From an uncultured Candidatus Saccharibacteria bacterium (GTDB lineage Bacteria > Patescibacteriota > Saccharimonadia > Saccharimonadales > Saccharimonadaceae), in the NCBI GenBank assembly GCA_947087275.1, contig CAMUBZ010000009.1, forward strand, positions 1-41,817: 41,817 nt of DNA, written 5' to 3'. Made by a program: the position numbers and the translations under genes. Shown in pieces: positions 1-41,817 of the stretch; position 1 is the stretch's first letter; each line of letters starts with the position of its first letter. The notes beneath the pieces are model-generated. The model saw only the letters and a list, made by a program, of their open reading frames with translations, ran no database searches and had not been told where the DNA came from.

Positions 1-48
1 CACAAAAGTCATGTATAAACATAAAAATTTAAAACAGGAAAACACAAA

Positions 49-684
49 ATGGAAAAAATTATCCAGAAGTTGTTGGCCATCACTGGCATCTTCATTGGTG
101 CCGCCGTTGCGCTAACTCCACTTACCACCTATGCTGATTCCGCCTCTTGTCGGCCAGCTGGCGCTCCAGCCGACCCAGACGAGGTCATCGATATCAACAA
201 TTCTGATTACGCTGCACAGCAGAACCAGGGCAGCACTAACGTCTGTGTCTATGTTGACACTGTGCTCTCACTCGATGCGGCTAATGGTGGCGACAAGATT
301 ACGATGTATCCCGACATGGTACGTACCGGGCAATTCAATGTCCAAGTCCGTAGTGCTATGCCTTACACTATCTCACTGAGTGCCGAAGAGCCAGAGCTAA
401 AGGAAGTGGAAACCGAAAGTTATTTCATCCCAGCTCGTAGCGAAATCGTTGCTGGCAAAGTCGGTTGGGGCATCCGCAAGGCTGGCCAGACCGAAGGCTA
501 CACGGCCGTCGCTACTGTCCCACAAGTCTTCTTTGATAGTACTGTAAATGATAATGGTACTGGCACCAATGTTGCTGACAAAAGCACCTGGACCAGCTTT
601 GAAATTGGCGTCTCAGTGACCGACAAAGTCCCACAGGGAACCTACGCTACGGAAGTGACAGTTACTGCCGCAGTCAAAGAATAA
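49..684 (+). CDS. Secreted protein of unknown function, partner of DUF916-like protein
   Basis: This 211-aa protein has a Sec signal peptide: lysines near the N-terminus, a hydrophobic stretch at about residues 8-26, and a likely cleavage after TYA (about residue 29). The mature part looks all-beta and ends in a segment of the kind GTYATEVTVTAAV, typical of Ig-like or WxL-type surface proteins. There is no membrane anchor or LPXTG motif, and the C-terminus lacks the classical paired WxL motifs. The next gene, 19 nt downstream, encodes a DUF916-like membrane-anchored protein. In Firmicutes, DUF916 proteins accompany WxL surface proteins, so this gene may be an analogue of that secreted partner (inference). 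A weak purine-rich site (aggaaa) precedes the ATG. The function is unknown. I am confident that it is a real secreted-protein gene and unsure of its role. Confidence 0.8.
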   Translation: MEKIIQKLLAITGIFIGAAVALTPLTTYADSASCRPAGAPADPDEVIDINNSDYAAQQNQGSTNVCVYVDTVLSLDAANGGDKITMYPDMVRTGQFNVQVRSAMPYTISLSAEEPELKEVETESYFIPARSEIVAGKVGWGIRKAGQTEGYTAVATVPQVFFDSTVNDNGTGTNVADKSTWTSFEIGVSVTDKVPQGTYATEVTVTAAVKE

Positions 685-694
685 GTGCTATAAT
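685..694 (+). promoter_or_regulatory. Extended -10 promoter directly before gene 704-1654
   Basis: GTGCTATAAT is a near-perfect -10 box. It ends 9 nt before the ATG and begins one base after the upstream stop codon. Transcription starting 6-9 nt downstream would give a leader of 0-3 nt. Confidence 0.65.
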
Positions 695-703
695 AAGCAT
701 ATA

Positions 704-1654
704 ATGCTTAAGAAAATCACTACAATTTTATCCATTCTGTTTTTCGCCATGACTTTCTCTCTTGGCCACATATCGCCAGCTTCGGCTCTCGAGGCAGGCG
801 ATATTGTCATTCAAGTCAAACCCGCCGACCAAGAAATCGAACTCGCTCCTGGTCAGACCGTACGCGGGCAAATCACAGTCCAGAATATCGGTCGGCTCCC
901 GTTTACTTTTACGGTTTCCACCAAGCCCTACCAAGTCCTCAACGAGAATTACGACCCAGATTTTGCTACCGAAAACTCTTATACCAAATTGCACAACTGG
1001 ATCACATTCCCACAAAACACTTTCCAGATTGAACCAGGCGCCTCGCAGGACGTGAGCTTTACTATTACCGTCCCCGACAACGTCCCTGGTGGCGGGCAAT
1101 ACGCTGCGATTATGGCTGAGACCCGCGACAGCATGTCCGAAGACGCTAACGTCCGTATTGTCAGCCAAATTGCTTCGCTGATTTACGCCCACGTTGAGGG
1201 CGAAGAGCACATTGGTGGCGTTCTCATGAGCCATAGTTTGCCGGGATTACTCTCGACCAAGCCTTTTACGGCGCGAGCCACTGTCAAGAATGATGGCAAC
1301 GTTGACTTTCGTCTCACGCATTCACTCAAAATTACCGATTTTTTTACCAATCGTGAAGTCCTAAACGAGAATTCTGTCGACGAAGACGGCAAATATCTCG
1401 CTCGCTCTACGCCCATGATTTTGCCCGAGACCCAGCGCAGCAATGCCATCACATGGGAAGGTGCGCCAGAACTCGGCGTCTTTAAAGTCACTCAGACTAT
1501 TTCTTTTCTTGATCAAACTTACACTTTTGACCAAATCGTGATTCTATGTCCGATTTGGCTGATTGCTGCCGTTGTCTTTTTCATTCTACTGATTATCTTG
1601 TGGGTAATCGTACGTCTACGCAAGCGCAAGCACAACCGTCCACAAGTGATCTAA
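704..1654 (+). CDS. DUF916-like (WxL-interacting) cell-surface protein with C-terminal anchor
   Basis: This 316-aa protein has a signal peptide (residues about 1-28, ending ASA-LEAG) and an extracellular beta-sandwich region of about 240 residues. A single transmembrane helix (about 284-306) follows, then a basic cytoplasmic tail (RLRKRKHNR). The N-terminal stretch with VKPADQEIELAPGQTV and the second domain with LPETQRSNAITW match the layout of DUF916 / WxL-interacting proteins, which hold surface proteins at the cell wall. It follows a small secreted protein that could be its ligand. A -10 box (TATAAT, 689-694) begins just after the previous stop and lies 9 nt before the ATG, so this gene can be transcribed alone with almost no leader. 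The family assignment is by architecture, not by alignment. Confidence 0.75.
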   Translation: MLKKITTILSILFFAMTFSLGHISPASALEAGDIVIQVKPADQEIELAPGQTVRGQITVQNIGRLPFTFTVSTKPYQVLNENYDPDFATENSYTKLHNWITFPQNTFQIEPGASQDVSFTITVPDNVPGGGQYAAIMAETRDSMSEDANVRIVSQIASLIYAHVEGEEHIGGVLMSHSLPGLLSTKPFTARATVKNDGNVDFRLTHSLKITDFFTNREVLNENSVDEDGKYLARSTPMILPETQRSNAITWEGAPELGVFKVTQTISFLDQTYTFDQIVILCPIWLIAAVVFFILLIILWVIVRLRKRKHNRPQVI

Positions 1655-1655
1655 A

Positions 1656-1677
1656 CAAAAATAGCCCCATGGGGCTA
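1656..1677 (-). terminator. Terminator of tRNA-Ile2, possibly bidirectional
   Basis: The stem TAGCCCC/GGGGCTA (1662-1677) is followed on the minus strand by TTTTTGT. It lies directly downstream of the minus-strand tRNA and just after the plus-strand gene ending at 1654, so it can separate the two convergent units. Confidence 0.75.
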
Positions 1678-1681
1678 CCTC

Positions 1682-1757
1682 TGGTGGGGATGGTTGGGTT
1701 CGAACCAACGACCAAGCGGTTATGAGCCGCCTGCTCTAACCCCTGAGCTACATCCCC
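1682..1757 (-). tRNA. tRNA-Ile2 (anticodon CAU, lysidine type)
   Basis: On the minus strand a full cloverleaf is visible. The 7-bp acceptor stem GGGGATG/CATCCCC has discriminator A and an encoded CCA. The D-arm is GCTCAGGGGTTAGAGC, the anticodon loop CTCATAA (anticodon CAT), and the T-arm contains GGTTCGAACC. G1-C72 pairing rules out initiator tRNA-Met. The segment from the D-arm to the variable loop (GAGCAGGCGGCTCATAACCGC) closely follows bacterial tRNA-Ile2 such as E. coli ileX rather than elongator Met. I therefore call it Ile with a CAU anticodon that needs lysidine from TilS; elongator tRNA-Met is the alternative. It is transcribed divergently from the FtsB-like gene. Confidence 0.9.
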
Positions 1758-1768
1758 AGATTAACCGT

Positions 1769-1793
1769 ATTATATCACACTCTGTGCTATAAT
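1769..1793. promoter_or_regulatory. Back-to-back divergent promoters (tRNA-Ile2 / FtsB-like gene)
   Basis: Two TATAAT boxes point outward: minus strand at 1774-1769 (towards the tRNA) and plus strand at 1788-1793 (towards the gene at 1800). Only 13 bp separate them. Both carry an upstream TGTG-type extension, so the 25-bp block is a near palindrome. The plus-strand box ends 6 nt before the ATG, predicting a leaderless mRNA. Confidence 0.65.
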
Positions 1794-1799
1794 ATAAGC

Positions 1800-2240
1800 A
1801 TGAGTGGGATGAAAGCCCGAGCACGCAAGACGAAATACTGGCTCAAACACGACCTGTTGGTTTTTGATAATGTCGTTCTAATTATTGCGTTCATCTTTTG
1901 TCTATTATGGACTTGGGGGTCAATTTCTTCCATGTCGCGCAACTGGAGCCTGGCTCAGGAGTTGATGAATCGTCAACGCGAAAGAGCATTGCTAGAGCTG
2001 GAGGTTGAGACGCTAGAACTCGAAAACGAGTATTACCTCTCTACGGAATATCAAGAATTGGCGGCTCGCAAATATCAGCACAAAATGCTCGCCGGAGAGA
2101 CCATGGTGTATCTTCCGCCCAATTCCGAGCAAGCAAAGCACAAGCATGACACTGATCAGATTGCCACAACAGTCATTAATACTGAGGAGATGAGTAATTT
2201 TGCCCAATGGATGGCGTTTCTCTTTGGGATTAAAATTTGA
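1800..2240 (+). CDS. FtsB/DivIC-like septum formation initiator
   Basis: This 146-aa bitopic membrane protein has a short basic N-terminus, one transmembrane helix (about 24-45) and a coiled coil rich in L/E (about 50-80). It then has the segment STEYQELAARKYQHKMLAGETMVYLPP with no break, split here as STEYQELAARKYQHK and MLAGETMVYLPP. That order (helix, coiled coil, 'E-x-x-AR' and 'GE-x-x-x-x-LP') is the signature of FtsB/DivIC proteins, which link early and late divisome proteins. The stop codon is TGA, so TGA is not recoded. The -10 box ends 6 nt before the start, so the transcript is probably leaderless. The C-terminal 30 residues are not recognised. Confidence 0.75.
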   Translation: MSGMKARARKTKYWLKHDLLVFDNVVLIIAFIFCLLWTWGSISSMSRNWSLAQELMNRQRERALLELEVETLELENEYYLSTEYQELAARKYQHKMLAGETMVYLPPNSEQAKHKHDTDQIATTVINTEEMSNFAQWMAFLFGIKI

Positions 2241-2297
2241 AGGTTTTTTGCCGCTGAGGCAACTACAGATAGCACCCTTCACAGGGGTTATACTATC
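2241..2297 (-). ncRNA. Candidate small structured RNA downstream of a minus-strand promoter
   Basis: Downstream of a consensus minus-strand promoter (2326-2298) the minus strand can fold into two hairpins. One has outer pairs GATAG/CTATC closing an inner ACCC/GGGT. The second is TTGCC/GGCAA (about 2245-2260), followed by an A-run. No convincing coding frame follows, and further transcription would be antisense to the FtsB-like gene. I do not recognise a known RNA family. The call rests on promoter quality plus folding. Confidence 0.35.
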
Positions 2298-2326
2298 ATT
2301 GTAGCATAGATAAGCATAAAAGTCAA
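2298..2326 (-). promoter_or_regulatory. Minus-strand sigma-70-type promoter without an evident gene
   Basis: On the minus strand TTGACT (2326-2321) is followed after 17 nt by TACAAT (2303-2298), preceded by ATGC. It has the same form as the promoters of the island genes at 20303 and 24484, but no good minus-strand ORF follows. Confidence 0.6.
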
Positions 2327-2352
2327 GAGTTTTGGAAAGATCTAACTTATGG

Positions 2353-2358
2353 TAAAAT
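2353..2358 (+). promoter_or_regulatory. -10 box of gene 2365-3156
   Basis: TAAAAT preceded by ATGG ends 6 nt before the ATG at 2365. The start region is again nearly leaderless. Confidence 0.45.
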
Positions 2359-2364
2359 AAAACC

Positions 2365-3156
2365 ATGAGCGAATCTCAGGTGAATCAAAAAGCGAACAAC
2401 CAAAACCCTTCGGTGACTGGTGATGTTCCTGGTGGCTCCACGCCTCCGGAACAGCTGGCAGCGCAAACACAAAATCCTACAATCATGCCCGGTGCTGGTG
2501 CGTCTGTAACTGATGACCCAGTGCAGTTTGACTCGGCCCATATTGGCACGCACACTGCCAAAAAACAGGACCTATTTGCCGAGCAAAATCGCCTTGCAGG
2601 CGAAAAGGCGCAACGATCTGCCAAGACCCGCAAAAAGATTTTGATTATTGTTGGCGCAATCGTCGGCGTTGTTTTGGTTGGCTTGATTGTTTGGCTTGCG
2701 GTACTCAAGTCAATGCCTCAAACGGATACTGACACGAATAATAGCACATCCAAAACTGAACCTACAATTGTGGATGATTCGGACACTGGCATTGCCAAAA
2801 TGCGCGAACTGGCACAATCCGAGTACAACAGCGGTAAGCGTATCGCCGAGATTGATCAACTATTCGCCGACGAGGCTGCGGTCACCAAGCCTGAATATTT
2901 GAACCAACTACATCTAGCGCAAATTCTTTTCTACACGGGTAACGGCTTTTATCAACAGGCGGCTGACTTGTCGGCTACGATTGACCCAGAGAGTCTGCCA
3001 CTAGCACAAAAAGGCATTTTCTATGATGCAATGTACAGCACCTATACTGGGCTCAAAGACACGGCTAAGGCTGGTGAATATTTTGCCCTTAGTTACGAAG
3101 TACAGGTAGAGATTCAAGGCTATGATGAAGGAGATGACGGTCGTGACGGTATCTAA
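2365..3156 (+). CDS. Single-span membrane protein with TPR-like outer domain
   Basis: This 263-aa protein has a polar, Q/N/P-rich cytoplasmic N-terminus (about 1-85) and a basic stop (KTRKK). One transmembrane helix (about 91-113) is followed by a T/N-rich linker and an alpha-helical domain (about 135-255). The paired-helix pattern with A/Y/G at regular spacing resembles TPR repeats. It sits immediately upstream of the minor-pilin genes and its end overlaps the next gene, so it may help assemble or anchor the pilus machinery (inference). No enzymatic motif is visible. The ATG is preceded by a -10 box 6 nt upstream. Confidence 0.7.
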   Translation: MSESQVNQKANNQNPSVTGDVPGGSTPPEQLAAQTQNPTIMPGAGASVTDDPVQFDSAHIGTHTAKKQDLFAEQNRLAGEKAQRSAKTRKKILIIVGAIVGVVLVGLIVWLAVLKSMPQTDTDTNNSTSKTEPTIVDDSDTGIAKMRELAQSEYNSGKRIAEIDQLFADEAAVTKPEYLNQLHLAQILFYTGNGFYQQAADLSATIDPESLPLAQKGIFYDAMYSTYTGLKDTAKAGEYFALSYEVQVEIQGYDEGDDGRDGI

Positions 3157-5812
3157 GAAAGTCAAAAATAGTGTAATCGTTAGTGCCGTGGCCATTGTTG
3201 CTGGTCTCGGGATTATTGGCACTTTGCATCAAGTGTTTGCCGTAAATGGCGGTAATGCGGGGAACGGTAGTGGTGTCACTGGCGGTGGCTGTGGCAGTCC
3301 CAGCAAAACTTCATGGTATGACACTTGTTATGGCGCTACTTGGAAATATTATTCGACCAGCTCGAACGAAGTATCAATCAGCGGTAGTAGCTCTGGTTCA
3401 GTCCAGGGTGGCACGATTAAAGACTGTGCCTATCAGGATAAAACTAATGCCGACGGCACTACTACGCGTATCGAAATTGGTGGTTATTATCGCCTCGGTC
3501 TCGAAAAATACAATCCTAGCGTTTGGAATCAAGATCGCAACAATCCGGCTGCGGCCAGCTTAGGCGAACAAGTCGGTATTATTCGTAATGGTGACCTGAG
3601 ACTTTTGGGCGGCAACATCAATTTCGTCGTCACTGGCAGTTCGATTACACTTGATGACGCCAGTAGCAAATTCCAAACTGCTTTGAGTATGGGAGTTGTA
3701 CCAAGCGGTGTTGAGTGGAGCGGCGGCTTGGGCTGGTTCTGTTACAATTCTGAATGGGGTACATCGACTCCTCCACCCACCAATCCTCCTTCGCCACCTG
3801 GGCCTACCGGTGGCAATGGTGGTGGCTACTATTATGCCACGTCTACCGTAGAAATTCCCCAGCAAGAGCACGATGTCTCTCATCACAAGGTCACTTCCGA
3901 AGGTGAAGATGGTGAAGTTATCGTAAAGTTGAGTACCGACAACGCGTCTTTTACCGGTAGCTTTTGGCACACACTTTACTACAAGCATACTGCTGGTTCG
4001 GGTAACTTTGATGATGCTATCACCAACTATACTGTCAAAGAAACTATCAATGGCGTCGTCACGCGTACGGATATTGAAGTTGATGACTTCCGTACTAATG
4101 GCGGTTCGAATGCCAGCAAAGATAATATCGCTGTTTCTTCGGCAACGGTTAATCTAGCAGAGGGCGAAACTAAAACCGTTTGTCATATCATTGAATATAA
4201 CCCCAAAACCATTTCCTTCACTTCCGACTATGGCGGTTGGCGCACTATGACGGGTTCTGGTGACGGTAGTTCCAAGGCTTGCTACGAAATTACTCGTCCA
4301 GAAAATCCTCGCGGCAATACTTGGTCTACTACCACCATGCCACGCACGGCCGGCGAGACTGACGGCACCATTATGTATACTGGTGAAGATGCTACTATCG
4401 GCTGGAATGTCTGGGCCAAGAGTGTACCTACTCGCCGTTATGCTGCCTATCGCGAAATTGTTTATACAGTCAAAGCGACGGAAAATTATCGCAATGATAT
4501 TACCAGCGGCAATCTTACCACTACCCCGCGTAACCGGAATGATCCATGCATGTACTACAATGGAAAGTCCGACAACTCTGGCTGTAGTAATGTCTTTGAC
4601 CGCAACGAGATCACATACAATAATGGCCCGGTAACCACCGAGACCAGTGCACCTACTCGTTCTGCGCAAATTATTGTGCCAGATTATGTCGGTTACAAAT
4701 ATTGTAACTCTGCCGGTTGGCGTTTTGAGTACTGGGTCTCGTATACACAGAACGGTCAAGATAGATGGTTCAAAGAGACCAAAGATTATTGGACTACTTA
4801 TGATGCCACTTGCCGTGCTGTCGCCAAGAAACCAACGCTAGGAATTTGGAATAGCAGTATGCTAAGCAACGGTGGCGTCCGTACGTCGCTGGCTGATCGC
4901 TATGACGATACTACGCTGGGTCGTTTCGTTAATGCTCGGGCCAATGCACTTTATGGCTCTTGGACCGAATATCTCAATGTTGTCAACAAAACCGTCGACG
5001 GCCTTGGTTCTGGTGCCTCCTTTGCTCTCGGTAGCCGCACTTCGCTAGATCTGTTCCTCAACTCCCCATTAACAATCTCTAACACCACTTCTAATCTTGG
5101 TAACTCTGGTGTTCTTGCCAACACTACTTTGCGCACTCGTCTTGATACTTTCCTCAAAAACCGTGCCGAAGTCTATGACGGGGCCCGCACCAGCGCACCG
5201 GTCAACAATCAAGACCAAGCCAGTCTTAACCTTGGTAGCGATATCACTGCCGATCGGATCATTCATGTCAAAGGTGACCTAGATATTAATAGTAATATTA
5301 TTTTGAATACTGGGAGTTATAATAGCATCTATCACGTTCCGCAAGTCGTTATCTTTGTCGACGGTAATGTGCGTGTGCATACAGATGTCACACAGATTGA
5401 CGCCTGGCTCATTATAAACGGCAATCTTGACACTTGTGCGGAATTTACGGCTGGCAACTGGACTCAAGGAATTTTGGGCAGCGAAGCAGATGCTGTGAAT
5501 CGCATCAGTAATACCTGTAACAAACAACTTGCCTTTAATGGCCCCGTGATGACAAACAGCCTCACCTTGCATCGTTCATACGGCTCTGACCTCAAGATTC
5601 GCCGCAATAGCGCCTACCAAGGCAGTAATGCTTTGCGTAACCTGAGTGAATGCGCCGATGACGATAATAGCGGCGAATGCAGCAAACGTTATTCTGTAGG
5701 TGAAATCTTTAATTTCCGTGCCGACAGTTACCTTTGGGCCTATGCTCAAGCCGGTCGTTATGATTCTAGCTATACCGAAAGTTATTCTCGCGAACTCGCG
5801 CCAAGGTATTAA
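3143..5812 (+). CDS. Large secreted pilus-associated protein
   Basis: About 889 aa. I prefer the GTG start at 3143 because AAGGAG (3128-3133) lies 9 nt upstream; in-frame ATGs at 3122-3134 lie upstream of or inside that site. A signal peptide or membrane helix follows (about residues 8-30, ending HQVFA). Then come a Gly/Ser-rich region, a proline-rich linker (PPPTNPPSPPGP, about residue 210), a Thr-rich Ig-like middle region and a C-terminal domain. The C-terminal domain contains IIHVKGDLDINSNI, VVIFVDGNVRV and AWLIINGNLD, a pattern resembling the beta-solenoid-like DUF7305/PilX-type C-terminus of minor pilins. Cysteines are frequent, suggesting disulfides outside the cell. It overlaps the previous gene and starts the pilin operon, so it may be a pilus-tip adhesin (inference). 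Confidence 0.75.
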   Translation: MTVSKKVKNSVIVSAVAIVAGLGIIGTLHQVFAVNGGNAGNGSGVTGGGCGSPSKTSWYDTCYGATWKYYSTSSNEVSISGSSSGSVQGGTIKDCAYQDKTNADGTTTRIEIGGYYRLGLEKYNPSVWNQDRNNPAAASLGEQVGIIRNGDLRLLGGNINFVVTGSSITLDDASSKFQTALSMGVVPSGVEWSGGLGWFCYNSEWGTSTPPPTNPPSPPGPTGGNGGGYYYATSTVEIPQQEHDVSHHKVTSEGEDGEVIVKLSTDNASFTGSFWHTLYYKHTAGSGNFDDAITNYTVKETINGVVTRTDIEVDDFRTNGGSNASKDNIAVSSATVNLAEGETKTVCHIIEYNPKTISFTSDYGGWRTMTGSGDGSSKACYEITRPENPRGNTWSTTTMPRTAGETDGTIMYTGEDATIGWNVWAKSVPTRRYAAYREIVYTVKATENYRNDITSGNLTTTPRNRNDPCMYYNGKSDNSGCSNVFDRNEITYNNGPVTTETSAPTRSAQIIVPDYVGYKYCNSAGWRFEYWVSYTQNGQDRWFKETKDYWTTYDATCRAVAKKPTLGIWNSSMLSNGGVRTSLADRYDDTTLGRFVNARANALYGSWTEYLNVVNKTVDGLGSGASFALGSRTSLDLFLNSPLTISNTTSNLGNSGVLANTTLRTRLDTFLKNRAEVYDGARTSAPVNNQDQASLNLGSDITADRIIHVKGDLDINSNIILNTGSYNSIYHVPQVVIFVDGNVRVHTDVTQIDAWLIINGNLDTCAEFTAGNWTQGILGSEADAVNRISNTCNKQLAFNGPVMTNSLTLHRSYGSDLKIRRNSAYQGSNALRNLSECADDDNSGECSKRYSVGEIFNFRADSYLWAYAQAGRYDSSYTESYSRELAPRY

Positions 5813-5830
5813 TAATATAAAGAAACGCTC

Positions 5831-6631
5831 ATGAAAACATCAAACTTTACATCAAAATCTAAGAAAGGCTTCACTCTCATTGAGGTTAGTATTTTCCTTG
5901 CCATCACGGGGCTGCTGCTTGTAGGGGTGCTTGGCGGGACTTATTCCAATATCGCTCGCCAGCGCTATAACGATTCAGTGCGCTCTTTTGCTGAATTCTT
6001 CCGTCAGATTTATGCTGAGGTTATTAGTCCTGAAACCCTTGGGGCTGGCAATTCTAATGAATCCGCTATTTATGGTAAGGTTATTGTCTTTGGCCTTGAA
6101 TCGCCCGATAACGATGATAGCCGAGATCAAGATAATACTATATACACAGCGACTTTAGTTGGCGATGTTGAAATTCCTACGGTTTCTAGTGGTTTTATCA
6201 GTGAACTAGGTGCCGTTCATGCACGCCTTTTCTGTGGCAGTACCACCGATGAAGATGAATCAACTACGACGCTTGGCACATATGTTCCACTGTGGGGCGC
6301 CAAGATTCACAACACCGAAGCAAAACCTTTCCGTGGCACCCTCATTATTTCTCGTTCACCAACTTCTGGCACTGTGCATACGGCGTTTACAACTGAACAG
6401 TTCAATATCAAAGATCATTGTGCACCAGACAATCAAAGTGCCAGCAGTATTTTTGCGCAGGCCATCCAAGAAACTCCTCAAATTTTCTCCACTAGTGAAG
6501 ATGTTGATTTCTGCCTACAATCCGAAAACAGCAACATTATACGTGATGTTCGCATTGGCGCCGATGGGCGTAATACATCTGCGGTTAATATCGTGCCAGA
6601 TGATCCGGAGGAATCAAAATGTCAACGTTAA
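5831..6631 (+). CDS. Type IV prepilin-like protein (minor pilin 1)
   Basis: This 266-aa protein has a class III signal sequence: a basic leader ending KSKKG, cleavage before F, then FTLIEVSIFLAITGLLLVG. The +5 Glu is present, as needed for prepilin peptidase cleavage and pilus assembly. The large globular C-terminus contains several Cys and a D/E-rich loop. Its gene is 18 nt after the large secreted protein and overlaps the next pilin gene by 13 nt, so the set is translated as one operon. It is probably a minor pilin of a type IV pilus used for attachment, motility or DNA uptake. Confidence 0.88.
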   Translation: MKTSNFTSKSKKGFTLIEVSIFLAITGLLLVGVLGGTYSNIARQRYNDSVRSFAEFFRQIYAEVISPETLGAGNSNESAIYGKVIVFGLESPDNDDSRDQDNTIYTATLVGDVEIPTVSSGFISELGAVHARLFCGSTTDEDESTTTLGTYVPLWGAKIHNTEAKPFRGTLIISRSPTSGTVHTAFTTEQFNIKDHCAPDNQSASSIFAQAIQETPQIFSTSEDVDFCLQSENSNIIRDVRIGADGRNTSAVNIVPDDPEESKCQR

Positions 6632-7449
6632 ACTACGAATCCACCAAACGCGGTGACACTATTATCGAAGTTATGTTTGCGCTCGCGGTCTTTTGCCTCG
6701 TGGCTGTATTATCAATTATGATGATGAATTTAGGTGTTCACTCTGCAGAAAATGCTCTAGAACTCGTCACGGCACGCAACGAACTTAATGCTCAAGCCGA
6801 AGCCCTACGTTTTATTCATAGCTCATATATTTCCGAAAAAACTCTGCCAACACTCGACGACCCTGCCTACAAACCGGGTGAGAAATACCAACAATATAAG
6901 GCCCTGTGGGATACAATTGTAAACAACGCAATCACCCCCGCCCAAGCTAAAGAAAGCGGATTGCTTGACTTGGCGGATACGGTCAACAATAGCGACACCA
7001 ATGGGGAACTTCATGCTACTGGCTGTGATCGCATCTATGAAGAAACTAGCACGGGAACTTTACTGAGCCGCAACAATGCCTTTATTCTGAATACGCGCGA
7101 CATCAGCAGCCTTGACGCTTTAGGTAATGCCGATGTAGGTATATCTTACCTTAGCGCTCGAGCAAACCCAGAAGTTTTTATCTCCGCGCCACTTAATGCT
7201 CGCATTATATATACTACTGATCGTCTTGGTGAAGCAGGGGACTCGGTTTCGCAATTCACTGACGGTGGTATTATTTATGACCGCGTGCAATCTGCCGAAG
7301 GTATTTGGGTACTAGCCGTCACTGATGGCAACGCTAATCCGCAGTATTACGATTTTTACATTGAGTCTTGCTGGTATGGCCCCAACACCACCTCACCTAC
7401 CGCGCTCGACACCGTTATTCGTTTATATAATCCGGAGAATGTACGATGA
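6619..7449 (+). CDS. Type IV prepilin-like protein (minor pilin 2)
   Basis: This 276-aa protein starts with MSTLNYESTKRG and then DTIIEVMFALAVFCLVAVLS, a prepilin N-terminus with Glu at +5 but Asp instead of Phe at +1. The unusual +1 residue suggests a pseudopilin with a special place in the tip complex, in the way GspK/PilX-type minor pilins differ. The GGAG ribosome site (6608-6611) lies within the preceding gene, and the two frames overlap by 13 nt, indicating coupled translation. The C-terminal domain is not recognised. Confidence 0.85.
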   Translation: MSTLNYESTKRGDTIIEVMFALAVFCLVAVLSIMMMNLGVHSAENALELVTARNELNAQAEALRFIHSSYISEKTLPTLDDPAYKPGEKYQQYKALWDTIVNNAITPAQAKESGLLDLADTVNNSDTNGELHATGCDRIYEETSTGTLLSRNNAFILNTRDISSLDALGNADVGISYLSARANPEVFISAPLNARIIYTTDRLGEAGDSVSQFTDGGIIYDRVQSAEGIWVLAVTDGNANPQYYDFYIESCWYGPNTTSPTALDTVIRLYNPENVR

Positions 7450-8372
7450 AACAAAAAATATATACCAAAACTAAATCTGGTTTTACTATGGTTGAGCTTT
7501 CAATCACCTTGGCTTTCATTGGTGTTTTGTTGATTACGATCGCCATTATCACTACAAACATTGTTTCAATTTATCAGAAAGGCACGACGCTCAAGGCTGT
7601 CAACAGCGTCGGTCGTGGTCTGATTGACGAGTTGACCTCCGCAATTAACACTGCGCCGTCTGTCGATACTACTAGTTTATGCAACAGCCTTGCTCCGAAC
7701 AATGTTGATGCCTGCGTCAAAGACCATGCTTTTTCTTATATCTTCCACGCCAGTACTAATGACGAGGGCGAGCAATATAATGGCGTTTTCTGCACAGGTT
7801 ATTATTCTTACATTTGGAATACATATTATAGTGAAACCTCTGAGCAAAGCCATTCCCTCAAGTTGCGTTACCTCAATACCGAAGGTGATACAATTACGAC
7901 CGACGCTCCTCGCCTCATGCGTGTCGAAGATCGTAACTATCGTGTCTGCTCAGCAGTCATGGATTCTAGTGGCAATTATCAGTCCGAGTTTAGTTCTAAT
8001 ATGACTATTGATATTACCACCTTGGCACATTCTACCACTGACACGCCTTTACCCAACCCTACTAAGACACCCACCGAAGGCATGCTAGATGAGTTTGATC
8101 TCGACCTGACGCTTTATGAGTTTACTGTCTTCCCGATTAGCCAAGATTCTGTCACCTTACGCACCTACATGTCTGGTACTTTTATCCTCGCTACTTTGCG
8201 TGGAGATATCGACATTATGCGTAGTGGCGACTACTGCTCGCTAGGTACGCAAATTGAAGATGAACGTGGCGAACCAGTCGGCGACACAAGCTCACTCAAT
8301 AACCTCGGCGCTGAATATAATTATTGTGCTATCAACAAATTTAATTTCGCCGCACGCACGGCAGGAGTATAA
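7446..8372 (+). CDS. Type IV prepilin-like protein (minor pilin 3)
   Basis: This 308-aa protein has a prepilin leader ending KTKSG, followed by FTMVELSITLAFIGVLLITI, with Phe at +1 and Glu at +5. It overlaps the previous gene by 4 nt (ATGA). A GGAG site lies just upstream (7433-7436). Paired cysteines in the globular domain could form disulfides. It belongs to the same minor-pilin operon and follows the usual order of prepilins before the PilX-like gene. Confidence 0.88.
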   Translation: MKQKIYTKTKSGFTMVELSITLAFIGVLLITIAIITTNIVSIYQKGTTLKAVNSVGRGLIDELTSAINTAPSVDTTSLCNSLAPNNVDACVKDHAFSYIFHASTNDEGEQYNGVFCTGYYSYIWNTYYSETSEQSHSLKLRYLNTEGDTITTDAPRLMRVEDRNYRVCSAVMDSSGNYQSEFSSNMTIDITTLAHSTTDTPLPNPTKTPTEGMLDEFDLDLTLYEFTVFPISQDSVTLRTYMSGTFILATLRGDIDIMRSGDYCSLGTQIEDERGEPVGDTSSLNNLGAEYNYCAINKFNFAARTAGV

Positions 8373-8373
8373 T
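8368..8373 (+). promoter_or_regulatory. -10 box inside the pilin operon, before the PilX-like gene
   Basis: TATAAT overlaps the stop of the preceding pilin and ends 6 nt before the ATG at 8380. It could give the last pilin gene its own leaderless transcript. The match may also be chance in an AT-rich junction. Confidence 0.45.
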
Positions 8374-8379
8374 ATAGAT

Positions 8380-9591
8380 ATGAAACCAAGTACTTACAGT
8401 TCCACCAAAAAAGGCGTCGCTTCACTCTATGTCGTGATTTTTGCCACGATTCTTTTTGGAGTTATCACGCTCAGCTTCATCCGCATTATCCTCTCCGAAT
8501 CTAATCAGAGCAGCAACGACGACCTCTCGCAATCAGCCTACGATTCTGCTCTGGCTGGTGTTGAGGATGCTAAAATTGCCGTTAACCGCTATTATAAGTG
8601 TGTCAACGATGGCGGTACGCCAGATAGTTGCCGGTTCAATGAACTTTTTGGTGGCGACTGTGATGACTTCAAACTCAAAGGTTATCTCGGTTATGATTAC
8701 GAAGGCGAAGTTTTGATTCAAGAAAGCAACACTAGCGCTTCTAGCAACAACAATAATTCCGATCAAGCCTACACTTGCGTAATTCTTTCCAATATTGTTT
8801 CGGACTATCGTTCGACTTTGACTTCTGATACACGCACGCGCGTTGTGCCACTTGGCATCGGCGCTACCGACCTCAACAAAGTCAAATCCATCGAATTCCG
8901 CTGGTACTCCGAAATTAACGGTACCGAATTCAAGAATCTCAACCACAACGGTTCGCTTGCCAACATTAACGAAGCCACTACTCCACCCACTATCTCACTT
9001 ACTTTGCTTAAAACTCCAGCCAATTTCAGTATTAGCGATTTTAACAATAGCACAAGCACGAATTATAGCACAATGATTTTGCTCCCGAGCGACGAGAATA
9101 ATGGTAACGCTATTACGACGCTTTCGCAAAACGAAATTAGCCTTGCCGGCAACTCTGATAAGTCCACCAATGGCGTTCCAGATGCCAACTCTCCATACCA
9201 AATCAAATGCACGCATAGCGAGTTCGCCTGTTCCGTCACTCTGGGTACGTCCACCAGCCCACTCGTCTTTGACGCTGGCGGCAATGCGATGCTGGTAGTC
9301 TCCTTGCCCTATGGTGACATTGTGACTGATTTCGCCGTCACGCTCAAAGATGCCGAAGGTAACATTATTCCATTCGAAAATGTCCAAGTTAGCGTCGACT
9401 CCACTGGGCGCGCCAATCAGTTGTTGCGCCGTGTTGAGACTCGTCTTGACCCCGCTGATATTTTCTTCCCCTATCCACAGTACGAAGTTGAGCTGAGCGG
9501 CACCGACGAAGAGAGTCTACTCAAATACTATTGGATTACCGCCAACTGTTGGACCGACAAAGGTACTTGCGCCAACAACGGCCGCTTGTAA
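8380..9591 (+). CDS. PilX-like minor pilin
   Basis: I place the start at ATG 8380 (403 aa), where the N-terminus reads MKPSTYSSTKKGVASLY followed by a hydrophobic helix. Longer in-frame extensions would overlap the previous gene by more than 100 nt and carry no secretion signal. The pattern KKG-hydrophobic helix-ALAGVEDAKIAVNRY fits PilX/PilX_N-type minor pilins, whose helix is followed by 'A-x-x-GxExA'. The remainder is a large beta-rich extracellular domain with paired Cys near the C-terminus. It closes the minor-pilin operon; no clear terminator follows. Confidence 0.82.
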   Translation: MKPSTYSSTKKGVASLYVVIFATILFGVITLSFIRIILSESNQSSNDDLSQSAYDSALAGVEDAKIAVNRYYKCVNDGGTPDSCRFNELFGGDCDDFKLKGYLGYDYEGEVLIQESNTSASSNNNNSDQAYTCVILSNIVSDYRSTLTSDTRTRVVPLGIGATDLNKVKSIEFRWYSEINGTEFKNLNHNGSLANINEATTPPTISLTLLKTPANFSISDFNNSTSTNYSTMILLPSDENNGNAITTLSQNEISLAGNSDKSTNGVPDANSPYQIKCTHSEFACSVTLGTSTSPLVFDAGGNAMLVVSLPYGDIVTDFAVTLKDAEGNIIPFENVQVSVDSTGRANQLLRRVETRLDPADIFFPYPQYEVELSGTDEESLLKYYWITANCWTDKGTCANNGRL

Positions 9592-9617
9592 CTATACATA
9601 ATCCGACAGGGTTATGA

Positions 9618-9623
9618 TACAAT
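9618..9623 (+). promoter_or_regulatory. -10 box of the rubrerythrin gene
   Basis: TGATACAAT is a good extended -10 box. The -35 is weak. It lies 24 nt before the ATG, leaving room for the AAGGAG ribosome site (9638-9643), so this gene is leadered. Confidence 0.5.
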
Positions 9624-9647
9624 AAAGAAAGTAAATAAAGGAGTAAT

Positions 9648-10196
9648 ATGGCTAAAGAATTAGAAAAGTCTAGTAAAACTTGGAAAAACCTCGAGGCTGC
9701 TTTTGCTGGTGAGTCACAAGCCTCAATGAAATACGGTTACTTCTCATCTCGCGCCAAAAAAGACGGTTACGAGCAAATTGCTGCCATCTTTGATGAAACC
9801 GCTCACAATGAGAAAGAACACGCCAAAATGTGGTACAAACTCTTGCATAATGGCGCAGTCGCTGACACTGCTACTAATCTTGAGGATGCTGCCAAAGGCG
9901 AGAATTACGAATGGACCACGATGTATGAGGATTTTGCCAAGACCGCTCGCGAAGAGGGCTACGACGAAATCGCCATCAAATTTGAACAAGTTGCTGCAAT
10001 CGAGAAGGCTCATGAAGCACGCTATCTCAAACTCCACAACGAAGTTGAAGATGATGTGGTCTTCAAGGGTGAGGGCGTTACGGTTTGGAAATGTCGCAAC
10101 TGTGGCTATGTCTTCACTGGCGAAGAGGCTCCAGAAGTCTGTCCAGTTTGTGCTCATCCCCGTGCTTTCTTTGAGCGCTTGGCCGAGAATTACTAA
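9648..10196 (+). CDS. rbr: Rubrerythrin
   Basis: This 182-aa protein has two domains. The N-terminal ferritin-like four-helix bundle (about 1-140) carries the di-iron carboxylate/histidine motifs ([26 protein letters not shown]). The C-terminal rubredoxin-like knuckle has CRNCGY and CPVC (about 147-168), binding one iron through four Cys. Rubrerythrins reduce hydrogen peroxide in anaerobic or microaerophilic cells. Size and domain order match the family. The gene stands alone, with AAGGAG upstream and an intrinsic terminator at 10261-10288. Confidence 0.97.
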
Positions 10197-10260
10197 GACC
10201 ACCGTGTGGCGCGCCGGGTTGTTGGTTGATATGAGCATATAAAACGACTGGCATCGGGTC

Positions 10261-10288
10261 AAAAAGGGGCCTTTCGAGGCTCCTTTTT
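10261..10288 (+). terminator. Intrinsic terminator after rubrerythrin
   Basis: An AAAAAGGGGCC/GGCTCCTTTTT hairpin with a TTTCGA loop ends in a T-run. It lies 65 nt after the rubrerythrin stop. Confidence 0.85.
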
Positions 10289-10339
10289 GAGAGATGACAC
10301 CGGGTTCATAGAAACCAGCACCCAGGCAGCCACATGCTA

Positions 10340-10368
10340 TTGACATTCTCGATAAGGTGTGCTACAAT
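10340..10368 (+). promoter_or_regulatory. Consensus promoter of typA
   Basis: TTGACA (10340-10345), a 17-nt spacer and TACAAT (10363-10368) with a TGTGC extension. The predicted leader before the typA start is about 80 nt. Confidence 0.8.
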
Positions 10369-10453
10369 AAAGATAAGTAAGCCCTGCTTGCCCAGTTTTT
10401 GAAGTCTAGACGTGCAGAGCGCTCAAATATCATCTAAAATTAAAGAGAATTTT

Positions 10454-12280
10454 ATGACGCAAAATATTCGCAATATCGCAATCATTGCCCACGTCGACCA
10501 TGGCAAAACTACCCTCGTGGATGGTCTCCTCAAGCAATCGCGTACTTTTCGCGACAACCAAGCCGAGATGTCTCAAACTCTCATCATGGATTCCATGGAC
10601 CAGGAGCACGAGCGGGGAATTACCATCACCGCTAAGCAAACTTCGGTCTATTACAATGATTACAAAATCAACATTATTGATACCCCGGGCCACGCTGACT
10701 TCTCAGGTGAAGTAGAGCGCACGCTCAATATGGCGGATGGTGTCTTGCTGGTGGTGGATGCTCAAGAAGGCCCGATGCCACAGACCAAATTTGTGTTGCA
10801 AAAAGCCTTGAGCCTCAAACTCAAACCAGTAGTGATTATCAACAAAATCGATAAGCCCGCCGCCCGCATCGAAGAAGTCGGAAGCGAAATTGCCGACCTC
10901 TTCCTAGAACTTGCTAGTGACGAAAGCCAGCTCAACTATCCAATTTATTATGCAATCGCTCGTGATGGTAAAGCCGGCAAAACTACTAATCTCGACGACG
11001 ATTTGCACGTCATTTTTGAGTCGATCATCAACGATATTCCGGCACCAAAGATTGATGAAGATGCCAGTAAGGGTGCACAACTTTTGGTGGCGGCGCTCGC
11101 AGCCGATAACTACCTCGGAAAGTATGCCATTGGCAAGATCTTCCGCGGCAAACTCAAAAAAGGTGAGACCGTCACTGTCATGCATACCGATGTGGAAACT
11201 GGTGAGCTACAAAACAGCCGTGCCAAGATTGAAAATGTTTTCGTCTACAAAGGCCTTGGTCGCGAAGAGGTGTCAGAAGCCGAGGCTGGCGACATCGTGG
11301 CGGTTTCTGGTATTGCTCAGGCGAATATTGGCGACACAATTGCTACCGGCGAAACTCCCGAGGCATTGCCTACGATTGAACTCGAACCGCCCACGCTCAG
11401 TATTTATATTGGGCCAAATACCTCGCCACTCAAGGGCCAGGAAGGTGAGTTTACGACCTCGCGTCAGATTGCCGAGCGTCTGGAGCGTGAACTCGAGACC
11501 AACATTGCTCTCAAAATTGTCCCCGACGGCCTAGGCTACAAAGTTTCTGGACGCGGCGAGTTGCATCTTTCCGTTTTGATTGAGACTATGCGCCGCGAAG
11601 GCTACGAGCTGGAGACTGGTCGCCCTGAAGTTGTTTATAAAGAAAACAACGGTGTGAAACAGGAACCGGTGGAGGAACTTACGATTGAGGTTGAACCAGA
11701 GTTTGTCGGCGCGGTGAGCCAAGAACTCGGTATCCGCAAGGCCGAACTCAAGAGCCAGGAAATAACAAGCACCGGTGCTACGCGTTTTGTTTACGAGATT
11801 ACCACTGCCGCCCTGATTGGCTTGCGCAACAATTTGCTCACCGCCACCAAAGGTACGGCGATTATGTCAACCTTGCCCAATGGCTATCGCCCAGTAGAGG
11901 GGAAGTATAAGCCCGAACGTAACGGTGCCTTGATTGCTTTTGAACCTGGCACTAGCACGGCTTATGCCCTAGATGCCGCTCAGGCCCGCGGAATTCTCTT
12001 TATCCCGCCCGGAGTGCCGGTTTATCAGGGGATGATTGTCGGCCTTAGCAACAAAAAGGATGACCTTGACATCAATGTCTGTAAGGAAAAGCAGCTAACC
12101 AACATGCGCACGCACGCTAGTGATGGCGCGATTCAGTTGACTCCTTACACGCAGTATTCTTTGGAACAGTGTATTGACTTTCTTTTGGATGATGAACTGC
12201 TAGAAGTTACGCCAAAATCCCTCCGCCTCCGCAAGCGTCAACTCGACCCAGTCAAGCGCAAACGCGAAAACCGAGCCTAA
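10454..12280 (+). CDS. typA: Ribosome-associated GTPase TypA/BipA
   Basis: This is a 608-aa translational GTPase. The start at ATG 10454 gives [20 protein letters not shown], the usual TypA N-terminus. A GTG further upstream at 10412 would add 14 residues unlike the family. Visible motifs are G1 [10 protein letters not shown]2 RGITITAK, G3 DTPGH and G4 NKID, then beta-barrel, EF-G III/V-like and TypA-specific C-terminal domains ending in a basic tail. TypA binds the 70S ribosome at the EF-G site and acts in ribosome assembly and stress adaptation. Length matches the usual 600-615 aa. It has its own promoter and a leader of about 80 nt. Confidence 0.97.
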
Positions 12281-12304
12281 GCAATCTTATAACTATATTG
12301 CTTA
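12278..12304. repeat. Inverted repeat next to lectin cassette 1
   Basis: An 8-bp perfect stem TAAGCAAT/ATTGCTTA (12278-12285 and 12297-12304) surrounds an 11-nt loop. It lies 8 nt beyond the cassette's stop codon on its 3' side, the same position as the larger hairpins next to cassettes 3 and 4. It also overlaps the typA stop and could act as a weak typA terminator. Confidence 0.6.
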
Positions 12305-12312
12305 TCCCACTC

Positions 12313-12516
12313 CTACATACCTAATACAGTACTAAGGCAGCGGAGGGGGAAACCGAGGTAACGACTATTATAATCAGAAGCATTAAGTGCACTATAGAGA
12401 GCAAGAAAATATGCAGTAGTATTAGCATCACCACGCGAAGACCAATAAACACCTCCAGCAGCTGTATATCTAAGCGTACCGGGAACATTAGCGACGTATA
12501 GGTGCCCGCTGCGCAC
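12313..12516 (-). pseudogene. Lectin-like C-terminal cassette 1 (5'-truncated)
   Basis: The minus strand encodes an open frame from VRSG (GTGCGCAGCGGG at 12516-12505) to GFPLRCLSTVLGM and a TAG at 12313. The middle contains WSS and an AYFLALYSA strand. This is the C-terminal portion of a FISUMP/CLec-type domain, with no N-terminal part, signal peptide or convincing promoter upstream. The 44 bases at 12311-12354 are identical in cassettes 3 and 4. The reading frame is intact, so it looks like a stored sequence block rather than a decayed gene. It may be a silent donor or a retroelement variable region (inference). Confidence 0.7.
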
Positions 12517-12550
12517 AATATTCACGTAATTGGTAATAGTATAAAATGCA

Positions 12551-12579
12551 TTGACAAAATATAATATCTATGATACAAT
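12551..12579 (+). promoter_or_regulatory. Consensus promoter of gene 12690-13061
   Basis: TTGACA (12551-12556), a 17-nt spacer and TACAAT (12574-12579) with TGA before it. It leaves a leader of about 100 nt that contains a small TCATTT/AAATGA hairpin. Confidence 0.8.
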
Positions 12580-12689
12580 AGAAACATCAAGTTCATTTTA
12601 GGAAATGAGCTAAGTGTTTTTGTTGTAAAAAATGCACTTTAATATATGATTTACGGAACGGGTGCAATTTTTGAAAGGGGGTGATCAAA

Positions 12690-13061
12690 ATGACCACTAA
12701 TACTATTTATAGGCACAAGATGGAGAACGGTTATATGGTACCAGCCATCTATGCTTTTCCCAGAGGAGCCAAAATTCTCTCGGCCATCGCGCGTCACGCT
12801 GAAATCCACGTATACACTTTAGTTGAGCTTCCGCATGAAAACTTTGTTTCTTATGTGGAACATCCGCAACAGGACTACTATGAGTTTACGTTCGTGGGCA
12901 CTGGACAGAGGAAGGATTTGAGCCAATATGAGTTTCTTAGTACGGTGCAGCTTCAACCTGACGAGGAAGTTTATCATATCTTTTATCGTAGGGTGAATGA
13001 ACGCGAAGCGCGAGCAAGATACGGTAGTTTGGATGAGGTCCCCACTGGCTACAAGGAATAG
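12690..13061 (+). CDS. Small DUF7352-like protein
   Basis: This 123-aa protein is read from ATG 12690, which lies about 8 nt after a strong AAAGGGGG site; a GTG at 12681 overlaps that site. The pattern YRHKMENG, a PRGAKILSAIA segment, a middle YTLVEL strand and FTFVGTGQ resembles DUF7352 proteins, small phage- or plasmid-associated proteins of unknown function. The C-terminus is charged (NEREARARYG). It has a consensus promoter and a leader of about 100 nt. It sits directly beside lectin cassette 1, and similar leadered accessory genes accompany cassettes 3 and 4. The family match is by eye only. Confidence 0.65.
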   Translation: MTTNTIYRHKMENGYMVPAIYAFPRGAKILSAIARHAEIHVYTLVELPHENFVSYVEHPQQDYYEFTFVGTGQRKDLSQYEFLSTVQLQPDEEVYHIFYRRVNEREARARYGSLDEVPTGYKE

Positions 13062-13066
13062 TGGAT

Positions 13067-13105
13067 TTGTTTCGAAACAAGACCTCGGTGTTATAACCGA
13101 GGTCT
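13067..13105 (+). terminator. Hairpins after gene 12690-13061
   Basis: There is a 14-nt palindrome (13067-13080) and a 9-10 bp stem GACCTCGGT/ACCGAGGTC (13081-13104). There is no U-run directly after the stem, so termination efficiency is uncertain. Confidence 0.5.
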
Positions 13106-13111
13106 CTGTAG

Positions 13112-13117
13112 TATAAT
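13112..13117 (+). promoter_or_regulatory. -10 box of tatD
   Basis: TATAAT ends 7 nt before the tatD ATG, predicting a leaderless transcript. No good -35 is visible. Confidence 0.5.
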
Positions 13118-13124
13118 ATATACT

Positions 13125-13949
13125 ATGCTAATCGACACTCATTGCCACCTTCACGACCGCGAATGGTTTACGCCCGAGCAATCAGAACTATTTTTGCAAG
13201 AAGCGCACAATAATAACGTCCAGAAAATTATCTGTATTGGCACAAATCACCAAGATTCGCTTAACGCAAGTGACTTTGCTACTAAGCATCAAGATGTTTA
13301 TTGGACCTACGGCATCCATCCCGAGTTTGCCTCTGCCATTCAGCAGCGGGATGAGGACATTTTGCTTCTTTTTGAGAGGATCCGGAGTTACGACGAGGAA
13401 GAGCGGCGCGACCCTGCAACGGCAGGCGTCGCGAACGCGCCTCGAAAAAAGAAGACAAAATGTCCTTTGCTTGTGGCTATTGGCGAAATCGGCCTTGACT
13501 ACCATTACGACGATTATGATCGCTCCGCACAAATCCACCTTTTTGAGCAAATGCTCCAACTGGCACTCGACCTCAATCTCCCTGTATCATTGCATATCCG
13601 CGAAGCCTTTACGGACGCTTTTGCCGTACTCGACAACTTTCCCAAAACTCGTGGCGTTGTACATAGTTTTACTGGTTCCAAGCGCGAACTACGCCAAGCG
13701 CTTGATCGCGGCTTCTCGATTGGCGTGAATGGCCTTTGCACCTACACGACCAACCCTTTACCACCTCTCGCAAATATGGTATTAGAAACTGACGCTCCAT
13801 TCTTGACGCCAGTTCCTTTCCGTGGTACAATAAACAAACCAGGATATGTTAAAACTATTGCAACATATCTCGCGGAAAAATTGGGTGTGGCAGAAGCAAA
13901 AGTAGTGGAGCAAACAACTCAAAATGCGAGAAACATTTTCAAGATCTAA
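13125..13949 (+). CDS. tatD: TatD-family metal-dependent deoxyribonuclease
   Basis: This 274-aa TIM-barrel hydrolase shows the metal-ligand motifs in order: THCHLHD, GEIGLDYH, SLHIRE, VHSFTG and ETDAPFLTP. TatD enzymes act as Mg-dependent 3'-5' exonucleases on DNA/RNA and are implicated in repair and nucleic-acid turnover. Between the YGIHPEF and VAIGEIGLDY strands there is an insertion of about 35-38 residues containing DEEERRDPATAGVANAPR. This is encoded by a palindromic element that also occurs in pheT. The insertion lies in a surface loop before the catalytic Glu and keeps the frame. The gene overlaps a 47-aa small gene at its 3' end. Confidence 0.95.
   Translation: MLIDTHCHLHDREWFTPEQSELFLQEAHNNNVQKIICIGTNHQDSLNASDFATKHQDVYWTYGIHPEFASAIQQRDEDILLLFERIRSYDEEERRDPATAGVANAPRKKKTKCPLLVAIGEIGLDYHYDDYDRSAQIHLFEQMLQLALDLNLPVSLHIREAFTDAFAVLDNFPKTRGVVHSFTGSKRELRQALDRGFSIGVNGLCTYTTNPLPPLANMVLETDAPFLTPVPFRGTINKPGYVKTIATYLAEKLGVAEAKVVEQTTQNARNIFKI
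13355..13465 (+). repeat. In-frame palindromic element in tatD
   Basis: Outer arms 13355-13376 and 13441-13465 are near-perfect inverted repeats (left arm begins GGACATTTTG, right arm ends CAAAATGTCC). They flank a 72-nt GC-rich core (13374-13445) that is 71/72 identical to 39433-39504 in pheT. The core has its own hairpin (CGCGACCCTGC against GCAGGCGTCGCG). The reading frame stays open and adds about 37 residues to TatD. Confidence 0.85.
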
Positions 13950-14067
13950 TTTGACTGATATGGCTCGGGCAGAAGCCTATAATTTTTGTACTCCCGCCTC
14001 AGTCGAAATTTATCGTGAACTCATGAGTGTGGCTCAGGAGATTGAGACATGCCGTGCGTCAGTCTAG
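13924..14067 (+). CDS. Small overlapping gene (47 aa)
   Basis: An ATG at 13924 opens a 47-aa frame that overlaps the end of tatD by 26 nt. It ends (TAG) 19 nt inside the next gene. A GGAG site lies about 14 nt upstream. The peptide is rich in A/E with one hydrophobic face (VEIYRELMSVAQEIE) and has two Cys; it is probably a short helical protein. Its interior holds the GGAG ribosome site used by the gene at 14049, so its translation could open or couple that start. The alternative is that it is only the spacer of a coupled operon. Confidence 0.45.
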   Translation: MRETFSRSNLTDMARAEAYNFCTPASVEIYRELMSVAQEIETCRASV

Positions 14068-14942
14068 GTTCACACAAGATTTATAAAGCCAAAGTCATGA
14101 AATCAGGCGAGGCCTCAGTCAAGGAGGCAACGCCGGTTTGTGCCGCAGATCTATCAGCTATTAGTAAAGAAACAGAAAATTTAGTCAATATTGCTGCCGT
14201 GGCGGAAGAAGTTTTACAATCCGAGCAAATTCTTTCTAATCCTCAGACTGTGCCTATTACCTCCAAGGGAATCAAGGCCCCCAAGCAGCCTCTTTATTAC
14301 AGAGTGCAAGCCAATTTGTTACGCCCCGTACAGGCCAAGAGCCTGCGTCGCGCCGTAGTCAAGGCGATCCGTCAGCCCGCTCACAAGACCAGCGCTCCTG
14401 CCAATTCTACGGCTGCGGTCACGCCAACCGATCCGCAAATCCTACTTGATGGCACCAAAGTGCAAATTCGAGCGCATCGTGCGCCAATTTCTCGTGTTGG
14501 CCAAAAAATCATCAGCGAGCCTACGGCTCAATCCAAAAAATCCCCACGCGCTTTCAAGAAAACCCAAAAACTTGCTCACCAAGCTGCCAATAAGGCTAGC
14601 ATCGTTGCACGGCAAATGCGTCGTCGCCCTAGTCGCGCCGAACTGATCAATGCTGAATCCAAACTTGGTAGCACGATTTTTGGTCCTGTGCCCGCCGGCC
14701 ATCGCCGTGAGTTTTTCCATGACCGCGAAAACGTCTGGATTTGGCACGAAGATTGGCTGGATCAAGATCAACACGCCCGCCAGCTCACTATACGCTACGA
14801 AGTGCGCCCGTCTGGAGTTTACAAGAAAATTTCTGCTGGCAAATATATCCAGCTGAAGGGTGCGGAACTCGAAAATTTCCGTCAAGCCACTAAGGTTTAT
14901 CTTCATATCATCAAACAAAAACTCTACGCTTACGCTAAATAA
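14049..14942 (+). CDS. Hypothetical protein with conserved C-terminal domain
   Basis: This 297-aa protein starts at ATG 14049 with GGAG 8 nt upstream (14037-14040). Residues 1-185 are low-complexity, rich in A/K/P/Q and basic, with no membrane helix. A folded domain of about 100 residues follows. It contains KLGSTIFGPVPAGHRREFF, the aromatic stretch VWIWHEDW, then YEVRPSGVYKKISAGKY and a final helix (VYLHIIKQKLYAYAK). The W/H/E-rich centre looks conserved rather than random. No signal peptide is present, so it is probably cytoplasmic, perhaps nucleic-acid binding because of the basic N-terminus (inference). I do not recognise the family. Confidence 0.75.
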   Translation: MPCVSLGSHKIYKAKVMKSGEASVKEATPVCAADLSAISKETENLVNIAAVAEEVLQSEQILSNPQTVPITSKGIKAPKQPLYYRVQANLLRPVQAKSLRRAVVKAIRQPAHKTSAPANSTAAVTPTDPQILLDGTKVQIRAHRAPISRVGQKIISEPTAQSKKSPRAFKKTQKLAHQAANKASIVARQMRRRPSRAELINAESKLGSTIFGPVPAGHRREFFHDRENVWIWHEDWLDQDQHARQLTIRYEVRPSGVYKKISAGKYIQLKGAELENFRQATKVYLHIIKQKLYAYAK

Positions 14943-14944
14943 GA

Positions 14945-14950
14945 TATAAT
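14945..14950 (+). promoter_or_regulatory. -10 box of the cysteine desulfurase gene
   Basis: TATAAT lies 2 nt after the previous stop codon and ends 7 nt before the ATG at 14958. Confidence 0.5.
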
Positions 14951-14957
14951 ATATACT

Positions 14958-16316
14958 ATGATTTATCTTGATCACGCCGCTGCTACACCAGTTAGCGCCA
15001 AGGCTCTCGACGCTATGCTTCCGTACTTTACGGAGGAGTTTTTCAACCCTTCCGCTCCTTATCTTCCGGCCAAGCACGTGCGTGAGGCTTACGAAATCGC
15101 CAAAGACCAAATCGCTCACTGCATTGGCGCCAAGGGGGTTGACTTAGTCATTACAGCTGGCGCTACGGAATCCATCAACTTGGCTTTTACGGCGCGCCAT
15201 GGCAAAGCATTAGTGCTTGCTACGGAGCATGCTGCGGTTCTAGCTGCTGCCAAAACCGGCGATTATGACTTAATCTCGGTTGACAAATCTGGGCTAATCC
15301 AGCTAAAAGATTTACGCACAAAACTCACTGATGAGGTTGATTTTGTCTCGATTTCCTTAGCCAATAACGAATTGGGCACCATTCAGCCACTAGCCGATGT
15401 TGCCGAAGTTATTCGCCAAACCCGCCAGGCACGCTTGCAACGGGGAATTACTACACCTCTCTATTTTCACACTGATGCCTCGCAAGCGCTGAGTTTGATT
15501 GATATTAGCGTCGCCCGTCTCGGAGTAGATTTGCTGACTTTGAATGCCGCCAAATGTGGCGGCCCCAAAGGCGTAGGTGCTCTGTACGTTGCACATGAAG
15601 TCAAACTTACACCACTCGCAGTTGGTGGTGGTCAGGAGCGTGGCCTGCGCTCCGGGACGGAAAACGTCCCCGGTGTGATTGGATTTGCCGTAGCGGCTAC
15701 TGAAGCCAAAGCACATCTTGCTTATCATCGCAAGGAATACCAAAAAATGGCTCAAACATTGCGTCAAGCCATCAAAAACCTCACCGAAAGCCATTCGGAT
15801 GCTTCCATTGTAGCACAAGATAGTCAAAATGTCAAGCATAATCAAGATATGCTAATACCACAACCAATTTTCCTCGGTAGTGCCAAACACCAGTTAGCCA
15901 GTTTTGTCCCGGTCTGTTTTCCCGGAATCGACGCTGAGCGCCTGATTTATAAACTTGAGGCTCAGGGCATCTTGGTGTCCACGGGTGCCGCCTGCGCCGC
16001 CAACAAGGGGACCAAATCTCATGTCCTTGCCGTGATCGGCCTCAGTGATGCCGAGATTGCCGGCTCTCTGCGCATCTCCCTCGGCAGTACAAATACTCCC
16101 GAGCAGATTGCCGAAGCCGCAAAGATTATCACTGACGCTGTTAGGCAAGAGTATGCTAGATTACTGGCGCGCGAAGGCGTTGCTAATTTGCCAGAGCATA
16201 ACTACCAGGCTGGCGCGGGTCAGAATCATGGCCCGCAAGGGCTCGATTCTGAGAGCGCCACCGCGACGGCAAATAGCAACCCTCGCAGCCAGGGAATGGA
16301 GCGAGCTCATGCCTAA
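14958..16316 (+). CDS. Cysteine desulfurase (NifS/IscS family)
   Basis: This 452-aa PLP enzyme removes sulfur from cysteine as a persulfide. Visible signatures are the N-terminal YLDHAAATP, the Asp/Gln pair in HTDASQAL, the PLP lysine region LNAAKCGGPKG, and the catalytic Cys in STGAACAANKG. Its neighbour mnmA uses this sulfur for tRNA 2-thiouridine, and the two genes overlap by 8 nt, so sulfur supply for MnmA is the likely job. Two oddities are present. The first is an extra loop (about residues 278-300) that coincides with a consensus antisense promoter. The second is a C-terminal extension of about 50 residues encoded by a palindromic element. Family members normally end near residue 400. 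Confidence 0.93.
   Translation: MIYLDHAAATPVSAKALDAMLPYFTEEFFNPSAPYLPAKHVREAYEIAKDQIAHCIGAKGVDLVITAGATESINLAFTARHGKALVLATEHAAVLAAAKTGDYDLISVDKSGLIQLKDLRTKLTDEVDFVSISLANNELGTIQPLADVAEVIRQTRQARLQRGITTPLYFHTDASQALSLIDISVARLGVDLLTLNAAKCGGPKGVGALYVAHEVKLTPLAVGGGQERGLRSGTENVPGVIGFAVAATEAKAHLAYHRKEYQKMAQTLRQAIKNLTESHSDASIVAQDSQNVKHNQDMLIPQPIFLGSAKHQLASFVPVCFPGIDAERLIYKLEAQGILVSTGAACAANKGTKSHVLAVIGLSDAEIAGSLRISLGSTNTPEQIAEAAKIITDAVRQEYARLLAREGVANLPEHNYQAGAGQNHGPQGLDSESATATANSNPRSQGMERAHA
15807..15835 (-). promoter_or_regulatory. Consensus promoter on the antisense strand inside the desulfurase gene
   Basis: On the minus strand TTGACA (15835-15830), a 17-nt spacer and TACAAT (15812-15807) with TGTGC before the -10. 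It points back into the gene; no plausible minus-strand protein follows. Confidence 0.6.
16164..16292 (+). repeat. In-frame palindromic element at the end of the desulfurase gene
   Basis: The outer arms at 16164-16192 and 16268-16292 pair with few mismatches (CTGGC, GCGA, GTTGCTA and TTTGCC blocks). The inner stem is CAGAATC/GATTCTG (16221-16227 and 16245-16251) with an added GCCC/GGGC. The encoded tail contains DSESATATANSNPRS, similar in style to the inserts in tatD, pheT and uvrD. The element ends just before the mnmA ribosome site. Confidence 0.75.
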
Positions 16317-17337
16317 AGTCTTCCTCGGTATGTCTGGCGGCGTCGACTCTTCCGTTTCCGCCATCCTCCTAAAAGAACAGGGTTACGACGTCACTGGCAT
16401 CTACATGAAAAACTGGTCCAAAGACCTCCCCGGCATGAAATGCCCCTGGGCCGAAGACCTTGCCGACGCCAAGCGTGTTGCTGTGGGGCTCGATCTCGAC
16501 TTTGAAGTTTGGGATTTTGAGGCCGATTACAAACGGAAAGTCGTGGACTACATGTTGGATGAATTCCAAAAAGGCCACACCCCAAACCCCGACATCATGT
16601 GCAATGAAGAGATTAAGTTTAAACTCTTTTACGAACGTGCTATGGAATGTGGTGCTGACTTTATTGCCACCGGTCACTATGCTCGTGCCGATGGGCAAAA
16701 TCTGCTCCGTGCTGTCGACGAGAACAAAGATCAAACCTATTTTCTCTATCGCATGAGTAATGAAGCCACGGCCAAAACGATTTTTCCAGTTGGCGGTATG
16801 ACCAAGCCAGAAGTCAAAGCGCTCGCCACCACAAAAGGTCTCGACGTTGCCACCAAAAAGGAATCCATGGGGGTCTGCTTTGTGGGTGAGGTTGGTATGA
16901 AAGATTTTCTCCACGAATACCTCGATACCAAGCCAGGAGAAATTCGCGAACTTGAGTCGGATCGGGTCCTCGGCTATCATGACGGCGCTTTTCTTTATAC
17001 GATTGGCCAGCGTCATGGGCTCTATCTGGGCGGTGGTCTACCATATTACGTCGTCAAGAAAGACCTTGCTCAAAATCTCGTTTATGTTTCCCGCAATTTG
17101 AATGATGCCAATCTCTGGGCTCATGAACTTAAATTAGAAAACCTCCATCTGCGTACGGATCTGCCAGCCGATGGCCAAATTCAAGTGCGCTTGCGCCACC
17201 GGGCACCGTTAGTGTCAGCCCAGCTCAAAGATGATGTCCTAATTTTTGCGAGCCCTATCAAGCGCCCAGCTGCCGGCCAGTCTGCCGTGTTTTACGCTGG
17301 CGAGATTTGCCTAGGTGGTGGCATTATCACCGAATAA
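16309..17337 (+). CDS. mnmA: tRNA 2-thiouridine(34) synthase MnmA
   Basis: This 342-aa protein starts at ATG 16309 (MPKVFLGMSGGVDSS), with GGAG 8 nt upstream and an 8-nt overlap with the desulfurase gene. The ATP-pyrophosphatase P-loop is SGGVDSS. The two catalytic cysteines lie in IMCNEEIKF (about Cys 101) and GVCFVGE (about Cys 198). The tRNA-binding motif GHYAR and the beta-barrel C-terminus (GQRHGLYLGG) are present. It thiolates U34 of tRNA-Lys, Glu and Gln. Length is slightly shorter than the E. coli enzyme but normal for the family. No palindromic insert is present inside it. Confidence 0.97.
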   Translation: MPKVFLGMSGGVDSSVSAILLKEQGYDVTGIYMKNWSKDLPGMKCPWAEDLADAKRVAVGLDLDFEVWDFEADYKRKVVDYMLDEFQKGHTPNPDIMCNEEIKFKLFYERAMECGADFIATGHYARADGQNLLRAVDENKDQTYFLYRMSNEATAKTIFPVGGMTKPEVKALATTKGLDVATKKESMGVCFVGEVGMKDFLHEYLDTKPGEIRELESDRVLGYHDGAFLYTIGQRHGLYLGGGLPYYVVKKDLAQNLVYVSRNLNDANLWAHELKLENLHLRTDLPADGQIQVRLRHRAPLVSAQLKDDVLIFASPIKRPAAGQSAVFYAGEICLGGGIITE

Positions 17338-17618
17338 CTATGCTAGAATAAAACCTGTGGATACAATTCCATGGGACCTCAAGGCAGCCTGAGTTCACTC
17401 CTCCGCTCGCCCGCAGCTCTCTGTCAAAGATCGTGAAGCGCCCCTCTTCAATTACTAAGAGAATTCAGAGGCTTGCTACGTTTGGGCTACGGCCCAAATT
17501 ATCCAAGGTCGCTTCTTTCAATGGCCTATTCTTAACCTGTGCTCGTATTCCAGGTCCTTCTGCGAGTTGGGTGGGTATTGATAACTACGACATATTTCCG
17601 AGGCGATGCCGGATTTTC
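17338..17618 (+). other. Non-coding stretch before lectin cassette 2
   Basis: This holds a -10-like TAGAAT (17344-17349) soon after mnmA, a small TTGGGC/GCCCAA hairpin near 17486-17501, and no credible gene. A frame from GTG 17433 runs into the cassette, but its first 60 residues look unlike a lectin or a secreted protein. The transcript, if any, would lead into the cassette as a non-coding RNA. Confidence 0.4.
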
Positions 17619-17807
17619 GTGCGCAGCGGGTATGTCAACTTACCTAATACTGCTGGTACTTTGAGGAACGCTGGCATCAACGGCAACTGGTGGTCGTCGC
17701 GCGGTGATGCCGCTACCAATGCGTACAACCTCAACTTTAATGCTACTGGCGTCAACCCGTCGAACGGCCCGAATAACCGTTGGCATGGTTTCCCCCTCCG
17801 CTGCCTT
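17619..17807 (+). repeat. Lectin-like cassette 2, AAY-rich (template-like)
   Basis: The plus strand carries the same VRSG start block (17619-17630) and GFPLRCL end block (17787-17807) as the minus-strand cassettes, with WWSSRGDAATNAYNLNF between. Twelve asparagine codons (AAC/AAT) fall mostly at the positions where the other copies differ. In diversity-generating retroelements the template repeat is AAY-rich because its adenines are randomised in the variable copy. Unlike copies 1, 3 and 4 it lacks the 3' STVLGM-stop block and a flanking hairpin. That also fits a template whose end differs from the target's. A direct parent-offspring relation to cassette 3 is unlikely, since many non-adenine bases differ. 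Confidence 0.6.
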
Positions 17808-17856
17808 TATCTCGCCGCGGGGGTGCCGATCTTTGAATGCCTCATCTATTATATGC

Positions 17857-17862
17857 TATAAT
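17857..17862 (+). promoter_or_regulatory. -10 box of alaS
   Basis: TATAAT preceded by TATGC ends 7 nt before the alaS ATG at 17870; leaderless start predicted. Confidence 0.6.
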
Positions 17863-17869
17863 ATACCCT

Positions 17870-19840
17870 ATGAACGCAAACGAAATCCGCCAAAAATTTT
17901 TAGATTTTCAAGTTAAGCACGGGCACAAAGTTATCCCACCAGCCCCACTGGTACTCGAGAATGACCCCACAACTCTTTTCACTGGTTCTGGTATGCAGCC
18001 ACTTTTGCCGTATCTGCTTGGCCAGCCACACCCTGAGGGTACCCGGCTCACTGATAGCCAGCCCTCCATGCGTTTGCAGGATATCGAAGATGTTGGCGAC
18101 CCACGTCACACCACCGTTTTTGAAATGCTCGGCAACTGGTCGCTTGGCGATTATTTCAAAAAAGAGCAGATTGAGAATTATTTTGAATTTCTCACTCAAG
18201 AAATCGGTCTTGACCCCGAGCGGATTTATGTCACTTGCTTTATTGGCAACGAAAAATACGGCATTCCCAAAGATACCGAAGCGGCAGAAATTTGGCAAGA
18301 AGTCTTCCAAAAAGCCGGCGTCGAAGCCAAAATCGCTGAAATTGGCTCAGCGGCCAACGGCGACCAGCGGGGAATCAAACCTGGGGAGCGGATTTTCTTC
18401 TATGATGACAAAGAAAACTGGTGGAGCCGTGGCGGCGGTATCGAGACTACTCCTCTGGGTGACCCTTGTGGCCCCGATTCCGAAGTGTTCTATGATTTTG
18501 GTGAAGACAAGCAGGATGTAGCTAAGTATGGCCAGGCTCATCCGGCTAGCGACGGCGCCCGCTTTATGGAAATTGGCAATCAAGTCTTTATGCAATACAA
18601 GCGCAACGAGGATGGTACTTTCTCCGAACTTGAGCACAAGAACGTCGACTTTGGCGGCGGTTTGGAACGTCTGGCGGCGGCCTCGATTGGTAGTTTTGAC
18701 GTCTTCAAGATTTCTTTGATGGCGCCAATTATCGCCAAACTTGAAGAAATTTCCCACAAAAATTATGACAACAATACCGACGAAATGCGCATTATTGCTG
18801 ATCACTTGCGCGGCGCTTACCTCTTGGCAGCGCAAGGACTCGTTCCGTCCAACAAGGCGCAGGGTTATGCCCTCAGGCGTTTGGTGCGTCGTGCCGTACT
18901 CAAGGCGCTTGATCTTGGCATTGGCCAGGAATTCCTCGCGCAGATTGTCCCAGTGATTGCTGAGAATTACACCGAACTTTCGGATGATATTTTGCCTAAT
19001 CGTGCTGGCGTGCTTGATGTGCTCACCAAAGAAGAGGCAGCTTTTCGTAAGACTATCAACAAAGGCGTCAAAGAATTGCAAAAAATCGCCCAGACTGATG
19101 ATATTATTGACGGTCAAGAATTGTTTAAGTTGCAAGATACTTATGGCTTCCCGTTGGAACTCAGTGTAGAAGAAGTCTACAAAATTGGACTCAAACTCTC
19201 CGAGAACTACCAAGATGAGTTTGCAGCAGCCTTGAATGAGCAACGTGAACGCAGCAAAACTGCGTCTAAGGGCATGTTCAAGGGTGGCCTTTCCGACACA
19301 AGTGACCAAACCGTCAAATATCACACCGCTTGCCATCTCTTGCTTGCGGCCTTGCAACAAGAAGTCGACCCAAGCATCGGGCAAAAGGGCAGCAATCTCA
19401 CTCCTGAGCGCTTGCGGTTTGACTTTAATATCGATCACAAGTTGACACCCGAAGAACTCGCTAGGATAGAGGCTCGTGTAAATGACTGGATTCAGCAAGA
19501 TTTGCCAGTGGTTTTTGCCGAATATGATAAGGATTACGCTTTTGACACCTTGCACGCTCATGGCTCATTCCGCGACCGTTATCCGGATAGGGTAACCGTG
19601 TATCTGATTGGAGGCACAGGTGTGGCTCCGGAGGAGCGACTAAGCCAGCCAGGGCTGAGCCAGGGCGATTCTTCAGATGAGCCCGGCTCACCCGTCGCGA
19701 CGCAGGAGCCAACCTGGGTCTCTAAGGAAATTTGCGGTGGTCCGCATGTTACACACACTGGTGAACTCGGCAAATTCAAGATTACCAAAGAAGAATCTTC
19801 CAGCGCCGGCGTTCGCCGCATCAAGGCAGTGTTGGAATAA
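17870..19840 (+). CDS. alaS: Alanyl-tRNA synthetase, short form
   Basis: This 656-aa protein starts at ATG 17870 (MNANEIRQKFLDF), not at an ATG 33 nt upstream that would precede the -10 box. The class II catalytic core (about 1-260: FTGSGMQPL, DVGDPRHTT, FEMLGNWS, FGGGLERL) is present. The tRNA-recognition helices and the editing (SAD) domain ending ICGGPHVTHTGELG also follow. The protein stops there, so the DHHA1/C-Ala region of full-length AlaRS (about 870 aa) is absent; short AlaRS forms are known in reduced genomes. An insertion of about 36 residues (about 581-617, with SSDEPGSPVATQEP) in the editing domain comes from a palindromic element just before the Zn-binding CGGPH motif. Confidence 0.95.
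   Translation: MNANEIRQKFLDFQVKHGHKVIPPAPLVLENDPTTLFTGSGMQPLLPYLLGQPHPEGTRLTDSQPSMRLQDIEDVGDPRHTTVFEMLGNWSLGDYFKKEQIENYFEFLTQEIGLDPERIYVTCFIGNEKYGIPKDTEAAEIWQEVFQKAGVEAKIAEIGSAANGDQRGIKPGERIFFYDDKENWWSRGGGIETTPLGDPCGPDSEVFYDFGEDKQDVAKYGQAHPASDGARFMEIGNQVFMQYKRNEDGTFSELEHKNVDFGGGLERLAAASIGSFDVFKISLMAPIIAKLEEISHKNYDNNTDEMRIIADHLRGAYLLAAQGLVPSNKAQGYALRRLVRRAVLKALDLGIGQEFLAQIVPVIAENYTELSDDILPNRAGVLDVLTKEEAAFRKTINKGVKELQKIAQTDDIIDGQELFKLQDTYGFPLELSVEEVYKIGLKLSENYQDEFAAALNEQRERSKTASKGMFKGGLSDTSDQTVKYHTACHLLLAALQQEVDPSIGQKGSNLTPERLRFDFNIDHKLTPEELARIEARVNDWIQQDLPVVFAEYDKDYAFDTLHAHGSFRDRYPDRVTVYLIGGTGVAPEERLSQPGLSQGDSSDEPGSPVATQEPTWVSKEICGGPHVTHTGELGKFKITKEESSSAGVRRIKAVLE
19611..19720 (+). repeat. In-frame palindromic element in alaS
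   Basis: The outer arms CAGGTGTGGCTCC (19617-19629) and GGAGCCAACCTG (19705-19716) pair. The inner stem TGAGCCAGGGC (19656-19666) pairs with GCCCGGCTCA (19681-19690) around a loop holding GATTCTTCAGATGA. The same GATTCTT-AGATGAG string occurs in the uvrD element. The frame stays open, adding about 36 residues. Confidence 0.75.
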
Positions 19841-19845
19841 AATTT

Positions 19846-19876
19846 AAGCCCCCTGTCCTTGCGAGCGAGGGGGCTT
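19846..19876 (+). terminator. Hairpin after alaS
   Basis: A 9-bp stem AAGCCCCCT/AGGGGGCTT sits 6 nt after the alaS stop. The T-run is poor (GCTTCC), but the convergent gene ends at 19905, so it may serve both directions. Confidence 0.6.
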
Positions 19877-19904
19877 GCTTCCAAAGACAATCAGTAATGT
19901 GGCA

Positions 19905-20303
19905 CTACATGCAGTAGCCGTAATCATAGTCCGCGTAGTGTTCGTCGTAATAACGCTGATCCGCCTCGTCGGCGAAGCGTTTGGCAACTTGACATACATG
20001 TTCAAACTTACGTAAATCAGCTTCCCGCCACAGGCAGAATTCAAACACCAATTCGGGACCATCGTAGTCTTCGTTGCCGTCTATATATGCATACGGATGG
20101 TCTTTATCGTCATTGCATGCATAGGACTGGAGGCCACATTCATTAAATACTCTCCCGGTATCTTGGGCAAAGTAAATATGCAATGCTCCATCCTTACAGA
20201 CGTGCGATGCCCAACCAAGTTTGAGGGCGTCCCACCGAAATTCTGTGTCGTGCAACCATTTTCCACGGTCTAAACGTTTTTTGCCATTGTTGCTCATGTT
20301 CAT
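19905..20303 (-). CDS. Hypothetical acidic protein (island)
   Basis: This 132-aa protein has a GGGAGGG ribosome site about 8 nt before the ATG. It has no signal peptide or membrane helix. It is rich in D/Y/H/C, and the C-terminus is strikingly acidic-aromatic (YYDEHYADYDYGYCM). The core has FRWDALKLGWASHVC and ELVFEFCLWREADL strands, suggesting a small alpha/beta fold. I do not recognise it. It has a consensus promoter at 20491-20463 and a leader of about 150 nt with competing hairpins, an investment that suggests regulated expression. The promoter and first leader bases match those of the gene at 24484, so the two may be co-regulated. Confidence 0.65.
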   Translation of the reverse strand: MNMSNNGKKRLDRGKWLHDTEFRWDALKLGWASHVCKDGALHIYFAQDTGRVFNECGLQSYACNDDKDHPYAYIDGNEDYDGPELVFEFCLWREADLRKFEHVCQVAKRFADEADQRYYDEHYADYDYGYCM

Positions 20304-20456
20304 ATAAAATCCCTCCCATTTTTCATGTATTGTTATGAGCTGTTTGACATTACTCTATGAGCAATGTCAACATCCACCATCTAATGCATGGATGTTGATT
20401 TTTGCTCATAGTTGAATCTTTGAATTCATAATTTTCGTAACCCTAATATAGGTTAT
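20304..20456 (-). promoter_or_regulatory. Structured leader of gene 20303-19905
   Basis: One fold pairs 20357-20363 with 20403-20409 and 20367-20376 with 20389-20398 (17 bp in two blocks). A second hairpin pairs 20345-20351 (TGACATT) with 20363-20369 (AATGTCA) and uses bases of the first, so the two exclude each other. This is the layout of a switching leader; no known riboswitch class is recognised. Confidence 0.5.
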
Positions 20457-20462
20457 AACTCC

Positions 20463-20491
20463 ATTGTAGCACAGATTATACTTTTTGTCAA
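20463..20491 (-). promoter_or_regulatory. Consensus promoter of gene 20303-19905
   Basis: On the minus strand TTGACA (20491-20486), a 17-nt spacer and TACAAT (20468-20463) with TGTGC extension, followed by GGAGTTATA as at 24661. Confidence 0.8.
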
Positions 20492-20617
20492 TACTATTTA
20501 TGCTATTTTTGTATTTTAGCAATAATATTTGATAGTTTTATAACTGATTGTTGAGACTTTATTTCATCATCCCACTCCTACATATACACACCTGCGGTGT
20601 GATATGGTGTCGTCTCG

Positions 20618-20653
20618 AAAGTAAAAGAACAAGTGAACTTGTTCTTTTACTTT
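20618..20653. repeat. Perfect 17-bp inverted repeat next to lectin cassette 3
   Basis: Arms 20618-20634 and 20637-20653 are perfect complements around the 2-nt loop GA. The repeat ends 9 nt from the cassette's stop codon. The same arms recur at 25720-25755 with loop TC. Together with the preceding GTCGTCTCG it forms a 50-bp dispersed repeat. Confidence 0.9.
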
Positions 20654-20662
20654 ACTCATCTC

Positions 20663-20875
20663 CTACATACCTAATACAGTACTAAGGCAGCGGAGGGGGA
20701 AACCATGGTAACGGGCACTCGGACCCCGCGACGGGATGACATCAGTACTATTAAACCATAAGTCATAGATATGGTTAGCATCAGAATAGGTTCGAGATGA
20801 CCACCAAAGGCTTTCTACACCAGCGCCACCGAAAGTGCCGGTAGTGACAAGTAAATGGAAGTACCCGCTGCGCAC
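20663..20875 (-). pseudogene. Lectin-like C-terminal cassette 3 (5'-truncated)
   Basis: The minus strand encodes VRSGYFHLL, then WWSSRTYSDAN and a final GFPLRCLSTVLGM-stop. The start block (20875-20864) and the 44-bp end block (20661-20704) equal those of cassettes 1 and 4. Nothing homologous lies upstream of VRSG and there is no signal peptide. The nearest upstream DNA is an unrelated AT-rich stretch. Compared with cassette 2, differences cluster at its AAY codons but also include silent changes, so long divergence or a different template must be assumed. Confidence 0.7.
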
Positions 20876-20938
20876 GAATTTACAAAAACATCACACTTGT
20901 GCTTGCTAAATTTTTTGTTTTTACTATATACTCCTCGC

Positions 20939-21275
20939 AGAGCCTAACTTCTGCCGGCATTAATGCCTAAGAAAAGGTTTGTGCATTCGAGTATGGGTAG
21001 GGTGGTGGAGTTGTTTTGGAAGTGTGGAGGATTCTGCGGGATAGTAATATCAAAACATAAACATGGAGATAATCTCATGCGGAAACTAAACAAAATCCTT
21101 TCTTTGTTATACAAACTGCGTAACCGTTCACAGCCAAAGACCGAGACTAAAGTTAAAGTCGATGTACAACAAAAAATTACCGTCATTGTCGTGAATAACG
21201 ATAACTGACGGTAACTCATCCTAATTCAATGATACCCTACTCATAACGGTTATGTCAAGCCTGAAGTTAGGCTCT
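20939..21275 (+). other. Element bounded by 13-bp inverted repeats, holding a small ORF
   Basis: AGAGCCTAACTTC (20939-20951) and its exact complement (21263-21275) bound about 337 bp. Inside are a 12-bp palindrome (20956-20967), a G-rich tract (about 20993-21030), the 43-aa frame at 21077-21208, and a 9-bp stem 21177-21185/21206-21214 that covers the frame's stop. A -10-like TATACT (20926-20931) would start transcription at the left repeat. It could be a structured RNA closed by its ends or a small non-autonomous mobile element. Confidence 0.45.
21077..21208 (+). CDS. Small basic protein (43 aa)
   Basis: ATG 21077 has GGAGAT 6 nt upstream. The peptide starts MRKLNKILSLLYKLRNR, an amphipathic cationic helix, and ends in a V/I-rich strand (KITVIVVNNDN). 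The TGA stop lies within the right arm of a strong hairpin. It could be a small regulator, a toxin-like peptide or a leader peptide. It is the only coding candidate inside the inverted-repeat element, and no relative is recognised. Confidence 0.45.
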   Translation: MRKLNKILSLLYKLRNRSQPKTETKVKVDVQQKITVIVVNNDN

Positions 21276-21286
21276 AAGACAGATTA

Positions 21287-21315
21287 TTGACAAAATGTGT
21301 ATTCTGTGATAAGAT
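21287..21315 (+). promoter_or_regulatory. Promoter of the GIN-domain gene
   Basis: TTGACA (21287-21292), a 17-nt spacer and TAAGAT (21310-21315), giving a leader of about 240 nt. Confidence 0.7.
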
Positions 21316-21318
21316 AAA

Positions 21319-21508
21319 TACGTAGCATTACAGAATGTTACGTAAGTTAGGTAATCAATTCAACAAACAGTTTTACCTGTACAGGTATTTTTATGTCGGT
21401 TTAGACATAAAAATACTCAAAAATAAATGCCTAGGCACATTAAAATGCAATTCTGGCAAATTTCGCCCTGAGCGTTCATTATCTCAGTGGGCATTCAGGG
21501 CGAAATTT
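21319..21508 (+). promoter_or_regulatory. Highly structured leader of the GIN-domain gene
   Basis: Three hairpins and a palindrome lie in a row. First is TACGTAGCAT/ATGTTACGTA (21319-21328/21335-21344). Next is the 12-bp palindrome ACCTGTACAGGT (21375-21386), followed by a 13-bp stem 21385-21397/21404-21416 with loop GGTTTA. Last is a 14-bp stem 21458-21471/21495-21508 with a 23-nt loop. No U-run follows the last stem, so it is not a typical terminator. Control of translation or RNA stability is more likely. Confidence 0.6.
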
Positions 21509-21560
21509 TCACTTTCCGCCCGTACATCCATCAAAAATCAATCAAAGGAGGAATTTTATT

Positions 21561-22343
21561 ATGTCACGACTTATTATTAATGGGCAGGAAGTAGATCTGG
21601 AGAAGGTCGCAAAAGAAACCAAAGGTAAATCCGGAAGCACCGCGGCTAAAGAACGTCATGAAACTTTTACGGGCGATGTCTTGGAACTTTCTAATTTGTA
21701 TGCCGATATTGACATCCAGCCCACTATGAGCAGTAAAATCGTAGTTACTGTGACGGGAACGGAAGATTTTGTAGATAAACTCATGATGTCACAAAATGAT
21801 GACACGGTTTTTATCTCTGGCAGCAAAATTAGCAGGAGCGTAACAGTGACTAACAGCAGTGTTGTATGCGTTTCTGGCAACGATGTCATCATTAACACCG
21901 ATAATGGCAATCACATAAAGCCATCGCTCAAAATCACAGCACCCATCTATACCGAAGTACGGATTTCTGGTGCTGCTGGCGATATAACGATTGGCAACTT
22001 GCAGGGTGATGTGGATTTGGGCTTGTTTGCCCAGAGCACTGTACGAATTGCCGGTGTGCGCCATCTTGGTCTGAAATTATCCGGCCAAGGAGATATTGTT
22101 GTCGAAGAAATTACCGGTAGCGCCATTATGGATATCTCTGGTCACAACAATGTTAAATTGCTCCGTGGTTATGTCGAGATGCTTAACATTGATGCCTCCG
22201 GCATGGGTAAGGTTGATGCGCAAATTACTGCTAAATGTGCGCGAATTGACGCCTCTGGAATGTGTGATATTCGCGTCAAGGAAGTGACCGGGCGTTGTCG
22301 TGAGCATCATAGTGGTATGAGTCATATTGCAATTGGTGAGTAG
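21561..22343 (+). CDS. GIN-domain (DUF2807-like) beta-helix protein
   Basis: This 260-aa protein starts at ATG 21561 after a strong AAAGGAGG site. From about residue 40 it is built of short alternating strands such as VTVTGTEDFV, LKITAPIYTEVRISGAAGD, LKLSGQGDIVVEEITG and LNIDASGMGKVDAQI. This G/S/D-turn pattern is that of the putative auto-transporter adhesin head GIN domain (PF10988), a right-handed beta-helix. GIN-domain proteins are normally secreted, yet no signal peptide or lipobox is present here; the N-terminus is MSRLIINGQEVDLEKVAKET. It may therefore act in the cytoplasm. The gene has its own promoter and an unusually folded leader, and shares a terminator with the convergent MFS gene. 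Confidence 0.8.
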   Translation: MSRLIINGQEVDLEKVAKETKGKSGSTAAKERHETFTGDVLELSNLYADIDIQPTMSSKIVVTVTGTEDFVDKLMMSQNDDTVFISGSKISRSVTVTNSSVVCVSGNDVIINTDNGNHIKPSLKITAPIYTEVRISGAAGDITIGNLQGDVDLGLFAQSTVRIAGVRHLGLKLSGQGDIVVEEITGSAIMDISGHNNVKLLRGYVEMLNIDASGMGKVDAQITAKCARIDASGMCDIRVKEVTGRCREHHSGMSHIAIGE

Positions 22344-22365
22344 TTCCAGAATTGAAATACTTATA

Positions 22366-22396
22366 AAATACCGCCGACTTTGTGTTGACGGTATTT
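22366..22396. terminator. Bidirectional terminator between GIN gene and MFS gene
   Basis: AAATACCG/CGGTATTT stem (22366-22373/22389-22396), extended by weaker inner pairs, with T-rich tails on both strands. Confidence 0.8.
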
Positions 22397-23641
22397 TTAC
22401 TCCGCTATCCTCTCATCATAGCGCATACGCGAAGCCGAATGGCGAACACTGCGACGACGTCGGCGCAGATGCACCAGATAGAACGCCACGCCAATTTGCA
22501 CTGCCGTAATCACTGCTGAGGCACCTAGGATAAAACCTACACCCAGGCCATAAGTTGCGCCGCATAGTATCATCCCGGCCGCCTCGCCCAAAATACTCAT
22601 GGTATATTTTACTGTGCTATAGCTTAGTTGGTGCCGGTTATCCACCAAGTTGATATAACATCCGTCCGTCACGTCCTCGTAGGCCGTGGAAATCAAAATC
22701 GACCAGGTAATTGCCAACATCGACACAAACGGGTCGTCTGCCACGATTGCAATTACGTACGCTAGCAAGCGAATACCAAACTTGAGTGTCAAAGTCAGAT
22801 AATCATTCTTAGGCGTAAAATATTTGAGTGCCAACACCCCGACCACGTCCGACAGTAGCCCCACAATTAGGAGATAATTAGTTGCTGTGCCAGCCGAAAA
22901 ATTAAGATAATTCGTCAAAATCAACATTTTGAGCCCCAGCGCCGCCGCAAAAGACATTGCAGCCAGAAATGCATACACCATATAAAACTTTTGCAACTTG
23001 CTCTTCATCACATACTTTAGGATAGAATCGCCTCGCGGCGGCTCTTTTTCGGTGGCCTTGACCTTGAAACTCGACATCGTCACAATCGCCAACGTCAAGA
23101 AAATCACCGAAATCACCAAACAGGCATTGTAATCTATCAGACTGCCAAATAAAGTCTGCCCCAGCACGATACCACCCACCAATACCCCAATGTCGCGGAA
23201 CCAATACTCCACCAACTTGCGTTTGCTATAAATTTCATTATTCTTAATCACTGTCGTAATCAGCGGATAGACGCTGGCAATAATCAAATAACTCGTGATG
23301 ACGTCAATCGCCGTACACGCGCTCATAAGCCAAAAGCTGTTTGTAGCATCTAGCCCGCGCAAAATCAGCAGATCTACCAATTTTACCGCTAATGTAGCTG
23401 TCATAAAACCCTTGAGATGGCGCATTTTGAGTCGATAGCCCACAAAAATCACACCTACCACGCTCAGCACTAGGCCTACACTCGTCACCATGCTGACATC
23501 GGTGGCCGAAAACCCGTTATCTTGTAGCCACAGTTGCCGAAAATTCTCCCATAGCCCCACCGACGTGCTAAAAAACGCCAACATCGCCAAAATCTTGCGT
23601 TCAATTTTGGCTTTTTTGGACAGGCTACGGCGTTTTTTCAT
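22397..23641 (-). CDS. MFS-type membrane transporter
   Basis: I take the ATG at 23641 (MKKRRSLSKKAK), giving 414 aa; longer in-frame extensions run into the -10 region (TGCTAAAAT near 23692-23684). The protein has about twelve hydrophobic segments in two sets of six, with a basic loop between halves (about residues 200-215, KVKATEKEPPRGD) as in the major facilitator superfamily. Segment one contains GLWENFRQLWLQDNGFS. The second half includes SILISTAYEDVTDGCYINLV, an unusual charged stretch between membrane helices. The C-terminal tail is very basic (HLRRRRRSVRHSASRMR). The substrate cannot be predicted. It may be an exporter or nutrient importer of the accessory island. Confidence 0.85.
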   Translation of the reverse strand: MKKRRSLSKKAKIERKILAMLAFFSTSVGLWENFRQLWLQDNGFSATDVSMVTSVGLVLSVVGVIFVGYRLKMRHLKGFMTATLAVKLVDLLILRGLDATNSFWLMSACTAIDVITSYLIIASVYPLITTVIKNNEIYSKRKLVEYWFRDIGVLVGGIVLGQTLFGSLIDYNACLVISVIFLTLAIVTMSSFKVKATEKEPPRGDSILKYVMKSKLQKFYMVYAFLAAMSFAAALGLKMLILTNYLNFSAGTATNYLLIVGLLSDVVGVLALKYFTPKNDYLTLTLKFGIRLLAYVIAIVADDPFVSMLAITWSILISTAYEDVTDGCYINLVDNRHQLSYSTVKYTMSILGEAAGMILCGATYGLGVGFILGASAVITAVQIGVAFYLVHLRRRRRSVRHSASRMRYDERIAE

Positions 23642-23731
23642 TTTCTGCAAAATAATTGTTTGTTTTGAATGACCTTTTGCAACCATTTTAGCATAAAAAC
23701 TATATTTGTGGCAGATTTTGACACGAAAATA

Positions 23732-23765
23732 CCCCGATTCGCCGCCCAAAGGCTTTGAATCAGGG
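23732..23765 (-). terminator. Terminator of gene 24484-23777
   Basis: On the minus strand CCCTGATTC pairs with GAATCGGGG and is followed by TATTTT, 12 nt after the stop codon. Confidence 0.75.
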
Positions 23766-23776
23766 CTTTCGCCTAC

Positions 23777-24484
23777 CTATCTTTCCGGGGCTTCATCAAT
23801 ACCTAATGCGTCAACCCAGAACTGTACGGTGGGGTCACCAAAACCTCTCAGGTTGTGCCAAATCTGGTCTTTACCCCACAGGCTATTCAGAGTCACCTGC
23901 AGTTTCTGGAAAATCCGGAAACAGAAAAAGAGGTCCTGCCACTCCTTAGCGCCGCTGAAAGTAATCCGGATTTCACCCGTGGTCTCATCGACGTGCTGTC
24001 CGTCCTCATCATGCTTGGTGACCTGAATGTCATACGGAATACGAATACCGCCATACCAATGCGTCAACCCAAACAGCTTCAGCTCCTCCCAGACGCCGTC
24101 GGTGATATCTTCAGTATTGTGCAGAGCGGTCAGATGGTTGAGCAGTTTGTCAATCACGGCCCATTTGTTGGGGTCTTCGCTTTCGAACTTAGCTGTCTGC
24201 AACCCGTCGATAATCAAATGCAAGGCCGTATTGCCGGTAGCGCTGATAGTCGGGCAGAGCCGTAACATCTGCATCTTTACCGGGGCAAAACTGCCACCGC
24301 CCTGATTACTCTCGATGTCCAACTCATAATACGGCTTATCCTCGTCGCTCCGCTGAAACTCAATACAGCACCGCCAACCGTTCGGCAGAATCTTGCGATA
24401 ATCGCAGACCAGATGTTCGATGCCACGCATCACTCTGGTATTCAACTCCGGGGTACACTGAGATTTGTAATTACGTACTTTCAT
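23777..24484 (-). CDS. Hypothetical protein (island)
   Basis: This 235-aa protein begins at ATG 24484 (MKVRNYKSQCTPELN), 10 nt after AGGAGG; a longer frame would include the whole folded leader. There is no signal peptide or membrane helix. Visible blocks are an N-terminal helical part, a strand-rich centre (CCIEFQRSDEDKPYYELDIE), a helical segment (WAVIDKLLNHLTALHN) and a final part rich in W and F (FFCFRIFQKLQVTLNSLWG). Overall the charge is acidic. I do not recognise the family. Its promoter and first leader bases match those of gene 20303-19905. It is divergent from the gene at 24814. Confidence 0.7.
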   Translation of the reverse strand: MKVRNYKSQCTPELNTRVMRGIEHLVCDYRKILPNGWRCCIEFQRSDEDKPYYELDIESNQGGGSFAPVKMQMLRLCPTISATGNTALHLIIDGLQTAKFESEDPNKWAVIDKLLNHLTALHNTEDITDGVWEELKLFGLTHWYGGIRIPYDIQVTKHDEDGQHVDETTGEIRITFSGAKEWQDLFFCFRIFQKLQVTLNSLWGKDQIWHNLRGFGDPTVQFWVDALGIDEAPER

Positions 24485-24654
24485 TTTTGTTTTCCTCCTA
24501 AAAAGAATCTCTGCAGTACACTGCAGGATATAAGCCCACTGTTTACAAACATGCAAAAATAGGCTTATATCCTGCAACGACTTATAGGTTCTCAAGGAGA
24601 AAACTTTATCGTAGTAGGCTATAAAGGTGCTAGATAGGGAAATATCAACCCTAT
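24485..24654 (-). promoter_or_regulatory. Leader of gene 24484 with competing hairpins
   Basis: A perfect 15-bp stem (24576-24562 with 24536-24522) is followed by CTGCAG (24526-24521), which can instead pair with CTGCAG (24516-24511) next to the ribosome site (24500-24495). The two pairings share bases 24522-24526 and exclude each other. A first hairpin ATAGGG/CCCTAT occurs near the 5' end. No known riboswitch class is recognised. Confidence 0.6.
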
Positions 24655-24660
24655 AACTCC

Positions 24661-24689
24661 ATTATAGCACACATACTTAAAAATGTCAA
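24661..24689 (-). promoter_or_regulatory. Consensus promoter of gene 24484-23777
   Basis: On the minus strand TTGACA (24689-24684), a 17-nt spacer and TATAAT (24666-24661) with TGTGC extension. Both hexamers are perfect. Confidence 0.85.
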
Positions 24690-24813
24690 TAGTAAGACAG
24701 TAAAATATTGCAGTTTGACAAAAGTTATGTTAAACTAAAGCTAAAGTTGGTGGGTGTTACCTTAAAAATTGGCTACATTTCACAACTTAATTCTTGGAAG
24801 GGTGGTGTAAACC

Positions 24814-25620
24814 ATGAAAAATGTTATGAACTATGGCAAAGCACGGGGGATGGCGTTGGTCAAGGAGTATTTACCCCAGCTCAATCCGTTCCAATGTATG
24901 GACGTCGTGGGCACGCTGGAAGAGTGGGAACAGGTGAAGGGTCAATATGGCTCAACTATGATCCATCGCATTGACTATCCGATTGGGCATGCGCAGGTTA
25001 GGCAAAATGCCGTACAGGGGACAAATGGCTTAGTTGAGAGTATACCGGAGCTGATTGCAAGAGTGCAAGCGCAGGGTAATTCCGGGGTAGTACTTATCTC
25101 GCAAACCGTTTTTCCGCCCCCGCCTCGCTACTTATATTTGGGAGGCTTTAATATCCTGTTTCGCATGGGAGCAGAGGTTGCATTGGAGTTGGTTGGCAAG
25201 GCCTTTGACGGACATGAGCTGACGCAGGGCTTGGGTTACCATGAGCGCTACGTTATCAACTGGGATGATATTCCGTTTGTGACGTCAAGAGCAGATTTGG
25301 TACGGGAGGGAACCGCAAAGGTATGGACAACAGCGGAAGACTACCAGCACCAACGTCGGGCACGAGTACGATTTTTGGCTGAAGAATGCCACTTTCCATT
25401 GGAGAAAGTTGAAGCAAACGTCCCTGAATCAGTGCCGTTGTTGAATAATGAAGCATTGCGCCTGTTGCTAGAAGACATCGTGATGGAACTGCGCGGGCAG
25501 CAGTCAGTGCTGGAGCACAACGGTCTAACGTTGTTTTGCGTGCAGGGAAATGTTGTGGAACATGAAGGCCAAATTGTAATTCAGCCCTGGGAGATTTTTC
25601 GTCCTGAGCGCTGGTATTAG
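24814..25620 (+). CDS. Hypothetical protein (island)
   Basis: This 268-aa protein has an AAGGGTGG site about 12 nt before the ATG and a TTGACA at 24715-24720 with a poor -10. It has no signal peptide or membrane span. The N-terminal half has an alpha/beta look: helices around ELIARVQAQG, then the strand GVVLISQTVF and PPPPRYLYLGGFN. The C-terminal half holds a helix-rich charged region (ALRLLLEDIVMELRGQQS) and ends with a small beta unit. A glycine-rich LYLGGFNILFRMGAE segment could be a ligand-binding loop, but this is not a recognised motif. The function is unknown. A strong terminator follows. Confidence 0.75.
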   Translation: MKNVMNYGKARGMALVKEYLPQLNPFQCMDVVGTLEEWEQVKGQYGSTMIHRIDYPIGHAQVRQNAVQGTNGLVESIPELIARVQAQGNSGVVLISQTVFPPPPRYLYLGGFNILFRMGAEVALELVGKAFDGHELTQGLGYHERYVINWDDIPFVTSRADLVREGTAKVWTTAEDYQHQRRARVRFLAEECHFPLEKVEANVPESVPLLNNEALRLLLEDIVMELRGQQSVLEHNGLTLFCVQGNVVEHEGQIVIQPWEIFRPERWY

Positions 25621-25634
25621 TTTCAGTAGTACTG

Positions 25635-25668
25635 AAAGGATTCGCCGTCTTTGTTGCGAATCCTTTTT
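25635..25668 (+). terminator. Intrinsic terminator after gene 24814-25620
   Basis: An 11-bp stem AAAGGATTCGC/GCGAATCCTTT is followed by TT. A short palindrome TTTCAGTAGTACTGAAA (25621-25637) overlaps its left side. Confidence 0.85.
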
Positions 25669-25719
25669 CACTCCCTACATAGCCACATCACTACGTTCTA
25701 TGGTATGGACGTCGTCTCG

Positions 25720-25755
25720 AAAGTAAAAGAACAAGTTCACTTGTTCTTTTACTTT
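25720..25755. repeat. Perfect 17-bp inverted repeat next to lectin cassette 4
   Basis: Arms 25720-25736 and 25739-25755 surround the 2-nt loop TC. It ends 9 nt from the cassette's stop. The sequence equals the repeat at 20618-20653, except that the loop is its reverse complement. Confidence 0.9.
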
Positions 25756-25764
25756 ACTCAATTC

Positions 25765-25983
25765 CTACATACCTAATACAGTACTAAGGCAGCGGAGGGG
25801 GAAACCATAGAAACGACTGTCTTCTGCTGAGGGCAAGTTGATATTTATTTTGACATATAGGTTATAAGCAAGGGGCTGAGATGCCCCATATGACGACCAA
25901 CCCAATATGTTTTGTGCACCATTCCAAAATACATTACTTGTTCTTCCATTAGAACCAGTCAAATCCATAGTCCCGCTGCGCAC
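25765..25983 (-). pseudogene. Lectin-like C-terminal cassette 4 (5'-truncated)
   Basis: The minus strand encodes VRSGTMDLTGSNG, then GWSSYGASQPLAYNLYV and a terminal GFPLRCLSTVLGM-stop. The start block is at 25983-25972 and the 44-bp end block at 25763-25806, as in cassettes 1 and 3. It lies directly downstream of the tRNA-Pro terminator. The middle differs strongly from all other copies and is slightly longer, while the frame is kept. No upstream domain is present, so on its own it cannot encode a displayed protein. Confidence 0.7.
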
Positions 25984-26004
25984 GCAAGAGAAAACCATTT
26001 CAAC

Positions 26005-26031
26005 AAAATAAGCCTCCAGGAGGCTTATTTT
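26005..26031 (-). terminator. Terminator of tRNA-Pro
   Basis: The 12-bp near-perfect palindrome around AAGCCTCC/GGAGGCTT is flanked by A- and T-runs, 15 nt downstream of the minus-strand tRNA. Confidence 0.85.
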
Positions 26032-26046
26032 ACATACAGAATCTTG

Positions 26047-26122
26047 TGGTCAGGGTGATGAGATTTGAACTCACGACCTCGCAGTCCCGAACCGCGCGCG
26101 CTACCAACTGCGCCACACCCTG
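26047..26122 (-). tRNA. tRNA-Pro (anticodon CGG)
   Basis: The minus strand folds as a full cloverleaf. The acceptor CAGGGTG/CACCCTG has discriminator A and an encoded CCA. The D-arm is GCGCAGTTGGTAGCGC, the anticodon loop TTCGGGA (anticodon CGG), and the T-arm contains GTTCAAATC. Overall similarity to bacterial tRNA-Pro is clear. The first pair is C1-G72, as usual for tRNA-Pro. Confidence 0.93.
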
Positions 26123-26146
26123 CCAGGCCACTCTAGACTCAATCTT

Positions 26147-26152
26147 ATTTTA
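26147..26152 (-). promoter_or_regulatory. -10 box of tRNA-Pro
   Basis: On the minus strand TGTGGTAAAAT is an extended -10, 24 nt before the mature tRNA 5' end. Confidence 0.5.
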
Positions 26153-26172
26153 CCACAAAACCTCACGCGTGC

Positions 26173-26178
26173 TATAAT
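26173..26178 (+). promoter_or_regulatory. -10 box of the DsbA-like gene
   Basis: CGTGCTATAAT ends 7 nt before the ATG at 26186; leaderless start predicted. Confidence 0.65.
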
Positions 26179-26185
26179 AATAACT

Positions 26186-26962
26186 ATGAACAAGCGAACG
26201 GGAATTATTATAGCAATTATTATTTTAGTCTTCGGTGGGTTGATCGGGATTTCAATCTTGCAACGCCAACAGGAACCCAAATCCACAAGTTCTAGCGCAA
26301 TCACGGTGCCGGCCCTTGATGCAATCGAGACTTTGTCGGGCAAAATCAACTACGATAATTATAATTTGGCCAAGATTATTCCTGCCAATGATGATTCAGG
26401 GAACTTGCCAGAGAACATTAAGGGAAACTCTAAAGCGCGTGTTGTTTTGTATGAATACGCTGACTACCAGTGCGAGCACTGCGCTGCAATGAACCCGTAT
26501 CTCAACGAGATTCTGTCGGAATATGGCGACCAAGTGGCGCTTGTATTCCGCACCTACATTATGTCCTACCACACTCATGGCGTCATCACGGCGGCTGCCG
26601 CTAACGCCGCTGCACTTCAAGGCTACTGGGCAGAAATGAAGGACATCCTCTTCGCTAACCAGAATGAATGGTATCATGCTACCGAAGCCGAAATGTCAGA
26701 CTATCTCGACCAATACTTTATGACGGCTAGCGATGGTAAGGGCGACTTGGAGAAATTCCATGCCGACATGCAGAGTGATGCCGTGGCGCAAAAGATTGCT
26801 TTTGATATGGGATTATCTGAAAAGGCTGACCTACAGTGGACGCCATCTATCTATGTTGAGGATAAGTTTATTAGTCAAAAAGAAGTCAACGGTACATACA
26901 ACGACTTCATGCAGGCGATTCGTGACGAAATCGACGCTCGTCTCCAGGCGACAGCTAAGTAA
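26186..26962 (+). CDS. Membrane-anchored DsbA-like thiol oxidoreductase
   Basis: This 258-aa protein has an N-terminal membrane anchor (about 7-25). A Ser-rich linker is followed by a thioredoxin-fold domain of the DsbA/Thioredoxin_4 type. The active site is CEHC (Cys 96 and Cys 99) in the context YEYADYQCEHCAAM. A helical insertion and the cis-proline region WTPSIYV near the C-terminus complete the fold. It probably introduces or repairs disulfide bonds in exported proteins, which fits the Cys-rich pilins and the secreted proteins encoded nearby. It has its own -10 box adjoining the start. Confidence 0.92.
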   Translation: MNKRTGIIIAIIILVFGGLIGISILQRQQEPKSTSSSAITVPALDAIETLSGKINYDNYNLAKIIPANDDSGNLPENIKGNSKARVVLYEYADYQCEHCAAMNPYLNEILSEYGDQVALVFRTYIMSYHTHGVITAAAANAAALQGYWAEMKDILFANQNEWYHATEAEMSDYLDQYFMTASDGKGDLEKFHADMQSDAVAQKIAFDMGLSEKADLQWTPSIYVEDKFISQKEVNGTYNDFMQAIRDEIDARLQATAK

Positions 26963-26991
26963 CACCTCTGGTTTATCTGTCGGTTGCGTGC

Positions 26992-26997
26992 TATAAT
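26992..26997 (+). promoter_or_regulatory. -10 box of the UvrD/PcrA gene
   Basis: GCGTGCTATAAT ends 6 nt before the ATG at 27004; leaderless start predicted. Confidence 0.65.
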
Positions 26998-27003
26998 GAG
27001 AGA

Positions 27004-29286
27004 ATGGACGCAATTCTAGGAGGTTTGAATCCGGCGCAGCGCGAGGCGGTTGAGACATTGACTGGCCCAGTGTTGGTTTTGGCTGGCGCTGGCTCCGGTA
27101 AAACCAAAGTTCTGACCCACCGCATTGCTAACTTGATTGCTCATGGCACGCGCCCCGACCAAATTCTGGCCGTGACATTTACTAACAAGGCCGCCAACGA
27201 GATGCGCCAGCGTCTTTGGAACTTGCTCGAGCGTCAGCGTGAGGACGCGACTGGCCGCCAAGATTTGGAAGAAGCGTATACGCGTGACTTTTCACCTGCT
27301 TTGGCAACTATGAAGCCTGACTTCCAGGGCGGGCGCGGGTCCGATTCTTTAGATGAGGAGAGCGCACCCCAAGTTGCAAGAGCAGGCGAAAAGTCACGTA
27401 TGAATGCGCCTCGTTCATTTATGCCTTACATGGGCACCTTTCACGGTATCTGTGTGCGATTGTTGCGCATTGAGCATGCTGCCGCGGGGATTTCCCGTAA
27501 TTTTACGATTTATGATTCGGATGACCAGCTTACTCTGATCCGTCGCCTGCTTCGCGAAATGAAACTCACCAAAGACAAGAGTTTCACCGCCAAAAGTGTC
27601 CATGCGCAGATTTCACATTGGCAGACGGTTGGCACAACTCCAGCCGAAGCGCGCAAAGAGGCTTTTTATCCCAACCAGAAGCAAGCCGCAGAAGTTTTTG
27701 CCCGCTACAATCAAGAAAAACAAGCGGCTGACGCCCTAGACTTTGACGATCTTTTACTCAAGACAGCCGATTTATTACAGCACAGCGCTGAAGTGCGCCA
27801 GAAGTGGCAACGGCGTTTTCGCCATATTTTGATTGACGAGTATCAGGACACTAACGCCGTGCAGTATCGTTTAATCAAATACCTCGTTAACGAGGAACGC
27901 AATATTTGTGTCGTAGGCGACGATTGGCAGTCAATTTATTCGTGGCGGGGTGCCGATTTCACCAATATCCTCAACTTTGAGCGCGATTTTCCGGGTGCCA
28001 AGGTTATCAAACTTGAGCAAAACTACCGCAGCACTGGCAATATTTTGGCCGCTTCGCAGCAAATCATCAATCAAAACAAAACCCGCACCAGCAAAACCCT
28101 CTTCACCGAAGCCGGAAAAGGTGACCCAATCACAGTTGAAGGCCTCATGGATGAGGCTGGCGAGGCCAATTATGTTGCGCGCCAGATTATGCGCATGAAG
28201 CCGGGTCGCAATTTTAGCGATTTCGCTATTCTTTACCGCACCAACGCTCAGTCATATGCCTTTGAAAAGGCGTTTATGGCGCTCCGTATTCCCTATAAAA
28301 TCATCGGTGGCGTCCGGTTTTATGACCGCAAAGAGGTTAAAGACGTGCTCGCAATCCTCAAGTTATTGGTGAACCCGCGTGACCGCGTGAGTCTTGAGCG
28401 CCTCGCCAAGAACGTTTTGCCCGGAGTTGGGGCCTCGTCGGTCGAAAAAGTTTTTAGTTTTTTTGACGCCAACCCTGATATGACCTTACGTCAGGCGGCC
28501 GAAGTCTTGAGCGCACGGGCCAAAGTTTCTCTGTTGCGCGTGGCCAACTTTATCGAGCAATACCAAGAACGTACACAGGAGACCGATTTGACCGAGGTCC
28601 TTGGCGCCGCTGGTGCCGAAATCATGGCTGGCGCCACTGCCCTAGTTTCGCCAGAAGAAATCGTCGAGCAGGCAGTGAAGTATTTTGACTTTTCCCATTT
28701 GGTACATAGCGAGACTCCCGAGGGCTCCGAGCGTATGCAAAACTTGGAGGTTTTGGCCAGCAACGCCAGCGCTTACGCTTCAATTGACGAATTTTTGGCG
28801 GATGCCGCTTTGCTCAGTTCGGCTGACGAGAGCACCGACAAGAATTCCGTCTCTTTGATGACTTTGCATGCCGCCAAGGGACTCGAATTCCCAGTAGTCT
28901 TTATCGTTGGGCTCGAGGAAGGACTTTTCCCGAGTAGTCGCGCTGGTGAGTCTGAAGAAGAGCTAGAAGAAGAACGTCGCCTGGCCTACGTTGGTATGAC
29001 GCGCGCCATGAAAGATCTCTTCCTCACTTTTGCCAGTTCTCGCTATGCTTTTGGTGGCCGCACTTACAACGCCCCTTCGCAGTTTTTGTTAGAGTTGGGT
29101 TATAACCCCTATGGCTCAGGCGGTTTTGGCGAGTCGGGTGCGTTTGATGTTGAAATTAGTAATGTTGACGCTGGGGCGCCAGGCGTTTTTGGTGGCGACC
29201 CAGACGGGGAATTTGGTGGTTTCAATAGTGATTTGGGCTCCGATTTTGATCCCTTCCCCGATGATGTCCCAGTTTTTGAGGGGTAG
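27004..29286 (+). CDS. UvrD/PcrA-type superfamily 1 DNA helicase
   Basis: This 760-aa 3'-5' helicase of the UvrD/Rep/PcrA group acts in repair and replication restart. Motifs in order are Q-motif LNPAQREAV, Walker A GAGSGKT, Ia TFTNKAANEMR, II DEYQDTN, III GDDWQSIYSWRGAD, IV QNYRSTGNI, V LMTLHAAKGLEFPVVF and VI VGMTRAM. Between motif Ia and PYMGTFHGIC there is an insertion of about 45 residues (about 91-136, including DEESAPQVARAGEKSRMNAP) that UvrD proteins lack. It is encoded by a large palindrome. The C-terminus is a Gly/Asp/Phe-rich acidic tail of about 50 residues, probably disordered and perhaps a docking peptide. Confidence 0.95.
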   Translation: MDAILGGLNPAQREAVETLTGPVLVLAGAGSGKTKVLTHRIANLIAHGTRPDQILAVTFTNKAANEMRQRLWNLLERQREDATGRQDLEEAYTRDFSPALATMKPDFQGGRGSDSLDEESAPQVARAGEKSRMNAPRSFMPYMGTFHGICVRLLRIEHAAAGISRNFTIYDSDDQLTLIRRLLREMKLTKDKSFTAKSVHAQISHWQTVGTTPAEARKEAFYPNQKQAAEVFARYNQEKQAADALDFDDLLLKTADLLQHSAEVRQKWQRRFRHILIDEYQDTNAVQYRLIKYLVNEERNICVVGDDWQSIYSWRGADFTNILNFERDFPGAKVIKLEQNYRSTGNILAASQQIINQNKTRTSKTLFTEAGKGDPITVEGLMDEAGEANYVARQIMRMKPGRNFSDFAILYRTNAQSYAFEKAFMALRIPYKIIGGVRFYDRKEVKDVLAILKLLVNPRDRVSLERLAKNVLPGVGASSVEKVFSFFDANPDMTLRQAAEVLSARAKVSLLRVANFIEQYQERTQETDLTEVLGAAGAEIMAGATALVSPEEIVEQAVKYFDFSHLVHSETPEGSERMQNLEVLASNASAYASIDEFLADAALLSSADESTDKNSVSLMTLHAAKGLEFPVVFIVGLEEGLFPSSRAGESEEELEEERRLAYVGMTRAMKDLFLTFASSRYAFGGRTYNAPSQFLLELGYNPYGSGGFGESGAFDVEISNVDAGAPGVFGGDPDGEFGGFNSDLGSDFDPFPDDVPVFEG
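27275..27400 (+). repeat. In-frame palindromic element in the uvrD gene
   Basis: Left arm 27275-27309 and right arm 27371-27400 are inverted repeats with only a few mismatches (shared blocks GTGACTTTTC, CCTGCT and GCAACT). The centre holds GATTCTTTAGATGAGGAGAGC, split here as GATTCTTT and AGATGAGGAGAGC. That matches the alaS element in part and, further on, the tatD/pheT core at GAGGA-AGC, GCAGGCG and GCGCCTCG. The frame stays open. Confidence 0.85.
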
Positions 29287-29300
29287 TAAGCATAAAGGGC

Positions 29301-29329
29301 TTGACAGATAACGTAATCTTTGCTATAAT
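29301..29329 (+). promoter_or_regulatory. Perfect consensus promoter of gene 29339-30367
   Basis: TTGACA (29301-29306), a 17-nt spacer and TATAAT (29324-29329). The -10 ends 9 nt before the ATG. Confidence 0.88.
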
Positions 29330-29338
29330 AGAGGTGCA

Positions 29339-30367
29339 ATGATAAAATTGCAATCAAAAATCAGAGATTTTTGCTGTTTAGCACTGATTCTGCTAATTGG
29401 CGTGTTTTTGGCGGCCAGTTATTTCTTGCGGCCTAGCGTGGTCTTTGCAGATGACGAAGCCTCTGATGATACGATGCATTTTGTCACAATCTATGATGAC
29501 GGGGATTATCTTACGGTCAAAACGGCAGCTAATACCGTTCGGGAAGTCCTTGAGCGTGCCGAGATTGCCGTCAATGACTCAGATTTGGTAGAACCGGCGT
29601 TAGATTCGGAAATTAACAGTGACGATTATAATGTAAACATTTATCGTGCACGGCCAGCTTTAGTGATTGACGGTATGAACCGACGCTATGTCATGACCGC
29701 GAGTTATGACCCTAAGACCATCGTGCGTGAAGCTGGGTTGACAGTCTATGATGGCGATCAAATCACCACTGAAGTAAATCAAAACTTCTTAGAAGCCGGG
29801 GCGGTGTCGACATATCGTGTCGAGCGCAATGGTGGTCGTACTCTGACTATTGAAGAATCTCTACCTTATCCCACAGAGACGCATTATGACTATAATCTCG
29901 CCAAAGGCGAGCGCCAATTGGAGCAGGCCGGAGAGGATGGTCGCCGTTTGAGTGTTTATGAGGTTAAATTTGAAGATAACATTGAAGTATCGCGTGAACT
30001 GATTTCGGAAGAAGTGGTGGTCGAGCCAGTTCCAGAAATTGTGACGGTTGGCGCCAAGATCTCGGTGCCCCCTGCGCAGGAGACTTGCCTTGGCTGGTTG
30101 CGCGAAGTCGGCGTCCCAGAAGAGGACTTAGAGGCGGCACTTTATATCATTTACCACGAGTCAAGTTGTCGCGTTGACGCTGAAAACCCCAGTTCCGGCG
30201 CTTACGGTATTCCTCAGGCGTTACCAGGCAACAAGATGGCCTCAGCGGGTGATGACTGGCGGACAAATCCTTTGACGCAGCTCAGATGGATGGATGATTA
30301 TGTCCGGCGCCGTTACGGCAGTTGGCAGGGAGCACTAGAGTTTAAGAAAACTAAGGGTTGGTATTAG
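29339..30367 (+). CDS. DUF348/G5 cell-wall protein with lysozyme-like domain (Rpf/YabE type)
   Basis: This 342-aa protein has a signal/anchor helix (about 12-36, ending VVFA). Two ubiquitin-like DUF348 repeats follow (about 45-90 with VREVLERAEIAVNDSD, and about 110-155 with IVREAGLTVYDGD). A G5-like beta segment (about 160-245) and a C-terminal lysozyme-fold domain (about 255-342: LYIIYHESSCRVDAENPSSG, AYGIPQALPG, W-rich end) complete it. The Glu in YHES is the likely catalytic acid. Proteins of this layout cleave peptidoglycan and wake or remodel cells (Rpf/YabE families). It has the best promoter of the window and is followed by rsmA with overlapping stop/start, so the two are co-transcribed. 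Confidence 0.9.
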   Translation: MIKLQSKIRDFCCLALILLIGVFLAASYFLRPSVVFADDEASDDTMHFVTIYDDGDYLTVKTAANTVREVLERAEIAVNDSDLVEPALDSEINSDDYNVNIYRARPALVIDGMNRRYVMTASYDPKTIVREAGLTVYDGDQITTEVNQNFLEAGAVSTYRVERNGGRTLTIEESLPYPTETHYDYNLAKGERQLEQAGEDGRRLSVYEVKFEDNIEVSRELISEEVVVEPVPEIVTVGAKISVPPAQETCLGWLREVGVPEEDLEAALYIIYHESSCRVDAENPSSGAYGIPQALPGNKMASAGDDWRTNPLTQLRWMDDYVRRRYGSWQGALEFKKTKGWY

Positions 30368-31131
30368 TGAAAAATAACAAATCCCTCGGCCAGCATTGGC
30401 TCAAGAATCGGGAGATTTTGGACGAAATTGCTGATTTGGCACGTGCTGACATGCCGGATGATACAATTTGTTTGGAGATTGGACCGGGACTAGGGACGCT
30501 CACTTCTAGCCTGCTACGTCGCTTTTCGCAGGTAATTGCCGTAGAATATGATGAACAATTAGCTAAAAATCTACCGAAATCTTTTCCTGGCAAAAACTTG
30601 CAAGTGGTGCATGGCGATATTTTACAGACCGACATCGCTAGTTTGGTCAAGGAGAAACCCTACGTTGCGGTGGGGAACATTCCGTATTATATTACTTCGC
30701 CGATTGTGCGCACTTTACTAACGGCGCAGCCATTACCGCAGCGGGTTGTGCTTTTGATGCAGAAAGAGGTTGCAGAACGGATCGCCGCTGAACCGGGGAG
30801 TCATAGTTTACTCTCGCTGTTTGTGCAAAATCAAGCCGAAGTCGAACTTGGCCCTGTGGTGAAAGCGGCTGAGTTTACGCCGCCACCCAAGGTAGATAGT
30901 CAGGTGATTATCTTAAATCCTTTGGCGGAACCACAAATCCCAGCGAGCGCATTGGTGCTGGCGAGCCGTGGCTTTGCTAATCCACGCAAGAAATTGAGCG
31001 CCAACTTGGCTGACCAAGCGCACACTAAGGCCGAATGGGAACAAATTTTGCAAAAATGTAGCATTAATCCCGCAGCACGGGCGCAAGATTTGGACTTGTG
31101 GGATTGGCAAGAACTTAGCCAATTTTGTTAA
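30367..31131 (+). CDS. rsmA: 16S rRNA dimethyladenosine transferase RsmA (KsgA)
   Basis: This 254-aa protein starts at GTG 30367, overlapping the previous stop (TAGTG). A TTG 9 nt upstream is possible but less likely. SAM-methyltransferase motifs are EIGPGLGTLT (motif I), AVEYDEQL (II), HGDILQTD (III) and the catalytic NIPYYIT (IV). The N-terminal KSLGQHWL is the family signature. It dimethylates the two adjacent adenines near the 3' end of 16S rRNA during 30S maturation. Size is normal. The pairing of rsmA with a YabE-like gene is also common in Firmicutes and Actinobacteria. Confidence 0.96.
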   Translation: MKNNKSLGQHWLKNREILDEIADLARADMPDDTICLEIGPGLGTLTSSLLRRFSQVIAVEYDEQLAKNLPKSFPGKNLQVVHGDILQTDIASLVKEKPYVAVGNIPYYITSPIVRTLLTAQPLPQRVVLLMQKEVAERIAAEPGSHSLLSLFVQNQAEVELGPVVKAAEFTPPPKVDSQVIILNPLAEPQIPASALVLASRGFANPRKKLSANLADQAHTKAEWEQILQKCSINPAARAQDLDLWDWQELSQFC

Positions 31132-31137
31132 AAAGTC

Positions 31138-31166
31138 TTGATAAATCTAAGCATAAGCGTTAAAAT
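31138..31166 (+). promoter_or_regulatory. Promoter of gene 31224-32270
   Basis: TTGATA (31138-31143), a 17-nt spacer and TAAAAT (31161-31166). The leader is about 50 nt with GGGAGG (31213-31218), so this gene uses a Shine-Dalgarno site. Confidence 0.7.
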
Positions 31167-31223
31167 AGTAACAAATTGTATTAACATAATGCACAGGAAA
31201 ACAGGCAAAAAAAGGGAGGCAAA

Positions 31224-32270
31224 ATGAACCCTGAAGACAACAATCTAAATCCAAACCCAAGCATACCGGGGGTCGGAGTAAATCCCGTACCAACTGGTAA
31301 TGGCGGGCTAGATATGGCCGATGGCTTGGCTTCGGCTCAAGATAACCTGACGTCAGCCGGTCTGGCTGCTAGCACCGGTGAAGGAGTCATGGATCTTAAT
31401 CAACTTGGGGCTACAGCACCCGAGGCCGTGATGACGCCACCTGTGGATGAGCCTTTAATTCCTGCTGCTCCAGTACCAGGATCAATTGGTAGTGTGACTT
31501 CGGTTCCTCCAGTAAATGCCGACCCAACTGGTATGACTACAGCTGATGTGATGAATCCTGCCGGCACTCCAGTTGCTGAGCCTGCTCCTGCGCCTTATAA
31601 TCCTTTTGCACAGAGTAACGTTGCGCCTGCTCCAACTCCAGAGCCATCTCCAGCTGGTATGACCCCAAATCCTGCCTTCCAGCCACCAGTGCCACCTAAG
31701 GCTAAAGTTAAGTTGACGCCAATGATGATTGCGCTATGCGTCGCATCGGCAATCTTGTTAGTGACTACGATTGTTTTTGCAGTATTGTTCTTTAATGCTA
31801 AGAACAACCCTAAGATTGTTTATGTTCCACAAACTCCAAACGAGGAGTCCAATGCGCGCATTGAGATGTTGACCTGCTCGCGCGAGACTGACTTTGCCGG
31901 TTATGCTGGTGTAGAATCTCCTGCGATAGGTTCAGAGACAATGACGGCAAGTTATACGAATAATGAATTGCGTGCTATGTCAATGGACTATGCGATGCGT
32001 TTTGCTGACGAAAATGCGGCCAATATCGCACAAACCACCTTTACTGCCGAGCAATCTGAATTGCTTGAAGCAATTAGCGGCTCATTTGCTACAAATTATA
32101 GCGTAAACGGCGGGGACCTTGACATCGAGATTGTCTCTGGGCGTGACGGGTTTACTGATAGTGATGCCGCAACGCTCATGTACGGTCTTGGCAATGGCGA
32201 TTCATCAGTCTCGCTCAGTGCAGTTCGTAGTCTGTATGAATCGGCTGGGTTCACTTGTTCACTAGAGTAA
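31224..32270 (+). CDS. Single-span membrane protein with Pro-rich cytoplasmic region
   Basis: This 348-aa protein has a long P/A/T/G-rich, probably disordered N-terminal half (1-160). A short basic stretch (KAKVKL) is followed by one membrane helix (about 168-190) and an outer domain of about 150 residues. The outer domain has two Cys (in EMLTCSRE and near the C-terminus FTCSLE) that may form a disulfide. No signal peptide is present; the topology resembles that of the protein at 2365-3156. The function is unknown. It has a GGGAGG site, its own promoter and a strong terminator. Confidence 0.75.
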   Translation: MNPEDNNLNPNPSIPGVGVNPVPTGNGGLDMADGLASAQDNLTSAGLAASTGEGVMDLNQLGATAPEAVMTPPVDEPLIPAAPVPGSIGSVTSVPPVNADPTGMTTADVMNPAGTPVAEPAPAPYNPFAQSNVAPAPTPEPSPAGMTPNPAFQPPVPPKAKVKLTPMMIALCVASAILLVTTIVFAVLFFNAKNNPKIVYVPQTPNEESNARIEMLTCSRETDFAGYAGVESPAIGSETMTASYTNNELRAMSMDYAMRFADENAANIAQTTFTAEQSELLEAISGSFATNYSVNGGDLDIEIVSGRDGFTDSDAATLMYGLGNGDSSVSLSAVRSLYESAGFTCSLE

Positions 32271-32277
32271 TCAATTA

Positions 32278-32307
32278 AAAACAGGCTATTCTAGTAGCCT
32301 GTTTTTT
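32278..32307 (+). terminator. Terminator after gene 31224-32270
   Basis: An 11-bp stem AAAACAGGCTA/TAGCCTGTTTT with TTCTAG loop and a T-run. The T-run directly abuts the extended -10 box of metG. Confidence 0.88.
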
Positions 32308-32311
32308 GTGC

Positions 32312-32317
32312 TATAAT
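32312..32317 (+). promoter_or_regulatory. -10 box of metG
   Basis: TGTGCTATAAT ends 9 nt before the ATG at 32327 and begins 1-2 nt after the preceding terminator's T-run. Confidence 0.65.
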
Positions 32318-32326
32318 TATATTGTT

Positions 32327-33748
32327 ATGTCAAAAGTTTATATTTGTACCGCAATCCCCTATGTCAACGGCAACCCGCATATCGGCCATGCCATGGACTA
32401 TCTTTTGTCTGACGCCTATGCGCGTTTTCGCCGGAGTATGGGCGACGAAGTGCGTTTCCAAGTTGGTACAGATGAGCATGGCAACAAAGTTTATAGTACT
32501 GCGCAAAAAAATGGCCTACCAGTTGAAGAATACGCGGCCCAGAATTCGCAAAAATTCCAAGATTTTATTCAAAAACTGAATATTAGCTATACTGATGTAA
32601 TTCGTACAACTGACCCCGAGCACGTTCGTCGCTGCCAAGAAATCTGGACAAAACTCAGCCCACACATTTATGCCGCCGAATACGATGGTTGGTATTGCGA
32701 AGGCTGTGAGCGCTTTATTACCCAGAAAGAGTATGACGAAACCGGTGGTGTCTGCCCTGATCATCAAAAGCCTTATGAGCGTTTGACAGAAAAAAACTAC
32801 TACCTTCGCATCTCGGATTTTAAGGATGAAATTCGGGAGCAGATCGAAAGTGGCAAGATGACAATTCTACCCGAGTTTCGTAAGCAAGAAATGCTACATC
32901 TGCTAGAAGATACACCAGATATTTCAATTTCTCGGCCCAAGAAACAACTGAGTTGGGGTGTGCCAGTTCCAGGCGATGATTCGCAAGTGATGTACGTCTG
33001 GCTAGATGCATTGTCAAATTATATTACTATCCTTGGCTACCCCGATCAAGATATTTCCGAGTTTTGGCCAGCTACGGCACAGTTTGTCGGTAAAGACATA
33101 TTGCGTTTCCATGCTATTACCTGGCCAGCAATTTTGTTGGGCCTAGGACTGCCTTTGCCACAGAATTTGGTTTCTCATGGGCATGTCTTAAGCAATGGCC
33201 AAAAAATGAGCAAAAGCCTCGGCAACGTGATTGATCCGATGGAAGTTGTGGATCGTCACGGGCTAGAAGCCTTTCGCTATTATTTTTCGCGTCATATTGA
33301 TACATTTGTGGATTCTGATTTTACTTGGGAAAAATATGACGAAGCCTACAATAATGAACTTGCAAATGATCTAGGGAACCTCGTGCAGCGCCTCGCCACA
33401 CTTTGCAACAAAAATGAAGTTGCTGGTATTTCTGAGTGCCAAAATGAACTCGATCCAGAATATGTGACACTAATGAGTAATTTTGAGTTCTCTAAGGCCT
33501 TTGATTACATCTGGTCCGGGGTACGTGAACTCAACAAAGACATTGACCAAGCAAAACCTTGGGAATTAGCTAAGAATGGAGAAATAGCAAAAGTTCAATC
33601 TGTACTCAAGGAACTGGTAGCTAAATTGGTACGCGTTGCACACCTTTTAGAACCATTTTTGCCAGATACAGCATTGCGTATTTGCCAGATTTTTGGCACA
33701 GATGGTGTAATCCAGCGCCCAGAGACCCCATTATTCCCCAAATCTTAG
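32327..33748 (+). CDS. metG: Methionyl-tRNA synthetase
   Basis: This 473-aa protein starts at ATG 32327 (MSKVYICTAIPYVNGNPHIGH); the GTG at 32306 lies inside the terminator/promoter. Class I motifs are PHIGHAMDY (HIGH) and KMSKSLGN (KMSKS). A connective-peptide zinc knuckle is suggested by YCEGCERF and a later GVCPDHQ; only three of the usual Cys are seen, with His as the possible fourth ligand. The anticodon-binding helical domain follows (residues about 340-460). The C-terminal dimerisation domain of longer MetRS forms is absent, as in many bacteria. It charges initiator and elongator tRNA-Met. Confidence 0.97.
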   Translation: MSKVYICTAIPYVNGNPHIGHAMDYLLSDAYARFRRSMGDEVRFQVGTDEHGNKVYSTAQKNGLPVEEYAAQNSQKFQDFIQKLNISYTDVIRTTDPEHVRRCQEIWTKLSPHIYAAEYDGWYCEGCERFITQKEYDETGGVCPDHQKPYERLTEKNYYLRISDFKDEIREQIESGKMTILPEFRKQEMLHLLEDTPDISISRPKKQLSWGVPVPGDDSQVMYVWLDALSNYITILGYPDQDISEFWPATAQFVGKDILRFHAITWPAILLGLGLPLPQNLVSHGHVLSNGQKMSKSLGNVIDPMEVVDRHGLEAFRYYFSRHIDTFVDSDFTWEKYDEAYNNELANDLGNLVQRLATLCNKNEVAGISECQNELDPEYVTLMSNFEFSKAFDYIWSGVRELNKDIDQAKPWELAKNGEIAKVQSVLKELVAKLVRVAHLLEPFLPDTALRICQIFGTDGVIQRPETPLFPKS

Positions 33749-33787
33749 GCCTAATCTTGTCTTGAAGATATTAATTGCTTCAAGTGC

Positions 33788-35734
33788 TTACTCAAATTTC
33801 GCCCAATAGCGTTTGCCACTGAGCAGATCATAGTTCACCATCTCGTAGGCACGCATTACTGCATTGTCTGCTGGTGCCTGGTCTTCAAGATATGCGCGTG
33901 CCAAGATCGGCTCCACAGCACAAACCTTATCCAGTAAATACATCAGGGTTGGCTTCTCGGCCTCTAGCAAATTATATAGCGTATTGACCAAACAATTTGG
34001 TGTGGTTGTAGGTAAGTCAACATTCTTGGCTTTGATTTCAAGTTTCTGTTCGGCGTACTGTTTTTTGACCTCAGTTTCAGTAAATAGATTATTGTCTAAA
34101 TCGAAGTTGGCATAGATAAAGTAGGGTGTAAGGTGCGCCAAGTCGGTGTCAATTTTATCGGGCGAAGTGGTATAGTCACCCAATATCCCTGCTGTATGGT
34201 CACCAAACCATAGCACCACGGTCTTCTCATCTAATTTGTCTAGCTCTTCCAGAAACTCTCCCAAATACCTGTCGGCATTATGCAAACTCTGCATACTATG
34301 TTCCATCGAATTATTAGGGATCCGGCCAGAAATCTTATAGTTCAGTTCCGTATACCCTGCACTATCGTAGGGTGTATGATTTTGCATAGTGGAGACGCCA
34401 ATCAGTTTTTTTCTATCCGAACTACCCAGAATGTCTAAAATTTGTTGGTAAACCGATTGGTCGCTAATATAACCTCGCCCATTCTCGAGTTCATTGTGGC
34501 TGAGGCTATGCATATCAATGAACTCCTCAAACCCAATTTTTGGGTAGACAATATTACGTTTATATACACTACCATCATAGGCATGGACAGCCGTAGTCTG
34601 AAAGTTACTTTCGCGAGCCCAACTCGCGGCACTGGCCAAAGATGGTAACTTGGGAATAGTATTGGTATATTGGATACTATTAGCCCAATAATTAGACAAT
34701 CCGGTAAAGATCTCAAACTCAACATTGGCCGTACCTCCACCATATTCTGGAGAATACATATAGCCACTAGGATATTTCTGAAAAATTTTACGCAAGTTGG
34801 GCAATGGATCGCCTCCATCATGCGGATAGTATTTGGAAAAAAGTTCTGGGTCGTAAAAAGTTTCGTCAAGAATAATGATGATATTATCCACTGCATTTGC
34901 AAGATTTTGGCGCGAGACATCAGCCTCTTTCAGATCATTGTATTCAGTATAAATTTCAGCGATGTGCGCTTCGTCATAATCTTCTGGGGGCTCCATTTGT
35001 AACCGACCAAGATTATAGAGAAAACCAATTAGAAACCCGTTATAATGATAATTTTCAATCTGATTCCAACCGACAAAATTGACTTTGAGCATGTCAACAT
35101 ACTGTGTAGTACTAGATTGCTTGTGGTGGATGATAAAATCTGTCGAAAGTAAGAACGCCACCGCTGCAAGCAAGGCAAAAGTAACGCGGGGAATAATCGA
35201 CCACCGCTGCCACCAAGGCATACCATGCGTATCACGCCCCATCAGTTTACGCGCATAATGCTCTAGCATTCCACTCCCAATCAAGATGAAAATTACGCCA
35301 AGTACAAGCCGTACAATCCCCCAAACATCAACAAAACTAGCCACCTCGCCCAAATTACCCGCCATTTGAAAGTCTTCTGGCAAAAGTGGTGCTTGACGGG
35401 CTTTATATTTTTCCATATGAATATAAGTCAGTATACTAATTATGGCGAAAGTTAGTCCAGTACCAAAAAAAGTTCGCCAGCACACCGCCACGATAAAACT
35501 CAAAATTAAAAACATAATTACGCAACTATAACAGAACGGTAGCGGGTATTCTCCAATCCACTCACAGGTTGCACTGACGTCATTCATACGATGGCGTACT
35601 TCAATAAACCAAGTGAATAGAACCGAAATGACTGCTAGAAAAATAATCGACAACAAAACCCGTAAGTAACTAGGCATAGTATAACGACGCCTACTATTAC
35701 AGCTGCTTGACGCTTCGGATTGTTTTTTAGCCAT
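33788..35734 (-). CDS. LtaS-like sulfatase-fold membrane enzyme
   Basis: This 648-aa protein starts at ATG 35734 (MAKKQSEASS); a GTG further upstream lies in the promoter. Five membrane helices (about 24-44, 66-87, 89-107, 138-157, 180-200) are followed by an outer alkaline-phosphatase/sulfatase domain. The motifs are NIIIILDETFYD, GGGTANVEFEIFTG (with the likely Thr nucleophile), and WFGDHTAG with metal ligands. This is the architecture of lipoteichoic acid synthase and related phosphoglycerol transferases, which move phosphoglycerol or similar groups onto surface polymers. Whether this cell makes a teichoic-acid-like polymer is not shown here. An ATTATA box (35741-35746, plus-strand view) lies 6 nt before the start. 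Confidence 0.88.
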   Translation of the reverse strand: MAKKQSEASSSCNSRRRYTMPSYLRVLLSIIFLAVISVLFTWFIEVRHRMNDVSATCEWIGEYPLPFCYSCVIMFLILSFIVAVCWRTFFGTGLTFAIISILTYIHMEKYKARQAPLLPEDFQMAGNLGEVASFVDVWGIVRLVLGVIFILIGSGMLEHYARKLMGRDTHGMPWWQRWSIIPRVTFALLAAVAFLLSTDFIIHHKQSSTTQYVDMLKVNFVGWNQIENYHYNGFLIGFLYNLGRLQMEPPEDYDEAHIAEIYTEYNDLKEADVSRQNLANAVDNIIIILDETFYDPELFSKYYPHDGGDPLPNLRKIFQKYPSGYMYSPEYGGGTANVEFEIFTGLSNYWANSIQYTNTIPKLPSLASAASWARESNFQTTAVHAYDGSVYKRNIVYPKIGFEEFIDMHSLSHNELENGRGYISDQSVYQQILDILGSSDRKKLIGVSTMQNHTPYDSAGYTELNYKISGRIPNNSMEHSMQSLHNADRYLGEFLEELDKLDEKTVVLWFGDHTAGILGDYTTSPDKIDTDLAHLTPYFIYANFDLDNNLFTETEVKKQYAEQKLEIKAKNVDLPTTTPNCLVNTLYNLLEAEKPTLMYLLDKVCAVEPILARAYLEDQAPADNAVMRAYEMVNYDLLSGKRYWAKFE

Positions 35735-35740
35735 AAGACT

Positions 35741-35746
35741 ATTATA
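35741..35746 (-). promoter_or_regulatory. -10 box of the LtaS-like gene
   Basis: On the minus strand TTGTGCTATAAT ends 6 nt before the ATG at 35734; leaderless start predicted. Confidence 0.65.
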
Positions 35747-35758
35747 GCACAATGTAAC

Positions 35759-35787
35759 AAAAAGTGGCGCCCATGCAGAGCGCCACT
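35759..35787 (-). terminator. Terminator of the aquaporin gene
   Basis: An 8-bp stem AGTGGCGC/GCGCCACT is followed on the minus strand by TTTTTG, 14 nt after the aquaporin stop and just upstream of the LtaS-like promoter. Confidence 0.88.
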
Positions 35788-35800
35788 CCTGTACTAGACT

Positions 35801-36730
35801 TTAGTGTTGAATATGTTTTTCAACAACCTTGTCACATATGCATTCATCGCACATGTAGCCACCAGCAGAAAGTTTAGTTGCAACATCAGAAATGTAGAAA
35901 CCGATTACTCCGCCAATCATTGGGAAGACAACGTAAGCCGCCAACGCTAGGCCAGCCATGCTAACTAATTCACCAAAACCATCAGCAGTGGTTGGCAAAA
36001 TTTGGTACATCAAAGCTGCTGCTGGGTTGAAGATGAAACTATCAACATAGCCAAAGTAACCCTGGGCAACAATCGTAGCAACTACAATCACAAGCGTCAT
36101 TGCGCCAGCAACTGCAAAACCGAAAGTCAACGGGCTTTTGCGGACATAGCGCAAAGTGCGAGCAAAGCAGAACGCAATTACAATCGCACCAAGCAACTCA
36201 ATCAAGGCTACAGCCCAGAAAGTCTCGCCAGTTACTTCTGCCATCATTGGCAACTCGCCAACTGTGCCGCTACCGAGACGGAAGGCATTAATAATAATGA
36301 GACCAATCCAGGCACCGAGCACTTGTGCAAGGATGTACAAGATACCGCGGATCGCAGACATACGGCGGGTCGCCATCATGCCAACGGTAATCAACGGGTT
36401 CAAGTTAGCGCCAGAGAGCCCAGCGATTACTACGTAGACTGCCACCACTGCAAAGATCAGATAGAGTGGCTGAGCCATACCCAAAGTGAGTAAGAACATC
36501 ACGAGCAACATGGTGCCAATCAACTCGCCGAGCAAAGCACCCCAGATACGTGGTGACTTAAAGATTGTTAATACATTTTCATTCTTATCGCATTTGCGCG
36601 CGAAGAAGCCCTTTAGAGAAGGCTCGGCGCAACAGGCGGTCTGGACTGCTGGAGCATCGAGGACTTCTTTCTTGGCCTCTGGTTTGGTAGAAGGTTTCTT
36701 TGCGACCTTCTTTGGCTTTTGGTTTGCCAT
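35801..36730 (-). CDS. Aquaporin/MIP-family channel with altered pore motifs
   Basis: This 309-aa protein starts at ATG 36730 with AAGGAGG upstream. The N-terminus is Lys-rich (KPKKVAKKP), followed by a short segment with CC (33-34). Six membrane helices and two half-helices are seen. The first pore motif reads NPL (111-113, SGANLNPLITVG) instead of NPA. The second reads NPA (235-237) followed by Ala-238, where most MIP channels have the selectivity-filter Arg. The C-terminus ends with CDECICD and two His (294-309), a possible metal- or redox-sensitive tail. Pore chemistry should therefore differ from water-only aquaporins; it may conduct glycerol, ammonia or other small solutes (inference). 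Confidence 0.85.
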   Translation of the reverse strand: MANQKPKKVAKKPSTKPEAKKEVLDAPAVQTACCAEPSLKGFFARKCDKNENVLTIFKSPRIWGALLGELIGTMLLVMFLLTLGMAQPLYLIFAVVAVYVVIAGLSGANLNPLITVGMMATRRMSAIRGILYILAQVLGAWIGLIIINAFRLGSGTVGELPMMAEVTGETFWAVALIELLGAIVIAFCFARTLRYVRKSPLTFGFAVAGAMTLVIVVATIVAQGYFGYVDSFIFNPAAALMYQILPTTADGFGELVSMAGLALAAYVVFPMIGGVIGFYISDVATKLSAGGYMCDECICDKVVEKHIQH

Positions 36731-36758
36731 TTTTACCTCCTTAAGTAATATTGAACTC

Positions 36759-36782
36759 ATTGTAGCACACTTGTGTTACAAT
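36759..36782. promoter_or_regulatory. Back-to-back divergent promoters (aquaporin / gene 36827)
   Basis: Minus-strand TACAAT (36764-36759) and plus-strand TACAAT (36777-36782) face outward, with 12 bp (GCACACTTGTGT) between. The 24-bp block is a near palindrome, as at 1769-1793. RNA polymerase can hardly bind both at once. Confidence 0.6.
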
Positions 36783-36826
36783 TGTAAGCATGAAGTTAAA
36801 CATAAGAGATAATTAAAGGATATTGC

Positions 36827-37054
36827 ATGGGAATTATGGTGTCAAATGACTTGGAGAAAAACTCTGAACTAAATCGACGAATTAGCTCAGACTTGCGCGC
36901 CCGTACACAGAGCATGGAACGCAAATCCGATCCAGATTTTGAAGAAGATTCAGCGTATATTGAGGGAACGAAGAAAACTGGAAAATTCACGTGGGTGTGG
37001 ATCGTGTTGATTGTCTTGGCGATTATCTCTCTGATTAGCATCCTCTTCCTCTAG
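36827..37054 (+). CDS. Small tail-anchored membrane protein
   Basis: This 75-aa protein has an AAAGGA site about 8 nt before the ATG; a second Met at 36836 is possible. The first 50 residues are polar and charged, probably a cytoplasmic helix, and are followed by KKTGKF and one hydrophobic helix to the C-terminus (VWIVLIVLAIISLISILFL). It lacks known motifs. The gene precedes pheS by 18 nt but pheS has its own -10 box. Its role is unknown. Confidence 0.7.
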   Translation: MGIMVSNDLEKNSELNRRISSDLRARTQSMERKSDPDFEEDSAYIEGTKKTGKFTWVWIVLIVLAIISLISILFL

Positions 37055-37060
37055 TTGTGC

Positions 37061-37066
37061 TATAAT
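37061..37066 (+). promoter_or_regulatory. -10 box of pheS
   Basis: TTGTGCTATAAT ends 6 nt before the ATG at 37073 and lies 6 nt after the previous stop; leaderless start predicted. Confidence 0.65.
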
Positions 37067-37072
37067 ATATAT

Positions 37073-38020
37073 ATGTCAAATGTAGAGAAATTACGGGCGG
37101 ATCTCAAAGCCCTAAACTCAGAATACGCCAAAATCAAAACTTTACCGCCAGAAGAACGCGGCGAGTTTGGTCGCATGATGAACCAAAAAAAGCAGAAACT
37201 TTTGGTAGAAATTGAGCGTGCAGAGGCAGAAGCCGAAAGCTCCAATGTAGAAGCGCTCGATATTTCCGCACCTTCTGCCCCTAATCAACCAATCCCAGTC
37301 ATCAAGCGAGGCACCAGGCATCCGCTCATGACCGAGTTAGACCGTGTAATCCAGGTATATTCCGATATGGGCTTCGACGTAATGGAGTCGCGACAGTTAG
37401 ATGACGAATTTCATATGTTTGATAGTTTAAACTTTCCCGTAGGGCATCCGGCGCGTGATGGTTATGATACTTTCCGTACCGCTGAGGGTTTTATTCCGCC
37501 GGCACATACTTCCACAATGCAACATCGTGCGTTAAAAAAGTATAAATCTAAGCTCGAAAATGGTGGACAAATTGCCGTTGTTGTTCCTGGCCGTGTCTTT
37601 CGCAATGAAGATGTCGATGCGACGCACGAGCATACCTTTTATCAGTGTGAGGGTGTATTTGTTTCTCAGGATGCCACGATGGGACAAATGTTTGGCGTGC
37701 TAAAACACTTTTTTGAGGCTTACTATGGTCAAAAGCTCAAAATCAAGACGCAACCCGGATATTTTCCGTTTACAGAGCCATCAGCTGAACTTTTAATTGA
37801 AAAACCCGCCAGTCTAGGTGGTAAAGGCGGTGATTGGCTAGAAATGCTTGGCTGCGGCATGATCCATCCGAATGTTCTCAAAACCGCCGGTATTGACCCA
37901 GCTAAATATCACGGTTTTGCTTGGGGCGGCGGAATTGATCGGCTAGCCATGTTGAAGTATGGTCTAAACGACGTACGCTACTTCGAATCGGGTAAACTTG
38001 ACTTCTTGGAGGAATTCTAA
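37073..38020 (+). CDS. pheS: Phenylalanyl-tRNA synthetase alpha subunit
   Basis: This 315-aa protein starts at ATG 37073; the GTG at 37055 is part of the promoter. A short coiled-coil N-terminus (about 1-60) precedes the class II catalytic domain. Its motifs are NFPVGHPARD, the motif 2 segment VFRNEDVDATHEHTFYQCEG, and motif 3 GGGIDRLAMLKYG, plus LGCGMIHPNVL. The N-terminal tRNA-binding coiled coil is shorter than in E. coli PheS (327 aa) but normal for the family. It overlaps pheT by one base (TAATG), ensuring coupled synthesis of the alpha2-beta2 enzyme. Confidence 0.97.
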   Translation: MSNVEKLRADLKALNSEYAKIKTLPPEERGEFGRMMNQKKQKLLVEIERAEAEAESSNVEALDISAPSAPNQPIPVIKRGTRHPLMTELDRVIQVYSDMGFDVMESRQLDDEFHMFDSLNFPVGHPARDGYDTFRTAEGFIPPAHTSTMQHRALKKYKSKLENGGQIAVVVPGRVFRNEDVDATHEHTFYQCEGVFVSQDATMGQMFGVLKHFFEAYYGQKLKIKTQPGYFPFTEPSAELLIEKPASLGGKGGDWLEMLGCGMIHPNVLKTAGIDPAKYHGFAWGGGIDRLAMLKYGLNDVRYFESGKLDFLEEF

Positions 38021-40575
38021 TGCGCATTTCACTCAACACAATTAAATCATATGTTCAAATTCCTGAGACAGTCTCTAATCAAGAGTTGATTGAACTGATT
38101 GGCTCACGCTTGGTAGAGATCGAGGAAGTAATTGATCTTGAACCACGGTATCGCGGTTGCTATGTGGTAAAAGTGGTTAATTGTGAATCTATCCCCGATA
38201 CACATCTTAGTCTCTGCCAAATCGACGCTGGCGTACATAATAGTGAATTTAACCAACTTGAGAATGGTCTTGTTCAGGTAGTTTGTGGTGCACCAAATGT
38301 TCATGCTGGCATGCTAGCAGTCTGGATTACTCCTGGCGCCATCGTTCCTGAGACTTACGGCAACGAAAACTTCAAACTTAGCGTGCGCAAATTGCGTGGC
38401 TACGAATCCAATGGTATGCTGGCCGGCGCCGATGAACTTGGTTTTGACACTGAGCATAAGGCCATTGCGGAGATTGACCCTAAATCTGCCCAGCCGGGCG
38501 ATGCGTTGAGCGACGTCTTCGACCTCAATGATTTGATTTTGGATGTTGAGAACAAATCTTTGACCCACCGTCCAGACTGCTTTGGTTTGATTGGTTTTGC
38601 ACGCGAAGTTGCTGGAATTTTGGGGATTCGGTTCCAAGAACCAGAAGTTTTTGCACATTTGCAAGATGCTAAATTGGCTAGTAGCAAGCAAGTTGAGCTA
38701 GAGGTAAAAATCGCCGACGCTGAACTTTGTCCACGCTATTCTTGTGCTGTATTCGACTTACCAAAGCATGAGCCAAGCAAATATCTTACTGCGACCGCTG
38801 TCTTCTTAGCCAAGGCTGGTATGCGTTCCATTGACCCAATGGTAGATTTGACTAATGTTTTGATGTTAGAAACTGGTCAACCATTGCACGCCTTTGACTA
38901 TGACAAGCTCATAAGTGTTGGTGGTAGCAAGACTCCCAAGATTATTGTCCGTGCCGCCGAAGATGGGGAACCATTGCAGTTGCTTGATGGTAAGACAATT
39001 ACTTGCACGCCCGATGATATTATGATTACTTCTAATAATATCCCGGTTGCTTTGGCTGGGGCCATGGGCGGCAAAAATACCGACATTGACGCGAGCACTA
39101 CTCGTGTTGTGCTCGAAAGTGCCACATTTTCACTTTATCGTTTACGTAAAACCCAAATGGCGCACGGTATTTTCTCTGAGGCGATTACGCGTTTCACCAA
39201 AGGGCAACCCGCCGCAATCACTTTGCCGGTTTTGGCCGAGGCTGTCCGGCGGTTGGGGGTTGAGCCTTTAGCTATTGCCGACGAATACCCAGCCAAATCC
39301 CCAGAAACTGTTGTAAAAATTACAACAGAACAGGCAAACAATCTGCTCAGCACAACATATGATACGGACACCGTTGTAGATACATTGGAGAATGTTGGCT
39401 TTGGCGTAGAGGCGCTAGCAACGGCTTCATCCGAGAGGATCCGGAGTTGCGACGAGGAAGAGCGGCGCGACCCTGCAACGGCAGGCGTCGCGAACGCGCC
39501 TCGAGTAGGAAGCCGTGCTAACGCTACCATGCTGAAGGTAACTTCTCCCGTCTGGCGTACCGACATCCACATCGCCGAAGACGTCATCGAAGAAGTAGGC
39601 CGACTGCTCGGCTACGACAATATCCCACTTGCCTTGCCAACCAAGCCATTCTTGGAGCCAGAAATCGACGCTATGGTGAGGCTCAAGCAAGAATTGCGCG
39701 AGATTTTGTCTGGACGCCTGCAGATGAATGAACTCTTGACCTACTCATTCGTGCACCGTGATTTGATTACCAAAGTCGGCAAAGACCCCGAAGACTGTTA
39801 CCAGATTGTTAACTCCATTTCTCCAGACCTGCAATGCTTCCGCTCCGAAATTGCTCCGAGCCTACTCGACAAAGTTCGTGAAAATCTTAAAGTTGGTCAC
39901 CAAGGCTTTACCTTGTATGAGATGAATCAGGTCGCCCGCAAGGGTAGCGGCTTGACTGACGAGGGTACGCCAGTCACCAAAACTCATCTTGGCGTTGTTG
40001 CTACTAATGATTTCTATACCCTCAAAGCACAAATTTTGGCTATGTTCGCCGAACTCAAGGTGCCCGTAGAATATGCGTTACTTTCGTCTGAAACCGCCAG
40101 CCATCATCCGTATCTTGAACCCAAGCGTTCGGCAGAACTCTTCTTGGCCGGCCAGAACATTGGTGCTTTTGGTGAAGTTAATGCAAGCGTTTTGCGTCAA
40201 TTTAAACTCGACCAAGTAAGTTCTGCTGCTGAGATTAATCTCGATAAAATCGCTGTTGCTCCGCGTGTATTACAAGCCCAAGTGCAACTTTCCAAATTCC
40301 CATCCGTTGAACGCGATCTAACACTCAAAGTAGCTGGCGACGCGCCATTTGGCCGCATTGCTACCGCTATCGACGAGAGTTTAAGCCAGCAAGAGTTATA
40401 TTATAACGTAACGCCAATTTCCATCTACCAGGCACCGACCGACCAATCCACCAAGAATCTATCCTTCCATCTCAAGTTCTCTAGCCCTCACCAGACTTTG
40501 AATGCGACAGAAATCTCTGCTATAATGGATAAAATCGCCAAGGATGTTTCCGCAGTAGGCGCAACGATTGTATAA
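38020..40575 (+). CDS. pheT: Phenylalanyl-tRNA synthetase beta subunit
   Basis: This 851-aa protein contains the N-terminal OB-fold/EMAP-like tRNA-binding domain (about 40-150, VVCGAPNVHAGMLAVW), the B3/4 editing domain, B5 domains, and the C-terminal FDX-ACB domain (KFPSVERDLTLKV). A foreign loop of about 38 residues (about 465-503, with DEEERRDPATAGVANAPR) interrupts the B5 domain between NVGFGVEA and LKVTSPVWRTDI. It is encoded by the palindromic element also seen in tatD. The rest aligns in order with normal PheT, so the protein is probably functional. A promoter for the next gene lies in its last codons. Confidence 0.96.
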   Translation: MRISLNTIKSYVQIPETVSNQELIELIGSRLVEIEEVIDLEPRYRGCYVVKVVNCESIPDTHLSLCQIDAGVHNSEFNQLENGLVQVVCGAPNVHAGMLAVWITPGAIVPETYGNENFKLSVRKLRGYESNGMLAGADELGFDTEHKAIAEIDPKSAQPGDALSDVFDLNDLILDVENKSLTHRPDCFGLIGFAREVAGILGIRFQEPEVFAHLQDAKLASSKQVELEVKIADAELCPRYSCAVFDLPKHEPSKYLTATAVFLAKAGMRSIDPMVDLTNVLMLETGQPLHAFDYDKLISVGGSKTPKIIVRAAEDGEPLQLLDGKTITCTPDDIMITSNNIPVALAGAMGGKNTDIDASTTRVVLESATFSLYRLRKTQMAHGIFSEAITRFTKGQPAAITLPVLAEAVRRLGVEPLAIADEYPAKSPETVVKITTEQANNLLSTTYDTDTVVDTLENVGFGVEALATASSERIRSCDEEERRDPATAGVANAPRVGSRANATMLKVTSPVWRTDIHIAEDVIEEVGRLLGYDNIPLALPTKPFLEPEIDAMVRLKQELREILSGRLQMNELLTYSFVHRDLITKVGKDPEDCYQIVNSISPDLQCFRSEIAPSLLDKVRENLKVGHQGFTLYEMNQVARKGSGLTDEGTPVTKTHLGVVATNDFYTLKAQILAMFAELKVPVEYALLSSETASHHPYLEPKRSAELFLAGQNIGAFGEVNASVLRQFKLDQVSSAAEINLDKIAVAPRVLQAQVQLSKFPSVERDLTLKVAGDAPFGRIATAIDESLSQQELYYNVTPISIYQAPTDQSTKNLSFHLKFSSPHQTLNATEISAIMDKIAKDVSAVGATIV
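39412..39524 (+). repeat. In-frame palindromic element in pheT
   Basis: Arms 39412-39435 and 39500-39524 are inverted repeats with a few mismatches (shared blocks TAGC, CGGCTTC). Between them the 72-nt core 39433-39504 equals that in tatD (13374-13445) at 71 of 72 positions. The single difference changes a Tyr codon to Cys. The arms are unrelated to those in tatD. Confidence 0.88.
40498..40526 (+). promoter_or_regulatory. Internal promoter for the FKBP gene
   Basis: TTGAAT (40498-40503), a 17-nt spacer and TATAAT (40521-40526) lie inside the end of pheT. The leader would be about 55 nt. Confidence 0.5.
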
Positions 40576-40584
40576 AGGAGGAAA

Positions 40585-41280
40585 ATGGACGAAAAATCTC
40601 TTAAAACTAGCCTGTGGCAGCGCATCGCAATTATTATTGCAGCAATAGTTCTCATCGGTGGTACTTTGTTAACCTATGTGGTCGTAGTCTTGAATGGCTC
40701 AAACACCAGCGATACAGAGCAGCTAGTGGATCAGTTATCAGAAGAATACACCGCCAAGGGCCAAGAAATTATGGCTCGTGCCGAGGTGCTTTCGCCAAAG
40801 TATTTTGACGATTTTGTGAGCTATAAGTCGCAAATTAAGGCTTATAATTCAGCCAATGCCAACGCGGCTGGCCTTGAAGTCAAAGATCTCAAAGTTGGCA
40901 CGGGCAAGGAACTTGGCGAAGGTGACACGGATTACATGGCTTATTATATGGGATGGTGTGCTGATGGCAGCATTTTTAGCTCCTCCTTTAATGATAGTGA
41001 TAATCCCACGAGCCTTGGTGCGCCAATGGTAGGCAGCAGCGACATGATTGAAGGCTGGATCCAGGGCATTGTCGGCATGAAACTTGGTGGCGTACGCCAG
41101 TTAACGATTTCGGGTGAATTGGCTTATGGCGATACACAAGAAATTTGTGGCGGTTACAATTCTCCCCTCAAATTTATTGTGCTGGCTCTGGAGCCAGATG
41201 CTGATTTGGTTAAGCTAAACGATGAGCTTGCAATGATTCGGCTACAACTTACATATGCCGTTTACGGAACTGAACTCTAA
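40585..41280 (+). CDS. Membrane-anchored FKBP-type peptidyl-prolyl isomerase
   Basis: This 231-aa protein has AAAGGAGG just upstream of the ATG. An N-terminal anchor (about 13-36) precedes a helical linker (about 45-85) and a FKBP domain (about 95-205). The FKBP domain shows VKDLKVGTG, MIEGWIQGIVGMKLGGVRQLTI and LAYGD. In place of the usual 'F-x-x-x-G' segment it has MGWCADGSIFSSSF. It should help fold exported proteins on the outer face of the membrane, alongside the DsbA-like protein. It overlaps trxB by one base (TAATG). Confidence 0.9.
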   Translation: MDEKSLKTSLWQRIAIIIAAIVLIGGTLLTYVVVVLNGSNTSDTEQLVDQLSEEYTAKGQEIMARAEVLSPKYFDDFVSYKSQIKAYNSANANAAGLEVKDLKVGTGKELGEGDTDYMAYYMGWCADGSIFSSSFNDSDNPTSLGAPMVGSSDMIEGWIQGIVGMKLGGVRQLTISGELAYGDTQEICGGYNSPLKFIVLALEPDADLVKLNDELAMIRLQLTYAVYGTEL

Positions 41281-41817
41281 TGTTGGACACAGCGATTATT
41301 GGTGGTGGCCCAGCGGCTCTGACAGCGGCAATCTATCTGGCGCGAGCCGGGCGTACGGTCAAAGTTTTTGAACGTCGTGCTTTTGGCGGGGAATTAAACC
41401 AGACTGCCAAGATTGCTAATTATCCAGGATATGACGGTAGCGGGGGCAAGTTAGCCGAAAAATTCCGTCAACAGGCTGAAAAAGCCGGTGCAGAATTGGC
41501 TTATGGTGAATGTACAAGTATTCAACCTCTCAGTGCTCAGAGTGAGACCGCGGCTAACGCCGCGACGGCAACACGCGACGATGATAAGCAGACGAGCATG
41601 TCTAGTGATAAAAATGAGCAATTGGGTGGTTTTGAGTTAGAAATCGACGGAGAATCAGTCTGCGCGCGCACTGTGCTCGTCGCCACCGGCTCCGCTCCCA
41701 AAACCCTGGGCTTCGAGATTACCCCACCCGTATCGTATTGTGCGCTTTGTGACGGCGACTTCGCCAAAGGTAAGCATGTTGCCGTGGTGGGCGGCGGCAA
41801 CGCCCCCCCCCCAGCGG
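41280..41817 (+). CDS. trxB: Thioredoxin reductase, 5' part (cut by window end)
   Basis: About 179 codons are present, starting with TAATG overlap at 41280. The FAD-binding motif is IIGGGPAALTAAIYLARAG, followed by GGELNQT and NYPGY. The redox site reads CALCDG in place of the usual CATCDG. The NADPH-binding motif begins VVGGGN. Between TSIQPLS and FELEIDGES there is an unusual stretch of about 30 residues (SETAANAATATRDDDKQ), probably another palindromic-element insertion. The last bases contain ten C in a row where GGGNSAAEE is expected, giving APPPA. This is suspicious for a sequencing or assembly error at a contig end. Confidence 0.9.
   Translation, partial: MLDTAIIGGGPAALTAAIYLARAGRTVKVFERRAFGGELNQTAKIANYPGYDGSGGKLAEKFRQQAEKAGAELAYGECTSIQPLSAQSETAANAATATRDDDKQTSMSSDKNEQLGGFELEIDGESVCARTVLVATGSAPKTLGFEITPPVSYCALCDGDFAKGKHVAVVGGGNAPPPA
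41527..41627 (+). repeat. Possible in-frame palindromic element in trxB
   Basis: The insert contains a perfect hairpin CGCGGC/GCCGCG (41549-41554/41559-41564), then CGCGACGGCAA, a string shared with the element in the desulfurase gene. Long outer arms are not clear, so membership in the family is less certain than for tatD, pheT and uvrD. Confidence 0.45.

Follow-up and report, generated by a model that had tools for sequence, protein, structure and literature searches.

The question raised by this locus is how two unrelated genes, tatD and pheT, came to carry within their reading frames an almost identical stretch of 72 nt, and what kind of element this stretch represents. The window, that is the whole stretch of DNA analysed here (41,817 nt), is contig 9 of the genome of an uncultured Candidatus Saccharibacteria bacterium (829 kb, 15 contigs), hereafter its own genome. 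In-frame palindromic repeats are known from Rickettsia and Wolbachia, the Rickettsia palindromic elements (RPEs) reportedly from the work of Ogata in 2000 and 2002, and a preliminary description of this DNA had invoked the same type of element, reading the stretch as a palindromic core, mobile or copied, inserted in two essential genes and tolerated as protein. Comparison within the window sequence confirmed the identity of 71 of the 72 bases; both copies lie at codon offset 0 of their open reading frame (ORF) and are therefore read in the same frame (Table 1). A chance origin of this identity is excluded by the E-value of the match of the second copy to the 72-nt sequence (~1e-31), together with the further copies found in the genome. 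PheT is essential as had been claimed, whereas TatD is not generally so.

Table 1. Positions in the window of the two copies of the repeat, their parts and their host genes
Feature	Position	Strand	Basis
tatD host gene, TatD DNase, 274 aa, holds copy 1 in frame	13125..13949	+	ORF; Pfam TatD_DNase residues 3-273, 7.6e-61
Copy 1 5' arm, site-specific outer stem; doubles as host codons DILLLF	13353..13373	+	Fold of 13329-13490; partner 13446-13468
Copy 1 conserved head, 72 nt, in-frame reading ERIRSYDEEERRDPATAGVANAPR	13374..13445	+	71/72 vs copy 2; model R1 90.3 bits, E 3.5e-28
Copy 1 head helix P1, 5' side GAGG, partner CCTC 13440-13443, GA/GA before and after	13376..13379	+	Covarying helix, alignments A1 and A2
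Copy 1 P2 arm: TCC..GGA, internal loop GGA/GA, TACG loop capping hairpin	13381..13399	+	Covarying helix
Copy 1 P3 long hairpin, conserved bulged C, loop AACG	13403..13438	+	Covarying helix, double changes in 13/15 pairs
Copy 1 3' arm, outer stem	13446..13468	+	Fold
pheT host gene, PheRS beta chain, 851 aa, holds copy 2 in frame	38020..40575	+	ORF; Pfam B3_4, B5, tRNA_synthFbeta, FDX-ACB
Copy 2 5' arm, site-specific outer stem	39403..39432	+	Fold
Copy 2 conserved head, 72 nt, frame of copy 1	39433..39504	+	71/72 vs copy 1; model R1 87.3 bits, E 4.1e-27
Copy 2 3' arm, outer stem	39505..39528	+	Fold
Peptide stretch DPATAGVANAPR encoded within insert	PheT or TatD		

Other repeats are present in the window. 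A second dispersed repeat, with core CCTACATACCTAATACAGTACTAAGGCAGCGGAGGGGGAAACC, occurs at 12259-12363, 20609-20713 and 25711-25815 and inverted at 17736-17807, with many more copies in the genome and in its nearest relative in the sample (G130); two of the window copies hold a 36-nt palindrome (AAAGTAAAAGAACAAGT..ACTTGTTCTTTTACTTT). Five short repeats (CATTGTAGCACA...) at 2297, 15806, 20462, 24660 and 36758 have a reverse complement, TGTGCTACAATG, resembling an extended -10 promoter box.

The repeat shared by tatD and pheT is real but is not the simple palindrome initially described, nor is it limited to 72 nt. Its conserved part, the head (~72-75 nt), folds as a three-way junction. A first structure alignment, made on 43 diverse copies without regard to coding, gave the order of its parts as an outer stem, a GA/GA step, a 4-bp P1, P2 and P3, the last being long and containing a bulged C. 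P2 is composed of UCC/GGA, an internal loop and a short hairpin, commonly NACG-looped, UCC/GGA being replaced by UGC/GCA or UAC/GUA in subfamilies. Over 107 copies, 35 of the 37 pairs of the junction display double changes, pairing is found in 91% of the cells of the alignment, and the covariation score is 0.71, where shuffles give 0.18 (0/500) and slid controls no more than 0.12. The structure served to fit this alignment; in the first one, made with MAFFT, the score is 0.51 vs 0.18. None of the nine loci searched against Rfam gave a match on the element at E<=1, and no known structured RNA family was recognised.

Beyond the head, the flanks of each copy are complementary to one another, forming an outer stem of ~25-30 bp, and wholly different from those of the other copies. 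The duplex energy averages -34.4 kcal/mol for the two arms of a same copy and -12.9 for arms taken from different copies, and among seven copies of its own genome the arms are on average 39% identical (random 36%), the heads 79%. As the arms are unrelated between copies and the heads alike, the stem is a property of the site, the head one of the family. The head is not specially designed to be stop-free in all frames: on average 4.26 of its six frames are open, no better than in dinucleotide shuffles (4.48), and this openness is explained by a GC content of 72%.

The search of the core against the whole genome, called for by the preliminary description, uncovered further copies: seven by DNA search (BLAST), located in tatD, pheT, argS, der, gpmI and two intergenic regions, and 26 with the covariance model R1 (E<=0.05). 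The five genic copies of the BLAST set have a common frame, reading ...RRDPATAGVANAP. Intergenic copies adjoin a large ORF with ricin-type beta-trefoil lectin repeats (L258, 1-1803). The same model retrieved 26-27 copies in G130. In an order-wide sample, the repeat is present in all 27 members of the genus and, within the family, in a few representatives of two further genera, and is not found in the ~130 other genera. In a sister genus (g8), two heads in opposite orientation lie within ~250 nt of each other at two loci (L289, 1485-1741; L293, 1550-1795), a paired arrangement reminiscent of BIMEs. A degenerate pattern of the core matched at least 113 stretches in genome contigs; among the matches listed, 80 records were considered; all except two are named Candidatus Saccharibacteria and come from samples of rumen and gut, and the remaining two are actinobacteria that look like chance matches. 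The pattern matched none of 2.9 million viral contigs, and a viral vector was rejected on this ground. With a broader model, a scan of the phylum retrieved sparse, scattered copies in other families, four of them in a single genome (G592), which resemble the same junction on long stems and are mostly intergenic, some being terminator-like; weak single matches elsewhere in the phylum may be due to chance. These genomes are mostly metagenome assemblies, the pattern recurring over many independent studies; the copies found by the pattern favour one head subfamily, and related copies are not independent.

The existence of orthologues without the repeat identifies it as an insertion. Compared with the G130 orthologues, argS and gpmI are lengthened by their copies, by 90 nt and ~129 nt respectively; empty sites were also found for der (G057/G042) and pheT (G042). 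The two loops had been supposed to be normally absent from both protein families, and this is confirmed by alignments to solved structures, which skip residues 75-110 of the window TatD (the solved chain having ~9 residues there) and residues 466-493 of PheT (0 residues in the solved chain). The preliminary description would have been refuted if the insert were present in TatD and PheT of all distant bacteria or if no further copies existed, and neither is the case. The alignment with insert-free relatives that it recommended yielded the empty sites of pheT, argS, der and gpmI but not the base-exact ends of the inserts, the full/empty pairs being too diverged, so that no target-site duplication could be defined.

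Several insertions are shared across species. The tatD and pheT copies are common to its own genome and to G130, whose TatD is 89% identical to that of the window, and the sites in tatD, der, lepA, mnmA and trmD are each found in more than one species. The tatD site constitutes a hotspot, a hairpin element being present in nearly all the best-matching TatDs of the genus, in either orientation and in several frames. At this hotspot, four tatD loci of other members of the genus (L055, L066, L068 and L072) harbour an unrelated in-frame hairpin family (ACTTGAATTTTT..GCACGTC / ACGTGTTAAAAATTCAA).

Insertion into genes is the prevailing situation among 127 copies collected with a pattern blind to coding: 92 lie inside long ORFs belonging to 42 host families, 53 in sense and 39 in antisense, and all six frames are used (forward 20/18/15, reverse 27/9/3). 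Hosts named by Pfam include TatD, PheT, ArgS, Der, LepA, TsaD, RarA, MnmA, LeuS, PolA, Obg, TrmD, QueA, UvrC, Tgt, AlaS, DnaX, GatA, UvrD and TruB, among others, and a single Pfam domain match runs across the insert in TatD, Tgt and GatA. When the other 35 copies were checked by homology, one likely broken gene emerged; at this locus (L029, 369-440) the two halves of the host match one protein but do not share one open frame, which could reflect an insertion that disrupted the gene, a frameshift or an error of assembly. As inferred from the open frames, the genic copies, many of them in essential genes, apparently undergo translation into additional loops of the protein. In an AlphaFold2 model of the window TatD, built on a shallow six-row alignment and without protein data, the barrel is confident and residues 89-113 lie in a low-confidence loop with a pLDDT below 50. 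The notion of a mobile or copied element tolerated as protein thus gains support from the 26 copies, the sites filled or empty depending on the species, the proportion of copies in open frames and the Pfam domains running through the insert.

An insert closed by a long hairpin, with host motifs intact on either side, could also be a segment removed before or during protein synthesis, either as a small intron or by a bypass comparable to the byp elements of Magnusiomyces mitochondria. This explanation is hardly credible: the genic copies keep the frame and are free of stops, the one likely exception being found among the 35 copies that were not classed as in-frame, and they occur in both orientations, when a signal for self-splicing or bypass would function in a single orientation.

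The strong covariation and stable fold would equally suit an RNA element acting in cis within the host mRNAs, a regulatory or processing hairpin selected in the transcript. The orientation of the copies and the nature of the mispairs in their arms speak against it. Counted with a symmetric alignment on the element strand, G·T outnumbers A·C in sense (45:21), antisense (41:14) and non-genic copies (33:12), with a bootstrap over host families of 0.61-0.78, whereas no G·T bias appears when the counts are made in the mRNA sense (59:62). Even in copies inserted antisense, it is on the element strand that G·T predominates, which indicates that the fold is favoured on one strand, of fixed polarity, regardless of host transcription. 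An RNA function in the host mRNA was rejected on the absence of GU bias in the mRNA sense, and the antisense copies (39 against 53 in sense), with their GU excess on the element strand, refute a cis-acting RNA as a general account; moreover, the hosts have no regulon in common and Rfam offers no match, making this explanation very improbable. From the bias we infer a single-stranded intermediate, either ssDNA or RNA.

The activity that would handle such an intermediate was not identified. No Y1/RAYT transposase (Y1_Tnp, PF01797) was detected in its own genome nor in 39 of 40 genomes of the genus, and no reverse transcriptase was found in its own genome; neither enzyme could accordingly be retained there as the mover. 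The only Y1 matches in the 40 genomes are fragments (L310, L311) in G024, an assembly with 7% contamination. The genes surrounding close copies are ordinary (LytR, YidC-like 60KD_IMP, acyltransferase, DnaA), and an autonomous version bracketed by neighbouring copies was rejected for this reason.

Comparison of orthologous sites uncovered a different behaviour of heads and stems. Between sister species, tatD shows a head of 77 nt that is inverted while its arms are conserved (L062, L065 and L069 vs L064 and L067), and head inversion was also observed in rarA, lepA and leuS, at lower arm identity. The likeness of the arms exceeds that of the heads in obg (83% vs 71%), and within one same stretch of trmD and of der, the head subfamily found in G000 differs from that of G130. 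Heads are more similar between different sites of one genome (0.81) than in the same host gene across genomes (0.74), and in one genome three heads at unrelated sites are 99-100% identical. Inverted or differing heads on conserved arms, together with this likeness within genomes, suggest that heads turn over on more lasting stems. As far as can be judged from sequence comparison, this turnover seems to proceed by re-insertion or by conversion, which the data do not separate.

The same observations can be read without any present transposition, the hairpins being ancient and immobile insertions at tolerant loops, whose heads are alike only through gene conversion and whose stems are maintained by quasi-palindrome correction. 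The sites common to several species, the greater likeness of heads within than between genomes, the arms that remain paired and are conserved among orthologues, and the paired remnant kept at the empty argS site of G130 would all fit with it. It leaves poorly explained the argS and gpmI copies, each found in one species and missing from a close one, and the near-identical heads at unrelated sites, and we regard it as unlikely. Small hairpins at some empty sites, such as the remnant of argS in G130, nevertheless make the loss of a head hard to tell from a site that never received one. Another head-less site of G130 (L286), opposite G000 C10:34137, displays instead a hairpin that is small, perfect and in frame (GAACTTGTT..AACAAGTTC) and may be a scar or a different element.

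These two small hairpins, and the terminator-like nature of some intergenic copies of the phylum, could also indicate that the head enters only the loops of existing hairpins, terminators or remnants, a variant of the mobile reading which does not exclude it. The folding of most empty orthologous sites is not unusual, however, and non-genic copies show no clear enrichment of terminator-like T-runs at the foot of their stems (0.26 vs 0.22). A pre-existing hairpin target was therefore rejected as a general rule, and the variant as a whole appears quite improbable.

Taken together, the observed copy number, insertion, structure, frame preservation, inversion or replacement of heads between conserved arms and element-strand mispair bias probably reflect a dispersed, non-autonomous and RPE-like family of mobile hairpins, tolerated in frame in a Saccharibacteria genus from gut and rumen, with a new architecture and a new host. 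The part that spreads, flips and is replaced would be the head with a few bp of stem, the remaining stem belonging to the site. By inference, an unidentified activity would act in trans on the head, mobilising or converting it in the form of a folded single strand with fixed polarity, either ssDNA or RNA. Genic insertions would survive only if they are divisible by three in total length and leave the host frame open, an openness that the GC-rich head would make likely, and the survivors would be translated as unstructured surface loops. Since the inserts measure ~90-130 nt while the stems extend further into host sequence, the arms probably lengthen later into host codons, putatively through quasi-palindrome (template-switch) correction. 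Transposition has never been directly seen, and the homogenisation of heads could correspond to gene conversion among old copies. More tentatively, and this remains no more than a possibility, the family could constitute a head-exchange system, in which a folded, single-stranded head is moved, inverted and replaced between lasting site-specific stems in housekeeping genes; loops of core proteins would thereby be reshuffled from a genome-wide pool by an enzyme that recognises structures, namely the folded head and the stems of the hairpins, and not a DNA sequence.

Among known systems, the closest are the RPEs and the Wolbachia palindromic elements, hairpin repeats of ~100-150 bp found in intergenic regions and in frame in unrelated housekeeping genes, where they are tolerated as surface loops, at sites often common to orthologues (PMC3767692, PMC2229807, PMC10969869). 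The present repeat is likewise a dispersed hairpin of this size class (26 copies, 72-nt head plus stem), both intergenic and in frame in unrelated genes that it does not destroy (92 of 127 copies, 42 host families), and PheT and QueA are hosts in both cases. The parallel drawn with Rickettsia was thus apt for the behaviour of the repeat but not for its construction: RPEs have family-wide terminal repeats and encode a conserved peptide, whereas in the present repeat each site has arms of its own, the six frames are all used, and the conserved part is a three-way-junction head that is inverted and exchanged, in another host. As both the terminal repeats and the conserved peptide are missing, the repeat works like an RPE without membership of that family being demonstrated.

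With REP/BIME sequences and their RAYTs it shares the condition of a small palindromic non-autonomous repeat, probably recognised as a folded single strand of fixed polarity, as inferred from the GU bias; it differs by the lack of Y1 transposase mentioned above. REPs are 20-40 bp long and mostly extragenic. Bacterial MITEs (Correia/NEMIS, ERIC, RUP, BOX) are also small, dispersed, structured, non-autonomous and sometimes in frame, but have conserved terminal inverted repeats, while the termini of the present repeat are unrelated between copies. The coding palindromes of Nematomorpha mitochondria, from which the idea of template switching for the upkeep of arms is taken, are long inverted repeats in functional genes with arms kept complementary, possibly by template switching (PMC6649704); they are perfect repeats without a shared core, in contrast to a head dispersed over many sites. 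The byp elements of Magnusiomyces capitatus mitochondria also are hairpins interrupting protein-coding genes, transcribed and then skipped by ribosomes (PMC6649704), whereas the Saccharibacteria inserts keep frame and openness. The preliminary description knew of no such repeat in Saccharibacteria, and we found no description of an in-frame hairpin repeat for this group in the open literature, which is weak evidence given that most subscription papers were outside the search.

An independent and heavier invasion in reduced, host-dependent Saccharibacteria suggests that the genomes of reductive symbionts are prone to such repeats, and more than 100 species are thereby offered for testing how proteins absorb random loops. 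The conserved head, the private stem, the inversion of heads and the element-strand bias provide handles on movement, which is an open question for RPEs. For annotators and structural biologists, such loops in aminoacyl-tRNA synthetases, GTPases and tRNA-modifying enzymes of these organisms derive from a repeat.
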